Part shown: positions 1-64,000 of the stretch, in pieces
Numbering within the stretch: position 1 is the stretch's first letter
Layout of the letters: the number at the start of each line of letters is the position of its first letter
Source: Gaiella occulta
GTDB taxonomy: Bacteria; Actinomycetota; Thermoleophilia; Gaiellales; Gaiellaceae
Length of the DNA: 64,000 nt
Assembly: GCF_003351045.1 (NCBI RefSeq)
Contig: NZ_QQZY01000001.1
Location: 62,001 to 126,000, forward strand
Reading direction: 5' to 3'
Program-made: the position numbers and the translations under genes
Notes under the pieces: generated by a model
The model's database searches: none
Seen by the model: only the letters and a program-made list of their open reading frames with translations
Told to the model about the DNA's origin: nothing

Positions 1-123
1 ACGCTTGCGGGCGCCGTCTGCCGTATCGACCTCGACCTCGGCCTCGGCGACGGCGCCGCGGCGTATCTCGCGTCCGACCTCTCCTACGACTACGTGCGCA
101 TCAACGCGGAGTACACGACGTGA
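1..123 (+). CDS. argJ: ArgJ, glutamate N-acetyltransferase, C-terminal end (partial)
   Basis: Only the last 40 codons are in the window, read in frame from base 1 to the TGA at 121-123. The tail, ending [13 protein letters not shown] after a GDGAA stretch, matches the conserved C-terminus of the ArgJ beta chain, where an acidic/aromatic YDYVxIN motif closes the protein. ArgJ transfers the acetyl group from N-acetylornithine to glutamate, recycling acetate in arginine synthesis. Its stop overlaps the GTG of argB by 4 bp (GTGA), so the two are probably translationally coupled. The family call rests on this short tail plus the argB-argD context. Confidence 0.82.
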
Positions 124-788
124 GCCGCGTCGTGCTCAAGCTCGGCGGCCGCGTCGCGGCGCAGGCGGCGGCGCGGGCGCAGGCGCTGCGGGCCGAGGGG
201 CACGAGGTGGTGATCGTCCACGGCGCCGGCCCGCAGATCACGGCCGAGCTCGAGCGCCGGGGCATCTCCGTCCGGTTCGTCGACGGCCGCCGCGTCACGA
301 CGCCCGAGGTGCTCGACGTCGTGCGCGGCTCGCTCGCGCAGGTCAACGCCGAGGTGTGCGCCGCCGTCGGCGGCGAGGCGGTGGGGCTGTTCGGTGACGC
401 GATCGGCATGCAGGCCCGGCGCGTCGAGAGCCTCGGCCTCGTCGGCGACCCGGTCGCCTGCGCACCGGCGGCCGTGCTGGGCGCGCTCGCCGCAGGGCGC
501 GTGCCGGTGATCGCGCCGCTCGCGGAGGGCCCGCTCAACGTCAACGCGGACGAGGCGGCGGCCGCGCTCGCGGTCGGCCTCGGCGCCGAGCGGATCCTCT
601 TCGTCACCGACGTCGCCGGCGTGCTCGTCGACGATGCCGTCGTCGAGCGCATCGGCGCCGACGAGGCGGACAGGATGCTCGGCGCCGGCTGTCTCGAGGG
701 CGGCATCGTGCCCAAGCTGGAAGCGGCCGTGCGCGCGGTGCGTGGCGGCGTCCGCGCGTCGATCGGCACGACGGAGGTGTCGGCGTGA
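120..788 (+). CDS. argB: ArgB, acetylglutamate kinase
   Basis: Phosphorylates N-acetylglutamate, second step of arginine synthesis, in the cytoplasm. The 222-aa protein has the amino-acid-kinase fold: VLKLGGR at residues 5-11 with the catalytic Lys7, HGAGPQ at 34-39, NVNADEAA at 140-147 and a late GGIVPKL (194-200). It starts at a GTG that overlaps the argJ stop, so it cannot be extended far upstream. Many NAG kinases are 260-300 aa; this one lacks the N-terminal helix that builds the arginine-sensitive hexamer, so it may not be feedback-inhibited by arginine (inference). argD follows with another GTGA overlap. Confidence 0.93.
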
Positions 789-1933
789 TCGCGGCCGGCG
801 CGCGCGACGCGGTGCTGCCCACCTACGCCCGGGCCGACCTGACCGTCGTGCGCGGGGAGGGATGTCGCGTGTGGGACGACGCCGGGCGCTCCTATCTCGA
901 CTTCGTCGCCGGCATCGCCGTCGTCGGCCTCGGCCACTGCGCGCCCGGGCCCGCCGAGGCCGCCCGCGCGCAGCTCGATCGCCTCTGGCACGCGTCCAAC
1001 CTCTACTGGACGGAGCCGATGCTGCGGCTCGCGGGGCTCCTGTCCGAGCGATGCGGCGGGGCGCGCGCGTTCTTCTGCAACTCGGGCGCCGAGGCGAACG
1101 AGGCGGCGCTCAAGATCGCGCGCAAGGCGACGGGCCGCACGCGCATCGTCGCGCTCGCAGGCGGCTTCCACGGCCGCACGCTGGGCGCGCTCTCCGCCAC
1201 CGGCCAGCCCGCGAAGTGGGAGGGCTTCGGCCCGCTCGTGCCCGGCGTCGCCTTCGCGAAGCCCAACGACGTGGAGTCGCTCGAGGCGGCGCTCGCGCCC
1301 GCCGCCGACACGGCGCTCGTGCTGCTCGAGCCGGTGCTCGGCGAGGGCGGCGTCATCCCGCTCGAGCGGGCGTTCGCGCGTGCCGCCGCCGAGCTCGCGC
1401 GAGAGATCGGGGCGCTCCTGTGCGTCGACGAGGTGCAGACAGGGATGGGCCGCAGCGGCACCTTCTTCGCGCACGAGCAGCTCGGCGTCGAGCCGGATCT
1501 CGTCACCCTCGCCAAGGGGCTCGGCAACGGGCTGCCGATCGGCGCGTTGCTTGCGGGCGAGCGCGCCGCGCCGGGATTCGTCCCCGGCGACCACGGCTCC
1601 ACGTTCGGCGGCAACCCGGTCGCGTCCGCCGCCGCATGCGCGGTCGTGGAGGCGATCGACGAGACGCTGCTCGGCCACGTGCGCGCCCGCGGCACCCAGC
1701 TCGCAGCCGGGCTCGAGGCACTGCCCGGGGTGCTCGAGGTGCGCGGCCGCGGACTGCTCCTCGGCGCGCGGCTCGATCGGCCGGTGGGGCCCGTCGTCGA
1801 CGCGTGCCGTGACGCCGGGCTGCTCGTGCTGTCGGCCGGACCGGACGTGCTGCGACTGACGCCGCCCCTCGTCGTCAGCGAAGACCAGGTCGTGGAGGCG
1901 CTCGCGACGATCGGGAGCGTGCTCGCCGCATGA
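785..1933 (+). CDS. argD: ArgD, acetylornithine aminotransferase
   Basis: Class III PLP-dependent transaminase converting N-acetylglutamate semialdehyde to N-acetylornithine with glutamate as donor. The 382-aa protein has NSGAEANEAALK (99-110) for phosphate binding, CVDEVQTG (213-220) with the PLP-nitrogen Asp215, and TLAKGLGNG (241-249) with the Schiff-base Lys244. Length is normal for ArgD. The GTG start overlaps the argB stop by 4 bp. The gene ends in an ATGA overlap with argR, whereas in many actinobacteria argF lies between them. A LysJ- or ornithine-aminotransferase-like paralogue is possible but unlikely in this operon. Confidence 0.94.
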   Translation: MIAAGARDAVLPTYARADLTVVRGEGCRVWDDAGRSYLDFVAGIAVVGLGHCAPGPAEAARAQLDRLWHASNLYWTEPMLRLAGLLSERCGGARAFFCNSGAEANEAALKIARKATGRTRIVALAGGFHGRTLGALSATGQPAKWEGFGPLVPGVAFAKPNDVESLEAALAPAADTALVLLEPVLGEGGVIPLERAFARAAAELAREIGALLCVDEVQTGMGRSGTFFAHEQLGVEPDLVTLAKGLGNGLPIGALLAGERAAPGFVPGDHGSTFGGNPVASAAACAVVEAIDETLLGHVRARGTQLAAGLEALPGVLEVRGRGLLLGARLDRPVGPVVDACRDAGLLVLSAGPDVLRLTPPLVVSEDQVVEALATIGSVLAA

Positions 1934-2397
1934 ACCGCCGGGAGCGACAGGCGGCGATCCTCCGCCTCGTGCGTGAGCAGGCGCTCTCGACGCAGGCGGA
2001 GCTCGCGCACGCCCTGCGCGAGGAGGGCCACGACGTGGTGCAGACGACGGTTTCACGGGATATCGCGGAGCTCGGCCTCGTCAAGGTGCGCGCACCGAGC
2101 GGGCGCCTCATCTACGCCGCGCCCGGCGCGGGCGACGCCGACCGGCTGCGGGCGATCGGCGCCGCCATGCGGCGGTACGCGATCGGCGTCGAGGCGGCCG
2201 CCGGCGGGGTCGTCGTCGTGACGACGCCGTCCGGCTACGCGAGCGCCCTTGCGCAGGCGATCGACGAGGGCGGCCATCCGTCGATCGCCGGCACGCTCGC
2301 GGGCGACAACACGATCTTCATCGCGGCCCGGGACGGGGTCACGGCGGCGGCCTTGCGCGACGAGCTGGCAGCGCATCTCGCCGACGGCGCCGCGTGA
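1930..2397 (+). CDS. argR: ArgR, arginine repressor
   Basis: Arginine-dependent transcriptional regulator of 155 aa, the usual ArgR length. The N-terminal winged helix (about residues 3-65) has the typical run of STQAELAHALREEG followed by TTVSRDIAELGLVKV. The C-terminal half has the GTLAGDNTIFIAARDG core that binds arginine and forms the hexamer. Placement as the fourth gene visible in the arginine operon suggests autogenous control of the whole unit, but no ARG box can be tested because the operon promoter lies upstream of the window. It overlaps the argD stop by ATGA. Confidence 0.94.
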   Translation: MNRRERQAAILRLVREQALSTQAELAHALREEGHDVVQTTVSRDIAELGLVKVRAPSGRLIYAAPGAGDADRLRAIGAAMRRYAIGVEAAAGGVVVVTTPSGYASALAQAIDEGGHPSIAGTLAGDNTIFIAARDGVTAAALRDELAAHLADGAA

Positions 2398-2442
2398 GCG
2401 GCGGCGATGGAGCACAATCCCGCTCGTGAGGCGGATGCCGGC

Positions 2443-3687
2443 ATGACGCTCTGGGGCGGTCGCGTGGAGGGCTCGCTCGACCCGGCGGTGTGGGAGTTCC
2501 TGCGCGCCGACGACGCCGAGCTGCTCCCGTACGACTGCGAGGCGACGTGCGTGCACGCACGACGCCTGCTCGACGCGGGGATCCTCACGGCCGCCGAGTT
2601 CGAGGAGGTCGAGACTGCGCTCGCCTCCCTGGCGCAGGATCGCGGCGCGATCCTGCGCTCGGACGAGGACGTGCACAGCGCGATCGAGCGTCGGCTCGGG
2701 GAGGTCGGCCGCAAGATCCACGCCGGGCGCTCGCGCAACGACCAGGTCGCCGCCGCCATGCGGCTCTACGTGCTCGACGCGTGCGCCGAGGCGCGCCAGG
2801 AGATCGAGGCGCTCGCGCTCGTGGTGCTCTCGTTCGCCGAGGCGGAGGCCGAGACGCTGATGCCCGGCTACACGCACCTTCAGCGCGGCCAGCCCGTCAC
2901 GCTCGGCCACCACCTGCTCGCGTGGGTGGAGATGCTCGACCGCGACCGCACGCGGTTCGCGGTCGCCGGGGAGTCCGCTGCGGCGAGCCCCCTCGGGGCC
3001 GGCGCGCTCGCCGGCTCGACGCTCGGGCTGCCGGCGCCGCCCGGCCAGATGCGCAACTCGATCGACGCCGTGGCCGACCGCGACTTCGCGCTCGACTACC
3101 TCTATGCGGTCGCCGTGCTGTATACGCACCTGTCGCGGATCGGCGAGGAGATCGTGCTCTGGTCGAGCGGCGAGTTCGGCTTCGCTCGACTGCCGGAGAG
3201 CGCCGCGACGGGGTCGTCGATGATGCCGCAGAAGCTCAACCCCGACGTGGCCGAGCTGGCGCGTGGCAAGGCGGGCACCGCGATCGGCAGGCTCGCCGGG
3301 CTGCTCGCCACCGTCAAGGGCCTGCCGCTCGCCTACGACCGCGACCTGCAGGAGGACAAGGCGCCGGTGTTCGCGGCGCGCCGTGACGTGCGGCTCGGGC
3401 TGCAGGCCCTGACCGCGCTCGTCGCCGGGCTGGAGGTGAACCGCGAGCGCATGGCCGCGGCGGCCTCCGACCCGCTCGTGCTCGCCACCGACGCGGCCGA
3501 AGCGCTCGTGCGCGAGGGCGTTGCGTTCCGGGAGGCGCACGAGCGGGTCGCGGGCAGCGTGCGCGCCGGCTCGTTCTCCCCGGCGGGCACCGCAGCCGAG
3601 AGCGTCGCCGCCCGCGGCGCGCCCGGGCCGGGCGGCGTCCGCGAGGCACTCGCCGAGGCGCGCGCGCGCTTCGGCGGCAGCCTCTAG
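2443..3687 (+). CDS. argH: ArgH, argininosuccinate lyase
   Basis: Cleaves argininosuccinate to arginine and fumarate, the last step of the pathway. It belongs to the fumarase/aspartase superfamily: the GSSMMPQKLNPDVAE signature lies near residue 257, with AGRSRNDQVA and GYTHLQRGQP upstream. The chosen ATG gives MTLWGGR, the family's usual N-terminus, with a GAGG about 11 nt before it. An in-frame ATG at 2407 would add 12 residues without an evident ribosome binding site. At 414 aa it is slightly shorter than the usual 450-460. It follows argR by 45 bp; argF and argG, which supply its substrate, are not in the window. Confidence 0.95.
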   Translation: MTLWGGRVEGSLDPAVWEFLRADDAELLPYDCEATCVHARRLLDAGILTAAEFEEVETALASLAQDRGAILRSDEDVHSAIERRLGEVGRKIHAGRSRNDQVAAAMRLYVLDACAEARQEIEALALVVLSFAEAEAETLMPGYTHLQRGQPVTLGHHLLAWVEMLDRDRTRFAVAGESAAASPLGAGALAGSTLGLPAPPGQMRNSIDAVADRDFALDYLYAVAVLYTHLSRIGEEIVLWSSGEFGFARLPESAATGSSMMPQKLNPDVAELARGKAGTAIGRLAGLLATVKGLPLAYDRDLQEDKAPVFAARRDVRLGLQALTALVAGLEVNRERMAAAASDPLVLATDAAEALVREGVAFREAHERVAGSVRAGSFSPAGTAAESVAARGAPGPGGVREALAEARARFGGSL

Positions 3688-3763
3688 CCGTCCGGGCCCG
3701 CCGTGACCGCGGCGGCGGCCGGCGGCGTATCCCGGACGCCAACTCGAACCTCGGGAGGAACGT

Positions 3764-4462
3764 ATGCGACGGATCGCCATCGCCCTTGCCCTGCTGCTCG
3801 CGGCTGCTGTCGCCGCGGGCGTCGCCCGGCCCGAGGGGGCGCGCGCCGTCGACGCCGGCCCCACGACCGACTCCGTCACCGTCGGCGGCACGGGCACCGT
3901 CGCCTCGGTGCCGGTGCGTGCCCGGCTGTCACTCGGCGTCGACACGCGCGGCGACACCGCAAGGGCGGCGCTCGCGGCGAACGCGAGCGCGATGCGGAAG
4001 GTGATCGAGGCCGTCAAGGCGGCAGGCGGCCGCGAGGTCGGCACGCAGTCCGTCGGGCTGTCGCAGGCGTTCGGCCAGAACGGGGAGATCACCGGCTATG
4101 CGGCCTCCAACGTCGTCACGACCACGATCGGCATCGATCGTGCGGGGGCGGTCATCGACGCCGCCGTCGAGGCCGGGGCGAACCAGGTCTCGGGCCCGTC
4201 GCCGTCGATCGCCGATCAGGCCGCCCTGTACCGCGAGGCGCTGCAGGCGGCCGTCGCCGACGCGCGCGGCCGTGCCCAGACGCTCGCCGCCGCGGCCGGC
4301 CGCACGCTCGGAAAGGTGACGTCGATGAGCGAAGGAAGCGCGCCACCGCCGCTGCCGCTGTTCCAGAAGGCGGCCGCGGCCGACACGCCGGGCACGCCGA
4401 TCGAGGTGGGCGTGCAGGAGACGACGGCGAGCGTGACCGTGACGTTCGCGCTCGGCGCCTAG
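3764..4462 (+). CDS. SIMPL-domain (DUF541) exported protein
   Basis: A 232-aa protein with an N-terminal hydrophobic signal segment (residues 4-20, ending near ARA) and one SIMPL/DUF541 domain filling the rest (TVGGTGTVASVPVRARLSLGV, then the IEAVKAAG and RAQTLAAAAGRTLGKV segments). Family members are periplasmic or surface-anchored, and their biochemical role is poorly defined. A good Shine-Dalgarno (GGGAGGA, 3753-3759) supports the ATG. It lies alone behind argH with a 76-bp gap and ends at a strong hairpin terminator, so it is likely a separate transcript. Confidence 0.8.
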   Translation: MRRIAIALALLLAAAVAAGVARPEGARAVDAGPTTDSVTVGGTGTVASVPVRARLSLGVDTRGDTARAALAANASAMRKVIEAVKAAGGREVGTQSVGLSQAFGQNGEITGYAASNVVTTTIGIDRAGAVIDAAVEAGANQVSGPSPSIADQAALYREALQAAVADARGRAQTLAAAAGRTLGKVTSMSEGSAPPPLPLFQKAAAADTPGTPIEVGVQETTASVTVTFALGA

Positions 4463-4465
4463 GCC

Positions 4466-4502
4466 GGCGGCGGGCGGGGGCTGCGCGCCCCCGCCCGCCG
4501 CC
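4466..4502. terminator. 16-bp GC hairpin, bidirectional terminator
   Basis: Perfect 16-bp inverted repeat (4466-4481 with 4487-4502) around a 5-nt loop, lying between the convergent ends of the SIMPL gene and amt. There is no T-run on either side, so it is an L-shaped or strong-hairpin type terminator as often seen in GC-rich actinobacteria. Confidence 0.7.
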
Positions 4503-4513
4503 GCGCCCGGCTC

Positions 4514-5902
4514 TCAGCCGGCCACGGGCGCCGCCGACACGGCGGCGGGCGCGGCGGGCGCCGCCGCGACCATGTGGCCGTGGCGCTCGGTGCCGTAGCC
4601 CCCGGGAACCGGGATGTAGAACTCGGGGTACCCCCACATGCCGTGCTCGGACACGTCCAGGCCGGCCTCCTCGACCTCGGGCTCGGCGCGGATGCCGACG
4701 GTCACCTTGAAGAGCAGGAGGACGAGGAACGAGGCCGTGAACGTGAACGCGCCCACGGCGGCGAGGCCCAGCGCCTGGGTGCCGAGCTGGCCGAAGCCGC
4801 CGCCGTAGAAGAGCCCGCCTCTGCCGGTTGCGAGCTTCTCCGCGAGGCTCGGCACGGTCAGGAACCCGAGCGACAGGGTGCCCCACACGCCCGCCATGCC
4901 GTGCGCGGCGATCGCTCCGATCGGGTCGTCGATGCCGGCCCTGTCGACGAGCAGAACGCCGAGCACGACGATCACGCCCGCCACGAAGCCGATCAGGATC
5001 GCAGCCCACGGGGCCACGAACGCGCAGGCGGCGGTGATCGCCACGAGCGCCCCGATGGCGCCGTTCAGCATCATCGAGAGATCGGGCTTCTTGATCACGA
5101 GCCACGACGTCGCGACCGCTCCGAGCACGCCCGCCGCGGCCGCGAGGTTCGTGTTGAGCGCGACGTAGGCGAAGAAGCCCACGCCGCCGAAGTCGACGCC
5201 GAGCGTCGAGCCCGGGTTGAAGCCGAACCAGCCGAACCAGAGGATCAGCACGCCGAGCGTCGTGAACGCCATGTTGTGGCCCGGGATCGCGTTCGACTTG
5301 CCGTCCGCGCCGCGCTTGCCGATGCGCGGCCCGAGCAGGATCGCGCCGGCGAGCCCGGCGAGCGCACCCTGGTAGTGCACGACGGTCGAGCCCGCGAAGT
5401 CCTGCATCCCCTTCGCGAACAGCCAGCCGTCGGGGCTCCAGATCCAGTGCGAGACGAGCGCGTAGATGAGCGTGAAGACGACGCCGAAGGCGAAGTACAC
5501 CCACAGGCGCGTGCGCTCGGCCATCGCGCCCCAGACGATCGCGAGGGAGACACCGGCGAACCCCACCTCGAACAGGTACGCCGCGGCGCCGGGGATCTGC
5601 CCGAACCACGAGAACGGCTCCTTGCCGATGGCGAGGAGATCCTCGACGGCGGGGAAGAACCCCGAGCCGCCGACGATGCCGTTGCCGCCGTCGCCGAAGG
5701 CCATCCCGAAGCCGACCATGTAGTAGACGAGCGACGCGATCGCGAAGATGAGCACGTTCTTCGCGGCGATGTGGCCGACGTTCTTCATGCGCGTCAGGCC
5801 TGCCTCGAGGAAGGCGAAGCCGGCCTGCATGAAGATCACGAGCACGGCCGCGACGACGACCCAGATCGTGCTCGCCGCATACAAGAGCTCCTTGCCGCTC
5901 AT
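4514..5902 (-). CDS. amt: Amt, ammonium transporter
   Basis: Polytopic Amt/MEP/Rh channel of 462 aa for ammonium uptake across the cytoplasmic membrane. It has the family N-terminus (FMQAGFAFLEAGLTRMKN), the FNPGSTL segment, and the two helices carrying the pore twin histidines (VVHYQGALAGLAG and AAHGMAGVWGTL). The cytoplasmic tail ends in an Ala/Pro-rich stretch. The start overlaps the glnB stop by ATGA, so PII and its target are co-translated, the classic glnK-amtB pairing in reversed order. Expression should follow the attenuated leader in front of glnB. Confidence 0.96.
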   Translation of the reverse strand: MSGKELLYAASTIWVVVAAVLVIFMQAGFAFLEAGLTRMKNVGHIAAKNVLIFAIASLVYYMVGFGMAFGDGGNGIVGGSGFFPAVEDLLAIGKEPFSWFGQIPGAAAYLFEVGFAGVSLAIVWGAMAERTRLWVYFAFGVVFTLIYALVSHWIWSPDGWLFAKGMQDFAGSTVVHYQGALAGLAGAILLGPRIGKRGADGKSNAIPGHNMAFTTLGVLILWFGWFGFNPGSTLGVDFGGVGFFAYVALNTNLAAAAGVLGAVATSWLVIKKPDLSMMLNGAIGALVAITAACAFVAPWAAILIGFVAGVIVVLGVLLVDRAGIDDPIGAIAAHGMAGVWGTLSLGFLTVPSLAEKLATGRGGLFYGGGFGQLGTQALGLAAVGAFTFTASFLVLLLFKVTVGIRAEPEVEEAGLDVSEHGMWGYPEFYIPVPGGYGTERHGHMVAAAPAAPAAVSAAPVAG

Positions 5903-6249
5903 ACCCGCTCCACCTCCTCGAGCTTCTGTCCCGTGCGGTTGTGGGTGACGTGGTAGACCGGCGCGGACCAGCAGATGCCGTCGCCGTTCTCGTGCCCGGT
6001 GCGGGCCGCGTCGACGATGGCGTGGATCACGCCCTCGGCGATCTCGTCGCGCACCACGAAGGTCATGTGGGCCTTCGGCAGGAAGCGCGACTCGAACACG
6101 CGCCCGCGGTACTCGTGTGTGATGCCCTTCTCGCGCCCGTGCCCGACGGCCTCGATCACCGTGACGCCGACGTGCCCCGTGTGCTCCTCGACGGCTTCCA
6201 TCACCGTCTCGACGCGGTCACGGACGACCACCGCCTCCACCTTCATCAT
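5899..6249 (-). CDS. glnB: PII nitrogen signal protein (GlnB/GlnK family)
   Basis: Small trimeric PII protein that senses ATP/ADP and 2-oxoglutarate and gates Amt. The start is set by AAGGAGG 6 nt upstream of tandem ATGs (6249 and 6246); an upstream in-frame extension runs through the leader terminator and is rejected. Counting from the second ATG, the T-loop has GHGREKG (35-41), Tyr46, and Phe51 where the modifiable Tyr51 of E. coli GlnB sits. Uridylylation or adenylylation at 51 therefore appears impossible. The B-loop (TGHENGDG) and C-terminal tail are present. It is co-transcribed with amt. Confidence 0.93.
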   Translation of the reverse strand: MMKVEAVVVRDRVETVMEAVEEHTGHVGVTVIEAVGHGREKGITHEYRGRVFESRFLPKAHMTFVVRDEIAEGVIHAIVDAARTGHENGDGICWSAPVYHVTHNRTGQKLEEVERV

Positions 6250-6274
6250 TGCCCGCCTCCTTGCTGGACCAACG

Positions 6275-6341
6275 AAAAAAGCCCCAGCGCTCCGGGGGAG
6301 CACTGAGGCGTCATTGCCGCCGGCGGGGCCGTCGTCGGCCC
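6275..6341 (-). promoter_or_regulatory. glnB-amt leader: two 6-nt-loop hairpins and an intrinsic terminator
   Basis: On the minus strand, hairpin P1 (6341-6326) is GGGCC/GGCCC around the loop GACGAC. Five nt later P2 (6320-6305) is GCGGC/GCCTC, with one C-U mismatch, around the loop AATGAC. The P2 3' arm is also the base of a 13-bp terminator stem (6309-6297 with 6293-6281, two G-U pairs, 3-nt loop), which is followed by six T (6280-6275). P2 and the terminator cannot coexist. The whole lies between the glnB promoter and RBS, so it can only act as an attenuator of this operon. The P2 loop has A1 and G4, matching the reported ANTAR-target hexaloop. The ANTAR link is inference. Confidence 0.78.
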
Positions 6342-6354
6342 TGCCAGACCCCCA

Positions 6355-6383
6355 AGGGTAGTCGGCGCGGGAGCGTGCCGCAA
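6355..6383 (-). promoter_or_regulatory. glnB-amt promoter
   Basis: Minus strand TTGCGG (6383-6378), 17-nt spacer, TACCCT (6360-6355). The predicted start near 6348 lies about 7 nt before the first leader hairpin. The glnA promoter has the same -35 core and spacing. Confidence 0.6.
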
Positions 6384-6408
6384 CCCCGACGGGAGCGCTC
6401 GCCCGGGC

Positions 6409-6591
6409 CGCGGGGCGCAGACGTCGCTCGAGGTGGGCGGCGATCCCGGTCTCCGGCAGGGCCGGTGCGAAGTAGGAGCCCTGCCCCGGCGTGCGGCCGC
6501 GTGCCCGCAGGACGCGCCCGTGGTCTCCCCGGTCGACGCGGTCGACGAACTGCTCCGGGATCTCGAGCGTGTCGGCGCCGGGCCGCCGGCT
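6409..6591 (-). pseudogene. Possible EAL-domain remnant
   Basis: Between the two gln promoters, the minus strand is open after a TAG at 6594-6592. It reads a segment including VLRARGRTPGQGSYFAPALP and then AAHLERRL. This resembles the C-terminal end of EAL phosphodiesterases (LRxLGCDxGQGYxFxRPLP). There is no start, and the catalytic EAL part is absent. I take it as the eroded 3' end of a c-di-GMP phosphodiesterase gene whose remains now separate the divergent promoters. Chance similarity in GC-rich spacer is possible. Confidence 0.3.
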
Positions 6592-6626
6592 CTATGAACG
6601 CGCGCGGGGCCGACAGACGGCTGGCG

Positions 6627-6655
6627 CTGCGGACGGCGATGCGCGATGCTAGGCT
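6627..6655 (+). promoter_or_regulatory. glnA promoter
   Basis: CTGCGG (6627-6632), 17-nt spacer, TAGGCT (6650-6655). The predicted start is near 6662, about 11 nt before the leader hairpin. Same -35 core and spacing as the divergent glnB promoter. Confidence 0.6.
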
Positions 6656-6672
6656 TTCGGCGCCGACGATGC

Positions 6673-6716
6673 GAGGCGACGTTGCCTCAGGCGCTGCATG
6701 CGCCTGGGGCTTTTTT
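6673..6716 (+). promoter_or_regulatory. glnA leader: 6-nt-loop hairpin competing with an intrinsic terminator
   Basis: GAGGC (6673-6677), loop GACGTT, GCCTC (6684-6688) form a perfect 5-bp hairpin. The same GCCTC begins the 11-bp terminator stem 6684-6694/6700-6710 (one G-U pair, loop TGCAT), which is followed by six T. The RBS GGGAGGAG lies 9 nt further on. Sixteen nt at the terminator end (TGGGGCTTTTTTCGTT) are identical to the glnB leader. Because it sits between promoter and RBS it must attenuate glnA. A first hairpin comparable to P1 of glnB is weak here (CGC/GCG with a 7-nt loop, 6661-6673). Confidence 0.78.
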
Positions 6717-6737
6717 CGTTTTCAGGGAGGAGAACAG

Positions 6738-8162
6738 ATGGCGAGACCACGGAGCAGCCAAGCCGCGACGCCGCGGCGCCCGGCCCAGGTGCAGAGCAAG
6801 GATCGGGCGACGTCGAGCGTCGCGGCTCGCCGGGCGGTGCTGAAGCGGATCAAGGACGAGGGCGTCGAGCACGTCCTCTTCTGGTTCACCGACCTCGAGG
6901 GCCACCTCAAGTCGTTCGCGATCACGCCGAACGAGATGGAGGGCGCGCTCGACGACGGCATGGGCTTCGACGGCTCGTCGATCACCGGCTTCAACCGGAT
7001 CGAGGAGTCGGACATGGTCGCCATCCCCGACCCGACCACGTTCCAGATCCTGCCCCGGCCCGTCGACGACCACGGCCACGAGCTGGGCGCCAAGGTGGGC
7101 CGCATGATCTGCGACGTCGTCAAGCCCGACGGGACCCCGTACGAGGGCGACCCGCGCTACCTGCTCAGGCTCGCCCTCGAGCGCATGAGGAAGGCGGGCT
7201 TCGACACGTTCAACGTCGGCCCCGAGCTCGAGTACTTCCTGTTCGAGGACGACAAGGGCACCGAGACGCTCGACGAGGGCGGCTACTTCGCGATGACGAC
7301 GCAGGACGCCGCCACCGAGGTGCGCAACGACACGATCCACGCGCTCGAGTCGGTCGGCATCCAGATCGAGTACCACCATCACGAGGTCGCGCCGTCGCAG
7401 CACGAGATCGACATGCGCTACGACGACGCGCTCGTGATGGCCGACAAGACGATGACGTACCGCATCGTCGTCAAGGAGGTCGCGGCGTGGCACGGCTACT
7501 ACGCGACCTTCATGCCGAAGCCGCTCTTCGGCGAGAACGGCTCCGGCATGCACACGCACATGTCGCTGTTCAAGGGTGGGCGCAACATGTTCTTCGACCC
7601 GAAGGACCCGCATCACCTGTCGAAGACGGCGAAGTCGTTCATCGCGGGCCTGCTCGTGCACGCGCGCGAGATGTCGGCCGTGCTGGCGCAGTGGGTCAAC
7701 TCGTACAAGCGGCTCGTGCCCGGCTACGAGGCCCCCGTCTACGTCGCCTGGTCGCAGCGCAACCGCTCCGCGCTCATCCGCATCCCGCTCTACAAGCCGG
7801 GCTCGGAACAGGCGACCCGTGCCGAGATCCGCTGCCCGGACCCCGCCTGCAACCCGTACCTCGCCTTCGCGGCGCTGCTCCACGCCGGCCTCGAGGGGAT
7901 CGAGAAGGGCTACGAACTGCCCGACGAGATGACGACGAACCTCTACCGGCTGTCGGCGGAGGAGCGCAAGCAGCGCGGCATCGTCGCGCTGCCCGGCTCG
8001 CTCGGAGAGGCGGTCGAGGAGCTCGCGGGCTCCGAGTTGATGAGGAAGGCGCTCGGCGAGCACATCTTCCCGCGCTACGTCGAGCTCAAGCGCAAGGAGT
8101 GGGACGAGTACCGGACGCAGGTGACGCAGTGGGAGAAGGACCGCTATCTCGCGGCGCTGTAG
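6738..8162 (+). CDS. glnA: GlnA, glutamine synthetase type I
   Basis: Condenses ammonium and glutamate to glutamine with ATP; a cytoplasmic dodecamer. The 474-aa protein has FDGSSITGFNRIEESDM (beta-grasp), GPELEYFLF and the metal-site HHHEVAPSQHEIDMRY, the ATP-binding KPLFGENGSGMHTHMS, and NRSALIRIP. The adenylylation-loop region reads TTNLYRLSAEERKQRG, keeping a Tyr, followed by LPGSLGEAVEEL as in GSI-alpha enzymes. About 35 basic, Ala/Ser-rich residues precede the usual N-terminus (near RRAVLKRIKDEGVEHV). RBS GGGAGGAG at 6725-6732 fixes the ATG. It is divergent from glnB-amt, with a shared leader design. Confidence 0.96.
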   Translation: MARPRSSQAATPRRPAQVQSKDRATSSVAARRAVLKRIKDEGVEHVLFWFTDLEGHLKSFAITPNEMEGALDDGMGFDGSSITGFNRIEESDMVAIPDPTTFQILPRPVDDHGHELGAKVGRMICDVVKPDGTPYEGDPRYLLRLALERMRKAGFDTFNVGPELEYFLFEDDKGTETLDEGGYFAMTTQDAATEVRNDTIHALESVGIQIEYHHHEVAPSQHEIDMRYDDALVMADKTMTYRIVVKEVAAWHGYYATFMPKPLFGENGSGMHTHMSLFKGGRNMFFDPKDPHHLSKTAKSFIAGLLVHAREMSAVLAQWVNSYKRLVPGYEAPVYVAWSQRNRSALIRIPLYKPGSEQATRAEIRCPDPACNPYLAFAALLHAGLEGIEKGYELPDEMTTNLYRLSAEERKQRGIVALPGSLGEAVEELAGSELMRKALGEHIFPRYVELKRKEWDEYRTQVTQWEKDRYLAAL

Positions 8163-8267
8163 CCCCGAGCGCGTAGGGGCTGGACAGTGACGGTGAAATA
8201 GCGCATGATCGTTGCTGCAGGCCGTGCCGCAAGGCGAGCGGCCAGCCTGTGTCTGACGGCCGATCGC

Positions 8268-8286
8268 GGGTCCCCGGTGGGGGCCC
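8268..8286. terminator. Hairpin between glnA and a convergent gene
   Basis: GGGTCCCC (8268-8275), 3-nt loop, GGGGGCCC (8279-8286), 8 bp including one G-T pair. No T-run. It sits between the convergent ends of glnA and the 8340-8810 gene and could terminate either; the call is weak. Confidence 0.3.
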
Positions 8287-8339
8287 GTGGTCGTTCACGA
8301 CCCGATCGGGCGGCTGCAAGCGGCGTACGGCGGCGGCCG

Positions 8340-8810
8340 TCAGGCGCCCGGCTGCCAGACCATCAGCACGACGATCCCCGCGATCGCGAGCAGGAGCGAC
8401 GCGTTCAGCGCCAGGTTGAGCGGATCGCGCAGCCGCCGCTCGAGCTCGCCGCTGCGCGCGTCGGCGTCGGCGGCAAGGCGCTCGGCCAGCTCGCGCGTGC
8501 GGCGGTCCTGGCGTCCCGCCAGCGCCCCGACGACCGCGATCCACCCGAGGCTCGCGAACGTGGCCGACAGCCATGCCGAGGCGAGGTCGACGGAGAGCCG
8601 GTGCGCGAGCCAGAAGCCCGAGCCGATCCCGAGCACGAGCCCGCCCGCGACGAGGGGCACCGCCGGCCGCACGGCGCGCAGCAGCAGGGCGATCTCGGAC
8701 GGGCGTGAGCGCCGCATCGCCGCCACGCGGAGGATCGCGGCCGCGATCGATCCGCCGACGAAGAGGAACGCGCCCGCGAGGTGGAGCAGCAGCAGCCAGC
8801 GTTCGCTCAT
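8340..8810 (-). CDS. Small four-helix membrane protein (DUF2269/CopD-like)
   Basis: A 156-aa protein with four predicted hydrophobic helices. The first begins LLLLHLAGAFLFVGGSIAAAILR; others are near VPLVAGGLVLGIGSG, LSATFASLGWIAVVGAL and NASLLLAIAGIVVLMVW. The opening H-x-x-G-x-x-x-x-V/I-G-G pattern resembles DUF2269/CopD-like membrane proteins, whose function is generally unknown. The chosen ATG (8810) lies 6 nt after a TATCGT -10 box and a longer in-frame extension would cross the divergent gene. It is transcribed away from the similar protein at 8833, so the two may be an ancient duplicated pair. Confidence 0.7.
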   Translation of the reverse strand: MSERWLLLLHLAGAFLFVGGSIAAAILRVAAMRRSRPSEIALLLRAVRPAVPLVAGGLVLGIGSGFWLAHRLSVDLASAWLSATFASLGWIAVVGALAGRQDRRTRELAERLAADADARSGELERRLRDPLNLALNASLLLAIAGIVVLMVWQPGA

Positions 8811-8816
8811 GCCCCG

Positions 8817-8826
8817 ACGATAGCCT
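8817..8826. promoter_or_regulatory. Overlapping divergent leaderless -10 boxes
   Basis: Minus strand TATCGT (8822-8817) lies 6 nt before the ATG at 8810. Plus strand TAGCCT (8821-8826) lies 6 nt before the GTG at 8833. The two boxes share two bases, so polymerase could probably open only one direction at a time, and both mRNAs would begin at or very near the start codon. Confidence 0.5.
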
Positions 8827-8832
8827 GCAGCA

Positions 8833-9306
8833 GTGCTGACCGTGCTGCGCATCGTGCACCTGCTCTCCGCCACCGTGTGGGTCGGTGGCACGATCGCGCT
8901 CGTCTTCGTCGGCGTGCCTGCGATCCGCGACCTCGAGGGCGAGGCGCGTGCCGCCGCGATGCGGGCGCTCGGTCGGCGCTGGCGTCCGCTCGGGTGGAGC
9001 GCGATGGGCGTCGCGATCGTCTCCGGTCTCTGGCTGACGGACATCCACGGCGGCTTCAACCGCGCCGCGCTCGCGACCGACTTCGACCGCACGCTGATTC
9101 TCAAGTCGGCGCTCGTCGCCCTGCTCTGCGCGGGCGCCGCCGTCCACGACTACGTGCTCGGCCCGCGGCTGCAGCGGGAGCTGCGCGAGGGCGCGCCGCA
9201 GGCGCCGTCGACGCGCCGGCGGCTCGTCGCCGTCGGCTGGGTGAACCTCTCGCTCACGCTCGCCGTGCCCGTGCTCGGCGCGATCGTGCTCACGTACCTC
9301 GATTGA
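8833..9306 (+). CDS. CopD-domain membrane protein
   Basis: A 157-aa integral membrane protein with four hydrophobic helices, beginning VLRIVHLLSATVWVGGTIAL, the H-x-x-x-x-x-x-W-V-G-G signature of the CopD/DUF2269-type superfamily. Further helices are near WSAMGVAIVSGLWL, LILKSALVALLCAGAAV and VNLSLTLAVPVLGAIVL. A role in copper or redox homeostasis is only suggested by the family name. The GTG start sits 6 nt behind a -10 box. Its stop overlaps the kinase ATG by one base, so it is probably the first gene of the kinase/ANTAR operon and could be a membrane partner of that system (inference). Confidence 0.75.
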   Translation: MLTVLRIVHLLSATVWVGGTIALVFVGVPAIRDLEGEARAAAMRALGRRWRPLGWSAMGVAIVSGLWLTDIHGGFNRAALATDFDRTLILKSALVALLCAGAAVHDYVLGPRLQRELREGAPQAPSTRRRLVAVGWVNLSLTLAVPVLGAIVLTYLD

Positions 9307-10715
9307 TGGACGACGCAGCCCGCCACCTGGCGCTGCTCACGAAGACGACGGAGGTCGTGAACTCGTCGCTCGACCTGCAGGAGGTGATGGAGGCGATCGC
9401 GCACGAGACGGCGGCGGCGCTCGAGACGGACGCGTGCTTCGTCTACCTGTACGACGAGCGCGCCGACGAGCTCGTGCTCCGCGCGACGCACGGCACGCGT
9501 GTCGAGGATGCGACGAAGGCGCCGCGCATGCGCCGCGGCGAGGGCATCACGGGTGTCGCGGCCGCGCAGGGGGAGCCGGTGATGATCCCCTCGAAGGCTC
9601 ATCTCGACCCGCGTTTCAAGGCGTTCCCGAACCTGCGCGAGGACGACTACGAGTCGATCCTGGCCGTTCCGATCCTCGCCCGCGACAAGCTCGAGGGTGC
9701 CCTCAACGTGCGCACGCGCGAGCCGCGGATGTTCAGCGAGGCGGAGATCGAGCTCGTCGTCGCGATCGCCTCCCAGGTCGCACGAACGATCGAGCACGCG
9801 AAGCTCTACGCGCAGGCGCAGCGCCGGGTCCACGAGCTCGAGGCGCTCGCGCGCATCTCCGAGGCCGTCTCCGAGTCGCTCTACCTGGAGGAGTCGCTCG
9901 AGGCGATCGTGAAGACGACCGTCGAGTCGATGCAGGCGACCGGCGCCGCGATCGTGCTCGAGGACGGTCGCGTCGCCTGGCCCGAGGGACGGGCCGGCGC
10001 GCACGCGCTGCGGCTGCCGCTGCGCTGGCGCGCGCGCACGATCGGCGAGCTCGTGGTCGACCGCGACACCCCGTTCAGCGACGACGACCGCCAGCTTCTG
10101 GAGGCGATCGCGAGCCAGGCCGCCGTCGCGCTCGAGCACGGCCGCATGGCGCTGCGAGGGGTGCTCGCCCAGGAGATCCACCACCGCGTCAAGAACAACC
10201 TGCAGACCGTCGCCTCGCTGCTGCGCCTGCAGGCGCGGTCGGAGCAGGTCGACGCGAGGAAGGCGCTCGCCGACTCGGTGAACCGGATCCTCGCGATCGC
10301 CGCCGTCCACGAGGTGCTGACCGAGCACCGCGAGGACGACGTCGACCTCGACGAGCTCGTCGACCGGCTGCGCGCGATGCTCGTGCAGGGCCTCGCAGTC
10401 GGCAAGGAGGTTCACGCCGAGCTCGAGCCGGTCTCCCTCGCCGGGCAGCGCGCCACGGCGCTCGCGCTCGTGTTCACCGAGCTGTTCGGCAACGCGCTCG
10501 AGCACGGCGGCGGCCGGATCTCGATTACTCTTACGGAACGCGACGGCGACGTCGTCCTCGCGATCGCCGACGACGGCGACGGCATGCAGCTGTCGGCCGA
10601 CGGCACGGGTCTCTCGATCGTCCGTGCGCTCGTCCGCGACGAGCTTGCCGGCGAGCTCCGGCTCGTCGACGATCCCGGTCTGCGTGCCGAGGTCACGTTT
10701 CCGGCGAGCGTGTGA
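9306..10715 (+). CDS. Sensor histidine kinase, GAF-GAF-HisKA_2-HATPase (PdtaS-like)
   Basis: A 469-aa soluble kinase. GAF 1 spans about 18-165. A second, shorter GAF is about 180-280 and lacks obvious cofactor cysteines. The HisKA_2 dimer/phosphotransfer box is QEIHHRVKNNLQ with phospho-His at 292/293, and a HATPase_c domain has ELFGNALEHGGG (N box) and ADDGDGM (G1). HisKA_2 kinases of this kind phosphorylate ANTAR regulators in actinobacteria (PdtaS/PdtaR of mycobacteria). It has no transmembrane segment, so the signal is likely cytosolic or comes through the upstream CopD-like protein. The ANTAR gene follows by 13 bp. Confidence 0.9.
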   Translation: MDDAARHLALLTKTTEVVNSSLDLQEVMEAIAHETAAALETDACFVYLYDERADELVLRATHGTRVEDATKAPRMRRGEGITGVAAAQGEPVMIPSKAHLDPRFKAFPNLREDDYESILAVPILARDKLEGALNVRTREPRMFSEAEIELVVAIASQVARTIEHAKLYAQAQRRVHELEALARISEAVSESLYLEESLEAIVKTTVESMQATGAAIVLEDGRVAWPEGRAGAHALRLPLRWRARTIGELVVDRDTPFSDDDRQLLEAIASQAAVALEHGRMALRGVLAQEIHHRVKNNLQTVASLLRLQARSEQVDARKALADSVNRILAIAAVHEVLTEHREDDVDLDELVDRLRAMLVQGLAVGKEVHAELEPVSLAGQRATALALVFTELFGNALEHGGGRISITLTERDGDVVLAIADDGDGMQLSADGTGLSIVRALVRDELAGELRLVDDPGLRAEVTFPASV

Positions 10716-10728
10716 CGAAAGGACGACG

Positions 10729-11295
10729 ATGCGAATCCTCATCGCGGAAGACGAGACGATCATCCGGCTGGATCTCCGGGCGCTGCTCGAGCAGGCCGGC
10801 TTCGAGGTGTGCGCGGAGGCGCGCGACGGGGAGGAGGCGGTCGCGCTCGCGGCAAGCAGCGAGCCCGACCTCGCGTTGCTCGACGTGAAGATGCCGAAAC
10901 TCGACGGGATCGACGCCGCGCGGCGGATCCTCGACGAGCGCCCGATCCCGATCGTGATGGTGACGGCGTACGGCGAGGAGGAGCTCGTCTCCCGGGCCGT
11001 CGAGGCCGGCGTCTTCGGCTACCTCGTGAAGCCGTTCCGGGAGACCGATCTGCTGCCCGCGATCGCCACCGCCCGCGCCCGCCACGAGGAGCTCGCGGCG
11101 CTGCGCGAGGAGGTGGACACGCTCGCCGAGGCGCTCGCCGCGCGCAAGGCGATCGAGCGGGCGAAGGGCCTGCTGATGGAGCGCGAGGGACTGACCGAGC
11201 AGGAGGCGTTCGCGCGCCTGCGCAAGGCGAGCCAGATCTCGGGGCGGCCGCTCAAGGTCGTCGCCGACGCGCTCGTGGCAACGCTCACGACGTGA
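10729..11295 (+). CDS. ANTAR-domain response regulator (RNA-binding antiterminator, PdtaR-like)
   Basis: A 188-aa regulator. The receiver domain (1-120) has acidic pocket E7/D8, phospho-acceptor Asp52 (LLDVKMPKLDG), the switch MVTAYGEE and Lys in YLVKPF. A coiled linker follows (about 120-138), then an ANTAR domain (about 128-186) with the family core AIERAKGLLM, EQEAFARLRKAS and LKVVADAL. ANTAR proteins bind paired hexaloop RNA hairpins and prevent formation of an overlapping terminator. It is the partner of the preceding kinase (RBS AAAGGA at 10718-10723). The two attenuated leaders at 6275-6341 and 6673-6716 are candidate targets. It ends overlapping the convergent DUF4349 gene by 11 bp. 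Confidence 0.92.
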   Translation: MRILIAEDETIIRLDLRALLEQAGFEVCAEARDGEEAVALAASSEPDLALLDVKMPKLDGIDAARRILDERPIPIVMVTAYGEEELVSRAVEAGVFGYLVKPFRETDLLPAIATARARHEELAALREEVDTLAEALAARKAIERAKGLLMEREGLTEQEAFARLRKASQISGRPLKVVADALVATLTT

Positions 11296-12325
11296 GCAGC
11301 CGCTCGTTCTCGCGCCGGCGCAGGCCGCGCCGCACGAGCCAGGCCGCAAGCGCGACGGCTGCGAGCGGGCCGGCCACGACGAGCGCGTAGAGCACGGCGG
11401 TCGCCTCGAGCGCGAGGATCTCCCCGGCCCGGTCGAACGCGCGGTCGAAGCGCGACGGCACGGCCGGCACGAGCGACGACTGCCGGGTCTGCAGGCTCAG
11501 CCGGATCGTGGCGTAGAGCGCCTCGCCGTTCACCTGCGCGCGCGTCGCGCGCACCCGGGCGAGCTCGGCGCGGGCCGCGTCGCGGCGCGCCGCGAGCGTG
11601 GCGCGTGTCTCCGCGTCGAGGCTCGTGGACGCCAGGCGGGCCGACAGGCGGGCGATACGCTCGCGCAGAGCGGTCTCACGCGTGGTCAGCTCGTCGACCT
11701 GGCCCTGCAGATCCTCGATCTGCACCTGCTGGGCGACGATCCTGCCGAGCCGGGAAAGGCGAACGATCGCGTCCTGCACCTGGGCCGTCGGAACACGCAG
11801 CGTCATCGTCGAGGTGCCGCTCGTGGAGGTCGCGTATGCGACGTTCACGACGTAGCCGCCGAGGTCGCGCGCCGTCTGCAGCGCCTTCAGGGTGGCGCTC
11901 GAGAGGGCGTCGACGTCCTTCACCTCGACGGTGAGCTCGGCGGAGTAGCGCTGGGCGCGTCCGGGCGTCGGGGCCGGGGCGGCGGCGTCTGCGGCGACGC
12001 CGGCCTTGGCCTGCGGCGCGAGCTCCCTTGCGGCCGGGCCCGGCGACGGCGGCCCGGCGAGCGACCCGACGGAGGTGGCGACCGTCTCGGAGGCGCCGGG
12101 CCTGGAGTCGACGAGCCCTGCGACGCCGGCAACCGAGATCGCGACGACGGCGGCCGCCGGAACGGCGACGAGCGCGACGCGTCGCAGCGAGAGGCGGGCG
12201 AAGCGCGACGATCTCCGCGCCGGCCCGGCGGCGGCGATCGCGCGCACGCGCTCGCGCAGCGCCTCGTCGGCGCTCGGCCGCGCCGCCCGCAGCTCGGCGA
12301 CCAGGTTGCTCTCAGCGGAGGTCAT
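11285..12325 (-). CDS. DUF4349 membrane protein, possible anti-sigma partner
   Basis: A 346-aa protein. A cytosolic N-terminus (1-48) is followed by a membrane helix (about 50-71). A Pro/Ala-rich linker leads to a DUF4349 domain (about 128-300: [35 protein letters not shown], then a long coiled coil). A C-terminal helix (about 312-335) and an Arg-rich tail end it. The gene overlaps the upstream ECF sigma gene by 14 bp or more. The short N-terminal cytosolic segment in front of a single helix is the usual topology of anti-sigma factors, so it may hold the sigma factor at the membrane. That role is inferred from context, not from a recognised anti-sigma domain. Confidence 0.75.
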
Positions 12326-12833
12326 GATCCCTCACCTTCTCCTCGAGCCTCGCCAGCGCCCGGCTCAGCCGTGTGGACACGGCGGTGGGACTGATCCCGA
12401 GCACGCGGGCGGTCTGCCCGCCGTCGAGCTCGAGCACGATGCGGAGCGCCACCACCTCGCGCTCGCCGGCGCTGAGCGCGGCGAGCGCCTCCTGCAGCTC
12501 CGGCCCGAGACCCTCGAGGAACGGCGCCTCGTGCGCCTCCGGCGCGGCGGCGGCCTCCTCGCGCCGCCGTCGCCGCGACTCGGAGCGGAACCAGTCGAGC
12601 GCGGTCGTGCGCGCGATGCCGAGCAGCCACGTGCGGGCGCTGCCGCGCCGGTGATCGAAGCGCGACCACTGGCGCAGGGCCTTCTCGAAGGTGGCGCCGG
12701 AGAGGTCGTCGGCGAGCGCCCGGTCGCGTGTCAGGTAGAGGAGGTAGCCGAACACGTCGTCGAGATGCCGCTCGGCCGCGTCGGCGAACGTCTGCGGGGC
12801 GGCTGTCTGCGTCAAGGGCCGGCTCAGTGTCAT
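12312..12833 (-). CDS. ECF-type RNA polymerase sigma factor
   Basis: Sigma-70 family regulator with region 2 ([19 protein letters not shown] through [20 protein letters not shown]) and region 4 ([14 protein letters not shown], then the helix-turn-helix [20 protein letters not shown]). There are 173 aa from the ATG chosen here; a GTG at 12842 would add three residues. Regions 1 and 3 are absent, as in ECF sigmas. It is co-transcribed with the DUF4349 gene, suggesting a sigma/anti-sigma unit. The target promoter is unknown, and no clear ECF-type autoregulated promoter was identified upstream. Confidence 0.9.
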
Positions 12834-12890
12834 TGCGTGCACGACGGTTGTACGCCGCCGGGTGGCTGTCGCGTCACATGGAGCTCCGCG

Positions 12891-14765
<1,875 letters not shown>

Positions 14766-14771
14766 CGAGCA

Positions 14772-14777
14772 AGGGTA
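14772..14777 (-). promoter_or_regulatory. Leaderless -10 box of the ABC-F gene
   Basis: Minus strand TACCCT, 6 nt before the ATG at 14765. The same hexamer is the -10 of the glnB promoter. No clear -35 is seen. Confidence 0.45.
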
Positions 14778-14802
14778 GATGCGGCCGGCGCCGCCTTGAC
14801 GA

Positions 14803-14808
14803 TATGCT
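14803..14808 (+). promoter_or_regulatory. Leaderless -10 box of the tkt operon
   Basis: TATGCT, 8 nt before the GTG at 14817. ATGCGG (14779-14784) 18 nt upstream resembles the -35 of the glnA and glnB promoters. Confidence 0.5.
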
Positions 14809-14816
14809 CGACAGAC

Positions 14817-16805
14817 GTGGCCGCCGACCCTCGCACGGAGACGATCGACACGATCCGCGCGCTCGCTATGGACGGCGTGCAGAACGCGAACGCCGGCCAC
14901 CCCGGTACCGCGATGGCGCTCGCGCCGGTCGCCTACCTGCTCTACCGCGACGTCATGCGCCACAACCCGGCGAGCCCCGGCTGGGCCGGGCGCGACCGCT
15001 TCATCCTCTCGGCGGGGCACGCGAGCATGCTCCAGTACGCGGCGCTGCATCTCGCCGGCTACGACGTCACGCTCGACGACCTGCGGGACTTCCGCCAGTG
15101 GGGGTCGCGGACGCCCGGACATCCCGAGCGCGGGCACACGCCCGGCGTCGAGACGACGACTGGACCGCTCGGCCAGGGGTTCGCGAACGGCGTCGGGATC
15201 GCGATCGCCCAGCGCTTCCTCGCCGAGCGCTACAACCGGCCGGGTCACACGATCGTCGACTCGTGGGTCTACGCCGTCTGCTCCGACGGCGACCTGATGG
15301 AGGGCGTCACCCACGAGGCCGCGTCGATCGCCGGCCATCTCGGTCTCGGGCGGCTCGTCTACGTGTACGACGACAACCACATCACGATCGACGGCACCAC
15401 GTCGCTGACGTTCACGACCGAGGACAAGGGCAAGCGCTTCGAGGCCTACGGCTGGCACGTGCAGCACGTCGACGACGCGGAGGACCTCGATCTCCTGCTC
15501 GGCGCGCTCGCCGCCGCGAAGGCCGAGGAGGAACGCCCCTCGCTGATCGTCCTGCGCACGCACATCGCATACCCGGCGCCGCACGCGATCGACACGTCGA
15601 AGGCGCACGGCGCGCCCCTCGGCGAGGCCGAGGTGCGCGCGACGAAGGAGCGCATGGGCCTCGACCCCGACGCGACCTTCGCCGTCTCCGACCTCGTGCG
15701 CGAGCACATGGCGCCGGTGCTACGGCGCGGCGCCGAGCTCGAGCGCGAGTGGGAGCAGCGACTCGCCGCCTGGGCGGCGGCGTTCCCCGACCTCGCGCGC
15801 GAGCGTGAGCTCGATCTCGCCGGGCGCCCGCGCGACGGCTGGCACGAGGCGCTGCCGCGCTTCGCGGCCGGCGAGGACGTCGCCACGCGCGACGCGGGCA
15901 AGACGGTGATGCAGGCGCTCAAGCCGTTCACCCCGACGATGATCGGCGGCGCCGCCGACCTCGTCGAGTCGACGAAGACCGAGTTCGTGGGAGCGGGCAT
16001 CTTCTCGGCCACGCACGCGGGCCGCAACGTCGCCTTCGGGATCCGCGAGCACGCGATGGGATCGATCGTGAACGGGATCGCGCTCGAGCCGGCCATGCTG
16101 CGCCCGTACGGCTCCACCTTCCTCATCTTCTCCGACTACATGCGCCCCGCCGTGCGCCTGTCGGCGCTGATGGGCCTGCCGGTCGCCTGGGTGTGGACAC
16201 ACGACTCGATCGGCGTCGGCGAAGACGGCCCCACGCACCAGCCGATCGAGCACCACATGGCGCTGCGCGCGATCCCGGGCCTCTGGTACGTGCGACCCGG
16301 CGATGCCAACGAGACGGCGATGGCGTGGCGGATCGCGCTCGAGCGCAGGGACGGCCCCGTCGCGCTGGCGCTCAGCCGGCAGAAGCTGCCGACGCTCGAC
16401 CGCTCCCAGGTCGCCCCGGCGGAAGGAGCGCTGCGGGGCGCCTACACGCTCTGGCAGCGCGACCCCGCGTCGACCCCGGAGGCGATCGTGCTCGCCACCG
16501 GCTCCGAGCTGCACGTCGCCCTCGCGGGGGCGCGGGCGCTCGAGGCCAACGTCCGCGTCGTCTCGATGCCCTGCTGGGAGCTGTTCGAGGAACAGCCCGC
16601 CGCCTACCGCGAGGAGGTGCTGCCCGCCGGGGTCGAACGCCGCGTCTCGATCGAGGCCGGTATCACCTTCGGCTGGCAGCGCTACGCGGACACGTCGATC
16701 GGCATCGACCACTACGGGGCGTCGGCGCCGGCCGGCAGGATCTTCCAGGAGCTCGGGCTCACGCCCGGCGCCGTCTCCGCCGCGGTGGAGGCCCTGCTGC
16801 GATGA
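14817..16805 (+). CDS. tkt: Tkt, transketolase
   Basis: TPP-dependent transfer of two-carbon ketol units in the non-oxidative pentose phosphate pathway. The 662-aa protein has [17 protein letters not shown] near the N-terminus, the TPP motif [20 protein letters not shown] to DDNHITIDG, and a pyrimidine domain with [17 protein letters not shown]. Length is normal. The GTG start is chosen because upstream sequence is non-coding and a -10 box lies 8 nt before it. Its TGA overlaps the rpiB ATG, starting a chain of overlapping pentose-phosphate genes. Confidence 0.95.
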
Positions 16806-17257
16806 AGGTCGCCGCCGCGTTCGACCATCGCGGCGCCAAGCTCCGGGACGCCGTGCTCGCGGCGATCGCCGCGGCGGGCCACGAGGCGATCGACCTCGGC
16901 ACCGGCGCGGACACGCCGCCTGTCGACTACCCGGACAAGGCGCTCGAGCTCGGCATGGAGATCCGGCGCGGCGCGGCGGAGCGCGGCGTGCTCGTGTGCG
17001 GCTCCGGGGTCGGCGCGTCGGTCGCCGCCTCGAAGGTTCCCGGCATCCGCGCCGCGATCTGCCACGACACGTATTCGGCGCACCAGGGTGTCGAGCACGA
17101 CGACATGAACGTGCTCTGCCTCGGCTCCGAGATCGTCGGCGCCGAGCTCGCCCGGGAGCTCGTGCGCGCGTTCCTCGGCGCGCGCTTCGACGGCGGCGAG
17201 CGGTACCTGCGCCGCCTCGAGAAGGTGCTGGAGCTGGAAAGGATGACCAATGGCTGA
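16802..17257 (+). CDS. rpiB: RpiB-type ribose-5-phosphate isomerase
   Basis: Interconverts ribose-5-phosphate and ribulose-5-phosphate. The 151-aa RpiB/LacAB fold has [11 protein letters not shown] with the substrate-binding DHRG, DYPDKAL, and [17 protein letters not shown], whose Cys is the catalytic base position in RpiB. Instead of the common REHNDANVL it reads [11 protein letters not shown], a variant found in many RpiB homologues. ATGA overlap with tkt; the last 8 bp overlap the tal start. The position between tkt and tal puts the isomerase in the same mRNA as the enzymes sharing its product. Confidence 0.88.
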
Positions 17258-18356
17258 ATCACGACTGCACGAGCTGAGCGCCGCGGGCGTCAGCGTCTGG
17301 ATCGACTCCCTCTCGCGCGAGATGCTCGCCTCGGGCGAGCTCGCCGCGCTGATGAGCGAGGACGCGGTCGTCGGCGTCACCTCGAACCCCACCATCTTCC
17401 AGAAGGCGCTCGCCGAGGGCGACCGCTACGACGCGCAGCTGCGCGAGGTCGCCGCGCAGGTCGACGATCCGGCGGAGATCTTCTTCGCGCTCGCGATGGA
17501 CGACATCCGCGAGGCCTGCGACCTCATGCGCCCCGTCTGGGAGCGGACGGGAGGGGTCGACGGCTGGGTCTCGCTCGAGGTCGACCCGACGCTCGCCTAC
17601 GACCGGGAGCGCACCTTCGAGCAGGCCGTCCGCTTCAACGCGGAGGTCGGGCGCGACAACCTGTACGTGAAGATCCCCGCCACCGAGCTCGGTCTCGGCG
17701 CGATCGAGGACTGCATCGCCAGGGCCGTTCCCATCAACGTCACCCTGATCTTCTCGCTCGCGCGCTACCAGGCCGTCGTCGAGGCATACCTGCGCGGGCT
17801 CGAGCGGCTCGTCGCCGCGGGCGGCGATCCGCGACGGGTATCGTCGGTCGCGAGCTTCTTCGTCTCGCGGGTCGACAGCGAGGCCGACCGGCGCCTCGAG
17901 GCGGTGGGACGGCCCGACCTGCAAGGCAAGCTCGCGGTTGCGAACGCGAGGCTCGCCTACCAGCACTACCTGCGCGCGTTCTCCGGTGAGCGCTGGGAGT
18001 ACCTGGCCGCCAAGGGCGCGCGGCCGCAGCGCTGCTTGTGGGCGTCCACCTCGACGAAGAACCCGGCCTACCGCGACGTCCTCTACGTCGAGGAGCTGAT
18101 CGGTCCCGACACGGTCAACACGATGCCGCTCGAGACGGTGCGCGCCTTCCAGGATCACGGCGAGGTGCGCGCGGGCAGCCTGCTGGAGAGCACCGAGGAG
18201 GCGAAGCACCTGCTCGCCGACCTCGCCGCGGCGGGTGTCGACTACGACGACGTCGTCGAGACGCTCGAGGCGGAGGGCGTGCAGAAGTTCGCCGACTCGT
18301 TCGCCGAGCTGCTCGCCGGCATCACGGCGAAGTCCGCATCCTTGACGGCGGCGTGA
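17250..18356 (+). CDS. tal: Tal, transaldolase
   Basis: Transfers a dihydroxyacetone unit between sugar phosphates. The 368-aa actinobacterial-type transaldolase has VGVTSNPTIFQKAL near 46-59, the Schiff-base lysine in NLYVKIPATELG (about 137-148), NVTLIFSLARYQ and QRCLWASTSTKNP. Its ATG lies 8 bp inside rpiB and its stop overlaps zwf by 4 bp (GTGA). Length is that of the long TalB/Tal group, not of the short fructose-6-phosphate aldolase-like forms. Confidence 0.95.
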   Translation: MAESRLHELSAAGVSVWIDSLSREMLASGELAALMSEDAVVGVTSNPTIFQKALAEGDRYDAQLREVAAQVDDPAEIFFALAMDDIREACDLMRPVWERTGGVDGWVSLEVDPTLAYDRERTFEQAVRFNAEVGRDNLYVKIPATELGLGAIEDCIARAVPINVTLIFSLARYQAVVEAYLRGLERLVAAGGDPRRVSSVASFFVSRVDSEADRRLEAVGRPDLQGKLAVANARLAYQHYLRAFSGERWEYLAAKGARPQRCLWASTSTKNPAYRDVLYVEELIGPDTVNTMPLETVRAFQDHGEVRAGSLLESTEEAKHLLADLAAAGVDYDDVVETLEAEGVQKFADSFAELLAGITAKSASLTAA

Positions 18357-19858
18357 GCCCGCAGGGGAACCCGCTCAGCGAGGGGCTGCAGCTGCGCCGG
18401 CGGCCCGAGCCGTGCGCTCTCGTCATCTTCGGTGCCTCGGGCGACCTGACCAAGCGCAAGCTCCTGCCGGCGCTCTACGCGCTCGCCTACCGCAAGCTGC
18501 TGCCCGACCGCTTCGCGGTCGTCGGCGTCGCGCGTACGCCGCAGAGCTCGAAGGCCTTCACGGCCGCGATGAAGAAGGCGGTCAAGGAGTTCGCCCGTGA
18601 CCCCTTCCGGCAGGACGTGTGGGACCAGCTCGCGGCGGGGATGCGCTACGTCAGCACGGACTTCTCCGACGACGCGGGCGAGGACACGGTCGGGCGCGTG
18701 CTCGAGGAGCTCGACGCCGAGCGCGGCACGGGCGGCAACCGGCTCTACTACCTCGCGGTGCCGCCGCAGGCGTTCGAGACGGTCGTGCAGGAGATCGGCG
18801 AGCGGCGCGCCCGCGAGGTGTGGGTGCGCCTGATCGTGGAGAAGCCGTTCGGACACGACCTCGCCTCCGCGCGCAAGCTCAACGAGCTGCTGCACCACTG
18901 GTTCGGGGAGGACGAGATCTTCCGCATCGACCACTACCTCGGCAAGGAGACGGTGCAGAACATGCTGGCGCTGCGGTTCGCGAACGGCATCTTCGAGCCG
19001 ATCTGGAACCGGCAGTTCATCGACCACGTGCAGATCACGGTGGCCGAGTCGATCGGGATCGAGGGACGCGCCGGCTTCTACGAGTCGGCGGGTGCGATTC
19101 GCGACATCTTCCAGAACCACCTGCTGCAGCTGCTCGCGCTGACCGCGATGGAGCCGCCGATCGACTTCAACGCCGACTCGGTGCGCAACGAGAAGGTGAA
19201 GGTGCTGAAGTCGATGCACACGCCGGGCCCGAAGTCGGTCGTGCGCGGCCAGTACGGCGCCGGCTTCGTCGAGGGCGTCGAGGTGCCCGCCTACCGCGAG
19301 GAGCCGGGCGTGGCTCCCGACTCGCTGACGGAGACGTACATCGCCGCGAAGCTCTACGTCGACAACTGGCGCTGGGCGGACACCCCCTTCTACGTGCGGG
19401 CCGGCAAGCGGCTGGCACGGCGCGAGACGACGATCGCGATCCAGTTCCAGCGCGCGCCGCACCCGCCGTTCGAGGCGATCGCCGGCGACGGCCTGCGCCC
19501 GAACGTGCTGCTCATCTACGTGCAGCCGGACGAGGGCGTCTCGCTCGCGATCGGCGCCAAGGTGCCGGGGGCGGGGATGACGATCCGCACCGTGCACATG
19601 GACTTCCTCTACGGCGGCGCCTTCCGCACCGGCCTGCCGGAAGCGTACGAGCGCCTCATCCTCGACGCGATGCTCGGCGACGCGACCCTGTTCACGCGCG
19701 AGGACGAGGTCGAGGAGCAGTGGAAGCTCGTCGATGCGATCGTCGGCGGCTGGCAGCGCGAGCGGCCGAGCTTCCCGGACTACGAGAGCGGCACCTGGGG
19801 CCCGAAGTCGGCGGACGACCTGATCCACCGCGACGGGCGCTCCTGGCGCCGTCACTAG
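18353..19858 (+). CDS. zwf: Zwf, glucose-6-phosphate 1-dehydrogenase
   Basis: First, NADP-linked step of the oxidative pentose phosphate pathway. The 501-aa protein has VIFGASGDLTKRKLLPALY (dinucleotide fold), RLIVEKPFGHDL, the catalytic RIDHYLGKETVQNML with its His, and the C-terminal substrate domain. The GTG start overlaps the tal stop; a long upstream in-frame extension lies inside tal and is rejected. opcA follows by 7 bp, the classic actinobacterial zwf-opcA pair. No 6-phosphogluconolactonase gene is seen downstream. Confidence 0.96.
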   Translation: MSPQGNPLSEGLQLRRRPEPCALVIFGASGDLTKRKLLPALYALAYRKLLPDRFAVVGVARTPQSSKAFTAAMKKAVKEFARDPFRQDVWDQLAAGMRYVSTDFSDDAGEDTVGRVLEELDAERGTGGNRLYYLAVPPQAFETVVQEIGERRAREVWVRLIVEKPFGHDLASARKLNELLHHWFGEDEIFRIDHYLGKETVQNMLALRFANGIFEPIWNRQFIDHVQITVAESIGIEGRAGFYESAGAIRDIFQNHLLQLLALTAMEPPIDFNADSVRNEKVKVLKSMHTPGPKSVVRGQYGAGFVEGVEVPAYREEPGVAPDSLTETYIAAKLYVDNWRWADTPFYVRAGKRLARRETTIAIQFQRAPHPPFEAIAGDGLRPNVLLIYVQPDEGVSLAIGAKVPGAGMTIRTVHMDFLYGGAFRTGLPEAYERLILDAMLGDATLFTREDEVEEQWKLVDAIVGGWQRERPSFPDYESGTWGPKSADDLIHRDGRSWRRH

Positions 19859-19865
19859 AGGCGGC

Positions 19866-20714
19866 GTGGGCGTCGTCGGCGACATCGAGCGGCAGCTGGC
19901 GCGGCTGCGCGCGCGCGGCGTGGCCGACGGCATGCCGGAGCTGCGCACGAGCACGCTGACCCATCTCGTGTGGGCGCCGCCCGAGTGGCTGCCGCAGGCG
20001 CGCGCGACCCTCGCGGGCCTGCTCGAGCGCCATCCGGCGCGCACCATCTTCCTCGTCCCCGAGCCCGGTCGCAAGGCGCGGATCGAGGCGACGGCGTCGC
20101 TGCAGGACTTCCAGCTCCACGGCCTTGCGCGCGAGGTGCTCTCCGAGGTGATCGAGATACGCCTGCGCGGCCCCGCGTCGCGCCACCCGGCCTCGATCGT
20201 GCTGCCGCTCCTCCTCTCCGACCTGCCGGCGTTCTGCCGCTGGCGGGGCGAGCCCGCCTGGGCGAGCAGCGCGTTCGGCGAGATCGTCGGCGTCTGCGAC
20301 CGCCTCGTCGTCGACTCGTCGGAGTGGCGGCGCCTCCCCTCCGCCTACGGCGAGCTGGCGGCCCTGTTCGACCGCGTGGCGGTGTCGGACATCGCGTTCT
20401 CGCGCACGCTGCCGTGGCGTCGCAAGCTGTCCGAGCTGTGGCCGGGGATCGGCTCGATCGAGAGATTGCGCGTGGAGGGCCCGCGGGCTGACGCGGAGCT
20501 CGTGGCCGGTTGGCTGCGCGCGCGCCTCGGGCGCGCGGTGGCGCTGTCGCGCCGGGAGGCCTCGACGGCAACGGCGATGTGGGTGGACGGCAAGCCGGTC
20601 GCCGCCCCCGGCGAGGCGCCGAGCGCGAGCGAGCTGCTGTCGGCCGAGCTCGACCGCTTCGGCCGCGACCCCGTGTACGAGGCCGCGGTGCGGGCGACGC
20701 GGAAACAGGGGTGA
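19866..20714 (+). CDS. opcA: OpcA, glucose-6-phosphate dehydrogenase assembly protein
   Basis: A 282-aa protein of the OpcA family, thought to assist assembly or redox-sensitive activation of Zwf. It has a central domain with TASLQDFQLHGLAREVLSE, HPASIVLPLLLSDLPAFCRWRGEP and VVDSSEW, characteristic of the family (the LPxxxWW/CRWRG position). The GTG start has a weak AGAGG upstream. It is the last gene of the tkt-rpiB-tal-zwf-opcA unit and is followed by a convergent operon. Confidence 0.88.
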   Translation: MGVVGDIERQLARLRARGVADGMPELRTSTLTHLVWAPPEWLPQARATLAGLLERHPARTIFLVPEPGRKARIEATASLQDFQLHGLAREVLSEVIEIRLRGPASRHPASIVLPLLLSDLPAFCRWRGEPAWASSAFGEIVGVCDRLVVDSSEWRRLPSAYGELAALFDRVAVSDIAFSRTLPWRRKLSELWPGIGSIERLRVEGPRADAELVAGWLRARLGRAVALSRREASTATAMWVDGKPVAAPGEAPSASELLSAELDRFGRDPVYEAAVRATRKQG

Positions 20715-20756
20715 AGCTGGCCCCTCACCTCACACCACAACGTATGGTGGCCTGCA

Positions 20757-20780
20757 GGGGGTGAGGTTTCAGCCTCCCCC
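20757..20780. terminator. Hairpin between opcA and the convergent importer operon
   Basis: Arms GGGG-GAGG and CCTC-CCCC (20757-20766 and 20773-20780) with one bulged T and a 6-nt loop. No clear T-run. It lies in the 118-bp gap between convergent transcripts. Confidence 0.35.
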
Positions 20781-20832
20781 GCCGGTCTGGGCGCTTCCCA
20801 CAGCGCGATCCGCCGGCCGTCGGAGCGCGGCC

Positions 20833-21849
20833 CTAGCCGGAGCCGGCTGCATCGCGCCTTCTCGCGAGCTGTGAGAGCGCTACCGCGAGCACAAGCGCAC
20901 TGCCGTAGAAGAGTTGCTGAACGAACGTCTGCACCCCGAGGAGCTGCAAACCCGTGATCCCGGTGACGAGGAAGTACACGGCCGCGATCGAGCCCAGCGG
21001 ATTGAACCGACCCGGCATGATCGTCGTCGCTCCGAGGAACGCGGCCGCGAAGGCCGGCAACAGGAAGCTCAAGGAAGAGGTTGGGTCGGCCGACCCGAGC
21101 GTGCCGGTGTAGAGCACGCCTGCGAACGCGCTGATCACACCCGAAGCGATGAAGGCACCCCAGCGAAGCCTTGCGACCCGGATGCCGCTGAGGCGCGCGA
21201 CGTTGCGGCCGCGGCCGACGAACAGCAACCGCCGGCCGACCGGCATGTACTCGAACACGTAGAACATGATCACCCCGAGTGCGATCCCGTAGTAGAACGC
21301 GAGCGGGATCCCGAGGAAGCGGTTGACGACGACGACGTCGATCAGGGGTTGGGAGATGCCGCTGATCGTCTGCGAGTCGCTGATCCAGAGGATGACGCCG
21401 GCGATGAACGTCGACGTTCCGAGCGTGACGATCAGCGAGTCGATCCCGAGGAGTACGACGAGCGCACCGTTGATCAACCCGACCAGGAGCCCGACGACGA
21501 CCGCAGCGACGATGGCCATCGCGATCGACCAACCGTGGTCGACGTTCAGGATCGCGAGCGTCATGCCGGAGAGCCCCATCGTGGCCGCGACGGAAAGGTC
21601 GTAGTCACCGGCGGTCAGTGGCGGCAGCAGGGCCAGCGTCAGCACGACGAGAATTGCCTGCGAGCCGAAGATCGTCGAGAAGTTCGCGGTCGTCAGGAAC
21701 GTTTCGGGCCGAAGGACCCCGAAGACGACGATGACGAGGCCCCAGGCGCCGAGTAGCGCGTACCGTTCCATCAGGTCGGCGACACGCGATCGCGAGCGCT
21801 CCCGGGCCGCCGGGTTCGCCGGCTCCGTGCTCTCGGTTGTCGAGATCAT
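20833..21849 (-). CDS. ABC importer permease, CUT2 (RbsC/BPD_transp_2) family
   Basis: A 338-aa membrane subunit with about 8-10 hydrophobic helices, of the RbsC/XylH type: PETFLTTANFSTIFGSQAILVVLTLAL, the family LPPLTAGDYDLSVAATMGLSG (normally G-x-x-D-L-S-V), LINGALVVLLGIDSLIVTLGT, and ATTIMPGRFNPLGSIAAV near the end. It is the last gene of a minus-strand operon with ATPase, binding protein and hydantoinase genes and overlaps the ATPase stop by 4 bp. CUT2 transporters usually carry pentoses, autoinducer-2 or similar small polyols; the gene neighbours argue for a nitrogen-ring substrate here. Confidence 0.88.
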   Translation of the reverse strand: MISTTESTEPANPAARERSRSRVADLMERYALLGAWGLVIVVFGVLRPETFLTTANFSTIFGSQAILVVLTLALLPPLTAGDYDLSVAATMGLSGMTLAILNVDHGWSIAMAIVAAVVVGLLVGLINGALVVLLGIDSLIVTLGTSTFIAGVILWISDSQTISGISQPLIDVVVVNRFLGIPLAFYYGIALGVIMFYVFEYMPVGRRLLFVGRGRNVARLSGIRVARLRWGAFIASGVISAFAGVLYTGTLGSADPTSSLSFLLPAFAAAFLGATTIMPGRFNPLGSIAAVYFLVTGITGLQLLGVQTFVQQLFYGSALVLAVALSQLARRRDAAGSG

Positions 21850-23411
21850 GCGACCACCCCCGCGACCTCGGCGGCCATGGCGGCGTAGCTCTGCTCGATG
21901 ATCCGTTCCTTCGTCACGTCGTCGCCCACGAGCTCCCGCCAGATACGGCCTCGGCCGAAGACGATCACGCGGTCGCAGAGGAGCGAGAGCTGCTCGTAGT
22001 CGCTGCTCGCGCACAGCACGTGCATGCCGCGCTCCTCGACTGCGGTGCGGATGAGCCCGAAGATCTGCTGGCGCGCTCCGACGTCGACGCCCTGCGTGGG
22101 CTCGTCCAGCAACAGGAGCCGCGGCTCGGTCTGGAACCACTTCGCGAGCAGCGCCTTCTGCTGGTTGCCGCCCGAGAGCGCGCCGTACGGCAGCGACGGG
22201 TCGTTCGGCCGCACGTCGAACTCCTGCATCAGCGACCGGGTTTCCCGCCGCATCCGGCGCAGCTCGAGCGAGACGCCGTTGAAGTAGCGATCGAGCACCG
22301 TGAGCGCCAGGTTCTCGACCACGGGGAGTGAGCCGACGCTGCCGTCGGTCTTCCGGTCGGCGGGGATGAGCGCGATGCCGGAGCGCGTCGCTGCGGTCGG
22401 CTTCAGGCGCGTGAGATCGGTCTCGTCGCCCCGGAGCACGAGCCGGCCGGCCCGGGCCGGCCGCGCCCCGTAGAGCAAGTACGGGACTTCCTCGAAGCCG
22501 GAGCCGATCAGCCCGGTCAGGCCGACGATCTCACCCTCGTGCATCTGGAAGGAGACGTCGTTGACGGTCGAGCCGCTCAGCCCCTCGACCGAGACACCGA
22601 CCCGCCGCTCGGTCATGTCCGCATGCTCGACGTCGCCGAGCTTCGCGAGCTGGCAGCCGATGATCATCTCGACGAACGTCGTCTCGCTCGTCTCGCGCGT
22701 GCCGACCGTGCCGACGAGCGCGCCGTCGCGCAGGACGGTGACGCGGTCGGTGATCTCGCGCACCTCGTCGAGGTCGTGCGAGACGAAGAGGATGCTCGCG
22801 CCGGCCGTCGCCGCGTCGCGGACGAGCGAGAACAGCACCTCGATCCCCTCTCGCGGCAGGAAGACCGTCGGCTCGTCGAGCACGAGCACACCCTGGCCGG
22901 CGCCGACGCTGCGGATCTCCTCGATCGCACGGACGATCGCGAGCAGCGCCCGCTCGACCGGCTTAAGCTCGGCGACGCTCGCCGTCGGGTCGATCCGCAG
23001 GCCGTAGCGCTCGAACGTCTCGCGCGCCCGCCTGCGCTCGCGTCGCCAGGAGATCCCGAAGCGGGAGCGCGACGACGCGAGCTCAGCCACGCGCAGGTTC
23101 TCGAGCACGCTGAGCGACTCGATCAGCCCGAGATCCTGATGCACGAAGCTGAGCCCAAGCTCGCGGAACTGCCCAGGGGCGAGCGGCAGCCGTACCGGCT
23201 CGCCGTCGATCAGCAGCTCCCCCTCGTCCGGGTCGTGGAAGCCGGCCAGGACTTTGATCAACGTCGACTTGCCCGAGCCGTTCTCCCCGAGGAGGCCGTG
23301 GACCTCCCCGGGGAGCAGGCTCAGGCCGACTCCGCAAAGCGCCTGCGTTCCGCCGAAGCTCTTCGACAGGTTGCGCAGCTCGAGCCGCGGAGGTGCGACC
23401 TCCTCCTCCAC
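21846..23411 (-). CDS. ABC importer ATPase, duplicated (RbsA/CUT2-like)
   Basis: A 521-aa protein with two ABC domains in tandem. NBD1 has LLGENGSGKSTLIKVLAG and LVLDEPTVFLP, but where the LSGGQ-like signature should be it reads VAELKPVERALLAIVRA. NBD2 has a degenerate Walker A (LTGLIGSGFEEVPYL) but a good LSGGNQQKALLAKW and [12 protein letters not shown]. Degenerate NBD2 Walker A is normal for RbsA-type proteins; the altered NBD1 signature is less so. The GTG at 23411 is the first plausible start after the binding-protein stop, 3 bp from it; longer reading frames run into that gene. Confidence 0.88.
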   Translation of the reverse strand: MEEEVAPPRLELRNLSKSFGGTQALCGVGLSLLPGEVHGLLGENGSGKSTLIKVLAGFHDPDEGELLIDGEPVRLPLAPGQFRELGLSFVHQDLGLIESLSVLENLRVAELASSRSRFGISWRRERRRARETFERYGLRIDPTASVAELKPVERALLAIVRAIEEIRSVGAGQGVLVLDEPTVFLPREGIEVLFSLVRDAATAGASILFVSHDLDEVREITDRVTVLRDGALVGTVGTRETSETTFVEMIIGCQLAKLGDVEHADMTERRVGVSVEGLSGSTVNDVSFQMHEGEIVGLTGLIGSGFEEVPYLLYGARPARAGRLVLRGDETDLTRLKPTAATRSGIALIPADRKTDGSVGSLPVVENLALTVLDRYFNGVSLELRRMRRETRSLMQEFDVRPNDPSLPYGALSGGNQQKALLAKWFQTEPRLLLLDEPTQGVDVGARQQIFGLIRTAVEERGMHVLCASSDYEQLSLLCDRVIVFGRGRIWRELVGDDVTKERIIEQSYAAMAAEVAGVVA

Positions 23412-23413
23412 CG

Positions 23414-24523
23414 CTACCGCAGGCCCCAGAGCTTGCGGTAGCCGCTGACGTACGAGTTGCCCCAGCCCGACGTGAAGTTCGGGCCGGCCTGCGCGATGTT
23501 CGTCTTGTCGAAGACGCGCACCGGCACGCGGGCGTTCTTCACGGGCTCGAGGCCGCCCATGATTCGCATCGACTGGTCGGCGATCGCGTAGCCGATCCAC
23601 TCGAGGTTCTCGCCGACGTTCATCGTGACGATGTCGCCTTGCTTGACCATCTTGAGGATCTCGGGCGTCCCGTTGAACGTCGAGACCTTCACCCGGCCGG
23701 TTCGGCCCGCGGCGCGGATCGCCGCGGCCGCGAACGGCACCTCTGCGCTGTCGTAGAGGGCGATCACGTAGTTGATCCCCGGGTCGCCCGTCAGGGCCGC
23801 CTGGACGTTCGGCTGGATCTTCGTCGCGACGTCGGCGATCGTCACGTCGGTGAACTTCAACTTGCAGCCGGAGCAGTACTTGCGGAACTCCTCGCGGATG
23901 CCGGCCACCATCGGCAGCGTCGACTTCACCTGGTTGATCGTCACGACGATCGCGTTGGCCTTGCCCTTCGTGTCCGCGATCGCCTGGTCTGCGATCAGCC
24001 GGCCGGCGATCTTGTAGGGGATGTTGACGAGGCCGCCGACGTTGGGCGCGGCCGGCTGGTTGTCGTCGTAGAGGTGCGCGACGATCGTCGGGATCCCCTT
24101 CGCCTTCGCCGCCTTGATCTGGGGCTGGAGCCCGGCCGGGTCGTTGCCGGCGAGCAGCACGATCGCGCTCGCCCGCTGTGCGATCGCAGCGTTCATTCCC
24201 TGCACCCACTGCGAGGGCTGGCCCTGGTTCTGCCAGATCGTCACCTTCACGCCGACCGGGCCGGCGATGCGCTTGATGTGGTTCGCGATCGTCGAGACGA
24301 AGGGGATCTGGCTCGACGCCGGGATGATGAAGATCGTCTTGCCGCCCGCCCTCGCCTTCGCGTTGAAGGCAGGGCCCGGCGCGACGAACGTCGGCACCGC
24401 CTTGTGCTTGTTGAGGTTCGCCTGCGCCCCCGTCCAGGACGCCGTGGGCGCCGCCACACCGGTGGCGATCGCCACCGCCGCCGCCGCGATCGCGGCGGCG
24501 AGAATCGAGCCCCGTTGCTTCAT
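23414..24523 (-). CDS. Periplasmic-binding-protein-like substrate-binding subunit (CUT2 type)
   Basis: A 369-aa exported binding protein of the Peripla_BP_4 type. Signal sequence (residues 1-about 35, hydrophobic AAAIAAAAVAIATGVAA) without an obvious lipobox Cys. The mature domain begins GGKTIFIIPASSQIPFVSTIA, with WVQGMNAAIAQRASAIVLLAGNDPAG and a KYCSGCKL pair that may form a disulfide. RBS GGAGGG about 6 nt before the ATG fixes the start. It lies between HyuB and the ATPase in one operon and should define what the importer brings in. Ligand cannot be read from sequence. Confidence 0.87.
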   Translation of the reverse strand: MKQRGSILAAAIAAAAVAIATGVAAPTASWTGAQANLNKHKAVPTFVAPGPAFNAKARAGGKTIFIIPASSQIPFVSTIANHIKRIAGPVGVKVTIWQNQGQPSQWVQGMNAAIAQRASAIVLLAGNDPAGLQPQIKAAKAKGIPTIVAHLYDDNQPAAPNVGGLVNIPYKIAGRLIADQAIADTKGKANAIVVTINQVKSTLPMVAGIREEFRKYCSGCKLKFTDVTIADVATKIQPNVQAALTGDPGINYVIALYDSAEVPFAAAAIRAAGRTGRVKVSTFNGTPEILKMVKQGDIVTMNVGENLEWIGYAIADQSMRIMGGLEPVKNARVPVRVFDKTNIAQAGPNFTSGWGNSYVSGYRKLWGLR

Positions 24524-26238
24524 TCGTTGCCCTCCAGTCCGTAGTGCGTTCGAGCCGATGTCCGGCTCACGTATCCATCGATCAGATCTTCCTGGACCGC
24601 CTCGCGGTCCCGTTCCAGCGGGTCGCCGTAGCCGCCGCCGCACGGCGAGATCAGGCAGAGCCGGTCACCGGCGGCTGCCTTTCGGTAGGGGAACTTGGAC
24701 GGCAGCTCCAGCTCGCGGTCGGTACCCCGGTTGAGTATGACCGCGCCCGGCGTCCCCTCCGCCCCGCCGAAGAGGCCTGGCGGCGCCGTGACCGATCCGT
24801 CGCCCTCGAGCGAGTAACCGGCGTCGTCGAGGAATTCGATCTCACGCGTGGTTCCGAGCCCGCCCCGCCACCGGCCCGGGCCGCCTCGGTCCTCGAGCAG
24901 CTCGTACTGCGTGACGCGCAGCGGGAAGTGCGACTCGATGTCCTCGATCGGGTTGTTGCGTGTGTTCGCGTACAGCGTGTCCACGGCGTCGAGGCCGTCC
25001 TTGCCGAAGCGCCCGCCGTAGCTCCCCTCCTGGATGTCCATGTACACCCAGTGCCGGCCGCCGCTAAAGCCCGAGTAGGCGACCACCTTGAGGTTGCCGA
25101 CACCTGCGCCGACGCGCTCAGGCAGGACCGGCGCGAGGGCGCGCATGAGCGTGTCGGCGACGATGTTGCCGCCGCAGAAGCGGGCGATCGTCGGGGCCGG
25201 GAAGGTCGGGTTGGCGATGCAGCCCTCGGGTGCGACGATCGAGATCGCGCGGAAGAGCCCCGAGTTCGTCGGTACCGGGCCATGCGTCCAGGCGTCGAGC
25301 AGGATCGAGCGCAGCGTGACCCAGATCGCGATGTCGACGGTGCCGACGAAGGGCATATTGATCGGCAGGTCGACCTGGGGTGCCGTCCCCGTCAGGTCGA
25401 CGGTGATCTCCGACCCCTCGACGGTGACGGCGACCTTGACCTTCAGGTTCTTGTACGCCGGGTCGGGGTGGTCGACGAACCCGTCGAGGTACCCCTCCGC
25501 CTCGTAGGTGCCGTCCGGGAGCTGCTCGATCTCGTGCCGCAGAATCCGGTCGGAGTAGTCCATCAGGTCCTCGCTCGCGTTCCTGACGGTCTCCAACCCG
25601 TAGCGGTCGATCAGCTCGACGAAGCGGCCAGCGCCGATCTTGCAGGCCGCGATCTGCGCCTCCATGTCGCCGACGACGAGGTGGGGCGCCCGGCAGTTGT
25701 CGCGGAGGATCTGCCAGATGAAGTCGTTCTTGCGGCTTTCCTCCTCGATCTTGATCGCGTTGAACTGGAGCCCCTCGGCGTACGCATCGGTCGCGTCGAC
25801 GATGCCGCAGCTCCCCGGCGTCAGCGCGCCGAGGTCGAGGTGGTGCGCCGTGGTCGCCGAAAAGCCGACGAGCTCGCCTTCGTAGAAGACCGGGACGACG
25901 AATCCGACGTCAGGCTGGTGCGAGGCGCCGTAGTAGGAGTGGTTGTGGATGACGACGTCGCCGGGTCGCCATTGGTGACTCAGCTCGGCGAAGCGGCGGT
26001 TGATGCCGGCGATGTAGCCCGGGATCGGTCCCGACTGTAGCGGCGTTGACTGCGTCGACTCGCAGAGCTGGCGGCCGTCGGCGTCGCACAGAACGCAGCC
26101 GAAGTCCTCCGACTCGCGGATGATCGAGGAGTAAGCCATGCGGGCGAGCTTGTGGCCCATCTCGACCGCGATCGAGTCGAGTGCGCCGGCGATGACGGCC
26201 GCGGTGACCGGGTCGACTCTTGTCTGAACGGGAGTCAT
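24520..26238 (-). CDS. HyuB: hydantoinase/oxoprolinase beta subunit
   Basis: A 572-aa hydantoinase B/oxoprolinase family protein (HyuB; also the acetone carboxylase alpha-like superfamily). It starts MTPVQTRVDPVTAAVI and carries REIEFLDDAGYS plus a C-terminal glycine-rich GGAEGTPGAV region and SPCGGGYGDPLERD, the last two typical of the family. With HyuA it forms ATP-dependent enzymes that open cyclic amides such as 5-oxoproline, hydantoins or N-methylhydantoin. The ATG overlaps the HyuA stop by 4 bp, and the stop overlaps the binding-protein ATG. Confidence 0.9.
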   Translation of the reverse strand: MTPVQTRVDPVTAAVIAGALDSIAVEMGHKLARMAYSSIIRESEDFGCVLCDADGRQLCESTQSTPLQSGPIPGYIAGINRRFAELSHQWRPGDVVIHNHSYYGASHQPDVGFVVPVFYEGELVGFSATTAHHLDLGALTPGSCGIVDATDAYAEGLQFNAIKIEEESRKNDFIWQILRDNCRAPHLVVGDMEAQIAACKIGAGRFVELIDRYGLETVRNASEDLMDYSDRILRHEIEQLPDGTYEAEGYLDGFVDHPDPAYKNLKVKVAVTVEGSEITVDLTGTAPQVDLPINMPFVGTVDIAIWVTLRSILLDAWTHGPVPTNSGLFRAISIVAPEGCIANPTFPAPTIARFCGGNIVADTLMRALAPVLPERVGAGVGNLKVVAYSGFSGGRHWVYMDIQEGSYGGRFGKDGLDAVDTLYANTRNNPIEDIESHFPLRVTQYELLEDRGGPGRWRGGLGTTREIEFLDDAGYSLEGDGSVTAPPGLFGGAEGTPGAVILNRGTDRELELPSKFPYRKAAAGDRLCLISPCGGGYGDPLERDREAVQEDLIDGYVSRTSARTHYGLEGNE

Positions 26239-28295
26239 GAGGCGCTCACCTTCGTCAGGATCAGGTTTCCGGACGCGTCGGCCTGGGCGTTCCACCCGGG
26301 GGGGACGACGGTCGTCGTGTCGAGGTGGAAGATGACTGCGGGCCCCGTGAACGACTCGTCGAGCGGCAGCAAGCCGCGGTCGTAGAAGCGGGTCACCAGA
26401 GCCTGCAAGGTGCCGCCGACGCGGAAGACGCTCTCGCTCGTCGCCACGAGTGCGGCGTCGAGTCTGCCGTTAGTCACGGGGACCGAATCGAGGCTTGGCC
26501 TGCGGCCGACCGCGGTGACGCGGGCGTTGACAATCTCGATTGGGTCGTGGTAGGCGCTCCCGTACTCGCGCTCGTGCAGGACGTGGAACTGCTCCAGGGC
26601 CGCCTCGGAGAACGGGCCCTCTTGAAGCGTCACGCGGAGCTCGTAGCCCTGGCCCACGTAGCGGCAGTCGAGCGCGCGGATCACCTCGACGTCCCGGCCG
26701 GACACGCCGTCGCGCTCAAGCCAGCCGCGGAGCTCCGCTGCGAGTCCGTCGAGCTCGCGGTTCAACCGGCCGACGTCGACGCTTCCCTGCAGTTGGAATA
26801 CGGTCCGCATCTGGTCGTACTTGAGGTCGCTCGTCAGCAGGCCGCCCGCTGAGGTGATGCCCGGGTGCGGCGGCACGAGCACCTCGGGAATCTCGAGCAG
26901 ATCGGCGACGTCGGCGGCGTGCAACGGGCCGGCCCCGCCGAAGGCAACGAGTGCGAACTCCCGGGGATCGTGGCCCTTCTCGATCGTGCGCGAGCGGATC
27001 GCGCGTGCCATGTTCGAGTTGGCAATCGTGAGAATGCCTTCTGCTGTCTCGAGGAGGCCGAGGCCGAGTCGCTCGGAGAGCTTCTTGACGACGGTGACCG
27101 CGGCCTCGCGGTCGAGCTTCATCCGGCCTCCCAGGAAGCGCTCGGGATCGATGCGGCCGAGCACGACGTGCGCGTCGCTGATCGTCGGCTCCCGGCCGCC
27201 GTGGCCGTAGCAGGCAGGCCCCGGGATCGCACGGGCGCTTCGTGGGCCGACGCGGAAGGCGCCGCCCTCATCGACGTAGGCGATCGAGCCGCCGCCGGCA
27301 CCGATCGTATGCACGTCGAGCATCGGCACGAGCAGCGGATAGCCGCCAACCCAGGTGTCACGGGCCGAGGCTTCGCTGACACCGTCCTCGGTGACGATGC
27401 CGATATCGGCCGACGTTCCGCCCATATCGAAGGTGATCAGCCTCCGTCGTCCGGCGAGTGCGGCCGCCCACTGGCCGCCGAGGATCCCAGCAGCAGGGCC
27501 GGACAGGAGAAGTGTCACCGGCCGTTCGGCCGCGGTGCGCACGCTCGCAACGCCTCCGCTCGACATCATCACGTGAAGCTCGCCCGTCACGCCTTCGGCC
27601 TCGAGTGCCGTTCCCAGCCGGTGGAGGTACGTGCCGGTCCTGGGGCCGACAAAGGCGCTCATGGTTGCGGTCGTGAAGCGTTCGAACTCACGGAACTGCG
27701 GGAAGATGTCGGCGCTTGTCGTAACGAACGCATCTGGCATTTCCTCCCTGACGATCGCGGCGGCGCGGCGTTCGTGATCCGGATTGAGGTAGGAGAAGAG
27801 GAAGCAGACCGCGACCGCCTCGACGCCGTCGTCGCGCAGTTCTCGTGCTGCGGTCCGGACCTCGTCCTCGGCGAGCGGCACCAACACCTCCCCGTTTGGG
27901 GGGACGACCCGCTCACTGACGACCTTTCGGTGGCGGCGCCGCACGAACGGCAGCGTCTGCCACGGGATGTCTTGCATCACCGAGTAGTGGAGCGGACGCT
28001 GGTGGCGACCGATGTGGACGACGTCGCGGAAGCCGCGGGTCGTGATCATTCCGGCGACGGATCCGTCGTGCTCGAGGATGGCGTTCGTTGCCACCGTCGT
28101 GCCGTGGAAGACTCCGGTCACGTCGGCCGCAGTGAGACCCGCTTCGGCGCAGAGCTCGGCAAGGCCCAGAACCATCGCGCGCTCCGGTTCATCGGGCGTG
28201 GAGGGCACCTTGTGGACGCGGACATCACCGGACTCCATGTCGTACAGCATGAAGTCCGTGAACGTGCCACCGATGTCAACACCGACAACGCGCAT
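26235..28295 (-). CDS. HyuA: hydantoinase/oxoprolinase alpha subunit
   Basis: A 686-aa hydantoinase A/oxoprolinase family protein. The ASKHA-type N-terminus GVDIGGTFTDFMLYD binds nucleotide phosphate; FHGTTVATNAILE follows, then FDMGGTSADIGIV as the second phosphate loop, with the C-terminal VAFGGAGPLHAADVA. It pairs with HyuB in ATP-dependent ring opening of cyclic ureides or 5-oxoproline. It is downstream of the M20 amidohydrolase by 7 bp. The exact substrate is not determinable; the neighbouring carbamoylase-like gene favours hydantoin-type rings over oxoproline (inference). Confidence 0.92.
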   Translation of the reverse strand: MRVVGVDIGGTFTDFMLYDMESGDVRVHKVPSTPDEPERAMVLGLAELCAEAGLTAADVTGVFHGTTVATNAILEHDGSVAGMITTRGFRDVVHIGRHQRPLHYSVMQDIPWQTLPFVRRRHRKVVSERVVPPNGEVLVPLAEDEVRTAARELRDDGVEAVAVCFLFSYLNPDHERRAAAIVREEMPDAFVTTSADIFPQFREFERFTTATMSAFVGPRTGTYLHRLGTALEAEGVTGELHVMMSSGGVASVRTAAERPVTLLLSGPAAGILGGQWAAALAGRRRLITFDMGGTSADIGIVTEDGVSEASARDTWVGGYPLLVPMLDVHTIGAGGGSIAYVDEGGAFRVGPRSARAIPGPACYGHGGREPTISDAHVVLGRIDPERFLGGRMKLDREAAVTVVKKLSERLGLGLLETAEGILTIANSNMARAIRSRTIEKGHDPREFALVAFGGAGPLHAADVADLLEIPEVLVPPHPGITSAGGLLTSDLKYDQMRTVFQLQGSVDVGRLNRELDGLAAELRGWLERDGVSGRDVEVIRALDCRYVGQGYELRVTLQEGPFSEAALEQFHVLHEREYGSAYHDPIEIVNARVTAVGRRPSLDSVPVTNGRLDAALVATSESVFRVGGTLQALVTRFYDRGLLPLDESFTGPAVIFHLDTTTVVPPGWNAQADASGNLILTKVSAS

Positions 28296-28302
28296 GAAGC
28301 AC

Positions 28303-29553
28303 CTACTCCGCTCGCAGGAAGTCCCGGAGTGCTGTCGCGAGAACGCGCATCCCCAGGTCGACGTGAGACGGGTCGCTGAACTCGTCCGGGGAATGACTGA
28401 TGCCACCTCTGCTCGGGACGAAGAACATTGCGGCAGGCACGTGCCGTCCCACGACCATCGCGTCATGTCCCGCGCCACTCGACATCCGCATCGTGCGGGC
28501 GCCTTCGATGATCGCCGCGTGCTCGACGGCGTCGGCGAGCCGTGGGTCGAGCTCGAGGGGCTCGAGCGAGAACGTCTGCTGCAGATCGAACTCCAGACTC
28601 TCCTCTGTCGCCACGCGGGCCACAGTCTCCCGCACGAGACGCTCGACGTCCGCCATGCTCTCGGGCGTCGCAGCGCGAGCGTCGATCGTGAAGTCGGCGA
28701 GCCCTGGCACGACGTTTGCGCCACCGGGTGCGACGGCGATCTTGCCGACGTTCGTCGTGACGTCTTTCCGTGCCCGCGCCTGATCGCGCAGCTCGAGGGC
28801 GATCCGAGCGGCGCCGACGAACGCGTCGCGGCGCAGCTGCATCGGCGTCGTACCGGCATGGTTCGCTTCTCCGAGGAGCCGTACGCGGTAGCCGCGTAGA
28901 CCGACGATCGAGGTGACGACGCCGATGTCGCGACCCTCAGCCTCGAGCACGCGGCCCTGCTCGACGTGCAGCTCGAGATATGCGCCCACCCGCCCGACCC
29001 GACGTGCGTCGCCGACGCGTTCGAGATCGAAACCAGCCGCGGCCATTGCCTCGCGCAGCGTTGTCCCGGAAGCATCCACGCGGTCACCGAGCTCGCGCAC
29101 ATCCCCGCCCGCGAACGCCCGGCTGCCGAAGAGGGCCGTATTGAAGCGTGTGCCTTCCTCGTCCATGAAGGCCGCGATCCAGAGAGGCCGACCGGGTTCG
29201 AACCCTTCACCCTTGAGGAGTTCGACCGCATGGACTGCCGCGACGACACCAAGCACGCCGTCGAAGCGCCCGCCAGTAGGGACGGTGTCGAGATGCGACC
29301 CGACGAGAACGGGGAGGCCGGTGCCAACCTCCCAGCGTGCGAGGAGGTTGCCGGCGGCGTCGATCTCGACGGGGATCCCGAGCGCTTCGAGCCGATCGCG
29401 AACCCAGGCGTACGCCTCGAATAGCTCCGGAGACCAGGCGATGCGGGTGACGCCTCCGTTGATATCGCGCCCGATCTCCGCGAGCTCGTCGAGACTCGCA
29501 GCAACAGACCCGCGGGGCTCTTCGCTACTCCTGTCTGTCGTGGTGGCTCTCAT
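28303..29553 (-). CDS. M20-family amidohydrolase, N-carbamoyl-L-amino acid hydrolase type
   Basis: A 416-aa zinc amidohydrolase of the Zn-dependent hydantoinase/carbamoylase family. Metal ligands appear in GSHLDTVPTGGRFDGVLG (His, Asp), FMDEEGTRF (Glu pair), ELHVEQG (His) and GISHSPDEF (His). The dimerisation domain has GEANHAGTTPMQLRRDA. Such enzymes remove a carbamoyl group from N-carbamoyl amino acids, allantoate or ureidoglycolate. First gene of the six-gene minus-strand operon. A TAGGAC box 9 nt upstream of the ATG suggests a leaderless start. Confidence 0.9.
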   Translation of the reverse strand: MRATTTDRSSEEPRGSVAASLDELAEIGRDINGGVTRIAWSPELFEAYAWVRDRLEALGIPVEIDAAGNLLARWEVGTGLPVLVGSHLDTVPTGGRFDGVLGVVAAVHAVELLKGEGFEPGRPLWIAAFMDEEGTRFNTALFGSRAFAGGDVRELGDRVDASGTTLREAMAAAGFDLERVGDARRVGRVGAYLELHVEQGRVLEAEGRDIGVVTSIVGLRGYRVRLLGEANHAGTTPMQLRRDAFVGAARIALELRDQARARKDVTTNVGKIAVAPGGANVVPGLADFTIDARAATPESMADVERLVRETVARVATEESLEFDLQQTFSLEPLELDPRLADAVEHAAIIEGARTMRMSSGAGHDAMVVGRHVPAAMFFVPSRGGISHSPDEFSDPSHVDLGMRVLATALRDFLRAE

Positions 29554-29645
29554 GGGCAGCAGGTCCTACCTCGGGTGGGCCCGCGCAACGCCAGCTTTCC
29601 TAGGTAGGGTTGTGACCTGCGTCTGTTGGCATCACGGTCGGATCT

Positions 29646-29670
29646 GGTAGATAGGTCGAGACTATATACC
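29646..29670. promoter_or_regulatory. Inverted repeat, candidate GntR operator
   Basis: GGTAGATAG (29646-29654), 7-nt spacer, CTATATACC (29662-29670): a 9-bp inverted repeat with one mismatch in the AT-richest part of the 223-bp gap between the amidohydrolase and the divergent gntR gene. It is a plausible site for the neighbouring regulator and may overlap a promoter. Confidence 0.45.
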
Positions 29671-29776
29671 TTTGTGGGTCGACCGCAAGGTGTGCCAGCT
29701 CACGCAGCCGATCAGGCAGCCTTCGGACAGGAGCGGCACGTGACGCCGCCGGCCCACGACTCGAGGTGAGGTGTCG

Positions 29777-30604
29777 ATGACGGATCCAGCGACGGAGGGA
29801 AAGGCCGACCAGCGCCGTGCGACACCCGCTGACGATGGGCTCTATGGACTGAAGCAGTCGTCTCGCACAGCGGCGCAGCCGGCTGATCGTCACCTGAGCC
29901 GGTTTCGGCCGATTCGGTTGAAGACGGCATCCGACGAGGTAGTGGCGGTGCTCGCGGATGCCATCCGCGGAGGGCTCTACCAGACGGGTGACCTCCTTCC
30001 GGCCGAGCGAGATCTCGCGCAGAAGCTCGGAGTGAGCCGTACGGTCGTCCGCGAAGCCATCGCGAGCCTGCGGCGCGCGGATGTCGTGTCGGTGCGGCGC
30101 GGGGTCGGGGGGGGTACGGTGATTCAATCCGTTGCGAATCTCCCGGCCGTGCTCGCGGGACTCCACACCGAATCGCGCGACAGTCTTCGATCGCTTCTCG
30201 AGGCACGTCGATCGGTCGAGCCCGCGGCGGCGCTACTCGCGGCCAAGAGGGCATCCGTTGAGGAGTTCGCGGGGCTGGAACGGCTCGTCGCGCTTCTCGA
30301 GGACCACCTCGTTGCGCCGGAGGCGTTCTTCGAGCTCGATGCACATTTCCACGTCGCGATCGGCGAGCTCTCGAAGAACTCCGTGGTTGCCGAGTTTCAG
30401 CGCGAGACGTTCAACCGAATCTCCGTGATCCGGGCCGAGTACCCCGTCGGGCGGGTCGATCGCGAGCGCGCGGTCGCCAACCAGCAGGATACGATGGCGG
30501 CGCTGAAGAGTCGGCGTCGGGCCCGGATCATCGCATCGCTCGACAACCACCTAGGTGCCGTCGAGGAGTACTTCCTGGGTGAGCGGTTGCGTTTCCTCTG
30601 GTGA
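29777..30604 (+). CDS. GntR/FadR-family transcriptional regulator
   Basis: A 275-aa regulator. After about 45 polar residues the GntR winged helix (about 46-115) reads ASDEVVAVLADAIRGGLY, LLPAERDLAQKLGVSRTVVREAIA and a glycine-rich wing. A C-terminal FCD all-helical ligand domain (about 130-265) has the DAHFHVAIGELSKN metal/ligand motif. FCD regulators usually bind a carboxylate effector. It is divergent from the amidohydrolase-hydantoinase-importer operon and so is its likely repressor. ATG 29777 is preceded by GAGGTGAGG; a GTG 6 nt upstream is the alternative. Confidence 0.9.
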   Translation: MTDPATEGKADQRRATPADDGLYGLKQSSRTAAQPADRHLSRFRPIRLKTASDEVVAVLADAIRGGLYQTGDLLPAERDLAQKLGVSRTVVREAIASLRRADVVSVRRGVGGGTVIQSVANLPAVLAGLHTESRDSLRSLLEARRSVEPAAALLAAKRASVEEFAGLERLVALLEDHLVAPEAFFELDAHFHVAIGELSKNSVVAEFQRETFNRISVIRAEYPVGRVDRERAVANQQDTMAALKSRRRARIIASLDNHLGAVEEYFLGERLRFLW

Positions 30605-30679
30605 CCGCTCGCGGTACTCGATCCGGCGCTGGTCAGCGCGGTCGACATCGGTCTGGAACCCGTTCGGAGATTCCTGATG

Positions 30680-31420
30680 TCATCGCTGAGGCGTGATGGC
30701 TTCGAGCAGGGCGCGGTGCAGCAGTCCGTTCGACGACACCGCGGTGCCGCCGTCGGCCCGCGCCACGCCCTCGCGGTCGCTGAAGCGCCCGCCCGCCTCC
30801 TCGACGATCGGCTGGATCGCGGCGAGATCCCAGATCGTGACGCCGACGGCGTCGATCGCCCCGTCGACGGCGCCCTCGGCGACGAGCATGTGCGCCCAGA
30901 AGTCGCCGTAGGCGCGCGGGTGCCAGCAGCGCTGGGCGAGGGCCGGCGGCCGCTGCTCGAGCGCGAAGCTGAGGACCGCGTCCTCGACGCGCGCCACCGC
31001 CGAAACGTGGATCGGATCGCCGTCGGCGAACGCTCCCTGCCCGCGCTCGGCCCACCAGCGCCGGCCCAGCGCAGGGGCGGAGACGACGCCGAGGCGGAGC
31101 GCTCCGTCCTCCTCGAGCGCGATCAGCGTCGCCCACACCGGGATCCCGCGCGAGTAGTTGCGCGTGCCGTCGATCGGGTCGACGATCCAGCGTCTGCCGC
31201 CGCCGCCGCTGACCCCGAACTCCTCTCCGAGCATGCCGTCGCCGGGGCGCTCCGAGGCGAGGCGCGTACGGATCGCCTCCTCCACGGCGCGGTCGGCCTC
31301 GGTCACCGGCGTCAGGTCGGGCTTGGTCTCGACGACGAGGTCGCGCGCGCGGAAGCGGCCGAGGGAGATACCGTCGGCCGTGTCGGCGAGCTCGAGCGCG
31401 AGTGTGAGGTCGGGGCTCAT
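30680..31420 (-). CDS. hisN: Inositol-monophosphatase-family phosphatase, likely HisN histidinol-phosphatase
   Basis: A 246-aa Mg-dependent phosphatase of the IMPase fold. Metal-binding motifs are GEEFG (GE motif), WIVDPIDGTRNYSRGIPVW (DPIDGT), and WDLAAIQPIVEEAGG near the C-terminus (WD-x-A). The DPIDGTRNYxRGxPVWATLI wording is typical of actinobacterial HisN, which dephosphorylates histidinol phosphate, but an inositol or other sugar phosphatase cannot be excluded. The ATG at 31420 is preferred over one 21 nt upstream because a TAGGGT -10 box lies 10 nt before it. Confidence 0.85.
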   Translation of the reverse strand: MSPDLTLALELADTADGISLGRFRARDLVVETKPDLTPVTEADRAVEEAIRTRLASERPGDGMLGEEFGVSGGGGRRWIVDPIDGTRNYSRGIPVWATLIALEEDGALRLGVVSAPALGRRWWAERGQGAFADGDPIHVSAVARVEDAVLSFALEQRPPALAQRCWHPRAYGDFWAHMLVAEGAVDGAIDAVGVTIWDLAAIQPIVEEAGGRFSDREGVARADGGTAVSSNGLLHRALLEAITPQR

Positions 31421-31445
31421 CCGAGCCCCGACCCTACTCAATCGG

Positions 31446-33173
31446 CTAGCGCGAGGAGGCGATGAGCCGGAACTTCGGCTTGGCGACGGTGAGCCGCAGC
31501 GGTGCCGACCATGTCATCGCCTGGCGGCCGGCAGGCATCGCGGGGTCGACGCCGCGCACCCGGTACCACCAGGACCCGGTCTTGAGGGGAAGCGACACGG
31601 CCGTGCCGCCGGTGACGTCGATGCGCTTGATAGCGCGCCACGGATACCGCGTGCGCGACCACTCGACCTGGTAGGTCTCCGCGCCCGGCACCGGCTTCCA
31701 GGCGACGAGCGGCGCGCCGTGGAAGACGCTGTTCGCCCCGGAGGAGGCCACGAGGCGGCCGGTCGGGGAGAGCCCGGACGCGAACGGCGTGCCCTGGCCC
31801 GCGACCGCCGGCGAGGAGACCTTGCCGAACTGCAGCACCCTTCCGGCCGCGCAGGCGTCCTGCGGCAGCTCGACGTCGCTGTAGGTGTACGCGCTGATCG
31901 TGCCGGTGTCGTCGAACGTGGGAACCGGGGCGACCGGCACGACCGTCCAGTAGAAGCGCCCGTTGGGCCAGCCGCTCTCGAGGAGGTCGATCGGCGGCCA
32001 GCCGGAGATCGTCGGCAGGGGCGTGCCCGCGGACGTCGCATCGCTTCCCGCGCCGGCCGCCGTGCTGCTGCTCGACGAGCTCGAGGAGGACGTCGCGCCG
32101 CCCGCGGCGACGGGGACGAGCGCCTCGGTGGGCTTCACCGGCGCCCCGTCGACCGTCGTCGGCTTCGGCTCGTCGCCGACGGCGATGGTCGTCGTCGCGG
32201 CCGCCGCGAGGGCCTTCGGGTCCGTCGGCAGCGCGAGCGTCCCGGCTCGGCGCGGCACATAGGACTGCCCGCCCACGACCGCGCCCGTGAAGACCGTGTT
32301 CACACAGCGCGCGTCGGAGAACACGTAGACGCGGAAGAGCGTGTGGCGCGCCCCGCTCGCGTCGGCCGTGCCGCTGAAGACGAAGGCGGGCGTCATCTCG
32401 TGGGCGCGCACGACGCTCGACGTGCTCGTCGCGGCCGCCGACACCGACGCCAGCGGGCGTACGACGCCGCCCGCGAGGGTGGGGTTCGTCGCCGTGTATC
32501 GGGGACTCCAGGGCCCGTACGAGACGGGCGGCAGGTGGTTGAGCGCGACTCTGGCGGGATCGACGCGGCGCACCGCGCGCACGCGCCAGACGACGGGGCC
32601 GAGCGGCGCCGTCCGGAAGGCGTAGATCTCGCGCTCGTCGGCGGCCGTCGTGCGCGACTCGAACTTCCGGTTGATGGAGGGGAGCCACACCTGGTAGCTC
32701 GTCGCGCCCTCGACCGGGGTCCACTGCAGCATGCCCGGGTAGGTCGACACCTGCTTCGGCACGTCCGTCCACTCCAGGTTGAATCCGTACGGGCGGCTCC
32801 ACGCCGTGACGCCCCGGCTCGTGACGGCGCGGACGCGGGCGTAGGCCGCGTACGGCGCGCCGGTCATCCACGGCAGCGTCACCGGCAGGGCGACGGCAGG
32901 GCCGCGCAGACCGGAGCTGGCCCAGAAGATCGAGCCGTCCTGGAAGGCGGCGGTCTTCGAGAGCTGGAACTCGTAGCGGTAGGCGCCGCGCACCGGGGCC
33001 CAGGAGAACGACGGCGTGCGCGGGAACACGTGTATCGCGGGCTCGCTCGCGCGCAGGAGGAAGGGCTTGAGTCCCTGCGGGGGGCCGAGGGAGGTGGTGC
33101 TCTGGGCGAGCGCCGAGCCGGAGAGGAGCGTCACGGCGGCGGCGGCGAGGAGGGCGAGGCGGACATATCGCAT
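31446..33173 (-). CDS. Secreted fibronectin-III-like repeat protein
   Basis: A 575-aa protein with a clear signal peptide (residues 1-23, ending SALA-QS). The rest is beta-rich, with at least four repeats of a pattern like PxFSWAPVxGAxxYxxQ(L/V) (near 53, 150, 400 and 495) and a matching WxYRVRxVxP end in several. These look like degenerate fibronectin type III domains. A run of ten serines followed by Thr/Ala/Gly (about 363-375) is a flexible linker between the two halves. No anchor or catalytic motif is recognised. It is probably an exported adhesion or envelope protein. Confidence 0.7.
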   Translation of the reverse strand: MRYVRLALLAAAAVTLLSGSALAQSTTSLGPPQGLKPFLLRASEPAIHVFPRTPSFSWAPVRGAYRYEFQLSKTAAFQDGSIFWASSGLRGPAVALPVTLPWMTGAPYAAYARVRAVTSRGVTAWSRPYGFNLEWTDVPKQVSTYPGMLQWTPVEGATSYQVWLPSINRKFESRTTAADEREIYAFRTAPLGPVVWRVRAVRRVDPARVALNHLPPVSYGPWSPRYTATNPTLAGGVVRPLASVSAAATSTSSVVRAHEMTPAFVFSGTADASGARHTLFRVYVFSDARCVNTVFTGAVVGGQSYVPRRAGTLALPTDPKALAAAATTTIAVGDEPKPTTVDGAPVKPTEALVPVAAGGATSSSSSSSSSTAAGAGSDATSAGTPLPTISGWPPIDLLESGWPNGRFYWTVVPVAPVPTFDDTGTISAYTYSDVELPQDACAAGRVLQFGKVSSPAVAGQGTPFASGLSPTGRLVASSGANSVFHGAPLVAWKPVPGAETYQVEWSRTRYPWRAIKRIDVTGGTAVSLPLKTGSWWYRVRGVDPAMPAGRQAMTWSAPLRLTVAKPKFRLIASSR

Positions 33174-33259
33174 AGCCCCTATGTCGGCAGGCGCGCGCCG
33201 GCTGCACTCCCCCTATGGGGGGAGGGCCGAGGGCGCAGGCGCCGGCACACCCACGTCGT

Positions 33260-33275
33260 TGTGCGGAAGCGCACA
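33260..33275. promoter_or_regulatory. Perfect inverted repeat at a promoter
   Basis: TGTGCG-GAAG-CGCACA, perfect 6-bp arms. It overlaps a possible -35 (TTGTGC, 33259-33264) with a -10-like TTATCG 18 nt downstream (33283-33288), in front of the 33319 gene. It looks like an operator. Confidence 0.4.
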
Positions 33276-33318
33276 CAGTGCGTTATCGTCCGCGTCCACC
33301 ACCCCGAAGGAGGAGGAC

Positions 33319-33615
33319 ATGCACACCTACGTGATCCTGCGGCGCAGCGGCTGGGCCTCGCCCGAGGAGCTGCAAGCGGCCGCCGCCCGGTCGTCGAGGG
33401 TCGGTGACGACGAGATGAGCGACGACATCCGCTGGGTCCGCTCCTACGTGATGAAGGAGCCCGACGGCACGCTCGGCACCGTCTGCGTCTACCAGGCATC
33501 GAGCCCGGAGGCGATCCGTGAGCACGCCTCGCGGGCGATGCTCCCCGTCGACGAGATCGTCGAGGTCGGCGACACCGTGGTCGTCCGCCCCGACCCGGCC
33601 GCCGTCGCGTCCTGA
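33319..33615 (+). CDS. Small DUF4242-like protein
   Basis: A 98-aa soluble protein beginning MHTYVILRRSGWASPEEL and ending with a short acidic/Val-rich tail. The YVMKEPDGTLGTVCVYQASSPEAIREHA segment, a beta-alpha-beta ferredoxin-like core, resembles the DUF4242 (SCO4226-type, nickel-binding) family. RBS AAGGAGGAGG just upstream fixes the ATG, so this gene is not leaderless. Function is unknown. It stands alone between divergent and convergent neighbours. Confidence 0.75.
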   Translation: MHTYVILRRSGWASPEELQAAAARSSRVGDDEMSDDIRWVRSYVMKEPDGTLGTVCVYQASSPEAIREHASRAMLPVDEIVEVGDTVVVRPDPAAVAS

Positions 33616-33645
33616 CGGGCCTCGCCCGGGGGCGGCAGGGCCGCG

Positions 33646-33765
33646 TCAGTCGAGCTGCAGGTAGATCAGCGCGACCGCGAACGTGCCGAGGAAGAGCAGC
33701 AGGAAGAGCCCGAACAGAGCCCAGCCGAGCCGCATGTTCCGTCGTTCGAGCTCCGGATCCATCAT
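33646..33765 (-). CDS. 39-aa single-pass membrane protein after ctaB
   Basis: A short ORF beginning MMDPELERRNMRLGWALF and ending ALIYLQLD, 39 aa. Residues 12-36 form one hydrophobic helix (LGWALFGLFLLLFLGTFAVAL); the first 11 residues are charged. GGTGGAG directly precedes the tandem ATGs. It lies 59 bp downstream of ctaB on the same strand, as the fourth member of ctaC-ctaD-ctaB. Small single-helix proteins are common around haem-copper oxidase genes, so an assembly or accessory subunit is plausible. I recognise no named family. Confidence 0.6.
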   Translation of the reverse strand: MMDPELERRNMRLGWALFGLFLLLFLGTFAVALIYLQLD

Positions 33766-33780
33766 CTCCACCGGTATTCG

Positions 33781-33835
33781 GGTTTCAGACAAGCATCTCG
33801 GGTTTCAGACAAGCATCTCAGGTTTCAGACAAGCA
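33781..33835. repeat. 20-bp tandem repeat, 2.75 copies, over the ctaB stop codon
   Basis: Units at 33781-33800, 33801-33820 and 33821-33835 share GGTTTCAGACAAGCA, with only one change in the first two units. The ctaB TGA (33827-33825) lies in the last unit, so the repeat forms the end of ctaB and the spacer to the 39-aa gene. The period is not a multiple of three. Confidence 0.9.
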
Positions 33836-35051
33836 ACGGGTCGATCGCCGCCGCGACGAACAGCAGGGCGAGGTAGCCGAGAGAGTAGTGGAACAGCACG
33901 ACCGCGCGTCGCCGCGAGGCGTCGAGTCGCAGCCGCCAGGCGAGGAGGAGGAAATATGCGCCGAGCAGTGCCGCCGCCCCCGTGTACAGCGGGCCCAGCC
34001 ACCAGCCGACGGCCACCGTGAAGGCCACCAGCAGCACCGAGTAGAGCAGGATCTGCCGCGTCGTCTCGCGGTCGCCGCGGGTGCCCGGGAGCATCGGGAC
34101 GCCGGCCGCCTGGTAATGCTCCTTGATCATAAGCGCGAGCGCCCAGAAGTGGGGCGGCGTCCACAGGAACACGATCAGGAACAGCCACAGCGCGGGCAGC
34201 GTCAGGCTGCCGGTCGCGGCGGCGAAGCCGACGAGCGGCGGCACCGCTCCCGCCGCGCCTCCGATGACGATGTTCAGGTCGGTCGAGCGCTTCAGGTAGC
34301 CGGTGTAGACGACGACGTAGAACAGCCCTCCCGCGAGCGCGAGCAGGGCCGTGAGCACGTTCACCGTCGAGGCGAGCAGCACGAACGACAGCGCCGTCAG
34401 CGTGAGGCCGAACTCGAGCGCACGCGGGGCGGGCATGCGGCCGGACGCGACCGGGCGCGCAGCGGTGCGCTCGCCCATGAGCCTGTCGATGTCGGCGTCC
34501 ATCACGTGGTTGAGCGCGCTCGCACCGCCGCAGGCGAGCGCGAGCCCTGTCGTCATCGCGAGGAAGTCCCAGCCGTCGGGAAGCCCGCCGGCGCCGACGA
34601 ACATGCCCGCGGCGCCGGTGAGCAGGAGCAGTGTCATGATCCGCGGCTTCGTCAGCGTCAGGTAGTCGCGCAGGGGCCCGACCGGGAGCCGCTCGCCGCG
34701 GAACGAGACGACGAGCGCGACGAGCGACGCGGCGAGCGACGATGCGGCGGCGGCGACGTGCAGGCCGACCGCCCAGCGGGCATCTCCCGCCCAGCCGACG
34801 ATGCCGCCGGTGGCGATCGCCGCGAGCATGAGCCCGACGGCTGTCGATGTGGAGGCGAGCAGGCGCGGATAGGCGACCTTCGCGCCCACGGCGGCGGCGA
34901 CGAGAAGCGGCAGCGCGACGAGCGCGGCCTCCCAGTGCCCGCGGCCGAACTCGAGCGCGGCGCTCGTGACGACGACGGCCGTGGCTGCCGCGCCGCCGGC
35001 GATCGTCAGGCGCAGCAGCGGGCCGGGCGCAGCCGACGGCTCAGAGGGCAC
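33825..35051 (-). CDS. ctaB: CtaB, haem O synthase with an N-terminal membrane extension
   Basis: Transfers a farnesyl group to protohaem IX to make haem O for the oxidase. The UbiA-type core begins near residue 122 (RDYLTLTKPRIMTLLLLTG), with the allylic diphosphate motif NHVMDADIDRLMGERTAARP and the second motif YLKRSTDLNIVIGGAAGAVPPLVG region. Ahead of it are about 118 residues with four hydrophobic helices that are not part of CtaB. They may be the remains of a fused CtaA-like (haem A synthase) half or a new domain. 408 aa against about 300 for ordinary CtaB. It overlaps the ctaD stop by 11 bp. Confidence 0.92.
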   Translation of the reverse strand: MPSEPSAAPGPLLRLTIAGGAAATAVVVTSAALEFGRGHWEAALVALPLLVAAAVGAKVAYPRLLASTSTAVGLMLAAIATGGIVGWAGDARWAVGLHVAAAASSLAASLVALVVSFRGERLPVGPLRDYLTLTKPRIMTLLLLTGAAGMFVGAGGLPDGWDFLAMTTGLALACGGASALNHVMDADIDRLMGERTAARPVASGRMPAPRALEFGLTLTALSFVLLASTVNVLTALLALAGGLFYVVVYTGYLKRSTDLNIVIGGAAGAVPPLVGFAAATGSLTLPALWLFLIVFLWTPPHFWALALMIKEHYQAAGVPMLPGTRGDRETTRQILLYSVLLVAFTVAVGWWLGPLYTGAAALLGAYFLLLAWRLRLDASRRRAVVLFHYSLGYLALLFVAAAIDPLLV

Positions 35052-36681
35052 CCGACTCCTTCAGCTTGCGGCGCAGGTCGTACAGGGGGCGAGCGCTCGT
35101 CACGTACGGGACGGAGTCGAAGTTGTGCGCCGGCGGCGGCGAGGTCGTGTACCACTCGAGCGTGTCGCCGAGCCACGGGTCGTTGCCGGCGCGCCTGCCC
35201 TTGACGCTCTTCACGATCGCGAGCAGGAACACGAGCATGCCGACGCCCATCACGAACGAGCCGATCGTGGAGGCGAGGTTGTAGGCCTGCAGCAGGCCAC
35301 CGTCCTGGTAGGTGAAGACGCGCCGCGGCATCCCGAGCAGCCCCGCCATGTGCTGGGGGAAGAACGTCAGGTTGAAGCCGGCGAAGACGAGCCAGAACGT
35401 GAGCTTGCCGAGCCGCTCGTCGAGCAGGCGGCCGAACAGCTTCGGCCACCAGTAGAAGAGCCCGCCCATGATGGCGAACACGGCGCCGCCGAAGAGGACG
35501 TAGTGGAAGTGCCCGACGACGAAGTAGGTGTCGGTGAGCTGCCAGTCGACGGGGAACGCGGCCAGGTAGATGCCCGTGAGCCCGCCGAAGGTGAAGACGG
35601 ACAGGAACGCGAGCGAGAACAGCATCGGCGTGTCGAAGCTCAGGTTGCCGCGCCACAGCGTGGCGAGCCAGTTGAAGATCTTCATCCCGGTCGGCACGGC
35701 GATCACCATCGACGCGAGCATGAACCAGATGCTGAGCGGGGTCGAGAGCCCGACCGCGAACATGTGGTGGCCCCACACGAGCATCGAGAAGAAGCCGATC
35801 GCGATCGTCGAGAAGGCGATCGCCTTGTAGCCGAAGATCGGCTTGCGGCTGAACACCGGCAGGATCTCCGAGATGATCCCCATCGCCGGCAGGATCATGA
35901 TGTAGACCTCGGGGTGCCCGAAGAACCAGAACACGTGCTGGTAGAGGACGGGGCTGCCGCCCGCCTCCGGCGCGAAGAAGTGGAAGGTGCCGGGGAACTG
36001 GCGCTCGAGCAGGAGCGCCGTGAGGCCGGCCGAGAGGGCCGGCAGCACGAGCAGGAGCAGCCACGCATACACGTAGATCGACCACACGAACAGCGGCATC
36101 CGCGTCCACGACATGCCGCGGGCGCGCATGTTCTGGATCGTGACGACGAAGTTGATCGCCCCCACGACCGACGAGATCGTGAGGATGTGGAGCGACAGGA
36201 TCCACAGATCCTGGCCGTTGCCCGGCGAGATCAGCGACAGCGGCGGGTAGGCCGTCCAGCCCGTGTTGGCGGCGCCGCCCTTGGCGAAGAACGAGAGCGT
36301 GAAGACGAGTCCGGCGAACAGGTAGAGCCAGTACGACAGCGCGTTCAGGCGCGGGAACGCCATGTCGCCGGCGCCGATCATGAGCGGCACGAGGAAGTTC
36401 GCGAGCCCGGCGAGGATGGGGACGACGACGAAGAAGACCATGCCCGTGCCGTGCATCGTCACGGCCTCGTTGTACGCGTCGCCGGTGAGGATCGACTGGT
36501 CGGCCTGGGCAAGCTGGGTGCGGATGAGCAGCGCCAGGAAGCCGGAGAGGGCGAAGAACGCGCCCGCCGTGGCGATGTAGAGGATCCCGATGCGCTTGTG
36601 GTCGACGGTGACGAGCCAGCTCGCGACGCGACCGCGTTGCCAGGCCGGGATCGCCGGCGCGGCGTCGACGTTAGTTGCCAC
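35041..36681 (-). CDS. ctaD: CtaD, cytochrome c oxidase subunit I
   Basis: Catalytic haem-copper subunit of an aa3/caa3 oxidase, 546 aa and about 12 transmembrane helices. Haem a ligand in MHGTGMVFF, CuB and cross-linked Tyr in FGHPEVYIMILP, HH pair in VWGHHMF, and haem ligands in GHFHYVLFGG. It lies between ctaC (11-bp overlap) and ctaB (11-bp overlap). Subunit III (ctaE) is not in this operon within the window. The C-terminus ends in a charged tail (DLRRKLKESGAL). Confidence 0.97.
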   Translation of the reverse strand: MATNVDAAPAIPAWQRGRVASWLVTVDHKRIGILYIATAGAFFALSGFLALLIRTQLAQADQSILTGDAYNEAVTMHGTGMVFFVVVPILAGLANFLVPLMIGAGDMAFPRLNALSYWLYLFAGLVFTLSFFAKGGAANTGWTAYPPLSLISPGNGQDLWILSLHILTISSVVGAINFVVTIQNMRARGMSWTRMPLFVWSIYVYAWLLLLVLPALSAGLTALLLERQFPGTFHFFAPEAGGSPVLYQHVFWFFGHPEVYIMILPAMGIISEILPVFSRKPIFGYKAIAFSTIAIGFFSMLVWGHHMFAVGLSTPLSIWFMLASMVIAVPTGMKIFNWLATLWRGNLSFDTPMLFSLAFLSVFTFGGLTGIYLAAFPVDWQLTDTYFVVGHFHYVLFGGAVFAIMGGLFYWWPKLFGRLLDERLGKLTFWLVFAGFNLTFFPQHMAGLLGMPRRVFTYQDGGLLQAYNLASTIGSFVMGVGMLVFLLAIVKSVKGRRAGNDPWLGDTLEWYTTSPPPAHNFDSVPYVTSARPLYDLRRKLKESGAL

Positions 36682-37675
36682 CGGCGAAGCGCTCCTTCAG
36701 GTAGCCGGTCATCGCACGCATCTGCGCGTCGCTCCAGTCGCGTCCGATCGCGGGCATCAGGTTCTGGCCCTTGCGCAGCAGGACGTCGATCGCTTTCGCG
36801 TCGGTGACGATCCGCGACCCCTTCAGCGCCGGCGCGTTGGCGGCGACCTTGCCCTCGCCTGCGAGCCCGTGGCACTTCGCGCACCCGCCCACGTAGAGCT
36901 CGCGCCCGAGCGGCGAGGTGCCGGCGTCCTGCGCGTCCTTCCTGGTCGTGAGCCACGTCTCGAACTCCGCCTTCGGCAGCACCTCGACGGCGGCGAGCAT
37001 GCGGGCATGGTTGAGGCCGCACAGCTCGGCGCACTGGCCGCGGAAGACGCCCGTCCGCTCCGCCGCGAACCAGGTGCGGTTGACGCGGCCGGGAATCGCG
37101 TCGATCTTGCCGCCGAGCGCCGGGATCCACCACGAGTGGATGACGTCGAAGACGGGCGCCGTCACCTCGAGCTCGACGGTGGTGCCCTGCGGGGCGCGGA
37201 GCTCGTCGATCGCGATGACGCCGTTCGGGTACTCGTACTGCCAGTAGTACTGGCGCCCCGTCACCTTGACGACGAGGTTCGGGCTCCCGGCCGTGGCGGC
37301 GGGCACGTCCCTGATGCCGGGCAGCTTCGCCAGCACGAACACGGCGATCGCGACGAGGATCAGCACGGGCCCGATCGTCCACATCGTCTCCAGGCGCGTC
37401 GAGCCGTGGATCTGCGCGCCGTCGGCGTCGCGGGAGCGCCGGCGCCGGCGGAAGCGCACGATGAACGCGAGCAGCAGCGACTCGACGAGCACGAAGACGG
37501 CGACGACGAAGATCGTGACGAACCAGTAGCTCCGGGAGATGCCCTCGGCGTTCGGCGACTGCGGCGAGACGGGGGCGAAGCCGCCGCTGCCCGCGAACGC
37601 GGGAGCCGCCGAGGCAAGGAGCGCCGGCAGCGCGCCGGCGGGTAGGAGGAGCTTCGAGCGCACGCTGGCTGTCAT
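36671..37675 (-). CDS. ctaC: CtaC, cytochrome c oxidase subunit II fused to cytochrome c
   Basis: A 334-aa subunit with signal sequence (to about 28), two membrane helices, a CuA cupredoxin domain and a C-terminal c-type haem domain. CuA ligands lie in IHSWWIPALGG, then FRGQCAELCGLNHARM. The haem site is GGCAKCHGLAGEG (Cys-x-x-Cys-His), with the Met ligand in LMPAIGRDW. The fusion defines a caa3-type oxidase. ATG 37675 is used; a GTG 12 nt inside (37663) would be the leaderless start behind the TAGAAT box at 37679-37674. Only 3 bp separate its ATG from the divergent gene. Confidence 0.95.
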   Translation of the reverse strand: MTASVRSKLLLPAGALPALLASAAPAFAGSGGFAPVSPQSPNAEGISRSYWFVTIFVVAVFVLVESLLLAFIVRFRRRRRSRDADGAQIHGSTRLETMWTIGPVLILVAIAVFVLAKLPGIRDVPAATAGSPNLVVKVTGRQYYWQYEYPNGVIAIDELRAPQGTTVELEVTAPVFDVIHSWWIPALGGKIDAIPGRVNRTWFAAERTGVFRGQCAELCGLNHARMLAAVEVLPKAEFETWLTTRKDAQDAGTSPLGRELYVGGCAKCHGLAGEGKVAANAPALKGSRIVTDAKAIDVLLRKGQNLMPAIGRDWSDAQMRAMTGYLKERFAGGN

Positions 37676-37678
37676 TCT

Positions 37679-37984
37679 ATGAGCGTGACCGAGAAAGCGC
37701 GTCAGCGAACCCGCGTGCGGCTTCCGACCGACGTGACGCGGCCGTTCGAGGTGTACGTCAACGGGGTGCCGCAGCAGGAGGGGCCGGACTTCGTCGTGCG
37801 CGACGGTTCGCTCGTGTTCGACCGGCAGATGCGGGTGGAAGGGCGGCTGGGGCTCGTGCGCTGGGCGTCGATCGCACTCGGCATCGCCGGCAGCTACGGG
37901 CAGAACGACTCGGTCGACGTCGTCTACGAGCGCGACGGTCGCCGTGTCGTGGCCGCGAAGCTCCCCGTCGAGCCCTGCGACTGA
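37679..37984 (+). CDS. Conserved small protein of unknown function
   Basis: A 101-aa soluble protein starting MSVTEKARQRTRVRLPTDVT. The middle has FEVYVNGVPQQEGPDFVVRDGSLVFDR, a short beta-strand-rich stretch like a surface-loop or phage-tail-like beta domain, and the end is DSVDVVYERDGRRVVAAKL. I recognise no named family. It is head-to-head with ctaC, 3 bp between the ATGs, so the two promoters must overlap coding sequence. An internal GTG at 37685 lies 6 nt after CATTCT and could be the real start. Confidence 0.65.
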   Translation: MSVTEKARQRTRVRLPTDVTRPFEVYVNGVPQQEGPDFVVRDGSLVFDRQMRVEGRLGLVRWASIALGIAGSYGQNDSVDVVYERDGRRVVAAKLPVEPCD

Positions 37985-37999
37985 CCCGCCTCGTCGCGG

Positions 38000-38698
38000 T
38001 CAGGCCGGCGCCAGCACGAGCCAGGCGAACCCGAGCGCGCCGCGGTAGCCCTCCTCGTAGCGGCGTCTGCGCTCGGCCGCGTGGACGACCGCCTCCGGGT
38101 CGCCCGCAGCCTCGAGGCCGGAGCGCCGGGCCGCCTCGAATGCGTCCCACTCCTCCTGCGTCGACACGCTCGACTCGACGATGCGGAAGCCGGCCTGCTC
38201 CGCCGTGCGCAGGAGGCCCGCCTGCACGGGCAGCTCGCCGACCGCCTCTCGCGCCACGGCGCCCGGCGGCCGGGCCCAGAAGCCGTCGCCGAAGAGGACG
38301 AGGCCGCCCGGGTCGACGATGCCGCGGAGGGCGCGCAGGGCGGGCGTCGCCCCGCCCCAGGCGTGCGCCGCCGCCACGCAGAGCACGACGTCGCCGTGAT
38401 CCTCGAACGTGGCGCAGTCGCCCTCGACGAACTCGACGCGCCCGTGCAGGCCGCGACGGGCGGCCTGCCGCCTCCCGCGGTCGAGGGCGTCGCGGTCGGA
38501 GTCGACGCCGGTGCCGGTCGTCGCCGGGTGCGCGGCGAGCATCCGCAACAGCAGCTCGCCCCAGCCGCAGCCGAGGTCGAGCACGTGACGGCCGGGCGCG
38601 ATCGCGAGCGACGAGACGAGCGCGTCGGCCCGCGCCTCCGAGAGAGGCGCGTCGAAGACGAGCCCCGCGTGCGCGAGGCGGCGCAGCGCCTCAGACAC
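38000..38698 (-). CDS. SAM-dependent class I methyltransferase
   Basis: A 232-aa methyltransferase with motif I HVLDLGCGWGELLLRMLA (about 37-54), an acidic post-I position GTGVDSDRDALD, then VEFVEGDCATFEDHGDVVLC. It is methyltransferase_25/31-like; the acceptor is unknown. The GTG start at 38698 overlaps the 3' end of malQ by 8 bp, so it is co-transcribed with the glucanotransferase, though no glucan-related role is evident. The C-terminus ends GALGFAWLVLAPA. Confidence 0.82.
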   Translation of the reverse strand: MSEALRRLAHAGLVFDAPLSEARADALVSSLAIAPGRHVLDLGCGWGELLLRMLAAHPATTGTGVDSDRDALDRGRRQAARRGLHGRVEFVEGDCATFEDHGDVVLCVAAAHAWGGATPALRALRGIVDPGGLVLFGDGFWARPPGAVAREAVGELPVQAGLLRTAEQAGFRIVESSVSTQEEWDAFEAARRSGLEAAGDPEAVVHAAERRRRYEEGYRGALGFAWLVLAPA

Positions 38699-39851
38699 GA
38701 GCGGCCGCCTCCCCGGCCCGGCGCAGGCGCGCCGCCTCGCCGGGGCCGAGCCGGCCCGGCTCGAGCCGCCACGACCAGTTGCCGCCCACCTCGCCCGGCC
38801 GGTTCATACGGGCCTCCGAGCCCAGCTCGAGCACGTCCTGCGCGGGCACGACGGCGAGCGCGCAGCGCGACGACAGCGCCAGCTCGAGCAGCGGCCACGG
38901 CTCCTGCCCCGGGAAATGGCCGGCCAGCGTGTCGGTGTCATGGGTAGACGTGTACACGACCTGGTTGACGCGATGATGCTCGAGCCGGTGCGGGTTGTCG
39001 GCCGGGCCGCCGAACGCCCACAGGAGAACCACCATGCCGGGGAAGCCGAGCTCGTCGCGCAGAGCCTGCACGTCGGGCGTGATCAGCCCGAGATCCTCGG
39101 CGATCACGGGGAGCGGGCCGAGCTCCGCTTCGGCCGCGCGGAACACGGCGGCGCCCGGCCCGGGCGTCCAGTGCCCCTCGCGCGCGGTCTCCGCGCTCGC
39201 GGGCACCGTCCAGTAGCCGGCGAAGCCGCGGAAGTGGTCGATGCGGAAGACGTCGACGAGGCCGAGCACGCGTCGCATCCGCTCCGTCCACCAGCGGTAG
39301 CCCTCGCGCGCGAGCGCCTCCCAGTCGTAGAGCGGATTGCCCCATTTCTGGCCCTCGCCGTTGAGCGGATCGGGAGGTGCTCCCGCCACGACGTCGCCGG
39401 GAAGGAAGAGCTCGGGGTGTGCCGTGTGGTCGCAGCCTCCCCGGGCGACGTAGATCGGCACGTCGCCGACGATGCGCACGCCGCGCTGCGCGGCGTAGGC
39501 GCGCAGCGCCGACCACTCCCGCTCGACGCGTACCTGCCCGGCGAGCGCGTCGCCGCCGGCGTAGTCGACCCAGTCGCCGATCCAGTAGGCGTGGCGCCGC
39601 TCGAACGCGCGCAGATCGGACGGCGCGACGGCCGCTCCGGGGTCCGCGAGCAGCCCCGGCCAGCACGCGAACGCCGACGTCGACGCGTACGGGGATCCGA
39701 ACTCGTCGGGCGGGTTCAGCGGCAGCACCTGCCACCAGCGCACCCCGGCGGCGGCCAGCCAGTCGACGAACGCGTAGGCCTCTGGCCCGAGGCGGCCGCC
39801 CGGCAGCGAGGTGGGATGGAGGGCGACACCGAGGGAGCGCGTGAGCCACAT
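38691..39851 (-). CDS. malQ: MalQ, 4-alpha-glucanotransferase
   Basis: GH77 disproportionating enzyme that transfers glucan chains and releases glucose. Motifs: LHPTSLPGG at the start, [20 protein letters not shown], the nucleophile Asp in [15 protein letters not shown], acid Glu in [13 protein letters not shown], and [12 protein letters not shown]. It has 386 aa, compact compared with the 500-700 of many MalQ. It is divergent from glgE with only 27 bp between the start codons, and the two -10 boxes overlap. The methyltransferase gene overlaps its end. Confidence 0.92.
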
Positions 39852-39860
39852 GGCCCGGAC

Positions 39861-39870
39861 TGTTTACCTT
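39861..39870. promoter_or_regulatory. Overlapping divergent -10 boxes of malQ and glgE
   Basis: Minus TAAACA (39866-39861) is 9 nt before the malQ ATG. Plus TACCTT (39865-39870) is 8 nt before the glgE ATG at 39879. They share 39865-39866. The centre GGACTGTTTACC could also be a regulator half-site. Both genes appear leaderless, and the 27-bp gap leaves no room for separate promoters. Confidence 0.45.
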
Positions 39871-39878
39871 GTCGGGGC

Positions 39879-41677
39879 ATGGCAGCGCCGCGAATCCAGA
39901 TCCAGGACGTCTCGCCGCAGGTGGATTGTGGCCGCTACGCGGCAAAGGCGTGCCTCGGCGACGCCGTCCCGGTCGCGGCCACGATCTTCCGCGACGGCCA
40001 CGTCGTGCTGCGGGCGGTGGTGCGCTACCGCCCCGCGGGCGCCCGCCGCTGGCGCGAGTCGCAGCTCGTCGCGGTCGGCAACGACCGCTGGCAGGGGTCG
40101 TTCGTGCCCGACGCGCTCGGCCGCTGGGAGCTGCGCGTGCTCGCCTGGACGGACCCGTACGCGACCTTGCTCGACGAGCTCGATCGCAAGCTCGCCGCCG
40201 GCCAGGCCGACCTCGCCGGCGAGCTGGCCGAGGGCGAGGCGCTGTTCGGTGCCGGCGCGCTCGACGACTGGCGCGCCGCGGCCCCCGCGCTCTCCGACCG
40301 CGCGCGCCACGACAGCGCGAGGAGCGTCGCGCTCGCCGTCGACGTCGAGCGGGTGCGGGCGCGCTTCGGTGCCTGGTACGAGCTCTTCCCGCGCTCGTGG
40401 GGCGGGTTCCGCGGCGTCGCGGCCGTCCTGCCGCAGCTTGCCGCCCTCGGGTTCGACGTCGTCTACCTGCCTCCCGTCCACCCGATCGGCGTCACGCAGC
40501 GCAAGGGCCGCAACAACGCCGAGACGGCGCGGCCCGGCGACGTCGGCAGTCCGTGGGCGATCGGCTCCGCAGCCGGGGGCCACGACGCGTTGCACCCCGA
40601 CCTCGGCAGCGACGCCGACTTCGGCGCGATGGTCGCGGCGGCGCGCGAGGCGGGCGTCGAGATCGCGCTCGATTTCGCCATCCAGTGCTCCCCCGACCAC
40701 CCGTGGCTCGCCGAGCATCCCGAGTGGTTCCGTCGCCGCCCCGACGGCTCGATCGCCTACGCGGAGAACCCGCCCAAGCGCTACCAGGACATCCACAACC
40801 TGAACTGGGACACGAGCGACCGCGAGGGGTTGTGGCAGGCGCTGCGAGACGTGGTGCTCGGCTGGTGTGGCCGCGGCATCCGCATCTTCCGCGTCGACAA
40901 CCCGCACACCAAGCCGGTGCCGTTCTGGGAGTGGCTGATCGCCGAGGTGCGCGCCGCCTACCCGGAGACGATCTTCCTCGCGGAGGCGTTCACGCGGCCC
41001 GCGCCGATGACGACGCTCGCCAAGGTGGGCTTCGGTCAGTCGTACACCTACTTCACCTGGAAGAACAGCAAGGCCGAGATCGTCGAGCTCGTCGAGCAGG
41101 TGCTGTCGTGGTCGGCCTTCTACCGGCCCAACATGTGGCCGAACACGCCCGACATCCTGCACGCCTACCTGCAGCGGGGCGGCCGCCCCGCGTTCGAGGC
41201 GCGGCTGGTGCTCGCGGCGACCCTCTCGCCGAGCTACGGCATCTACTCGGGCTACGAGTCCTGCGAGAACGTGCCCGTGCGGCCCGGCAGCGAGGAGTAC
41301 CGCGACTCCGAGAAGTACGAGCTGAAGCGCCGCAGCCTGGTCGGGCCGCTGCTGCCGTTGATCCGGCGCCTGAACGAGGCGCGCCGCGCCCATCCGGCGC
41401 TGCAGCGGCTCGAGCGGCTGACCTGGCTCGAGACGCACAACGACGAGCTGATCGCGTACTGCAAGCGCGACGACGACGACGCGGTGCTCGTCGTCGTCAA
41501 CCTGGATCCCCACGCACCCCGGGAAGGGTTGTGCGTCGTGCCGCCGTCGCTCGGGTTGCCAGGAGCCTTCGCGGCCGTCGACCTGCTCGACGGCAGCGCG
41601 TACCGCTGGCGCACGGGCCGCAACTACGTGAAGCTCGCGCCGGGCGGCGCGCACGTGCTGGCCGTCGAGGGTGCATC

Positions 41678-41681
<4 letters not shown>
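39879..41681 (+). CDS. glgE: GlgE, maltose-1-phosphate maltosyltransferase
   Basis: GH13_3 enzyme that extends linear alpha-1,4-glucan with maltose-1-phosphate. The 600-aa protein has the N-terminal beta domain ([20 protein letters not shown]), [15 protein letters not shown], the nucleophile in [18 protein letters not shown], acid Glu in [13 protein letters not shown], and the FTWKN segment, all specific to GlgE. It is a little shorter than characterised GlgE (about 660-700). Start at ATG 39879 behind a -10 box; a long extension upstream crosses malQ and is rejected. First gene of glgE-treS-mak-glgB. Confidence 0.95.
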
Positions 41682-43374
<1,693 letters not shown>

Positions 43375-43378
<4 letters not shown>

Positions 43379-44634
43379 GCGGCATCGCGTCGGTCTCCTC
43401 CGAGCTGCTGCTCGAGCTCGTCACCGGGGAGCGATGGTTCGCGTCGAAGGGTCGAGAGGCCGAGAGCGCGCACGTGGCCGCCGTCGCGCACGCGGGCGAC
43501 GGCGTCGAGCTCGCGTTCGTGGAGGTGCGGTTCCCCGACGGCCGGCACGAGACGTATCTCGTCGCCGCCTCGGTCGAGGACGGCGTGCCACGCGACGCGC
43601 TCGGCGACCCGGCGCACGTGCGCTGGCTGGCCTCGCTCGCCGGGGTCGACGCAGCCTGCGACACGGTGCGGCCGATGGGGGTGGAGCAGTCGAACTCCTC
43701 GCTCGTGCTGGACGAGCGCCACGTGCTGAAGCTCTACCGGCGGCTCGAGGCCGGCCCCAATCCGGAGCTCGAGCTGCTGCGCGCGCTCGGCTCGTCCGGC
43801 TTCGCCAACGCCCCCCGCCTGGTGGGGGCGCTCGAGCACGCCGCCGATCCGCTCGAGGCGGCCCTCGCCGTCGTCACCGAGTTCGTCCCCGCCGCAGGCG
43901 GGGGCTGGGAGCTGGCCCTGGACTCGCTCGCGGCAGGCGATCCGGGCTGGCTGCCGGCGAGGGCGCGCCGGCTCGGCGAGGTGACCGGCACGATGCACTC
44001 CGTCCTCGCCGCGTCGACCGACCCGCACCTCGCGCCCGAGGAGGCGAGCGTCGAGTCGGTCTCGCTGCTCGCCGCGACCGTCGACGAGGACGTGGGCCGG
44101 CTCGTCGCCGAGATGCCCGCGCTCGAGGACATCCCCCTGGGGCGTCGCATGGAGGAGCTGCGCGACCTCGTGCAGGAGCTCGCTCGCGTCGGGCCGCCGG
44201 GGATGGTCGCGCGCGTGCACGGCGACTTCCACCTCGGCCAGGTGCTGTGGAGCGACAGCGGCGACTGGGTCGTGATCGACTTCGAAGGGGAGCCCGGCCG
44301 CCCGCTCGCGGAGCGCCGGCGCCGCACGTTCGCGTTGCGCGACGTCGCCGGGATGCTGCGATCGTTCGACTACGCGGCCGACGGGGCGCGGCTGTTGCAC
44401 GGCGTCGAGGCGCCTGCCGGCTGGGAGGCGGCCTGCCGGGCGGCGTTCCTCGACGGCTGGCACGCGACGGTCGACCGGCGGCTCCTGCCGGGCAGCGAGG
44501 CGGGATGCGAGCGGCTGCTCGGCCTGCTCGAGCTGCAGAAGCTGCTCTACGAGCTGCGCTACGAGCTCGGCAACCGCCCCGGTTGGGTCGGCATCCCCGT
44601 CGCGGCCCTCGAGCGGATGCTGGAGCGGCTGTGA
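43375..44634 (+). CDS. mak: Mak (Pep2), maltokinase
   Basis: Phosphorylates maltose to maltose-1-phosphate, the GlgE donor. The 419-aa kinase of the aminoglycoside-kinase-like fold has a catalytic loop [11 protein letters not shown] near residues 282-292, DFEGEP as the metal motif, and the N-terminal maltokinase cap ([20 protein letters not shown]). The GTG start overlaps the treS stop, and its stop overlaps the glgB GTG. Length is near the 440-460 of characterised Mak. Confidence 0.93.
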
Positions 44635-46496
44635 GCGCCGGGCTCGGCGACCTCGACCTCCACCTCGCCGGCGAAGGGCGCCACGAGCGGCTGTACGAGC
44701 GCCTCGGCGCGCACGCGCTCGACGGCGGCGGCGTCCGCTTCGCCGTGTGGGCGCCGAACGCGCGATCCGTCTCGGTCGTCGGCGACTGGAACTCCTGGAG
44801 CGCCGGCGCCGATCCGCTGGCGCCGGCGGCGTCGTCCGGGATCTGGGAGGGCGTCGCCGCGAACGCCGCCGAGGGTCACCGCTACAAGCTCGCCGTGGCG
44901 GGCGCGGACGGCATCACCCGCCTCAAGGCGGACCCCTACGCGGCGTACGCCGAGGAGCCGCCCGCGAACGCGTCGGTCGTCTTCCGCTCCCGCTACGTCT
45001 GGGGCGACGAGGCGTGGCTCGCCGAGCGCCGCGCCGCCGACCCGCTCGCCCGGCCGCTCTCGATCTACGAGGTGCACGCCGGCTCGTGGCGGCGCGGGCT
45101 CTCGTGGCGGCAGCTCGCGGCGGATCTCGGGCCCTACGTCGAGGAGCTCGGGTTCACGCACGTCGAGCTGATGCCGGTGATGCAGCATCCGTACGCACCC
45201 TCGTGGGGCTACCAGGTGAGCGGCTACTACGCGCCGCAGTCGACGTTCGGCACCCCCGACGACTTCCGCTTCCTCGTCGACGAGCTGCACCGCCGCGGCA
45301 TCGGCGTCATCCTCGACTGGGTTCCCGCGCACTTCCCGCGCGACGAGTGGGCGCTCGCGCGCTTCGACGGAACCGCGCTCTACGAGCACGAGGACGCGCG
45401 CCGCGGGGCGCACCCGGACTGGGGGACGCTGATCTTCAACCTCTCGCGCCACGAGGTGCGCAACTTCCTGCTCGCCAACGCGCTCTACTGGGTGCGCGAC
45501 TTCCACGCCGACGGGCTGCGCGTCGACGCGGTCGCGTCGATGCTCTACCTCGACTACTCGCGCAAGGCCGGCGAGTGGGTGCCGAACGAGCGCGGAGGGC
45601 GCGAGAACCTCGAGGCCGTCGCGTTCCTGCGCGAGCTGAACGAGGTGCTGCACGATCGCGAGCCCGGCATCGCCGTCATCGCTGAGGAGTCGACCGCCTG
45701 GCCCGGCGTGTCGCGGCCGACGTCGACGGGTGGGCTCGGCTTCACCTTCAAGTGGAACATGGGATGGATGCACGATGTGCTCTCCTATCTCGGGCACGAG
45801 CCCGTGCACCGGCGCTTCCACCACGACGAGCTCACCTTTCCGCTCGTGTACGCCTGGGACGAGAACTTCGTGCTGCCGCTCTCGCACGACGAGGTGGTGC
45901 ACGGCAAGCGCTCGCTGCTCGCCAAGATGCCGGGCGACCGCTGGCAGCAGCTTGCGAACCTGCGCGCCCTCTACGCGACGATGTGGGCGCACCCCGGCAA
46001 GCAGCTCCTGTTCATGGGCGGCGAGCTCGCGCAGTGGGACGAGTGGTCGGAGGCGCGGTCGCTCGACTGGCCGCTGCTCGACGACCCCGACCACGCCGGC
46101 GTGCGCACGCTGCTGAGCGACCTCAATGCCCTCTACCGCGCCGAGCCGGCGCTGTGGGAGGTCGACTTCCGTCCCGAGGGCTTCGCCTGGCTCGTCGGCG
46201 ACGCGCGCGACGAGAACGTGATCGCGTTCGCCCGCTTCTCCGCCGCCGGCGACCGCGTGCTCGTGTGCGCGACGAACTTCTCGCCGTGCGTGCGCGAGGG
46301 GTGGCGGCTGCCGCTGCCCCGCGGCGGGAGCTGGCGCGAGGCGCTCAACAGCGACTCGCGCTTCTATGCCGGCTCGGATGTCGGCAACGGCCTCGGCGTC
46401 GAGGCGGAGGCGGTGCCCATGCACGGGCAGCCGTTCTCGGCGCCGCTGACGCTGCCGCCGCTCGCGACGGTGTGGCTCGTGCCCGACGCGGGCTGA
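44631..46496 (+). CDS. glgB: GlgB, 1,4-alpha-glucan branching enzyme
   Basis: GH13_9 enzyme that makes alpha-1,6 branches in the glucan. The 621-aa protein has an N-terminal CBM48 (FAVWAPNARSVSVVGDWNSW), LPLSHDEVVHGKRSLL, the nucleophile in GLRVDAVASMLYLDYSR, and acid Glu in VIAEESTAWPGVS. It is shorter than the 720-730 aa form because one N-terminal domain is missing. Fourth gene of the GlgE operon, with a GTGA overlap at the start and a 21-bp gap to the exporter ATPase. Confidence 0.95.
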   Translation: MSAGLGDLDLHLAGEGRHERLYERLGAHALDGGGVRFAVWAPNARSVSVVGDWNSWSAGADPLAPAASSGIWEGVAANAAEGHRYKLAVAGADGITRLKADPYAAYAEEPPANASVVFRSRYVWGDEAWLAERRAADPLARPLSIYEVHAGSWRRGLSWRQLAADLGPYVEELGFTHVELMPVMQHPYAPSWGYQVSGYYAPQSTFGTPDDFRFLVDELHRRGIGVILDWVPAHFPRDEWALARFDGTALYEHEDARRGAHPDWGTLIFNLSRHEVRNFLLANALYWVRDFHADGLRVDAVASMLYLDYSRKAGEWVPNERGGRENLEAVAFLRELNEVLHDREPGIAVIAEESTAWPGVSRPTSTGGLGFTFKWNMGWMHDVLSYLGHEPVHRRFHHDELTFPLVYAWDENFVLPLSHDEVVHGKRSLLAKMPGDRWQQLANLRALYATMWAHPGKQLLFMGGELAQWDEWSEARSLDWPLLDDPDHAGVRTLLSDLNALYRAEPALWEVDFRPEGFAWLVGDARDENVIAFARFSAAGDRVLVCATNFSPCVREGWRLPLPRGGSWREALNSDSRFYAGSDVGNGLGVEAEAVPMHGQPFSAPLTLPPLATVWLVPDAG

Positions 46497-46504
46497 GCGG
46501 TACG

Positions 46505-46510
46505 TAGGCT
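46505..46510 (+). promoter_or_regulatory. Leaderless -10 box of an exporter operon
   Basis: TAGGCT, 7 nt before the GTG at 46518. Same hexamer as the glnA -10. Confidence 0.45.
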
Positions 46511-46517
46511 GTCGAAC

Positions 46518-47504
46518 GTGACGAGCGACAACAGCATCGTCGTCGAGCAGCTCGTGCGCGAGTTCAGGAGGGGCCCGCGCGCCGTCGACGGCATCGACCT
46601 GCACGTCTCGCCGGGTGAGATCTACGGGTTCCTCGGCCCCAACGGCGCCGGCAAGTCGACCACCGTGCTGGTGCTGACGACGCTGCTGCCGCCCACGGCG
46701 GGCCGGGCGCGCGTCGGCGGCTACGACGTCGTCACGCAGGGACCGCAGGTGCGTTCCGTCATCGGCGCGGCCCTGCAGGAGGCGGCGCTCGACGGGCTGC
46801 TCACGGGCCGCGACCACCTCCGCCTGCAGACGATGCTGCACGGCATCCCGCGGAGGGAGCGCAAGGCGCGGCAGCAGGAGCTGCTCGACCGGGTGGGGTT
46901 GACCGAGGCGGCCGACCGCAAGGTGGGCGGCTACTCGGGCGGCATGAAGCGCAGGCTCGACCTCGCGCTCGCCCTCGTGCACCGCCCGCGTATCCTGTTC
47001 CTCGATGAGCCCACCACCGGGCTCGACCCGCAGAGCCGCACCGCCCTGTGGGACGAGGTGGCACGGCTCGCACGCGAGGACGGCGTCACCGTGTTCCTGA
47101 CGACGCAGTACCTCGAGGAGGCGGACGTGCTCGCCGACCGGGTCGGGATCATCGACCACGGCACGATCGTCGCCGAGGGGACGCCGGCCGCGTTGAAGGC
47201 GGAGATCGGCCGGCCGAGCGTCCACGTGATCCCGTGTCGCGAGGACGACCGGCCGCGCATCTCCTCCTTCCTGGCGCGGTTCGGGGAGCCGCTCGGCCAG
47301 GGTCGCGACCTCGCCGTGCGGCTTCGCGCGGGCCTCGGGCTCGCCGACATCGTGCGCGCGATGGACGCCGACGAGATCGCCGTCGCCGACATCGAGCTCA
47401 AGGCGCCCACGCTCGACGACGTCTTCCTCGCAAAGACCGGCCGCACGCTGGAGGGCGCGGCGGAACAGGCCGGCGAGCCGCCGGCGCAGGGCCGTCGCAG
47501 GTGA
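46518..47504 (+). CDS. ABC exporter ATPase (DrrA-like)
   Basis: A 328-aa ABC ATPase of the ABC-2 exporter kind. Walker A LGPNGAGKSTTVLVLTTL, the AALQEAALDGLLTGRDHLRLQ Q-loop region, signature YSGGMKRRLDLALAL, and Walker B ILFLDEPTTGLDPQSR. The extra C-terminal about 90 residues (from EGTPAALKAEIG) are as in daunorubicin-resistance-type ATPases. GTG start 7 nt after a -10 box. GTGA overlap with the first permease gene. The export substrate is unknown; it separates glgB from glgX. Confidence 0.9.
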   Translation: MTSDNSIVVEQLVREFRRGPRAVDGIDLHVSPGEIYGFLGPNGAGKSTTVLVLTTLLPPTAGRARVGGYDVVTQGPQVRSVIGAALQEAALDGLLTGRDHLRLQTMLHGIPRRERKARQQELLDRVGLTEAADRKVGGYSGGMKRRLDLALALVHRPRILFLDEPTTGLDPQSRTALWDEVARLAREDGVTVFLTTQYLEEADVLADRVGIIDHGTIVAEGTPAALKAEIGRPSVHVIPCREDDRPRISSFLARFGEPLGQGRDLAVRLRAGLGLADIVRAMDADEIAVADIELKAPTLDDVFLAKTGRTLEGAAEQAGEPPAQGRRR

Positions 47505-48277
47505 GCACCCTCGCCGTCCAGGTCGGCGCCATCGCCGGGCGTTCGATCCGCCGCACCGCGCGCCAGCCCGCGAGCGCGATCCCGCCCCTGGTCTTCCCCG
47601 TCGCGCTGCTGCTCGTGAACGCGGGCGGCCTGAAGGCGTCGACGCGGCTGCCGGGGTTCCCGACCGACTCGTTCCTCGCGTTCGCGCTCGCCGTCCCCTT
47701 CATCCAGGGGGCGCTGTTCTCGACCATGAACGCGGGCACGGACCTCGCGCGCGACATCCAGACGGGCTTCCTCAGCCGCCTCTCGCTGACGCCGCTGCGC
47801 GGCTCCGCTCTGCTCGCGGGGCAGCTCGCGGGCATCGTCGTGCTCGGCCTCGTGCAGGCGCTCTTCTACGTCGCCGTCGGGCTCGTCGCCGGCGTACGGT
47901 TCGCGTCAGGGCTTCCCGGCATCCTCGTCCTGCTCGCGTTCGCCGTCCTCGTCTCGATCGGCTTCGGTGCGCTGGGCTCGTTCCTCGCGCTCCGCACCGG
48001 CTCGGGCGAGGCGATCCAGGGTCTGTTCCCGGTGCTGTTCGTGTTCCTCTTCCTGTCCTCGATGAACACGCCGCGCGACCTCATCGCGGTCGACTGGTTC
48101 CGCGCCGTCGCCACCGCCAACCCGGTCTCGTACCTGATCGAGTGCGTGCGCAGCCTGATCGTGAGCGGATGGGACGGGCGCGCCCTCGCGCTCGGGTTCG
48201 CGCTCGCGCTCGCGCTCGCCGTCGCCTCCCTCGCAGCAGCCTCGTGGGCGCTCGCACGGCGGATGGAGCGCACGTGA
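47501..48277 (+). CDS. ABC-2 type exporter permease
   Basis: A 258-aa membrane protein with six predicted helices and an ABC-2 type domain: ARQPASAIPPLVFPVALLLV, FIQGALFSTMNAGTDLARD, IQTGFLSRLSLTPLRG (coupling helix) and FLFLSSMNTPRDL. It starts with a GTG overlapping the ATPase stop and ends with a GTGA overlap with a second permease. The two half-permeases with one ATPase probably form a heterodimeric exporter. Confidence 0.88.
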   Translation: MSTLAVQVGAIAGRSIRRTARQPASAIPPLVFPVALLLVNAGGLKASTRLPGFPTDSFLAFALAVPFIQGALFSTMNAGTDLARDIQTGFLSRLSLTPLRGSALLAGQLAGIVVLGLVQALFYVAVGLVAGVRFASGLPGILVLLAFAVLVSIGFGALGSFLALRTGSGEAIQGLFPVLFVFLFLSSMNTPRDLIAVDWFRAVATANPVSYLIECVRSLIVSGWDGRALALGFALALALAVASLAAASWALARRMERT

Positions 48278-49044
48278 GGATGTGGCCCGTGGCGTCGGGG
48301 GTGGCATGGCGGACGCTGAAGAACGTCGTCACGACGCCGTCGCTCCTGTTCCCGTCGCTCCTGTTCCCGCTCTTCTTCTTCACCGCCTTCGCCGGCGGGC
48401 TGTCGCAGGTGCGCAACGTGCCGGGGTTCGACTACGCCGGCGACTACACGTCGTTCCAGTTCGTGTTCGTGCTGCTGCAGTCGGCGGCCTTCGGCGGCGT
48501 GTTCACCGGCTTCGGCGTCGCCCGCGACTTCGAGGGAGGGTTCGCGCGGAGGCTCCTGCTCGCGTCCGCGAACCGCTCGGGCATCGTGCTCGGCTACGGT
48601 CTCGCCGCACTGCTGCGATGGGGGATCACCGCCACGTTGCTGACCGCGATCGCGCTCGCCGTCGGCATGGACGTGGGCGGCGGCGAGAGCGATCTCGTCG
48701 GCCTGTACACGCTCGCCCTGCTCGTCAACGTCGCCGGCTTCTGCTGGTCGGCGGGGATCGCCATGCGCCTGCGCACGATCCAGGCGGGGCCGCTGATGCA
48801 GATGCCCGTGTTCCTGACCCTGTTCCTCGCGCCCGTGTACGTGCCGCTCGAGCTGCTGTCGGGCGCGATGCACACGGTCGCGCGCGCGAACCCCGTCACC
48901 TACGTGCTCGAGGCCGGCCGCGGCTTCATCTCCGGCGAGCCGATCCACGCCGGGCTCGCGTTCGCGCTCGCGCTCGGCCTCGCCGCCGTGTTCGGGCTGT
49001 GGGCGCTCCGCGGCCTCCGCGCCGCCGAGGCGGCGGGCGCGTAG
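48274..49044 (+). CDS. ABC-2 type exporter permease
   Basis: A 256-aa membrane protein with six helices and an ABC-2 domain: TPSLLFPSLLFPLFFFTAFAG, SFQFVFVLLQSAAFGGVFTG, GFARRLLLASANRSGIVL (coupling helix) and the ALLVNVAGFCWSAGIAM region. It is partner to the preceding permease. The GTG at 48274 overlaps its stop; an ATG 6 nt further in is the alternative. The GlgX gene follows by 47 bp, with its own -10 box. Confidence 0.87.
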   Translation: MRMWPVASGVAWRTLKNVVTTPSLLFPSLLFPLFFFTAFAGGLSQVRNVPGFDYAGDYTSFQFVFVLLQSAAFGGVFTGFGVARDFEGGFARRLLLASANRSGIVLGYGLAALLRWGITATLLTAIALAVGMDVGGGESDLVGLYTLALLVNVAGFCWSAGIAMRLRTIQAGPLMQMPVFLTLFLAPVYVPLELLSGAMHTVARANPVTYVLEAGRGFISGEPIHAGLAFALALGLAAVFGLWALRGLRAAEAAGA

Positions 49045-49079
49045 GGCGCGTGCCCCGCTCGCTCCCGCAGGCGCCCCGC

Positions 49080-49085
49080 TAGGGT
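49080..49085 (+). promoter_or_regulatory. Leaderless -10 box of glgX
   Basis: TAGGGT, 6 nt before the GTG at 49092. It gives glgX a transcript separate from the exporter genes. Confidence 0.5.
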
Positions 49086-49091
49086 CGGGCC

Positions 49092-51200
<2,109 letters not shown>

Positions 51201-51205
51201 AGGCT

Positions 51206-53899
51206 CTACGGCGCGGGCGCCTCGAGCACGCGCAGGCAGACGTCGACGATCTCGGGGTCGAACTGCGTGCCGGCCGCGTCGCTGAGCCGGCGGCGCGCCT
51301 CCTCCACCGTCAGCGCTTCGCGGTAGGGCCGGTCCGCCGTCATGGCGTGGAAGGCGTCGCAGGCGAAGATGATGCGGGCCTCGAGCGGGATCTGCTCGCC
51401 CCCGAGACGGTCCGGATAGCCCTTGCCGTCGTAGCGCTCGTGGCAGGCGCGCACGATCGGACGCACGTCCTCGAGCTGCTCGATCGGCGCGAGGATCCGC
51501 TCGCCGAGCTCGGGATGGGTCTCGATCACCCCGCGCTCCTCGTCGGTCAGAGGCCCGGGCTTGAGCAGGATTGCCGCCGGGATCCCGATCTTGCCGATGT
51601 CGTGGAAGAGCGCCGCGAGCTCGACCCGCTTGAGCGTCTGCTGCCCGAGGCCGAGCTCCTGCCCGACCTTGAGCGCCATGTCCCTGATCCAGCGGGTGTG
51701 CGAGGAGGTGTACTCGTCCTTCGCCTCCAGGGCGTTCGTCAGCGCCTCCACGGTCTCGAGGAACGTTCGCTCGAGGCTCTCGAAGCTGAGGGCGTTGGCG
51801 ACGGCGAGCCTCGCCTGGCCGGCGACGCCGGCGAGCAGCTCGAGCCGGCGCTCGCCGAACAGCGCGGGCTCGTCGCGCAGCGCGAGCGCGAGCGCGCCCC
51901 AACCCTGGTCGAGGACGAGCGGGGCGACCGCATACGCCTCGGCGACGCTGTTGCGCAGCCTGTCGCCGACGAGGTGCTCGTAGTCGGCGCGGGTGACGAC
52001 GAACGGCTCCGCGTTCGAGCCGAACGCGGCGGACACCTGCGGCGGCAGCCGGTCGCCCGCGGCGGCATGGCCGGCGTCGCCGCCGACGTTCCAGACGCCG
52101 CGGCACACGAGCTCTCCCGTTGCCGTGTCCGGAAGCCACACCGACGCCTGCGGCACGTCGAGGATCTGCGCGGCGCCGCGGGCGAGGAGCTCGAGCACCT
52201 GCTTCAGCTCGGCCGACGAGGAGAGATCGCGCGAGAGCTCGAGCAGGGCTTTCGCGCTCTCGGCCTCGCGGCGCTGTGCCTCGTAGAGCTTCGCGTTCAC
52301 GAGAGCGACGGACGCATGACCCGCCAGCACCTCGAGCAGGCGCACGTCGTCGTCGTCGAACTGGTCGAGCCCGAGCTTCGAGATCACGATCACCCCGATC
52401 ACGTCGGGCCCGTAGCGAAGCGGCACGGCGAGCAGCGACTCCTCGATCTGCGCGGTGCCGGGGATCCGGTGGCCGATGCCGCAGCCGGCGGCGTCGCCGG
52501 TGAGGAACGGCTCGCCGGTCTCCGCGACATGGCCGGTGACGCCGACGCCGACGCGGGTGGTGAGCACCTCCATCGTGGAGCCGGGCGCTTCTGACAGCTC
52601 GCCGCGGAACGCGACCGGGATCAGGGCCTCGCCCTCGCGGACGAAGACGCGGCAGTTGTGGTAGTCGATCAGCTGCCGTAGCTCGTCGGCGACGGTGGAG
52701 CCGATCTCGGCGACGCCGACGAGGCGCGAGAGCTTGCTCGACACGCCGTGCAGCATCTTCAGGTGCGCGATCGAGCGGATGCTCTCGCGTTTCGCCGTGG
52801 GCGCCTCGGGCCGTTCGCTCTCGTCCTCGTGGAAGACGACGATGCGGCTCTTGCCCCGCGCCTTCGCGGTCATCATCGCGATCTCGGCGCAGGCGACGAG
52901 CTCGCGCGGGTTGGCGGCATGCTCCGGGCCGAGCGCGATCCCGATCGACAGCGTCAGAGGCCCGGCGGGCTCGAACGCCGCCAGCGCCACGTGCTCCGCT
53001 GCGCGCTCGGCAAGCGCGTGCGCGACGGCGAGGCCGGCGGACGGGACGATGACGGCGAACTCGTCGCCGCCGACGCGGCAGACGGCGTCGCGCTGGCGCA
53101 CCGTCGCCCGCAGCGTGTCGGCGAGCTCGGCGAGCACGCGGTCGCCGAGCGCGTGGCCGTAGACGTCGTTGACGCGCTTGAAGTCGTCGAGGTCGAGCAT
53201 CACGAGCGCGGCCGAGGAGTGCTCGGTCGACGCACGGAGGAGCTCCTCGCGCAGGCGCTCATGGAACGCGCGGTGGTTCCAGAGACCCGTGAGCGGGTCG
53301 GTCTGTGCCTGCAGCTCGAGGCTTGCTCGCACGCGCGCGTTGTCGAGCGCGAGCGCCGCCGCGTCGCCGAAGCGCACGGCGAGGCGGAACTCGTCGTCGC
53401 TGAACTCCTTCAGGCCGGCGCGGTAGATGTTGAGCGCACCCTGGACGCGGCCTCGTGCGACCAGCGGCACGGCGATGAGAGACTCCGGATCGGGCGGCGT
53501 GCCCTCGACGAAGCGCACCCGCGGGTCGAGGTCGGCGCGGTTGGCGAGCACCGGCCTGCCGTGCTCGACGGCCCAGCCGGTGATGCCCCTGCCGAACGGG
53601 AACGGATCGTCCGCGAGCACCTCGTCCGCGTACTGCCCGCGCGCGAAGACGGCACGCAGCTCGCGTGCCGCCTCGTCCGCCTCGTAGAACGCGAGGTCGT
53701 CATGGGGGATGAGCTCGCCGACGGTGTCGGCGATCCGCTCGAGCAGCGCGTCGAGGCTCTGCTCGGACAGCACCTCGTGGAAGACGTCCGCCAGGAGGCG
53801 GTACGACTCGACGAGCGCCGGCGACGCCGCGCGCGTCCCGTCGTCGTCGCCGGGCCTCGGCACCGCTGTGGCCGCAGGGGTGTTGGCAGGGGGGCTCAC
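51206..53899 (-). CDS. GAF-GGDEF-GAF-GAF-HD-GYP c-di-GMP protein
   Basis: An 897-aa soluble multidomain protein. A GAF domain spans about 35-185. A GGDEF domain (about 200-365) has an intact RVGGDEFAVI (GGDEF at 277-281). Two more GAF domains cover about 380-520 and 540-690. A C-terminal HD-GYP domain (about 700-890) has FHDIGKIGIP near 766 and DGKGYPDRLGG near 821. It therefore has both a cyclase and a phosphodiesterase signature, under three sensory GAF domains. The GTG at 53899 has a GGAGG 4 nt upstream; an ATG at 53917 would add 6 residues and lacks this. It is convergent with glgX. Confidence 0.92.
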   Translation of the reverse strand: MSPPANTPAATAVPRPGDDDGTRAASPALVESYRLLADVFHEVLSEQSLDALLERIADTVGELIPHDDLAFYEADEAARELRAVFARGQYADEVLADDPFPFGRGITGWAVEHGRPVLANRADLDPRVRFVEGTPPDPESLIAVPLVARGRVQGALNIYRAGLKEFSDDEFRLAVRFGDAAALALDNARVRASLELQAQTDPLTGLWNHRAFHERLREELLRASTEHSSAALVMLDLDDFKRVNDVYGHALGDRVLAELADTLRATVRQRDAVCRVGGDEFAVIVPSAGLAVAHALAERAAEHVALAAFEPAGPLTLSIGIALGPEHAANPRELVACAEIAMMTAKARGKSRIVVFHEDESERPEAPTAKRESIRSIAHLKMLHGVSSKLSRLVGVAEIGSTVADELRQLIDYHNCRVFVREGEALIPVAFRGELSEAPGSTMEVLTTRVGVGVTGHVAETGEPFLTGDAAGCGIGHRIPGTAQIEESLLAVPLRYGPDVIGVIVISKLGLDQFDDDDVRLLEVLAGHASVALVNAKLYEAQRREAESAKALLELSRDLSSSAELKQVLELLARGAAQILDVPQASVWLPDTATGELVCRGVWNVGGDAGHAAAGDRLPPQVSAAFGSNAEPFVVTRADYEHLVGDRLRNSVAEAYAVAPLVLDQGWGALALALRDEPALFGERRLELLAGVAGQARLAVANALSFESLERTFLETVEALTNALEAKDEYTSSHTRWIRDMALKVGQELGLGQQTLKRVELAALFHDIGKIGIPAAILLKPGPLTDEERGVIETHPELGERILAPIEQLEDVRPIVRACHERYDGKGYPDRLGGEQIPLEARIIFACDAFHAMTADRPYREALTVEEARRRLSDAAGTQFDPEIVDVCLRVLEAPAP

Positions 53900-53949
53900 G
53901 GTTCCTCCGTGACCCATCGGCTGCGAGAGGCTCGTGCTTGAGCCGCGGT

Positions 53950-54432
53950 CTACGCGCTGTCGCCGCCGCCGACGGGCGGCAGCGCGCTCCAGGGGAACGT
54001 GATCCAGCGGTCGCTGCGCCGCCACACGTACTCGCACGCGACCTCGGAGCGGGGCTTCTCGTACAGGACGGCGACCCGCGCCTCCGCGACGCGGCCGGCG
54101 CAGAAGTCGCGTACGAGCGCGAGCGTGGCGCCGGTGTCGGCGACGTCGTCGGCGATGAGCACGCGCGCCTCGTCGAGGTCGACGAGGTCGGGCACCGGCG
54201 GCAGCAGCATCGGCATCTCGAGTCGCTCGTCGATGCCCGTGTAGAACTCGACGCTCATCGTCGCCGTGTTCTTGACCCCGAGCGCGTAGGCGATGCCGCC
54301 GGCGACGAGCAGCCCGCCGCGGGAGATGCCGAGCACGAGGTCGGGGATCCAGGCGTCGGCGTGCACCGCCTCGGCGAGAGCGCGTGTCCCCGTGCCGAGA
54401 TCGTCCCAGCTCATCGTCTCCCGCTCGATCAT
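53950..54432 (-). CDS. Phosphoribosyltransferase-domain protein
   Basis: A 160-aa type I phosphoribosyltransferase. The PRPP motif is RVLIADDVADTGATLALV, with SRGGLLVAGGIAYALG near the N-terminus and a short hood. It resembles xanthine/hypoxanthine-type enzymes (Gpt-like, VLIVDDVxDTG), but base specificity cannot be told. ATG 54432 (MIERETMSWDD) is preferred: a TACGGT box lies 9 nt upstream. A GTG at 54450 is the longer alternative. A small membrane protein is encoded 33 bp upstream on the same strand. Confidence 0.85.
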   Translation of the reverse strand: MIERETMSWDDLGTGTRALAEAVHADAWIPDLVLGISRGGLLVAGGIAYALGVKNTATMSVEFYTGIDERLEMPMLLPPVPDLVDLDEARVLIADDVADTGATLALVRDFCAGRVAEARVAVLYEKPRSEVACEYVWRRSDRWITFPWSALPPVGGGDSA

Positions 54433-54441
54433 CTCGACGCG

Positions 54442-54447
54442 ACCGTA
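54442..54447 (-). promoter_or_regulatory. Leaderless -10 box of the phosphoribosyltransferase gene
   Basis: Minus TACGGT, 9 nt before the ATG at 54432. Confidence 0.4.
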
Positions 54448-54465
54448 CACGAGCGACGGGACGGG

Positions 54466-54663
54466 CTAGCGGCCCTGGGCGGGCCCGTCGTCCTCGCGCC
54501 GCCTGAACCAGCCGAGCCACAGGATCACGGCGAGGGTGGCGAACGGCAGCAGCACCGCCGCCGCCACCCACCCCAGCGGCCCGGCCCAGGCGGCGAGCAG
54601 GATCAGCAACGGGAGCCCCATGAAGAGGGCGGCGGCGAGCGCGATCGCGGCGGGAAGGCGCAC
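54466..54663 (-). CDS. Small two-helix membrane protein
   Basis: A 65-aa protein starting MRLPAAIALAAALFMGLP, with two predicted hydrophobic helices (about 4-26 and 31-51) and a charged tail (GWFRRREDDGPAQGR). I recognise no named family. It is in tandem with the phosphoribosyltransferase gene. It could be a real small membrane protein or a fortuitous ORF in GC-rich DNA; the hydrophobic pattern and positively charged C-terminus favour the former. Confidence 0.5.
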   Translation of the reverse strand: MRLPAAIALAAALFMGLPLLILLAAWAGPLGWVAAAVLLPFATLAVILWLGWFRRREDDGPAQGR

Positions 54664-54774
54664 CCCCGCAGTATCACCCGCGGCGGACGGCCGCTCCCGC
54701 TGCGGCCACGGCCGGCGCTGCGCTTCTCTCCTCCTCGCGCCCGACCCGGCCGGCGTCGCCGCCGGCGATTTCGA

Positions 54775-55545
54775 CTACGGCTTGAGACGCCAGCCGCGGG
54801 CGACGAGCGCGACGGCCGTGGCGAAGGTGGCGGCGGCGACGGCGGCCGTGACGAGGAGCGACAGCCAGACGGCGCTCTCGTGGAAGCCGGTGAAGCCGGC
54901 TCGCGCGGCGTCGACGAGGTAGTAGAGCGGGTCGAAGCGCGTGAGCGTAGCCCACGGCTCGGAGAGGCTGCGCGCGGAGTAGAAGACGCCGCCGACGAGG
55001 GCGAGCGGCGTGATGACGAGGTTGGCGACGAACGCGTGTCGGTCGAAGGTGTCGGCCCAGAGGCCGGTGATGACGCCGGCGCCGGCGAAGACGAGGCCCG
55101 TGAGGAGCAGCGCGACCACGACGACGGCGGCGTCGGCGACACCCCGCTCGCTGAAAGGCGTGGCCACTGCAGCCACGATCGCGGCGGCCAGCCAGCCGCG
55201 CAGGAGGCCGCCCGACGCGTACGCGACGACGAGCTGCCAGGGTCGCAGCGGGCTCGACAGCACGTCCTCGACGTAGCCCTCGTTGCGGGCCTGGAAGAGG
55301 CTCGTCGAGTTGTTGGCGAACGCCTGCGAGGCGACCGTCATCACGAGAAGACCGGGCAGGACGAAGTCACGGTACGGCACGCCCTCGACGTTGCGGATGC
55401 GCGACCCGAGCGCGCCCCCGAAGACCGCGAGGAAGACGAACGCGGTGAGGACGGGCGGGGCGACGGTCTGCGTCCACAGCGACAGCACGCGCCGGAGCTC
55501 GCGCTCGGCCAGCGCCGCCGTGCCTCGCGCCCCGCCGGCGGTCAT
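54775..55545 (-). CDS. ABC-2 type exporter permease
   Basis: A 256-aa permease with six hydrophobic helices: VAPPVLTAFVFLAVFGGALGSRI at the start, then FVLPGLLVMTVASQAFANNS, VEDVLSSPLRPWQLVVAYASG (coupling helix) and LVITPLALVGGVFYSARSLSEP. This is the NodJ/ABC-2 pattern. It is downstream of the ATPase at 55542-56291, which it overlaps by 4 bp. The substrate is unknown. Confidence 0.88.
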   Translation of the reverse strand: MTAGGARGTAALAERELRRVLSLWTQTVAPPVLTAFVFLAVFGGALGSRIRNVEGVPYRDFVLPGLLVMTVASQAFANNSTSLFQARNEGYVEDVLSSPLRPWQLVVAYASGGLLRGWLAAAIVAAVATPFSERGVADAAVVVVALLLTGLVFAGAGVITGLWADTFDRHAFVANLVITPLALVGGVFYSARSLSEPWATLTRFDPLYYLVDAARAGFTGFHESAVWLSLLVTAAVAAATFATAVALVARGWRLKP

Positions 55546-56291
55546 CGCAGCGCCGCCACGTACGCGCCTTCGAGGTCGTCCGCGCCGAAGCGGTGCGCGA
55601 GCTCGGCCGGCGACCCCTCGGCCGCGATGCGCCCGCCCTTGATGAACGCGACGCGCTCACAGAGCTCCTCCGCCTCGTCGAGGTAGTGCGTGGTCAGGAG
55701 GACGGTGACGCGCTCCTCGGCGTGCAACCGGCGCAGGTAGTGCCACAGCTCGTGGCGCAGCTCCAGGTCGACGCCCGCTGTCGGCTCGTCGAGGACGGCG
55801 AGCCGGGGGCGATGGACGAGCGAGCGGGCGAGCAGGAGCCGCCGCCGCATACCGCCCGAGAGACGATGCGGCTTCGTCGCCGCCTTGTCCCCGAGGTCGA
55901 ACACGTCGAGCATCTCGTCTGCGCGCGCTCCCGCCTGCGCCCTCGTCATCCCGAAGTAGCGGCCGTGGTAGGTCAGCACCTCGCGCGCCGTCAGGAAGCG
56001 GTCGAGGTGCACGTCCTGCGGGGCGAGGCCCACGAGCTTGCGCGCCTCCGTTGCGCCGGCCGCCGCGTCGTGTCCGAACACGTGGATGCTCCCCGCGGGC
56101 GCGCGCACGAGGCCGGCGACGGCGCCGATGAGCGTCGTCTTCCCCGCGCCGTTCGGCCCGAGGAGGCCGAAGAAGGTTCCCGCCGGCACCGTCAGGTCGA
56201 GCGCGTCGAGCGCGCGCGTCCCGTCGTCGTACACCTTCGTCAGGCTGCGCACGCTCAGCGCCGCCGCGCCCGCACTGGTCGTGTCGTCCAT
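55542..56291 (-). CDS. ABC exporter ATPase
   Basis: A 249-aa ABC ATPase with Walker [41 protein letters not shown], signature LSGGMRRRLLLARSLVH and Walker B LAVLDEPTAGVD. Start at ATG 56291; the in-frame TTG at 56300 is less likely. It has a 4-bp ATGA overlap with its permease. CcmA/NodI-type exporter with one fused-function permease. Substrate unknown. Confidence 0.9.
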   Translation of the reverse strand: MDDTTSAGAAALSVRSLTKVYDDGTRALDALDLTVPAGTFFGLLGPNGAGKTTLIGAVAGLVRAPAGSIHVFGHDAAAGATEARKLVGLAPQDVHLDRFLTAREVLTYHGRYFGMTRAQAGARADEMLDVFDLGDKAATKPHRLSGGMRRRLLLARSLVHRPRLAVLDEPTAGVDLELRHELWHYLRRLHAEERVTVLLTTHYLDEAEELCERVAFIKGGRIAAEGSPAELAHRFGADDLEGAYVAALR

Positions 56292-56515
56292 ACCGTCCAA
56301 CCTTGCCAGCTTCGCCGTCCCGGCCGACGGCCTGCCCCGGCGTCGCCCGAGGCGGGCGCCGGTGGGCCCACTGCGCCGCCGGCGTTTTCGGGCGCGGCCT
56401 CGGCGACGTTGCCGCTGCCCGCGGCGGCGGCAGGCATGCGCTCCCGCCTCCGGCTCGTGATGACGAAGTCCGGCCCGCCGTCCGTCCGCATCGCGTACCG
56501 TGTGCGGGTGATCTG

Positions 56516-56917
56516 ATGGACAAGGTGCGCCGCAGCGAACAGGAGTGGCGGGCGCTGCTCACGCCGGAGCGCTACAGGGTCCTGCGCGAGGGCGGAACCG
56601 AGCCGGCGTGGTCGGGCGAGCTGCTCGACGCCCACGAGCCGGGCACCTTCCGCTGCGCCGCCTGCGGGGCCGAGCTCTTCCGCTCGGAGGCGAAGTTCGA
56701 GTCCGGCTCCGGCTGGCCGAGCTTCTTCGAGCCGGTCGCGGAGGATGCCGTCGAGCTCGAGGAGGACAGGAGCTTCTTCATGCGCCGGACCGAGGTGCGC
56801 TGCGCCCGCTGCGACTCCCACCTCGGCCACCTCTTCGACGACGGGCCCGCGCCGACCGGGCAGCGCTACTGCATGAACTCGCTGGCGCTCGAGCTCGATC
56901 CCGACGAGGAGAGCTAG
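56516..56917 (+). CDS. msrB: MsrB, peptide methionine-(R)-S-oxide reductase
   Basis: Repairs methionine-R-sulfoxide in proteins. The 133-aa protein has the zinc Cys pairs FRCAACGAELF and VRCARCDSHLGH, SGSGWPSFFEPV, and the catalytic Cys in QRYCMNSLALELD. Length is normal. ATG 56516 is used; a longer in-frame extension to 56303 is without RBS and not family-like. It lies alone, divergent from the ABC exporter. Confidence 0.94.
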   Translation: MDKVRRSEQEWRALLTPERYRVLREGGTEPAWSGELLDAHEPGTFRCAACGAELFRSEAKFESGSGWPSFFEPVAEDAVELEEDRSFFMRRTEVRCARCDSHLGHLFDDGPAPTGQRYCMNSLALELDPDEES

Positions 56918-57167
56918 GCGAGGGGCGACGAGCCTCGGCCGCCGGGCACGGCGGAGGGCGATAGACGGAGCAATCTCGCCGGCCACGCTGGACGGGGCAT
57001 GCCAGGCTCGACGAGCGCGATGACGGCACTGGCATCGGTCCGCTTCGTCTTCACGAGCTCACCGGCATGGACGATGCGACTGGGCTGTCGTCGCACCCGG
57101 AGGAAACAGAACAGCCTGACAGGGCAACGGCGATAGCCACAACACTCCCGTTCAGGCGGATCAACAT
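56918..57167. other. Spacer between msrB and tRNA-Arg, no convincing gene
   Basis: No ORF here can be supported. A minus-strand frame reads AGELVKTKRTDASAVIALV, which faintly resembles the DRRDA region of IS110-type transposases, but no other part of such an element is seen. Treat as spacer with a possible eroded mobile remnant. Confidence 0.25.
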
Positions 57168-57238
57168 GCCCCCGGCCGGAATCGAACCAGCGCACGCGGT
57201 TTAGGAAACCGCTGCTCTATCCACTGAGCTACGGGGGC
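57168..57238 (-). tRNA. tRNA-Arg (CCU anticodon)
   Basis: A 71-nt cloverleaf on the minus strand: 7-bp acceptor GCCCCCG/CGGGGGC, D-stem GCTC/GAGC, anticodon stem GCGGT/ACCGC with loop TTCCTAA (anticodon CCT at 57205-57203), and T-stem GCTGG/CCGGC with loop TTCGATT. No CCA is encoded. It reads the AGG codon, a rare arginine codon in GC-rich genomes. It is isolated from other tRNA genes in the window. Confidence 0.95.
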
Positions 57239-57401
57239 GACGGAAAGGCGCACCTGCACGGATTCTCCCCGCGCCGGCGCCCGGCCTGGCACGCGCACTG
57301 TATCGAGATCGGCCCTGCTGACACGAGAGCGCGTTGCCGGATGCGCGCGGCGCGCGTGCCCGTCCGCGCGCTCGGTCGGCGGACGGTGGAGGCCGAGGCG
57401 C

Positions 57402-58148
57402 TCAGCGCTCGCGCGGCTCCCAGCCGAAGCGTCGCCAGGCGATCGCGAGCCCGACGAGCCCCCATGCGGACACGATCGCGATCTGCCGGGGATCGGCCCA
57501 CAGCGCCTCTCCGCGCAGGTAGACGTCGCGGAGCAGCTGGATCAGGTAGGTGAGCGGCAGCACGTCCGCGACGACGCGCAGCAACTGCGGATAGCCGCCC
57601 GTCCCTCCGAAGGATCCGGACAGGAACGCCATCGGCAGCACCACGAGGTTGACGACCGCCGAGGCGCCCTCCGAGGAGCGGATCAGCGCCGTTGCGCCGA
57701 ACCCCATGCCGGCGAAGGCCGCCACGCCGAGCAGCACGGCGCCGACGAGCCCGGCCCAGCTCCTGGGCTGGTGGGCGCCGTAGAGCGTGAAGCCCAGCAG
57801 CAGGGTGACGGCGGTCTGCAGCAGGAACACGGCGAGCGTCGACGCGAGCGTCGCCGCGAGGTAGGTCGCAGGGGGCAGCGGGGTCGCGCGCAGCCGCTTC
57901 AGCACCCCGCTCTCGCGCCGGATCACGAGCGTGATCGCGAGACCGGCGAACGCGGTGTTCGCGCAGCCGTACCCGATCAAACCGACGAGAAGGGCGTCCG
58001 CGGCCGGATACCCCTCGATCGTGCCGCTGTAGACGGCGCCGAGCAGCAGGAACAGCATCGGCGGGAACACGAACACGAACACCGCCGACTCCCGGTTGCG
58101 CCAGAACAGCTTCTGCTGCATGCGCAGCTCGTGCAGGAAGAGCCTCAT
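57402..58148 (-). CDS. ABC-2 type exporter permease
   Basis: A 248-aa permease with six helices: FVFVFPPMLFLLLGAVYSG at the start, GLIGYGCANTAFAGLAITLV, ESGVLKRLRATPLPPATYLAA (coupling helix), and LVVLPMAFLSGSFGGTGGYP before the last pair. ABC-2 family. It overlaps the ATPase at 58145-58990 by 4 bp. A much longer frame in the same phase crosses that ATPase and is not real. Substrate unknown. Confidence 0.88.
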   Translation of the reverse strand: MRLFLHELRMQQKLFWRNRESAVFVFVFPPMLFLLLGAVYSGTIEGYPAADALLVGLIGYGCANTAFAGLAITLVIRRESGVLKRLRATPLPPATYLAATLASTLAVFLLQTAVTLLLGFTLYGAHQPRSWAGLVGAVLLGVAAFAGMGFGATALIRSSEGASAVVNLVVLPMAFLSGSFGGTGGYPQLLRVVADVLPLTYLIQLLRDVYLRGEALWADPRQIAIVSAWGLVGLAIAWRRFGWEPRER

Positions 58149-58990
58149 GCGCCGCCGTCGACGAGGTCGAGGTAGACGTCCTCGAGCGACGGGCGCACGA
58201 CCTCCAGCGAGTCGAGCTCGCGGCCGGCCGCGGCCGCGGCGCCCGTCAGCTCTGCGAGCGCCTTCGTCGGCGCGTCCGTCTCGATGACGATCTCGCGCTC
58301 GCCTTCGCGGTAGCGGATCTGCACCTTGGGCGCGACGCCGATCAGCTCGGCCGGCGTGCCGATGCGCACGATCCTGCCGGCGCGGATGACGGCGACCCGG
58401 TCTGCGAGCTGCTGCGCCTCGTCGAGGTAGTGCGTCGTGAGCACGATCGTCTTGCCGAGGTTGCGCAGCGAGCGCACGAGGTCCCACGCGGTGCGCCGCG
58501 CGGACGGGTCGAACCCCGTCGTCGGCTCGTCGAGGAACACGAGCTCGGGGTCGCCGACGAGCGCCACGCCGAGGTCGAGCCTGCGCTTCTGGCCCCCCGA
58601 CAGCGTCTTCACCCGCGCGTGCGCCTTCTCCTCGAGGCCGACCAGCTCGATCACCTCGTCGACGTCTCGCGGCGCGGCGTAGTAGCCGGCGAACATGACG
58701 TGCACCTCGCGCACCGTCAGCCCGGCCGGAAGCTCCGACGCCTGCAGCACGACGCCGATACGCTCGCGCAGCGCCGCTCCGCCGCGCTCCGGGTCGACCC
58801 CGAGCACCTCCACGTCGCCGCCGTCTCGCCTGCGGTACCCCTCGAGGATCTCGACCGTCGTCGTCTTGCCGGCGCCGTTGGGCCCGAGCAGCCCGAACAC
58901 CTCGCCTCGCTGCACCGCGAACGTGACCCCGCGCACCGCCTCGACCGCGCCATAGCTCTTGCGCAGATCGCGCACCGCGAGGGCGCTCAC
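58145..58990 (-). CDS. ABC exporter ATPase
   Basis: A 281-aa ABC ATPase with Walker A LGPNGAGKTTTVEILEGYR, IGVVLQASELPAGLTVREV, signature LSGGQKRRLDLGVALVG and Walker B LVFLDEPTTGFDPSAR. The C-terminal extension (about 75 residues after GTPAELIG) suggests the drug-export DrrA group. GTG start at 58990. Third ABC-2 exporter of the window; the substrate is unknown. Confidence 0.9.
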   Translation of the reverse strand: MSALAVRDLRKSYGAVEAVRGVTFAVQRGEVFGLLGPNGAGKTTTVEILEGYRRRDGGDVEVLGVDPERGGAALRERIGVVLQASELPAGLTVREVHVMFAGYYAAPRDVDEVIELVGLEEKAHARVKTLSGGQKRRLDLGVALVGDPELVFLDEPTTGFDPSARRTAWDLVRSLRNLGKTIVLTTHYLDEAQQLADRVAVIRAGRIVRIGTPAELIGVAPKVQIRYREGEREIVIETDAPTKALAELTGAAAAAGRELDSLEVVRPSLEDVYLDLVDGGA

Positions 58991-59115
58991 GCCTTCCCCT
59001 CGAGAGCGGGCAGCGCCGCGGCCGGTCGGCCGTCTCCTCGCCTGCGCGACGGCTGCACGGGGTGGCGGGAGAAGGCGCGCACTCGCAGCAGGATAGGCGC
59101 TGCACGCGCCCCGTC

Positions 59116-59137
59116 CGCCCGTAAGGCGCCCGTAAGG
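59116..59137. repeat. Two adjacent 11-bp direct repeats
   Basis: CGCCCGTAAGG occurs twice with no spacer (59116-59126 and 59127-59137), in the 217-bp gap ahead of the Mo-enzyme gene. An 11-bp direct repeat is one helical turn, the spacing typical of tandem OmpR/PhoB-type response-regulator sites. Confidence 0.55.
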
Positions 59138-59207
59138 AACACGCTGTCACACTGAAGGCATGACGATGCCCCACAGCAGCGCTCGCGCGACGCACCAGCC
59201 GTAGGCG

Positions 59208-59876
59208 ATGGACGACCGCACCATCGGGCGCGCCGGCTTCCTCGGGGTCGTGGCCGCCGGCGTCGCCGGCCTCTTCGTCGCCCGCGACGTCACGGGCGTG
59301 CTCTCGCGTGCCGTGCCGCGGTCGCTGTCCTCGATCGTGCCGGCCTCGGGCTGGCGCATCTACACGATCGGCAACGCGATGCCCGATATCGACCCGGCGG
59401 CGTACCGGCTGCGGGTCGACGGCCTCGTGCGCGCGCCGGCGAGCTTCTCCCTCGCCGACCTGCGCTCGCTGCCGCGCGCCGAGCAGGTGTCCGACTTCCA
59501 CTGCGTCACCGGCTGGTCGGTGCGGGACGTGCGCTGGGCCGGCGTCCGCGTCTCCGACCTGCTCGACCGCGCCGGCGCGACCGGTTCCGCCGGCGCGATC
59601 CGGTTCGTGTCCGCGGAGGAGCCCTACGAGGACTCGCTCACGCTCGCGCAGGCGACGCTCCCCGACGTGATGCTCGCCTACGAGATGGACGGCGGCGCGT
59701 TGTCGCGGCCGCACGGGGCGCCGCTGCGGCTCGTGATGCCGAGGATGTACGGCTACAAGAGCGTCAAGTGGGTGAGCCGGATCGAGCTGCTGACCTCGCC
59801 GCGGCCGGGCTTCTGGGAGCAGCACGGCTACGACACGGACGCCTGGATCGGCAGGTCGAATGGCCTCTCGGCCTAG
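59208..59876 (+). CDS. Molybdopterin-dependent oxidoreductase (sulfite-oxidase fold)
   Basis: A 222-aa protein with a hydrophobic N-terminus after TIGRAGFLG (residues 10-26), resembling a signal or membrane anchor, then a single oxidoreductase molybdopterin-binding domain. The Mo-ligand Cys is in SDFHCVTGWSVRDVRWAGV, with RPHGAPLRLVMPRMYGYKSVKWV near the end. It belongs to the sulfite oxidase/MsrP-like superfamily, but the natural substrate is unknown. Its last 17 bp overlap the cytochrome b gene, so the two act as an enzyme and electron-transfer pair. Confidence 0.9.
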   Translation: MDDRTIGRAGFLGVVAAGVAGLFVARDVTGVLSRAVPRSLSSIVPASGWRIYTIGNAMPDIDPAAYRLRVDGLVRAPASFSLADLRSLPRAEQVSDFHCVTGWSVRDVRWAGVRVSDLLDRAGATGSAGAIRFVSAEEPYEDSLTLAQATLPDVMLAYEMDGGALSRPHGAPLRLVMPRMYGYKSVKWVSRIELLTSPRPGFWEQHGYDTDAWIGRSNGLSA

Positions 59877-60513
59877 GCCCGCCGGGCGTCTCACGCGCTT
59901 CACGCGCACCGAGCGCACGCTGCACTGGGTGCACGCGGGCTCGTTCCTCGCGATGCTGGCGACCGGGCTGATCCTCTACCTGCCGGCCCTGTCGACGCTC
60001 GTCAGCCGCCGCAACCTCGTCAAGAACGTCCACATCTGGGTTGCCGTCGCCTGGTTGCTGGCGGTCCTCCTCGTCGTCCTGCTCGGCAACCGCCGGGCGC
60101 TGCGCGAGACGTGGCGCGAGATCGAGACGATCGACCGCGACGACCGGCGCTGGCTGCGTGGGCGCCGCGTGCCGCAGGGGCGGCTCAACGCGGGCCAGAA
60201 GGTCAACGCCATCCTCACGGTCGCCTTCGCGCTCCTGTTCGCGCTGTCGGGCTTCTTCCTCTGGCTCGGCGAGCGCGACCACCGCTTCCTCCTCGCCGGC
60301 ACCGGCACCGTGCACGACGCGCTCACCTTCCTCTCCGTCGGCCTGCTCGTCGGCCACCTCTACCTCGCGCTCATCCACCCCTCGACCCGGCACGCGCTGC
60401 GCGGGATGACGACCGGCGCGGTCGATGCGGGGTGGGCGGAACGCCACCACCCCAAGTGGGCGCGCGCGGCCGTCGACGAGCCGCTCGACCCGAACGAGCC
60501 GCGTCTACGCTGA
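59860..60513 (+). CDS. Cytochrome b561-type dihaem membrane protein
   Basis: A 217-aa membrane protein with four hydrophobic helices and two histidine sites typical of b-type haems: ERTLHWVHAGSFLAMLATG (helix 1), NVHIWVAVAWLLAVLLVVLLG (helix 2), FALLFALSGFFLWLGERDH (helix 3) and VHDALTFLSVGLLVGHLYLALIH (helix 4). It resembles the FdnI/HyaC/formate-dehydrogenase-gamma cytochromes and likely passes electrons between quinones and the preceding Mo enzyme. Confidence 0.88.
   Translation: MASRPRPAGRLTRFTRTERTLHWVHAGSFLAMLATGLILYLPALSTLVSRRNLVKNVHIWVAVAWLLAVLLVVLLGNRRALRETWREIETIDRDDRRWLRGRRVPQGRLNAGQKVNAILTVAFALLFALSGFFLWLGERDHRFLLAGTGTVHDALTFLSVGLLVGHLYLALIHPSTRHALRGMTTGAVDAGWAERHHPKWARAAVDEPLDPNEPRLR
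60506..60511 (+). promoter_or_regulatory. Leaderless -10 box of the PhzF gene
   Basis: TACGCT, 6 nt before the GTG at 60518 and within the end of the cytochrome gene. Confidence 0.45.
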
Positions 60514-60517
60514 GGGC

Positions 60518-61357
60518 GTGCGCACCCACCGCTACGTCGTCGCGGACGTCTTCACCGATACGCCGCTGACCGGCAACCAGCTCGCCGTCTTCACCGACGC
60601 GCGCGGGCTCGACGACGAGACGATGCAGGCGCTCGCCCGCGAGATCGGGTTCAGCGAGACCGTGTTCGTGCTGCCCGCAGAGCGGGGCGGCGCGGCGCGC
60701 ATCCGCATCTTCACCCCGGCCACGGAGCTGCCGTTCGCCGGGCACCCGACGCTCGGCGCGGCGTTCGTGCTCGGCACCCCGTTGCAGCTACCGCTGCTCG
60801 AGCTCGAGACGGGCGCCGGCATCGTCCCCGTTCGTCTCGAGCGCGGCGAAAGCGGCCGCATCGCGTTCGGCCGCATGGAGCAGCCGATCCCGCGGGTGCA
60901 GCCGTACCACGAGACGGAAGCGCTGTTCGCGGCGCTCGGCGTGCCGGGCTCCGAGCTGCCGGTCGAGCGCTACGACAACGGCGCCTCGCACGTCTTCGTC
61001 GCGCTCCCGTCCGAGGCCGCCGTCGCGGCGCTCGTGCCGGACACGGCCGCGATCGGCGCGCTCGGGCTCACCGGCGTCAACTGCTTCTCCGGCGCGGGGC
61101 TCGCCTGGACGACGCGGATGTTCTGGGAGCTCGGCGAGGACGCGGCGACGGGCTCGGCCGCGGGCCCGCTCGCGTGCCACCTCGCCCGGCACGGTCTCGT
61201 GCCCTGGGGCGAGGAGATCGTCATCTCGCAGGGAGCTGCGATCGAGCGGCCGTCGCTGCTGTACGCGCGCGCCGACGGCGGCGGCGGCCTCATCGACCGG
61301 GTCGAGGTCGGAGGTCAGGCCGTCACGGTCGCCCGCGGCGAGTTCCGCCTCCCGTGA
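60518..61357 (+). CDS. PhzF-family isomerase/epimerase
   Basis: A 279-aa protein of the PhzF (diaminopimelate-epimerase-like) fold. N-terminal VVADVFTDTPLTGNQLAVF, catalytic Glu region EIGFSETVFVLP, FTPATELPFAGHPTLGAAFVL (active-site loop), and GEDAATGSAAGPLACHLARHG near the end. Family members act in phenazine synthesis or as uncharacterised isomerases; no phenazine genes are nearby, so the role is unknown. GTG start behind a -10 box. Confidence 0.88.
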   Translation: MRTHRYVVADVFTDTPLTGNQLAVFTDARGLDDETMQALAREIGFSETVFVLPAERGGAARIRIFTPATELPFAGHPTLGAAFVLGTPLQLPLLELETGAGIVPVRLERGESGRIAFGRMEQPIPRVQPYHETEALFAALGVPGSELPVERYDNGASHVFVALPSEAAVAALVPDTAAIGALGLTGVNCFSGAGLAWTTRMFWELGEDAATGSAAGPLACHLARHGLVPWGEEIVISQGAAIERPSLLYARADGGGGLIDRVEVGGQAVTVARGEFRLP

Positions 61358-61376
61358 GAGCCTCTCGCGCTCCGTC

Positions 61377-61787
61377 TCACTCCCCGGCATCCCACGCGAC
61401 GCGCGTGACGTCGATCAGCTCCGGCGCCAGCGCCCGCCAGAAGCGCCCGCCGTCCTCCGACAGGTAGAGGCGCTCCGCGGTGGCGAAGAGAATCCGGTCG
61501 GGATGCTGCGGCGAGATGGCAACGGCCCGTCCGGGCGGCAGACCGCCCCCCGCCTCGCGCCAGCTGCCGCCCCCGTCGGAGGACACGATCAGCGGCGGCC
61601 GGCGGTCGACGACGGCGACGACCGTCGACCCGTGCACGTCGGCGTCGAGGACGAGGGGGAGGGCGAGCTCGAGCGCCGGCCGCTCGAGCCGTGCGTCGCT
61701 CGCGAAGCCGACGACGGCTTCGCCGTCGAGGTCGACCGCGACGATGCCGAGCGCGCATTCGACGAAGACGAGGCTCGTGCCGGTCAT
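61377..61787 (-). CDS. BNR-like repeat protein
   Basis: A 136-aa protein starting MTGTSLVFVECALGIVAVDL. Two sequence repeats of the Asp-box/BNR kind are seen: IVSSDGGGSWREAG and YLSEDGGRFWRALA, with AISPQHPDRILFATA between them. Such repeats build sialidase/photosystem-assembly-like propellers, but a single protein this short has only part of one. It overlaps the PfkB gene stop by 4 bp (ATGA), so it is co-translated with the kinase. Function unknown. Confidence 0.7.
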   Translation of the reverse strand: MTGTSLVFVECALGIVAVDLDGEAVVGFASDARLERPALELALPLVLDADVHGSTVVAVVDRRPPLIVSSDGGGSWREAGGGLPPGRAVAISPQHPDRILFATAERLYLSEDGGRFWRALAPELIDVTRVAWDAGE

Positions 61788-62599
61788 CCTCCCCGCTTGC
61801 GCTCGTCGAGCATCCGTGCGACGAGCTCGCTGGCGAGGCGCGCCGCCTCGACCGGATTCGCGCCCGCCGACCGTGCCGCCGTGTACCCGACCATGAACAC
61901 GTCGCCGGCGCCGGTCGTCTGCACGCCGAGCACGGGCCATGCGGCCGGGACGGCCTCGGCCCTGCCGCCGGCGTAGACGATCGATCCCTCCGACCCGAGC
62001 GTGAGCAGCACCTCGGGGACGCCGAGCCGCTCGGCCGCGCCCGCGTCGAAGCGCCCACCGGCGATGATCGTCGCCTCGTCTTCGGCGAGCTTGAGGGTCT
62101 GCACGTGGGCGAGGATGCCTGCGTCGAAGTCGCCGTCGACGGCGAGTGGGCCGACGCGCGGGACGCGAACGAGCCCCTGGCCGTCGAACGAGACGCGCCG
62201 GCCGTGCCGCGCGAGCGCGGAGAGCGTCTCCGCGGTGAAATCGCTGCGCAGGAGCGGGGCGACGTGCACCCAGCGCGCCTCCGGGTCGACGGACTCGACG
62301 TCGGCCGGCGTCCACGTGTCTCCGACCGCATCGACCGTCATCGTGCGCTGCTCGCCCCTGTAGTGCAGCCCGAACGCGCTGGTCGTCTCCGTCGGGATCA
62401 CCGTCACGGGAACGCCGAGGGCGGCGAGCGTCGCCTCGAACAGCGGCAGGTCGGCCGGTGCGCAGCGCGTGAGGATCTGGCCGCCTTCGTCGAGCATGCG
62501 CAGCGCGAGCGCCGCGAAGGAGGGGCAGCCGCCCGGGCGGACGGCACCGCCGTCGACCCGGTCCAGCGAGACGTTTCCGATCACGGCGAGGCGCGGCAC
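61784..62599 (-). CDS. PfkB-family carbohydrate kinase
   Basis: A 271-aa ribokinase-fold kinase. The N-terminal AVIGNVSLDRVDGGAVRPGG has the substrate glycines, and the C-terminal GVQTTGAGDVFMVGYTAA is the anion-hole signature with the catalytic Asp. It is short, lacking part of the lid. Substrate unknown; the neighbours (sugar epimerase, Gfo/Idh/MocA dehydrogenase) suggest a sugar or inositol pathway. GTG start at 62599 with a TACGCT box 7 nt upstream. Confidence 0.85.
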   Translation of the reverse strand: MPRLAVIGNVSLDRVDGGAVRPGGCPSFAALALRMLDEGGQILTRCAPADLPLFEATLAALGVPVTVIPTETTSAFGLHYRGEQRTMTVDAVGDTWTPADVESVDPEARWVHVAPLLRSDFTAETLSALARHGRRVSFDGQGLVRVPRVGPLAVDGDFDAGILAHVQTLKLAEDEATIIAGGRFDAGAAERLGVPEVLLTLGSEGSIVYAGGRAEAVPAAWPVLGVQTTGAGDVFMVGYTAARSAGANPVEAARLASELVARMLDERKRGG

Positions 62600-62606
62600 G
62601 GTGCTG

Positions 62607-62612
62607 AGCGTA
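62607..62612 (-). promoter_or_regulatory. Leaderless -10 box of the PfkB gene
   Basis: Minus TACGCT (62612-62607), 7 nt before the GTG at 62599. Same hexamer as the PhzF gene. Confidence 0.4.
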
Positions 62613-62626
62613 CTCGGCGCGGCGGG

Positions 62627-63565
62627 TCAGGTGCCCGTCCGCTCGCGGCGAAAGCGGCGCAGGAGATCGCGCACGGTCGGCAGCTCGCAGCCGAGAGCGG
62701 CCGCCGTCGCGCGCGCGTCGATGCTCGTGTCGTACGGGACCGGCGCCGGGGGGAGGACCGCCGCGTCCGGCGGGCCGCTGCGCAGCAGCCGCGCGTCGAG
62801 CCCGAAGACCTCCGCGGCGGCCCGGGCGAGCTCCGCTCGCGTCACCGCCTCCCCGCCGCAGCAGTGGAAGATCCCGCTCAGGCGCCGCTCGGCGACGAGG
62901 AGCATGAGCTCGGCGGAGTGACTTGCGAGGCTCGGCGTGGCGCGCATGTTGATCTCGTCGGACTCCCAGACGGTGAACGGCTCGCCGCGCGAGAGGGCGT
63001 CCACGAGCGAGGCGACGAAGTACCCGAAGCCCGGGTCCTGCGCCCGCGGCGTCTCGGGCCGCGCCCGGTGCTCCCCCATCACCGCGGCGATGCGCGTCAC
63101 TGCCGCCGAGCGCGCCCGCTCGAGCGCGACGAGCTCGCTCGCCGCCTTCAGCACTCCGTAGTAGTTGACGGGGTTCGGGGGAGCCGCCTCGTCCGCGCCC
63201 GCCTGCGTGCCGTCGAAGACCCAGTCGCTCGAGACGTAGACGAGCTGGGCGTCCACGCCGTTCGCGGCGTCTGCGAGCGTGCGCGTGACCCCGACGTAGA
63301 CCTCCCAGGCGAGCCGCCGCTCGGCGTACAGCCGCCCGAGGTCGTTGAGGATCGCCGTGTGGACGATCGCGTCGGGCCGGGCCTCGAGCACCGCCTCGCG
63401 TGCCGCCGCGGGGTCGAGGAGGTCGACCTCGACGTAGGAGCAGCGGGGGTCGGGGAGCGGCGGCGCGGAGCGGACGGCGCAGACGACGTCGTGCCCGCTC
63501 TCGGCCGCCACGCGTGCGACGTTCGAGCCGACGAAACCGGCGCCGCCCGTGACGAGGACGCGCAC
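62627..63565 (-). CDS. NAD-dependent epimerase/dehydratase (RmlD-like SDR)
   Basis: A 312-aa extended short-chain dehydrogenase. Nucleotide motif VLVTGGAGFVGSNVARVA at the start, YVSSDWVFDGT with the active Ser/Thr region, and the catalytic Tyr and Lys in NYYGVLKAASE. It is close to dTDP-4-dehydrorhamnose reductases or nucleotide-sugar epimerases. The GTG at 63565 is chosen; a longer frame to 63709 lies inside the next gene. One-base overlap with the upstream dehydrogenase. It likely belongs to the same operon as PfkB. Confidence 0.88.
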   Translation of the reverse strand: MRVLVTGGAGFVGSNVARVAAESGHDVVCAVRSAPPLPDPRCSYVEVDLLDPAAAREAVLEARPDAIVHTAILNDLGRLYAERRLAWEVYVGVTRTLADAANGVDAQLVYVSSDWVFDGTQAGADEAAPPNPVNYYGVLKAASELVALERARSAAVTRIAAVMGEHRARPETPRAQDPGFGYFVASLVDALSRGEPFTVWESDEINMRATPSLASHSAELMLLVAERRLSGIFHCCGGEAVTRAELARAAAEVFGLDARLLRSGPPDAAVLPPAPVPYDTSIDARATAAALGCELPTVRDLLRRFRRERTGT

Positions 63566-64000
63566 TATCCGATCTCGGCCACCCGGACGGGCCGCCCCTC
63601 GCGCGCCGATCGCCGGGCGGCGAGCCCGATCACGAGCGGCGCGCGGCCGTCGGCGCCGCTCACCGGCGACGGGCCGCCGGCCCGCAGCGCCTCCGCGAAG
63701 GCTTCCCACTCCGCGAGGTAGCTCGGGAGGTAGCGCTCGAGGAAGAAGTGCGGGAGTGCCGGCGTGCGCGTCCCCTCGGCGGTGCGGACGGCTCCCGTGT
63801 GCGCGGGCGGGTTCTCGGACGCCGCCATCCCCCTGGAGCCGAACGCCTCGACGCGCTGGTCGAACCCGTAGGCGGCCTGCCGGCTGTTGTCGATCACGGT
63901 CAGGGTCCCGTCGGCGTGCCGGAGCGTGACGACGGCCGTGTCGAAGTCGCCCTCGGCGCCGATCGCCGGGTCGATACGCACCTCGCCCCGCGCGTAGACC
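63565..64000 (-). CDS. Gfo/Idh/MocA-family oxidoreductase, C-terminal part (partial)
   Basis: The frame is open from the window end to the stop at 63567-63565, so the N-terminal NAD-binding half lies beyond. The visible part reads VYARGEVRIDPAIGAEGDFDT, then VIDNSRQAAYGFDQRVEAFGSRGM, typical of the C-terminal domain of inositol 2-dehydrogenase (IolG)-like Gfo/Idh/MocA enzymes, and an Arg/Ala-rich end. It is the first visible gene of the PfkB/epimerase operon. The exact substrate (inositol or another polyol) cannot be told. Confidence 0.82.
   Translation of the reverse strand, partial: VYARGEVRIDPAIGAEGDFDTAVVTLRHADGTLTVIDNSRQAAYGFDQRVEAFGSRGMAASENPPAHTGAVRTAEGTRTPALPHFFLERYLPSYLAEWEAFAEALRAGGPSPVSGADGRAPLVIGLAARRSAREGRPVRVAEIG

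What the first reader, a model, noticed from the sequence alone, without database searches (positions are those of the whole stretch)
6275..6716. Matched attenuator leaders in front of both glnB-amt and glnA
Two divergent nitrogen operons each have a promoter, then a 5-bp hairpin with a 6-nt loop, then an intrinsic terminator with six T, then the RBS. In both leaders the hairpin's 3' arm (GCCTC) is the base of the terminator's 5' arm, so only one can form. The leaders share TGGGGCTTTTTTCGTT exactly and the same promoter geometry (TTGCGG or CTGCGG, 17 nt, TACCCT or TAGGCT). A terminator between a promoter and its own gene can only be an attenuator, and the pair implies one trans-acting or ligand signal for both ammonium uptake and glutamine synthesis. 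The glnB leader has a second upstream hexaloop hairpin (GACGAC). In glnA this first hairpin is weak.
Basis: partly seen in the sequence, partly recalled or inferred. Interest (0 to 1): 0.88.

Follow-up and report, generated by a model that had tools for sequence, protein, structure and literature searches.

The report
ANTAR attenuators controlling nitrogen assimilation genes
In this soil/freshwater actinobacterium (a Gaiella relative), the ammonium-uptake and glutamine-synthetase genes each begin with an RNA switch that stops transcription unless a regulator protein, encoded next door, grips a small six-base loop; the glutamine-synthetase switch has shed one of the two loops that such switches normally need, so it can test how much of the switch is essential.

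Summary
In detail: glnB-amt and glnA each have promoter, hexaloop hairpin, overlapping intrinsic terminator and RBS. The window also encodes, just downstream of glnA, a GAF-GAF-HisKA_2 kinase (9303-10715) and a REC-ANTAR response regulator (about 10729-11295). The latter is the only ANTAR protein found in the genome, and its closest solved relatives are Rv1626/PdtaR and EutV. The loops are ANTAR-type (purine at 1, invariant G at 4, closing C-G). The leader is conserved before glnA in 45 of 60 Gaiellaceae loci, where the kinase-regulator pair usually follows. Genome-wide, 58 of 68 covariance-model hits (>=25 bits) lie upstream of glutamine synthetase, glnB or a receiver protein. P1 and the upper terminator covary strongly; P2 is nearly frozen, as expected if it must pair with both partners.

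The two leaders are not matched. glnB leaders are classical dual hexaloops (P1+P2). Gaiellaceae glnA leaders have only P2: 0 of 44 carry P1, and a conserved -10 lies 8-17 nt before P2. A sister family keeps both hairpins before glnA, so P1 was probably lost. A terminator-coupled single-hexaloop ANTAR target is a new variant of a known kind. Function is inferred; nothing was tested at the bench.

The parts
6355..6383 (-). glnB-amt promoter: -35 TTGCGG (6383-6378), 17 nt, -10 TACCCT (6360-6355)
   Evidence: read directly; TA-rich -10 also seen in dual leaders of relatives
6326..6341 (-). glnB leader P1: GGGCC-GACGAC-GGCCC hexaloop hairpin (G1, G4)
   Evidence: RNAalifold recovers the helix unprompted; 4 of 5 pairs covary and G4 is invariant in 45 of 45 hexaloops
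6305..6320 (-). glnB leader P2: GCGGC-AATGAC-GCCTC hexaloop hairpin (A1, G4); 3' arm is also the terminator base
   Evidence: G4 invariant in 48 of 48 dual leaders
6275..6309 (-). glnB intrinsic terminator (stem 6309-6281, T6 6280-6275)
   Evidence: -24.2 kcal/mol
6256..6262 (-). RBS AAGGAGG of glnB
5899..6249 (-). glnB (PII protein)
   Evidence: Pfam P-II 5.9e-15
4514..5902 (-). amt (ammonium transporter)
   Evidence: Pfam Ammonium_transp 1.3e-110; NCBIfam TIGR00836 above cut-off
6627..6655 (+). glnA promoter: -35 CTGCGG (6627-6632), 17 nt, -10 TAGGCT (6650-6655)
   Evidence: TAnnnT 8-17 nt before P2 in 44 of 44 glnA leaders, shuffles mean 2.6, max 12; -35 not conserved
6673..6688 (+). glnA single hexaloop P2: GAGGC-GACGTT-GCCTC (G1, A2, C3, G4)
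6684..6716 (+). glnA intrinsic terminator (stem 6684-6710, T6 6711-6716)
   Evidence: -23.4 kcal/mol against -7.5 for P2 alone
6725..6732 (+). RBS GGGAGGAG of glnA
6738..8162 (+). glnA (type I glutamine synthetase)
   Evidence: TIGR00653 536 bits against a cut-off of 429
9303..10715 (+). soluble sensor kinase GAF-GAF-HisKA_2-HATPase_c, presumed partner kinase
   Evidence: N-terminal GAF most like PtsP/EI-Ntr GAF
10729..11295 (+). response regulator REC-ANTAR, presumed antiterminator; only ANTAR protein in the genome
   Evidence: Pfam ANTAR 1.3e-19; 1s8n Rv1626 2.7e-50, 6wsh EutV 3.2e-36; genome search

Best explanation
Both leaders are transcription attenuators worked by the ANTAR response regulator encoded at about 10729-11295. 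Default: RNA polymerase leaves the promoter, GCCTC pairs with GGGGC, the terminator forms and transcription stops at 6275 (glnB) or 6716 (glnA). Under the inducing signal (inferred to be nitrogen limitation, sensed by the adjacent GAF kinase) the regulator is phosphorylated, dimerises and its ANTAR domains hold the hexaloop hairpin P2. GCCTC is then kept paired with GAGGC, the terminator cannot form, and glnB-amt and glnA are transcribed. The glnB leader has the classical P1+P2 loops; the glnA leader works from P2 alone. Shown by computation: the alternative structures, their conservation, loop identity, gene neighbourhood and the single ANTAR gene. Inferred: binding, phosphorylation, direction of the switch, the signal, and that one hexaloop is enough.
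For: REC-ANTAR protein with a HisKA_2 kinase next to glnA; it is the only PF03861 match in the 98%-complete genome. Closest solved relatives are Rv1626/PdtaR and EutV. Residues that EutV uses on the loop G4 (R142, K149, E160, Tyr164) align with R146, K153, E164 and F168 here. The glnA-kinase-ANTAR order recurs in most Gaiellaceae contigs long enough to show it and is absent beside Solirubrobacterales glnA. The leader is before glnA in 45 of 60 Gaiellaceae loci; the one pattern match among 19 other glnA loci has no ANTAR-type loop. Loop RAYGNN: A2 36/37, G4 36/37 in a search that left the loop free; loop positions 5-6 vary. P1 and upper terminator covary, 0 of 500 shuffles reach the score. 58 of 68 model hits >=25 bits lie upstream of GS, glnB or a receiver gene. 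Published ANTAR RNAs match in loop, closing C-G and overlap of P2 with the terminator, and are common before PII, amt and glutamine-synthesis genes (PMC3369931; PMC7496416).
Against: No binding, transcript or mutant data exist. Loop position 1 is mostly G in P1 and in glnA P2, not the published A. P2 itself hardly covaries. G012 has strong leaders but no ANTAR match (86% complete, fragmented assembly). Family f3 has the kinase-regulator pair but no such leader on its different glnA. 15 of 60 Gaiellaceae glnA loci lack the leader, so the glnA link is not universal.
Confidence: 0.92

Rival explanations
1. Ligand-sensing or protein-free attenuator: the hexaloop hairpin is only a kinetic antiterminator, tuned by transcription speed or a small molecule, and the ANTAR protein acts elsewhere.
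For: P2 forms before the terminator and could delay it on its own (-7.5 against -23.4 kcal/mol). No Rfam family reaches its gathering score here, so a new RNA class is formally open.
Against: The element is about 55 nt with no conserved pocket. Conservation sits in loop positions 1-4, the contact set of ANTAR proteins, while the flanks vary. A dedicated ANTAR gene lies next to glnA.
Confidence: 0.05
2. The ANTAR regulator acts at glnB-amt only; the single-hairpin glnA leader is a weakened relic that gives constitutive partial termination. (This is a sub-rival within the ANTAR explanation, so its probability overlaps with the best one.)
For: Published antitermination by EutV needs both hexaloops in vivo (PMC3369931, PMC8934654); NasR binds P2 alone only at about 12 uM (PMC7496416). 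The P1 remnant in this genome looks vestigial.
Against: P2 loop and stem of glnA are as strictly conserved as in dual leaders across 44 loci with otherwise unalignable flanks. A relic would decay, as in ANTAR-less G010, where the loop reads GATAAG without G4.
Confidence: 0.15
3. Ordinary shared terminators: leftovers of the divergent intergenic region without regulatory alternative structure.
For: Terminator-like sites are easily found in GC-rich DNA (1.2 expected by chance in 3.5 kb).
Against: Both lie between promoter and RBS of their own gene in dozens of species, with a conserved competing hairpin and loop.
Confidence: 0.01

Closest known systems
ANTAR-target RNAs of EutV (Enterococcus faecalis eut leaders)
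   Same: hexaloop hairpins with G4, P2 3' arm embedded in an intrinsic terminator, REC-ANTAR regulator with a partner histidine kinase
   Different: glnA leader has one hexaloop instead of two; loop position 1 often G; targets are glnA and glnB-amt, not eut
NasR/nasF and AmiR/amiE antitermination
   Same: hexaloop upstream of terminator, nitrogen-related genes, closing C-G
   Different: those regulators are not kinase-phosphorylated receivers (nitrate or amide sensing; own knowledge); one operon each
PdtaS/PdtaR (Rv3220c/Rv1626) and actinobacterial ANTAR RNAs (PMC8164766)
   Same: closest solved relative of the regulator; cytosolic kinase; actinobacterial phylum
   Different: there most RNAs mask the RBS or start codon and few overlap terminators; that paper's text does not mention Thermoleophilia and names glnA only once
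Predicted nitrogen ANTAR regulons (Desulfotomaculum, Pelobacter; PMC3369931)
   Same: dual-hairpin RNAs before PII, ammonium transporter and glutamine/glutamate synthesis genes
   Different: other phyla; dual hairpins by definition of the search

Membership tests
ANTAR-target RNA (dual hexaloop), glnB leader | two tandem hairpins, each with a 6-nt loop, linker 2-25 nt | tested here: met
   glnB leader: P1 6341-6326, P2 6320-6305, linker 5 nt; 45 of 48 aligned dual-model matches have a 6-nt P1 loop
ANTAR-target RNA (dual hexaloop), glnA leader | two tandem hairpins, each with a 6-nt loop | tested here: not met
   0 of 44 Gaiellaceae glnA leaders have a P1 hexaloop within 36 nt of P2; -10 lies 8-17 nt before P2. 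Filed as 'works like', not as a member of the dual family
ANTAR-target RNA | G at loop position 4 | tested here: met
   both window leaders; 45/45 P1 hexaloops, 48/48 P2; 36/37 glnA loops of six when the loop was left free
ANTAR-target RNA | A at loop position 1 | tested here: inconclusive
   purine, but mostly G in P1 (41 of 45) and glnA P2 (25 of 37), mostly A in glnB/GS2 P2; published actinobacterial consensus conserves A1 in just over 50% (PMC8164766)
ANTAR-target RNA | C-G pair closing the loop | tested here: met
   45 of 45 (P1) and 46 of 46 (P2) distinct sequences
ANTAR-target RNA | P2 3' arm overlaps an intrinsic terminator | tested here: met
ANTAR antiterminator protein (EutV/PdtaR type) | REC plus ANTAR domains, G4-contact residues | tested here: met
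   Pfam; alignment to 6wsh keeps R142, K143, K149, E160, aromatic 164 and R168; contacts 172-177 differ
ANTAR antitermination system | direct binding and phosphorylation-dependent readthrough | not testable with these tools
   needs purified protein and in vitro transcription
Rfam families | match at gathering score | tested here: not met
   no family at gathering score in the leaders

The most novel reading that the evidence does not exclude
The Gaiellaceae glnA leaders are natural single-hexaloop antiterminators: an ANTAR dimer bound to P2 alone, in a transcript that starts a few nucleotides before it, prevents termination in vivo. This would contradict the two-hexaloop requirement established for EutV and set a lower limit for a protein-controlled attenuator (about 55 nt from start to U-tract).
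Probability: 0.6. Interest if true: 0.65.

Novelty: new variant of a known kind. Interest (0 to 1): 0.55.

Why it matters
It identifies a probable master circuit for nitrogen assimilation in a little-studied lineage of soil and freshwater actinobacteria, with regulator, kinase and targets in one window. More generally, the 2022 EutV-RNA structure paper reduced the minimal binding motif to one hexaloop but noted that antitermination in vivo needs two, and asked for work on single-hexaloop targets. Here one regulator would control a dual and a single version side by side, in dozens of species, with a sister family keeping the dual form of the same glnA leader. That makes the open question directly testable.

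Tried and rejected
Rfam search: nothing at gathering score, weak matches only. Leader peptide: ATG 6669 is in frame with glnA through the leader but has no RBS and sits next to the hairpin; not pursued. P1 in glnA leaders: none of 44. Covariation as sole test of P2: uninformative because the arm is shared. Family f3 of the order: kinase-regulator pair present, no leader on its glnA. Class-wide model search: strong hits only in Gaiellales families f1 and f2; three borderline hits elsewhere (E about 4e-4 per genome) treated as chance. Alignments A1 and A3 were pre-selected by pattern, so their P2 invariance is partly by construction; one search left the loop free and one search used the model on loci without a pattern match. 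Literature search for Gaiella with ANTAR returned mostly Antarctica papers and nothing on ANTAR proteins in its listed hits.

Full report
What is there. The window carries divergent glnB-amt (- strand) and glnA (+ strand). Each has, in order, promoter, hairpin with a 6-nt loop, intrinsic terminator and RBS. glnB: -10 TACCCT, P1 GGGCC-GACGAC-GGCCC, 5-nt linker, P2 GCGGC-AATGAC-GCCTC, and a terminator using the same GCCTC, ending TTTTTT at 6275. glnA: -10 TAGGCT, P2 GAGGC-GACGTT-GCCTC, and a terminator using the same GCCTC, ending TTTTTT at 6716. In silico energies are -7.5 kcal/mol for glnA P2 and -23.4 and -24.2 for the two terminators, so without help the terminator should win once it is made.

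The partner. Downstream of glnA the window encodes a soluble kinase (GAF, GAF, HisKA_2, HATPase_c; 9303-10715) and a response regulator with receiver and ANTAR domains (ANTAR E 1.3e-19). Its best solved relatives are Rv1626/PdtaR (1s8n, 2.7e-50) and EutV (6wsh, 3.2e-36). It is the only ANTAR match in the 98%-complete genome. In EutV the flipped-out loop G4 is held by Arg142, Lys149, Glu160 and stacked on Tyr164 (PMC8934654); these align with Arg146, Lys153, Glu164 and Phe168 of the window protein (numbered on the translation from 10708). The N-terminal GAF of the kinase is closest to that of PtsP/EI-Ntr. That domain senses glutamine and 2-oxoglutarate in E. coli (own knowledge), so it is a lead for the signal and no more.

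Conservation. 161 loci from relatives were examined. The host is a Gaiella-like member of Gaiellaceae, Thermoleophilia (record names of its close relatives). A search that fixed only AGGC and GCCT and left the loop free found the hairpin in 46 of 60 Gaiellaceae glnA upstream regions; one of these (L097) is not a glnA leader, leaving 45. The leader of L138 lies just inside its annotated match and was confirmed with the model. Of 37 loops of six, 36 have A2, 36 have G4 and 36 have a purine at position 1, while positions 5 and 6 vary. Shuffled upstream regions give the R..G hexaloop in 0.1%. The loop is not part of the terminator, so a binding partner is the natural reason for its conservation. 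Among 19 glnA loci of other lineages one pattern match occurred, with a 10-nt loop that is not ANTAR-like. The kinase and ANTAR genes follow glnA in most Gaiellaceae contigs long enough to show it and in none of those others.

Structure tests. In 15 dual leaders RNAalifold found P1 and the terminator unprompted. In 48 model-aligned dual leaders 93% of cells pair, 12 of 16 pairs have double-sided changes, and no shuffle of 500 reaches the covariation score (0.476 against 0.129). G4 is invariant in both loops (45/45, 48/48). The inner three P2 pairs never vary. Their 3' arm must pair with GAGGC (antiterminator) and G(G/A)GGC (terminator), so covariation there cannot be expected. Compensatory changes do occur at the outermost pair (C-G in L201, A-U in L202). 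Seven loci have GAGGC instead of GGGGC in the terminator, replacing a U.G by a U-A pair. The A4 alignment was fitted to the model and leans towards it, and includes at least one weak match (L203 4867-4948) that is probably spurious; A1-A3 were pattern-selected.

Regulon. A covariance model of P2 plus terminator (R1) gave 68 hits of at least 25 bits in 61 relatives. 58 lie within 900 nt upstream, on the same strand, of glutamine synthetase (34), a second type I synthetase (12), glnB (9) or a receiver-only protein (3). Others precede amt alone, including two tandem attenuators (L202), and a type II synthetase-glnB-amt operon (L207). In the window's own genome the three convincing hits are glnA, glnB and the receiver-only gene. 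A class-wide search with the dual model (R2) gave strong hits in two families of the order and only borderline ones elsewhere.

Dual against single. glnB and GS2 leaders carry P1 (strict hexaloop in 10 of 15, shuffles 1.6; the others have a bulge or mismatch). No glnA leader of Gaiellaceae does (0 of 44). All 44 have TAnnnT, mostly TAGACT-like, 8-17 nt before P2 (shuffles mean 2.6, max 12), so the transcript should start 1-10 nt before P2 and has no room for P1. In the sister family f2 all four readable glnA leaders have a hexaloop P1 (GACGGC, GACGAT, GACGGC, AACGGC). The simplest reading is loss of P1 in Gaiellaceae, and the window keeps a GACGAT remnant; four genomes are a thin basis for polarity. 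In G010, a 92%-complete genome without ANTAR match, the glnA leader survives with a loop that lacks G4 and a broken T-run: suggestive, n = 1.

Mechanism. Shown: mutually exclusive structures, conservation, covariation of P1 and terminator, conserved loop, single ANTAR gene next to glnA, regulon of nitrogen genes. Inferred from EutV, NasR and AmiR: the regulator, when phosphorylated, stabilises P2 and causes readthrough, so that both operons are switched on together, probably in nitrogen limitation. Not shown: binding, sign, signal, and sufficiency of one hexaloop. For EutV both loops are needed in vivo (PMC3369931) although the dimer contacts one loop at a time (PMC8934654); NasR binds P2 alone at about 12 uM (PMC7496416).

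Verdict. Known kind (ANTAR antitermination of nitrogen genes), new in this class as far as the held literature shows, with a new variant: a terminator-coupled, single-hexaloop target at glnA beside a dual-hexaloop target at glnB under the same presumed regulator.

Noticed in passing
L193 1182-1265 and 1312-1812 (G000 contig 3): Third ANTAR-type dual leader of this genome (P1 loop GTCGAA, P2 loop TTCGAG) in front of a receiver-only protein resembling the ANTAR regulator's own receiver; same arrangement in G006 (L195) and G016 (L196). Possible feedback partner or phosphate sink.
   Followed up: partly
L202 767-891 (G016 contig 68): Two attenuators in tandem in front of an ammonium transporter gene.
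   Followed up: partly
L207 2893-2978 (- strand), L208 949-1035: The same leader drives type II glutamine synthetase-glnB-amt, or a second type I glutamine synthetase, in relatives.
   Followed up: yes
L199 2086-2166 (- strand): Weak dual leader in front of a glycosyltransferase group 1 gene; unexplained target.
   Followed up: partly
L140 3706-3770: Full single-hexaloop leader with terminator but no obvious gene downstream on the same strand.
   Followed up: no
window 9303-9800: N-terminal GAF of the kinase is closest to PtsP (EI-Ntr) GAF domains, a candidate glutamine or 2-oxoglutarate sensor.
   Followed up: partly
L206 2000-2048 (- strand): G010, with no ANTAR gene found, keeps a degenerate glnA leader: loop GATAAG (no G4) and broken T-run.
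   Followed up: partly
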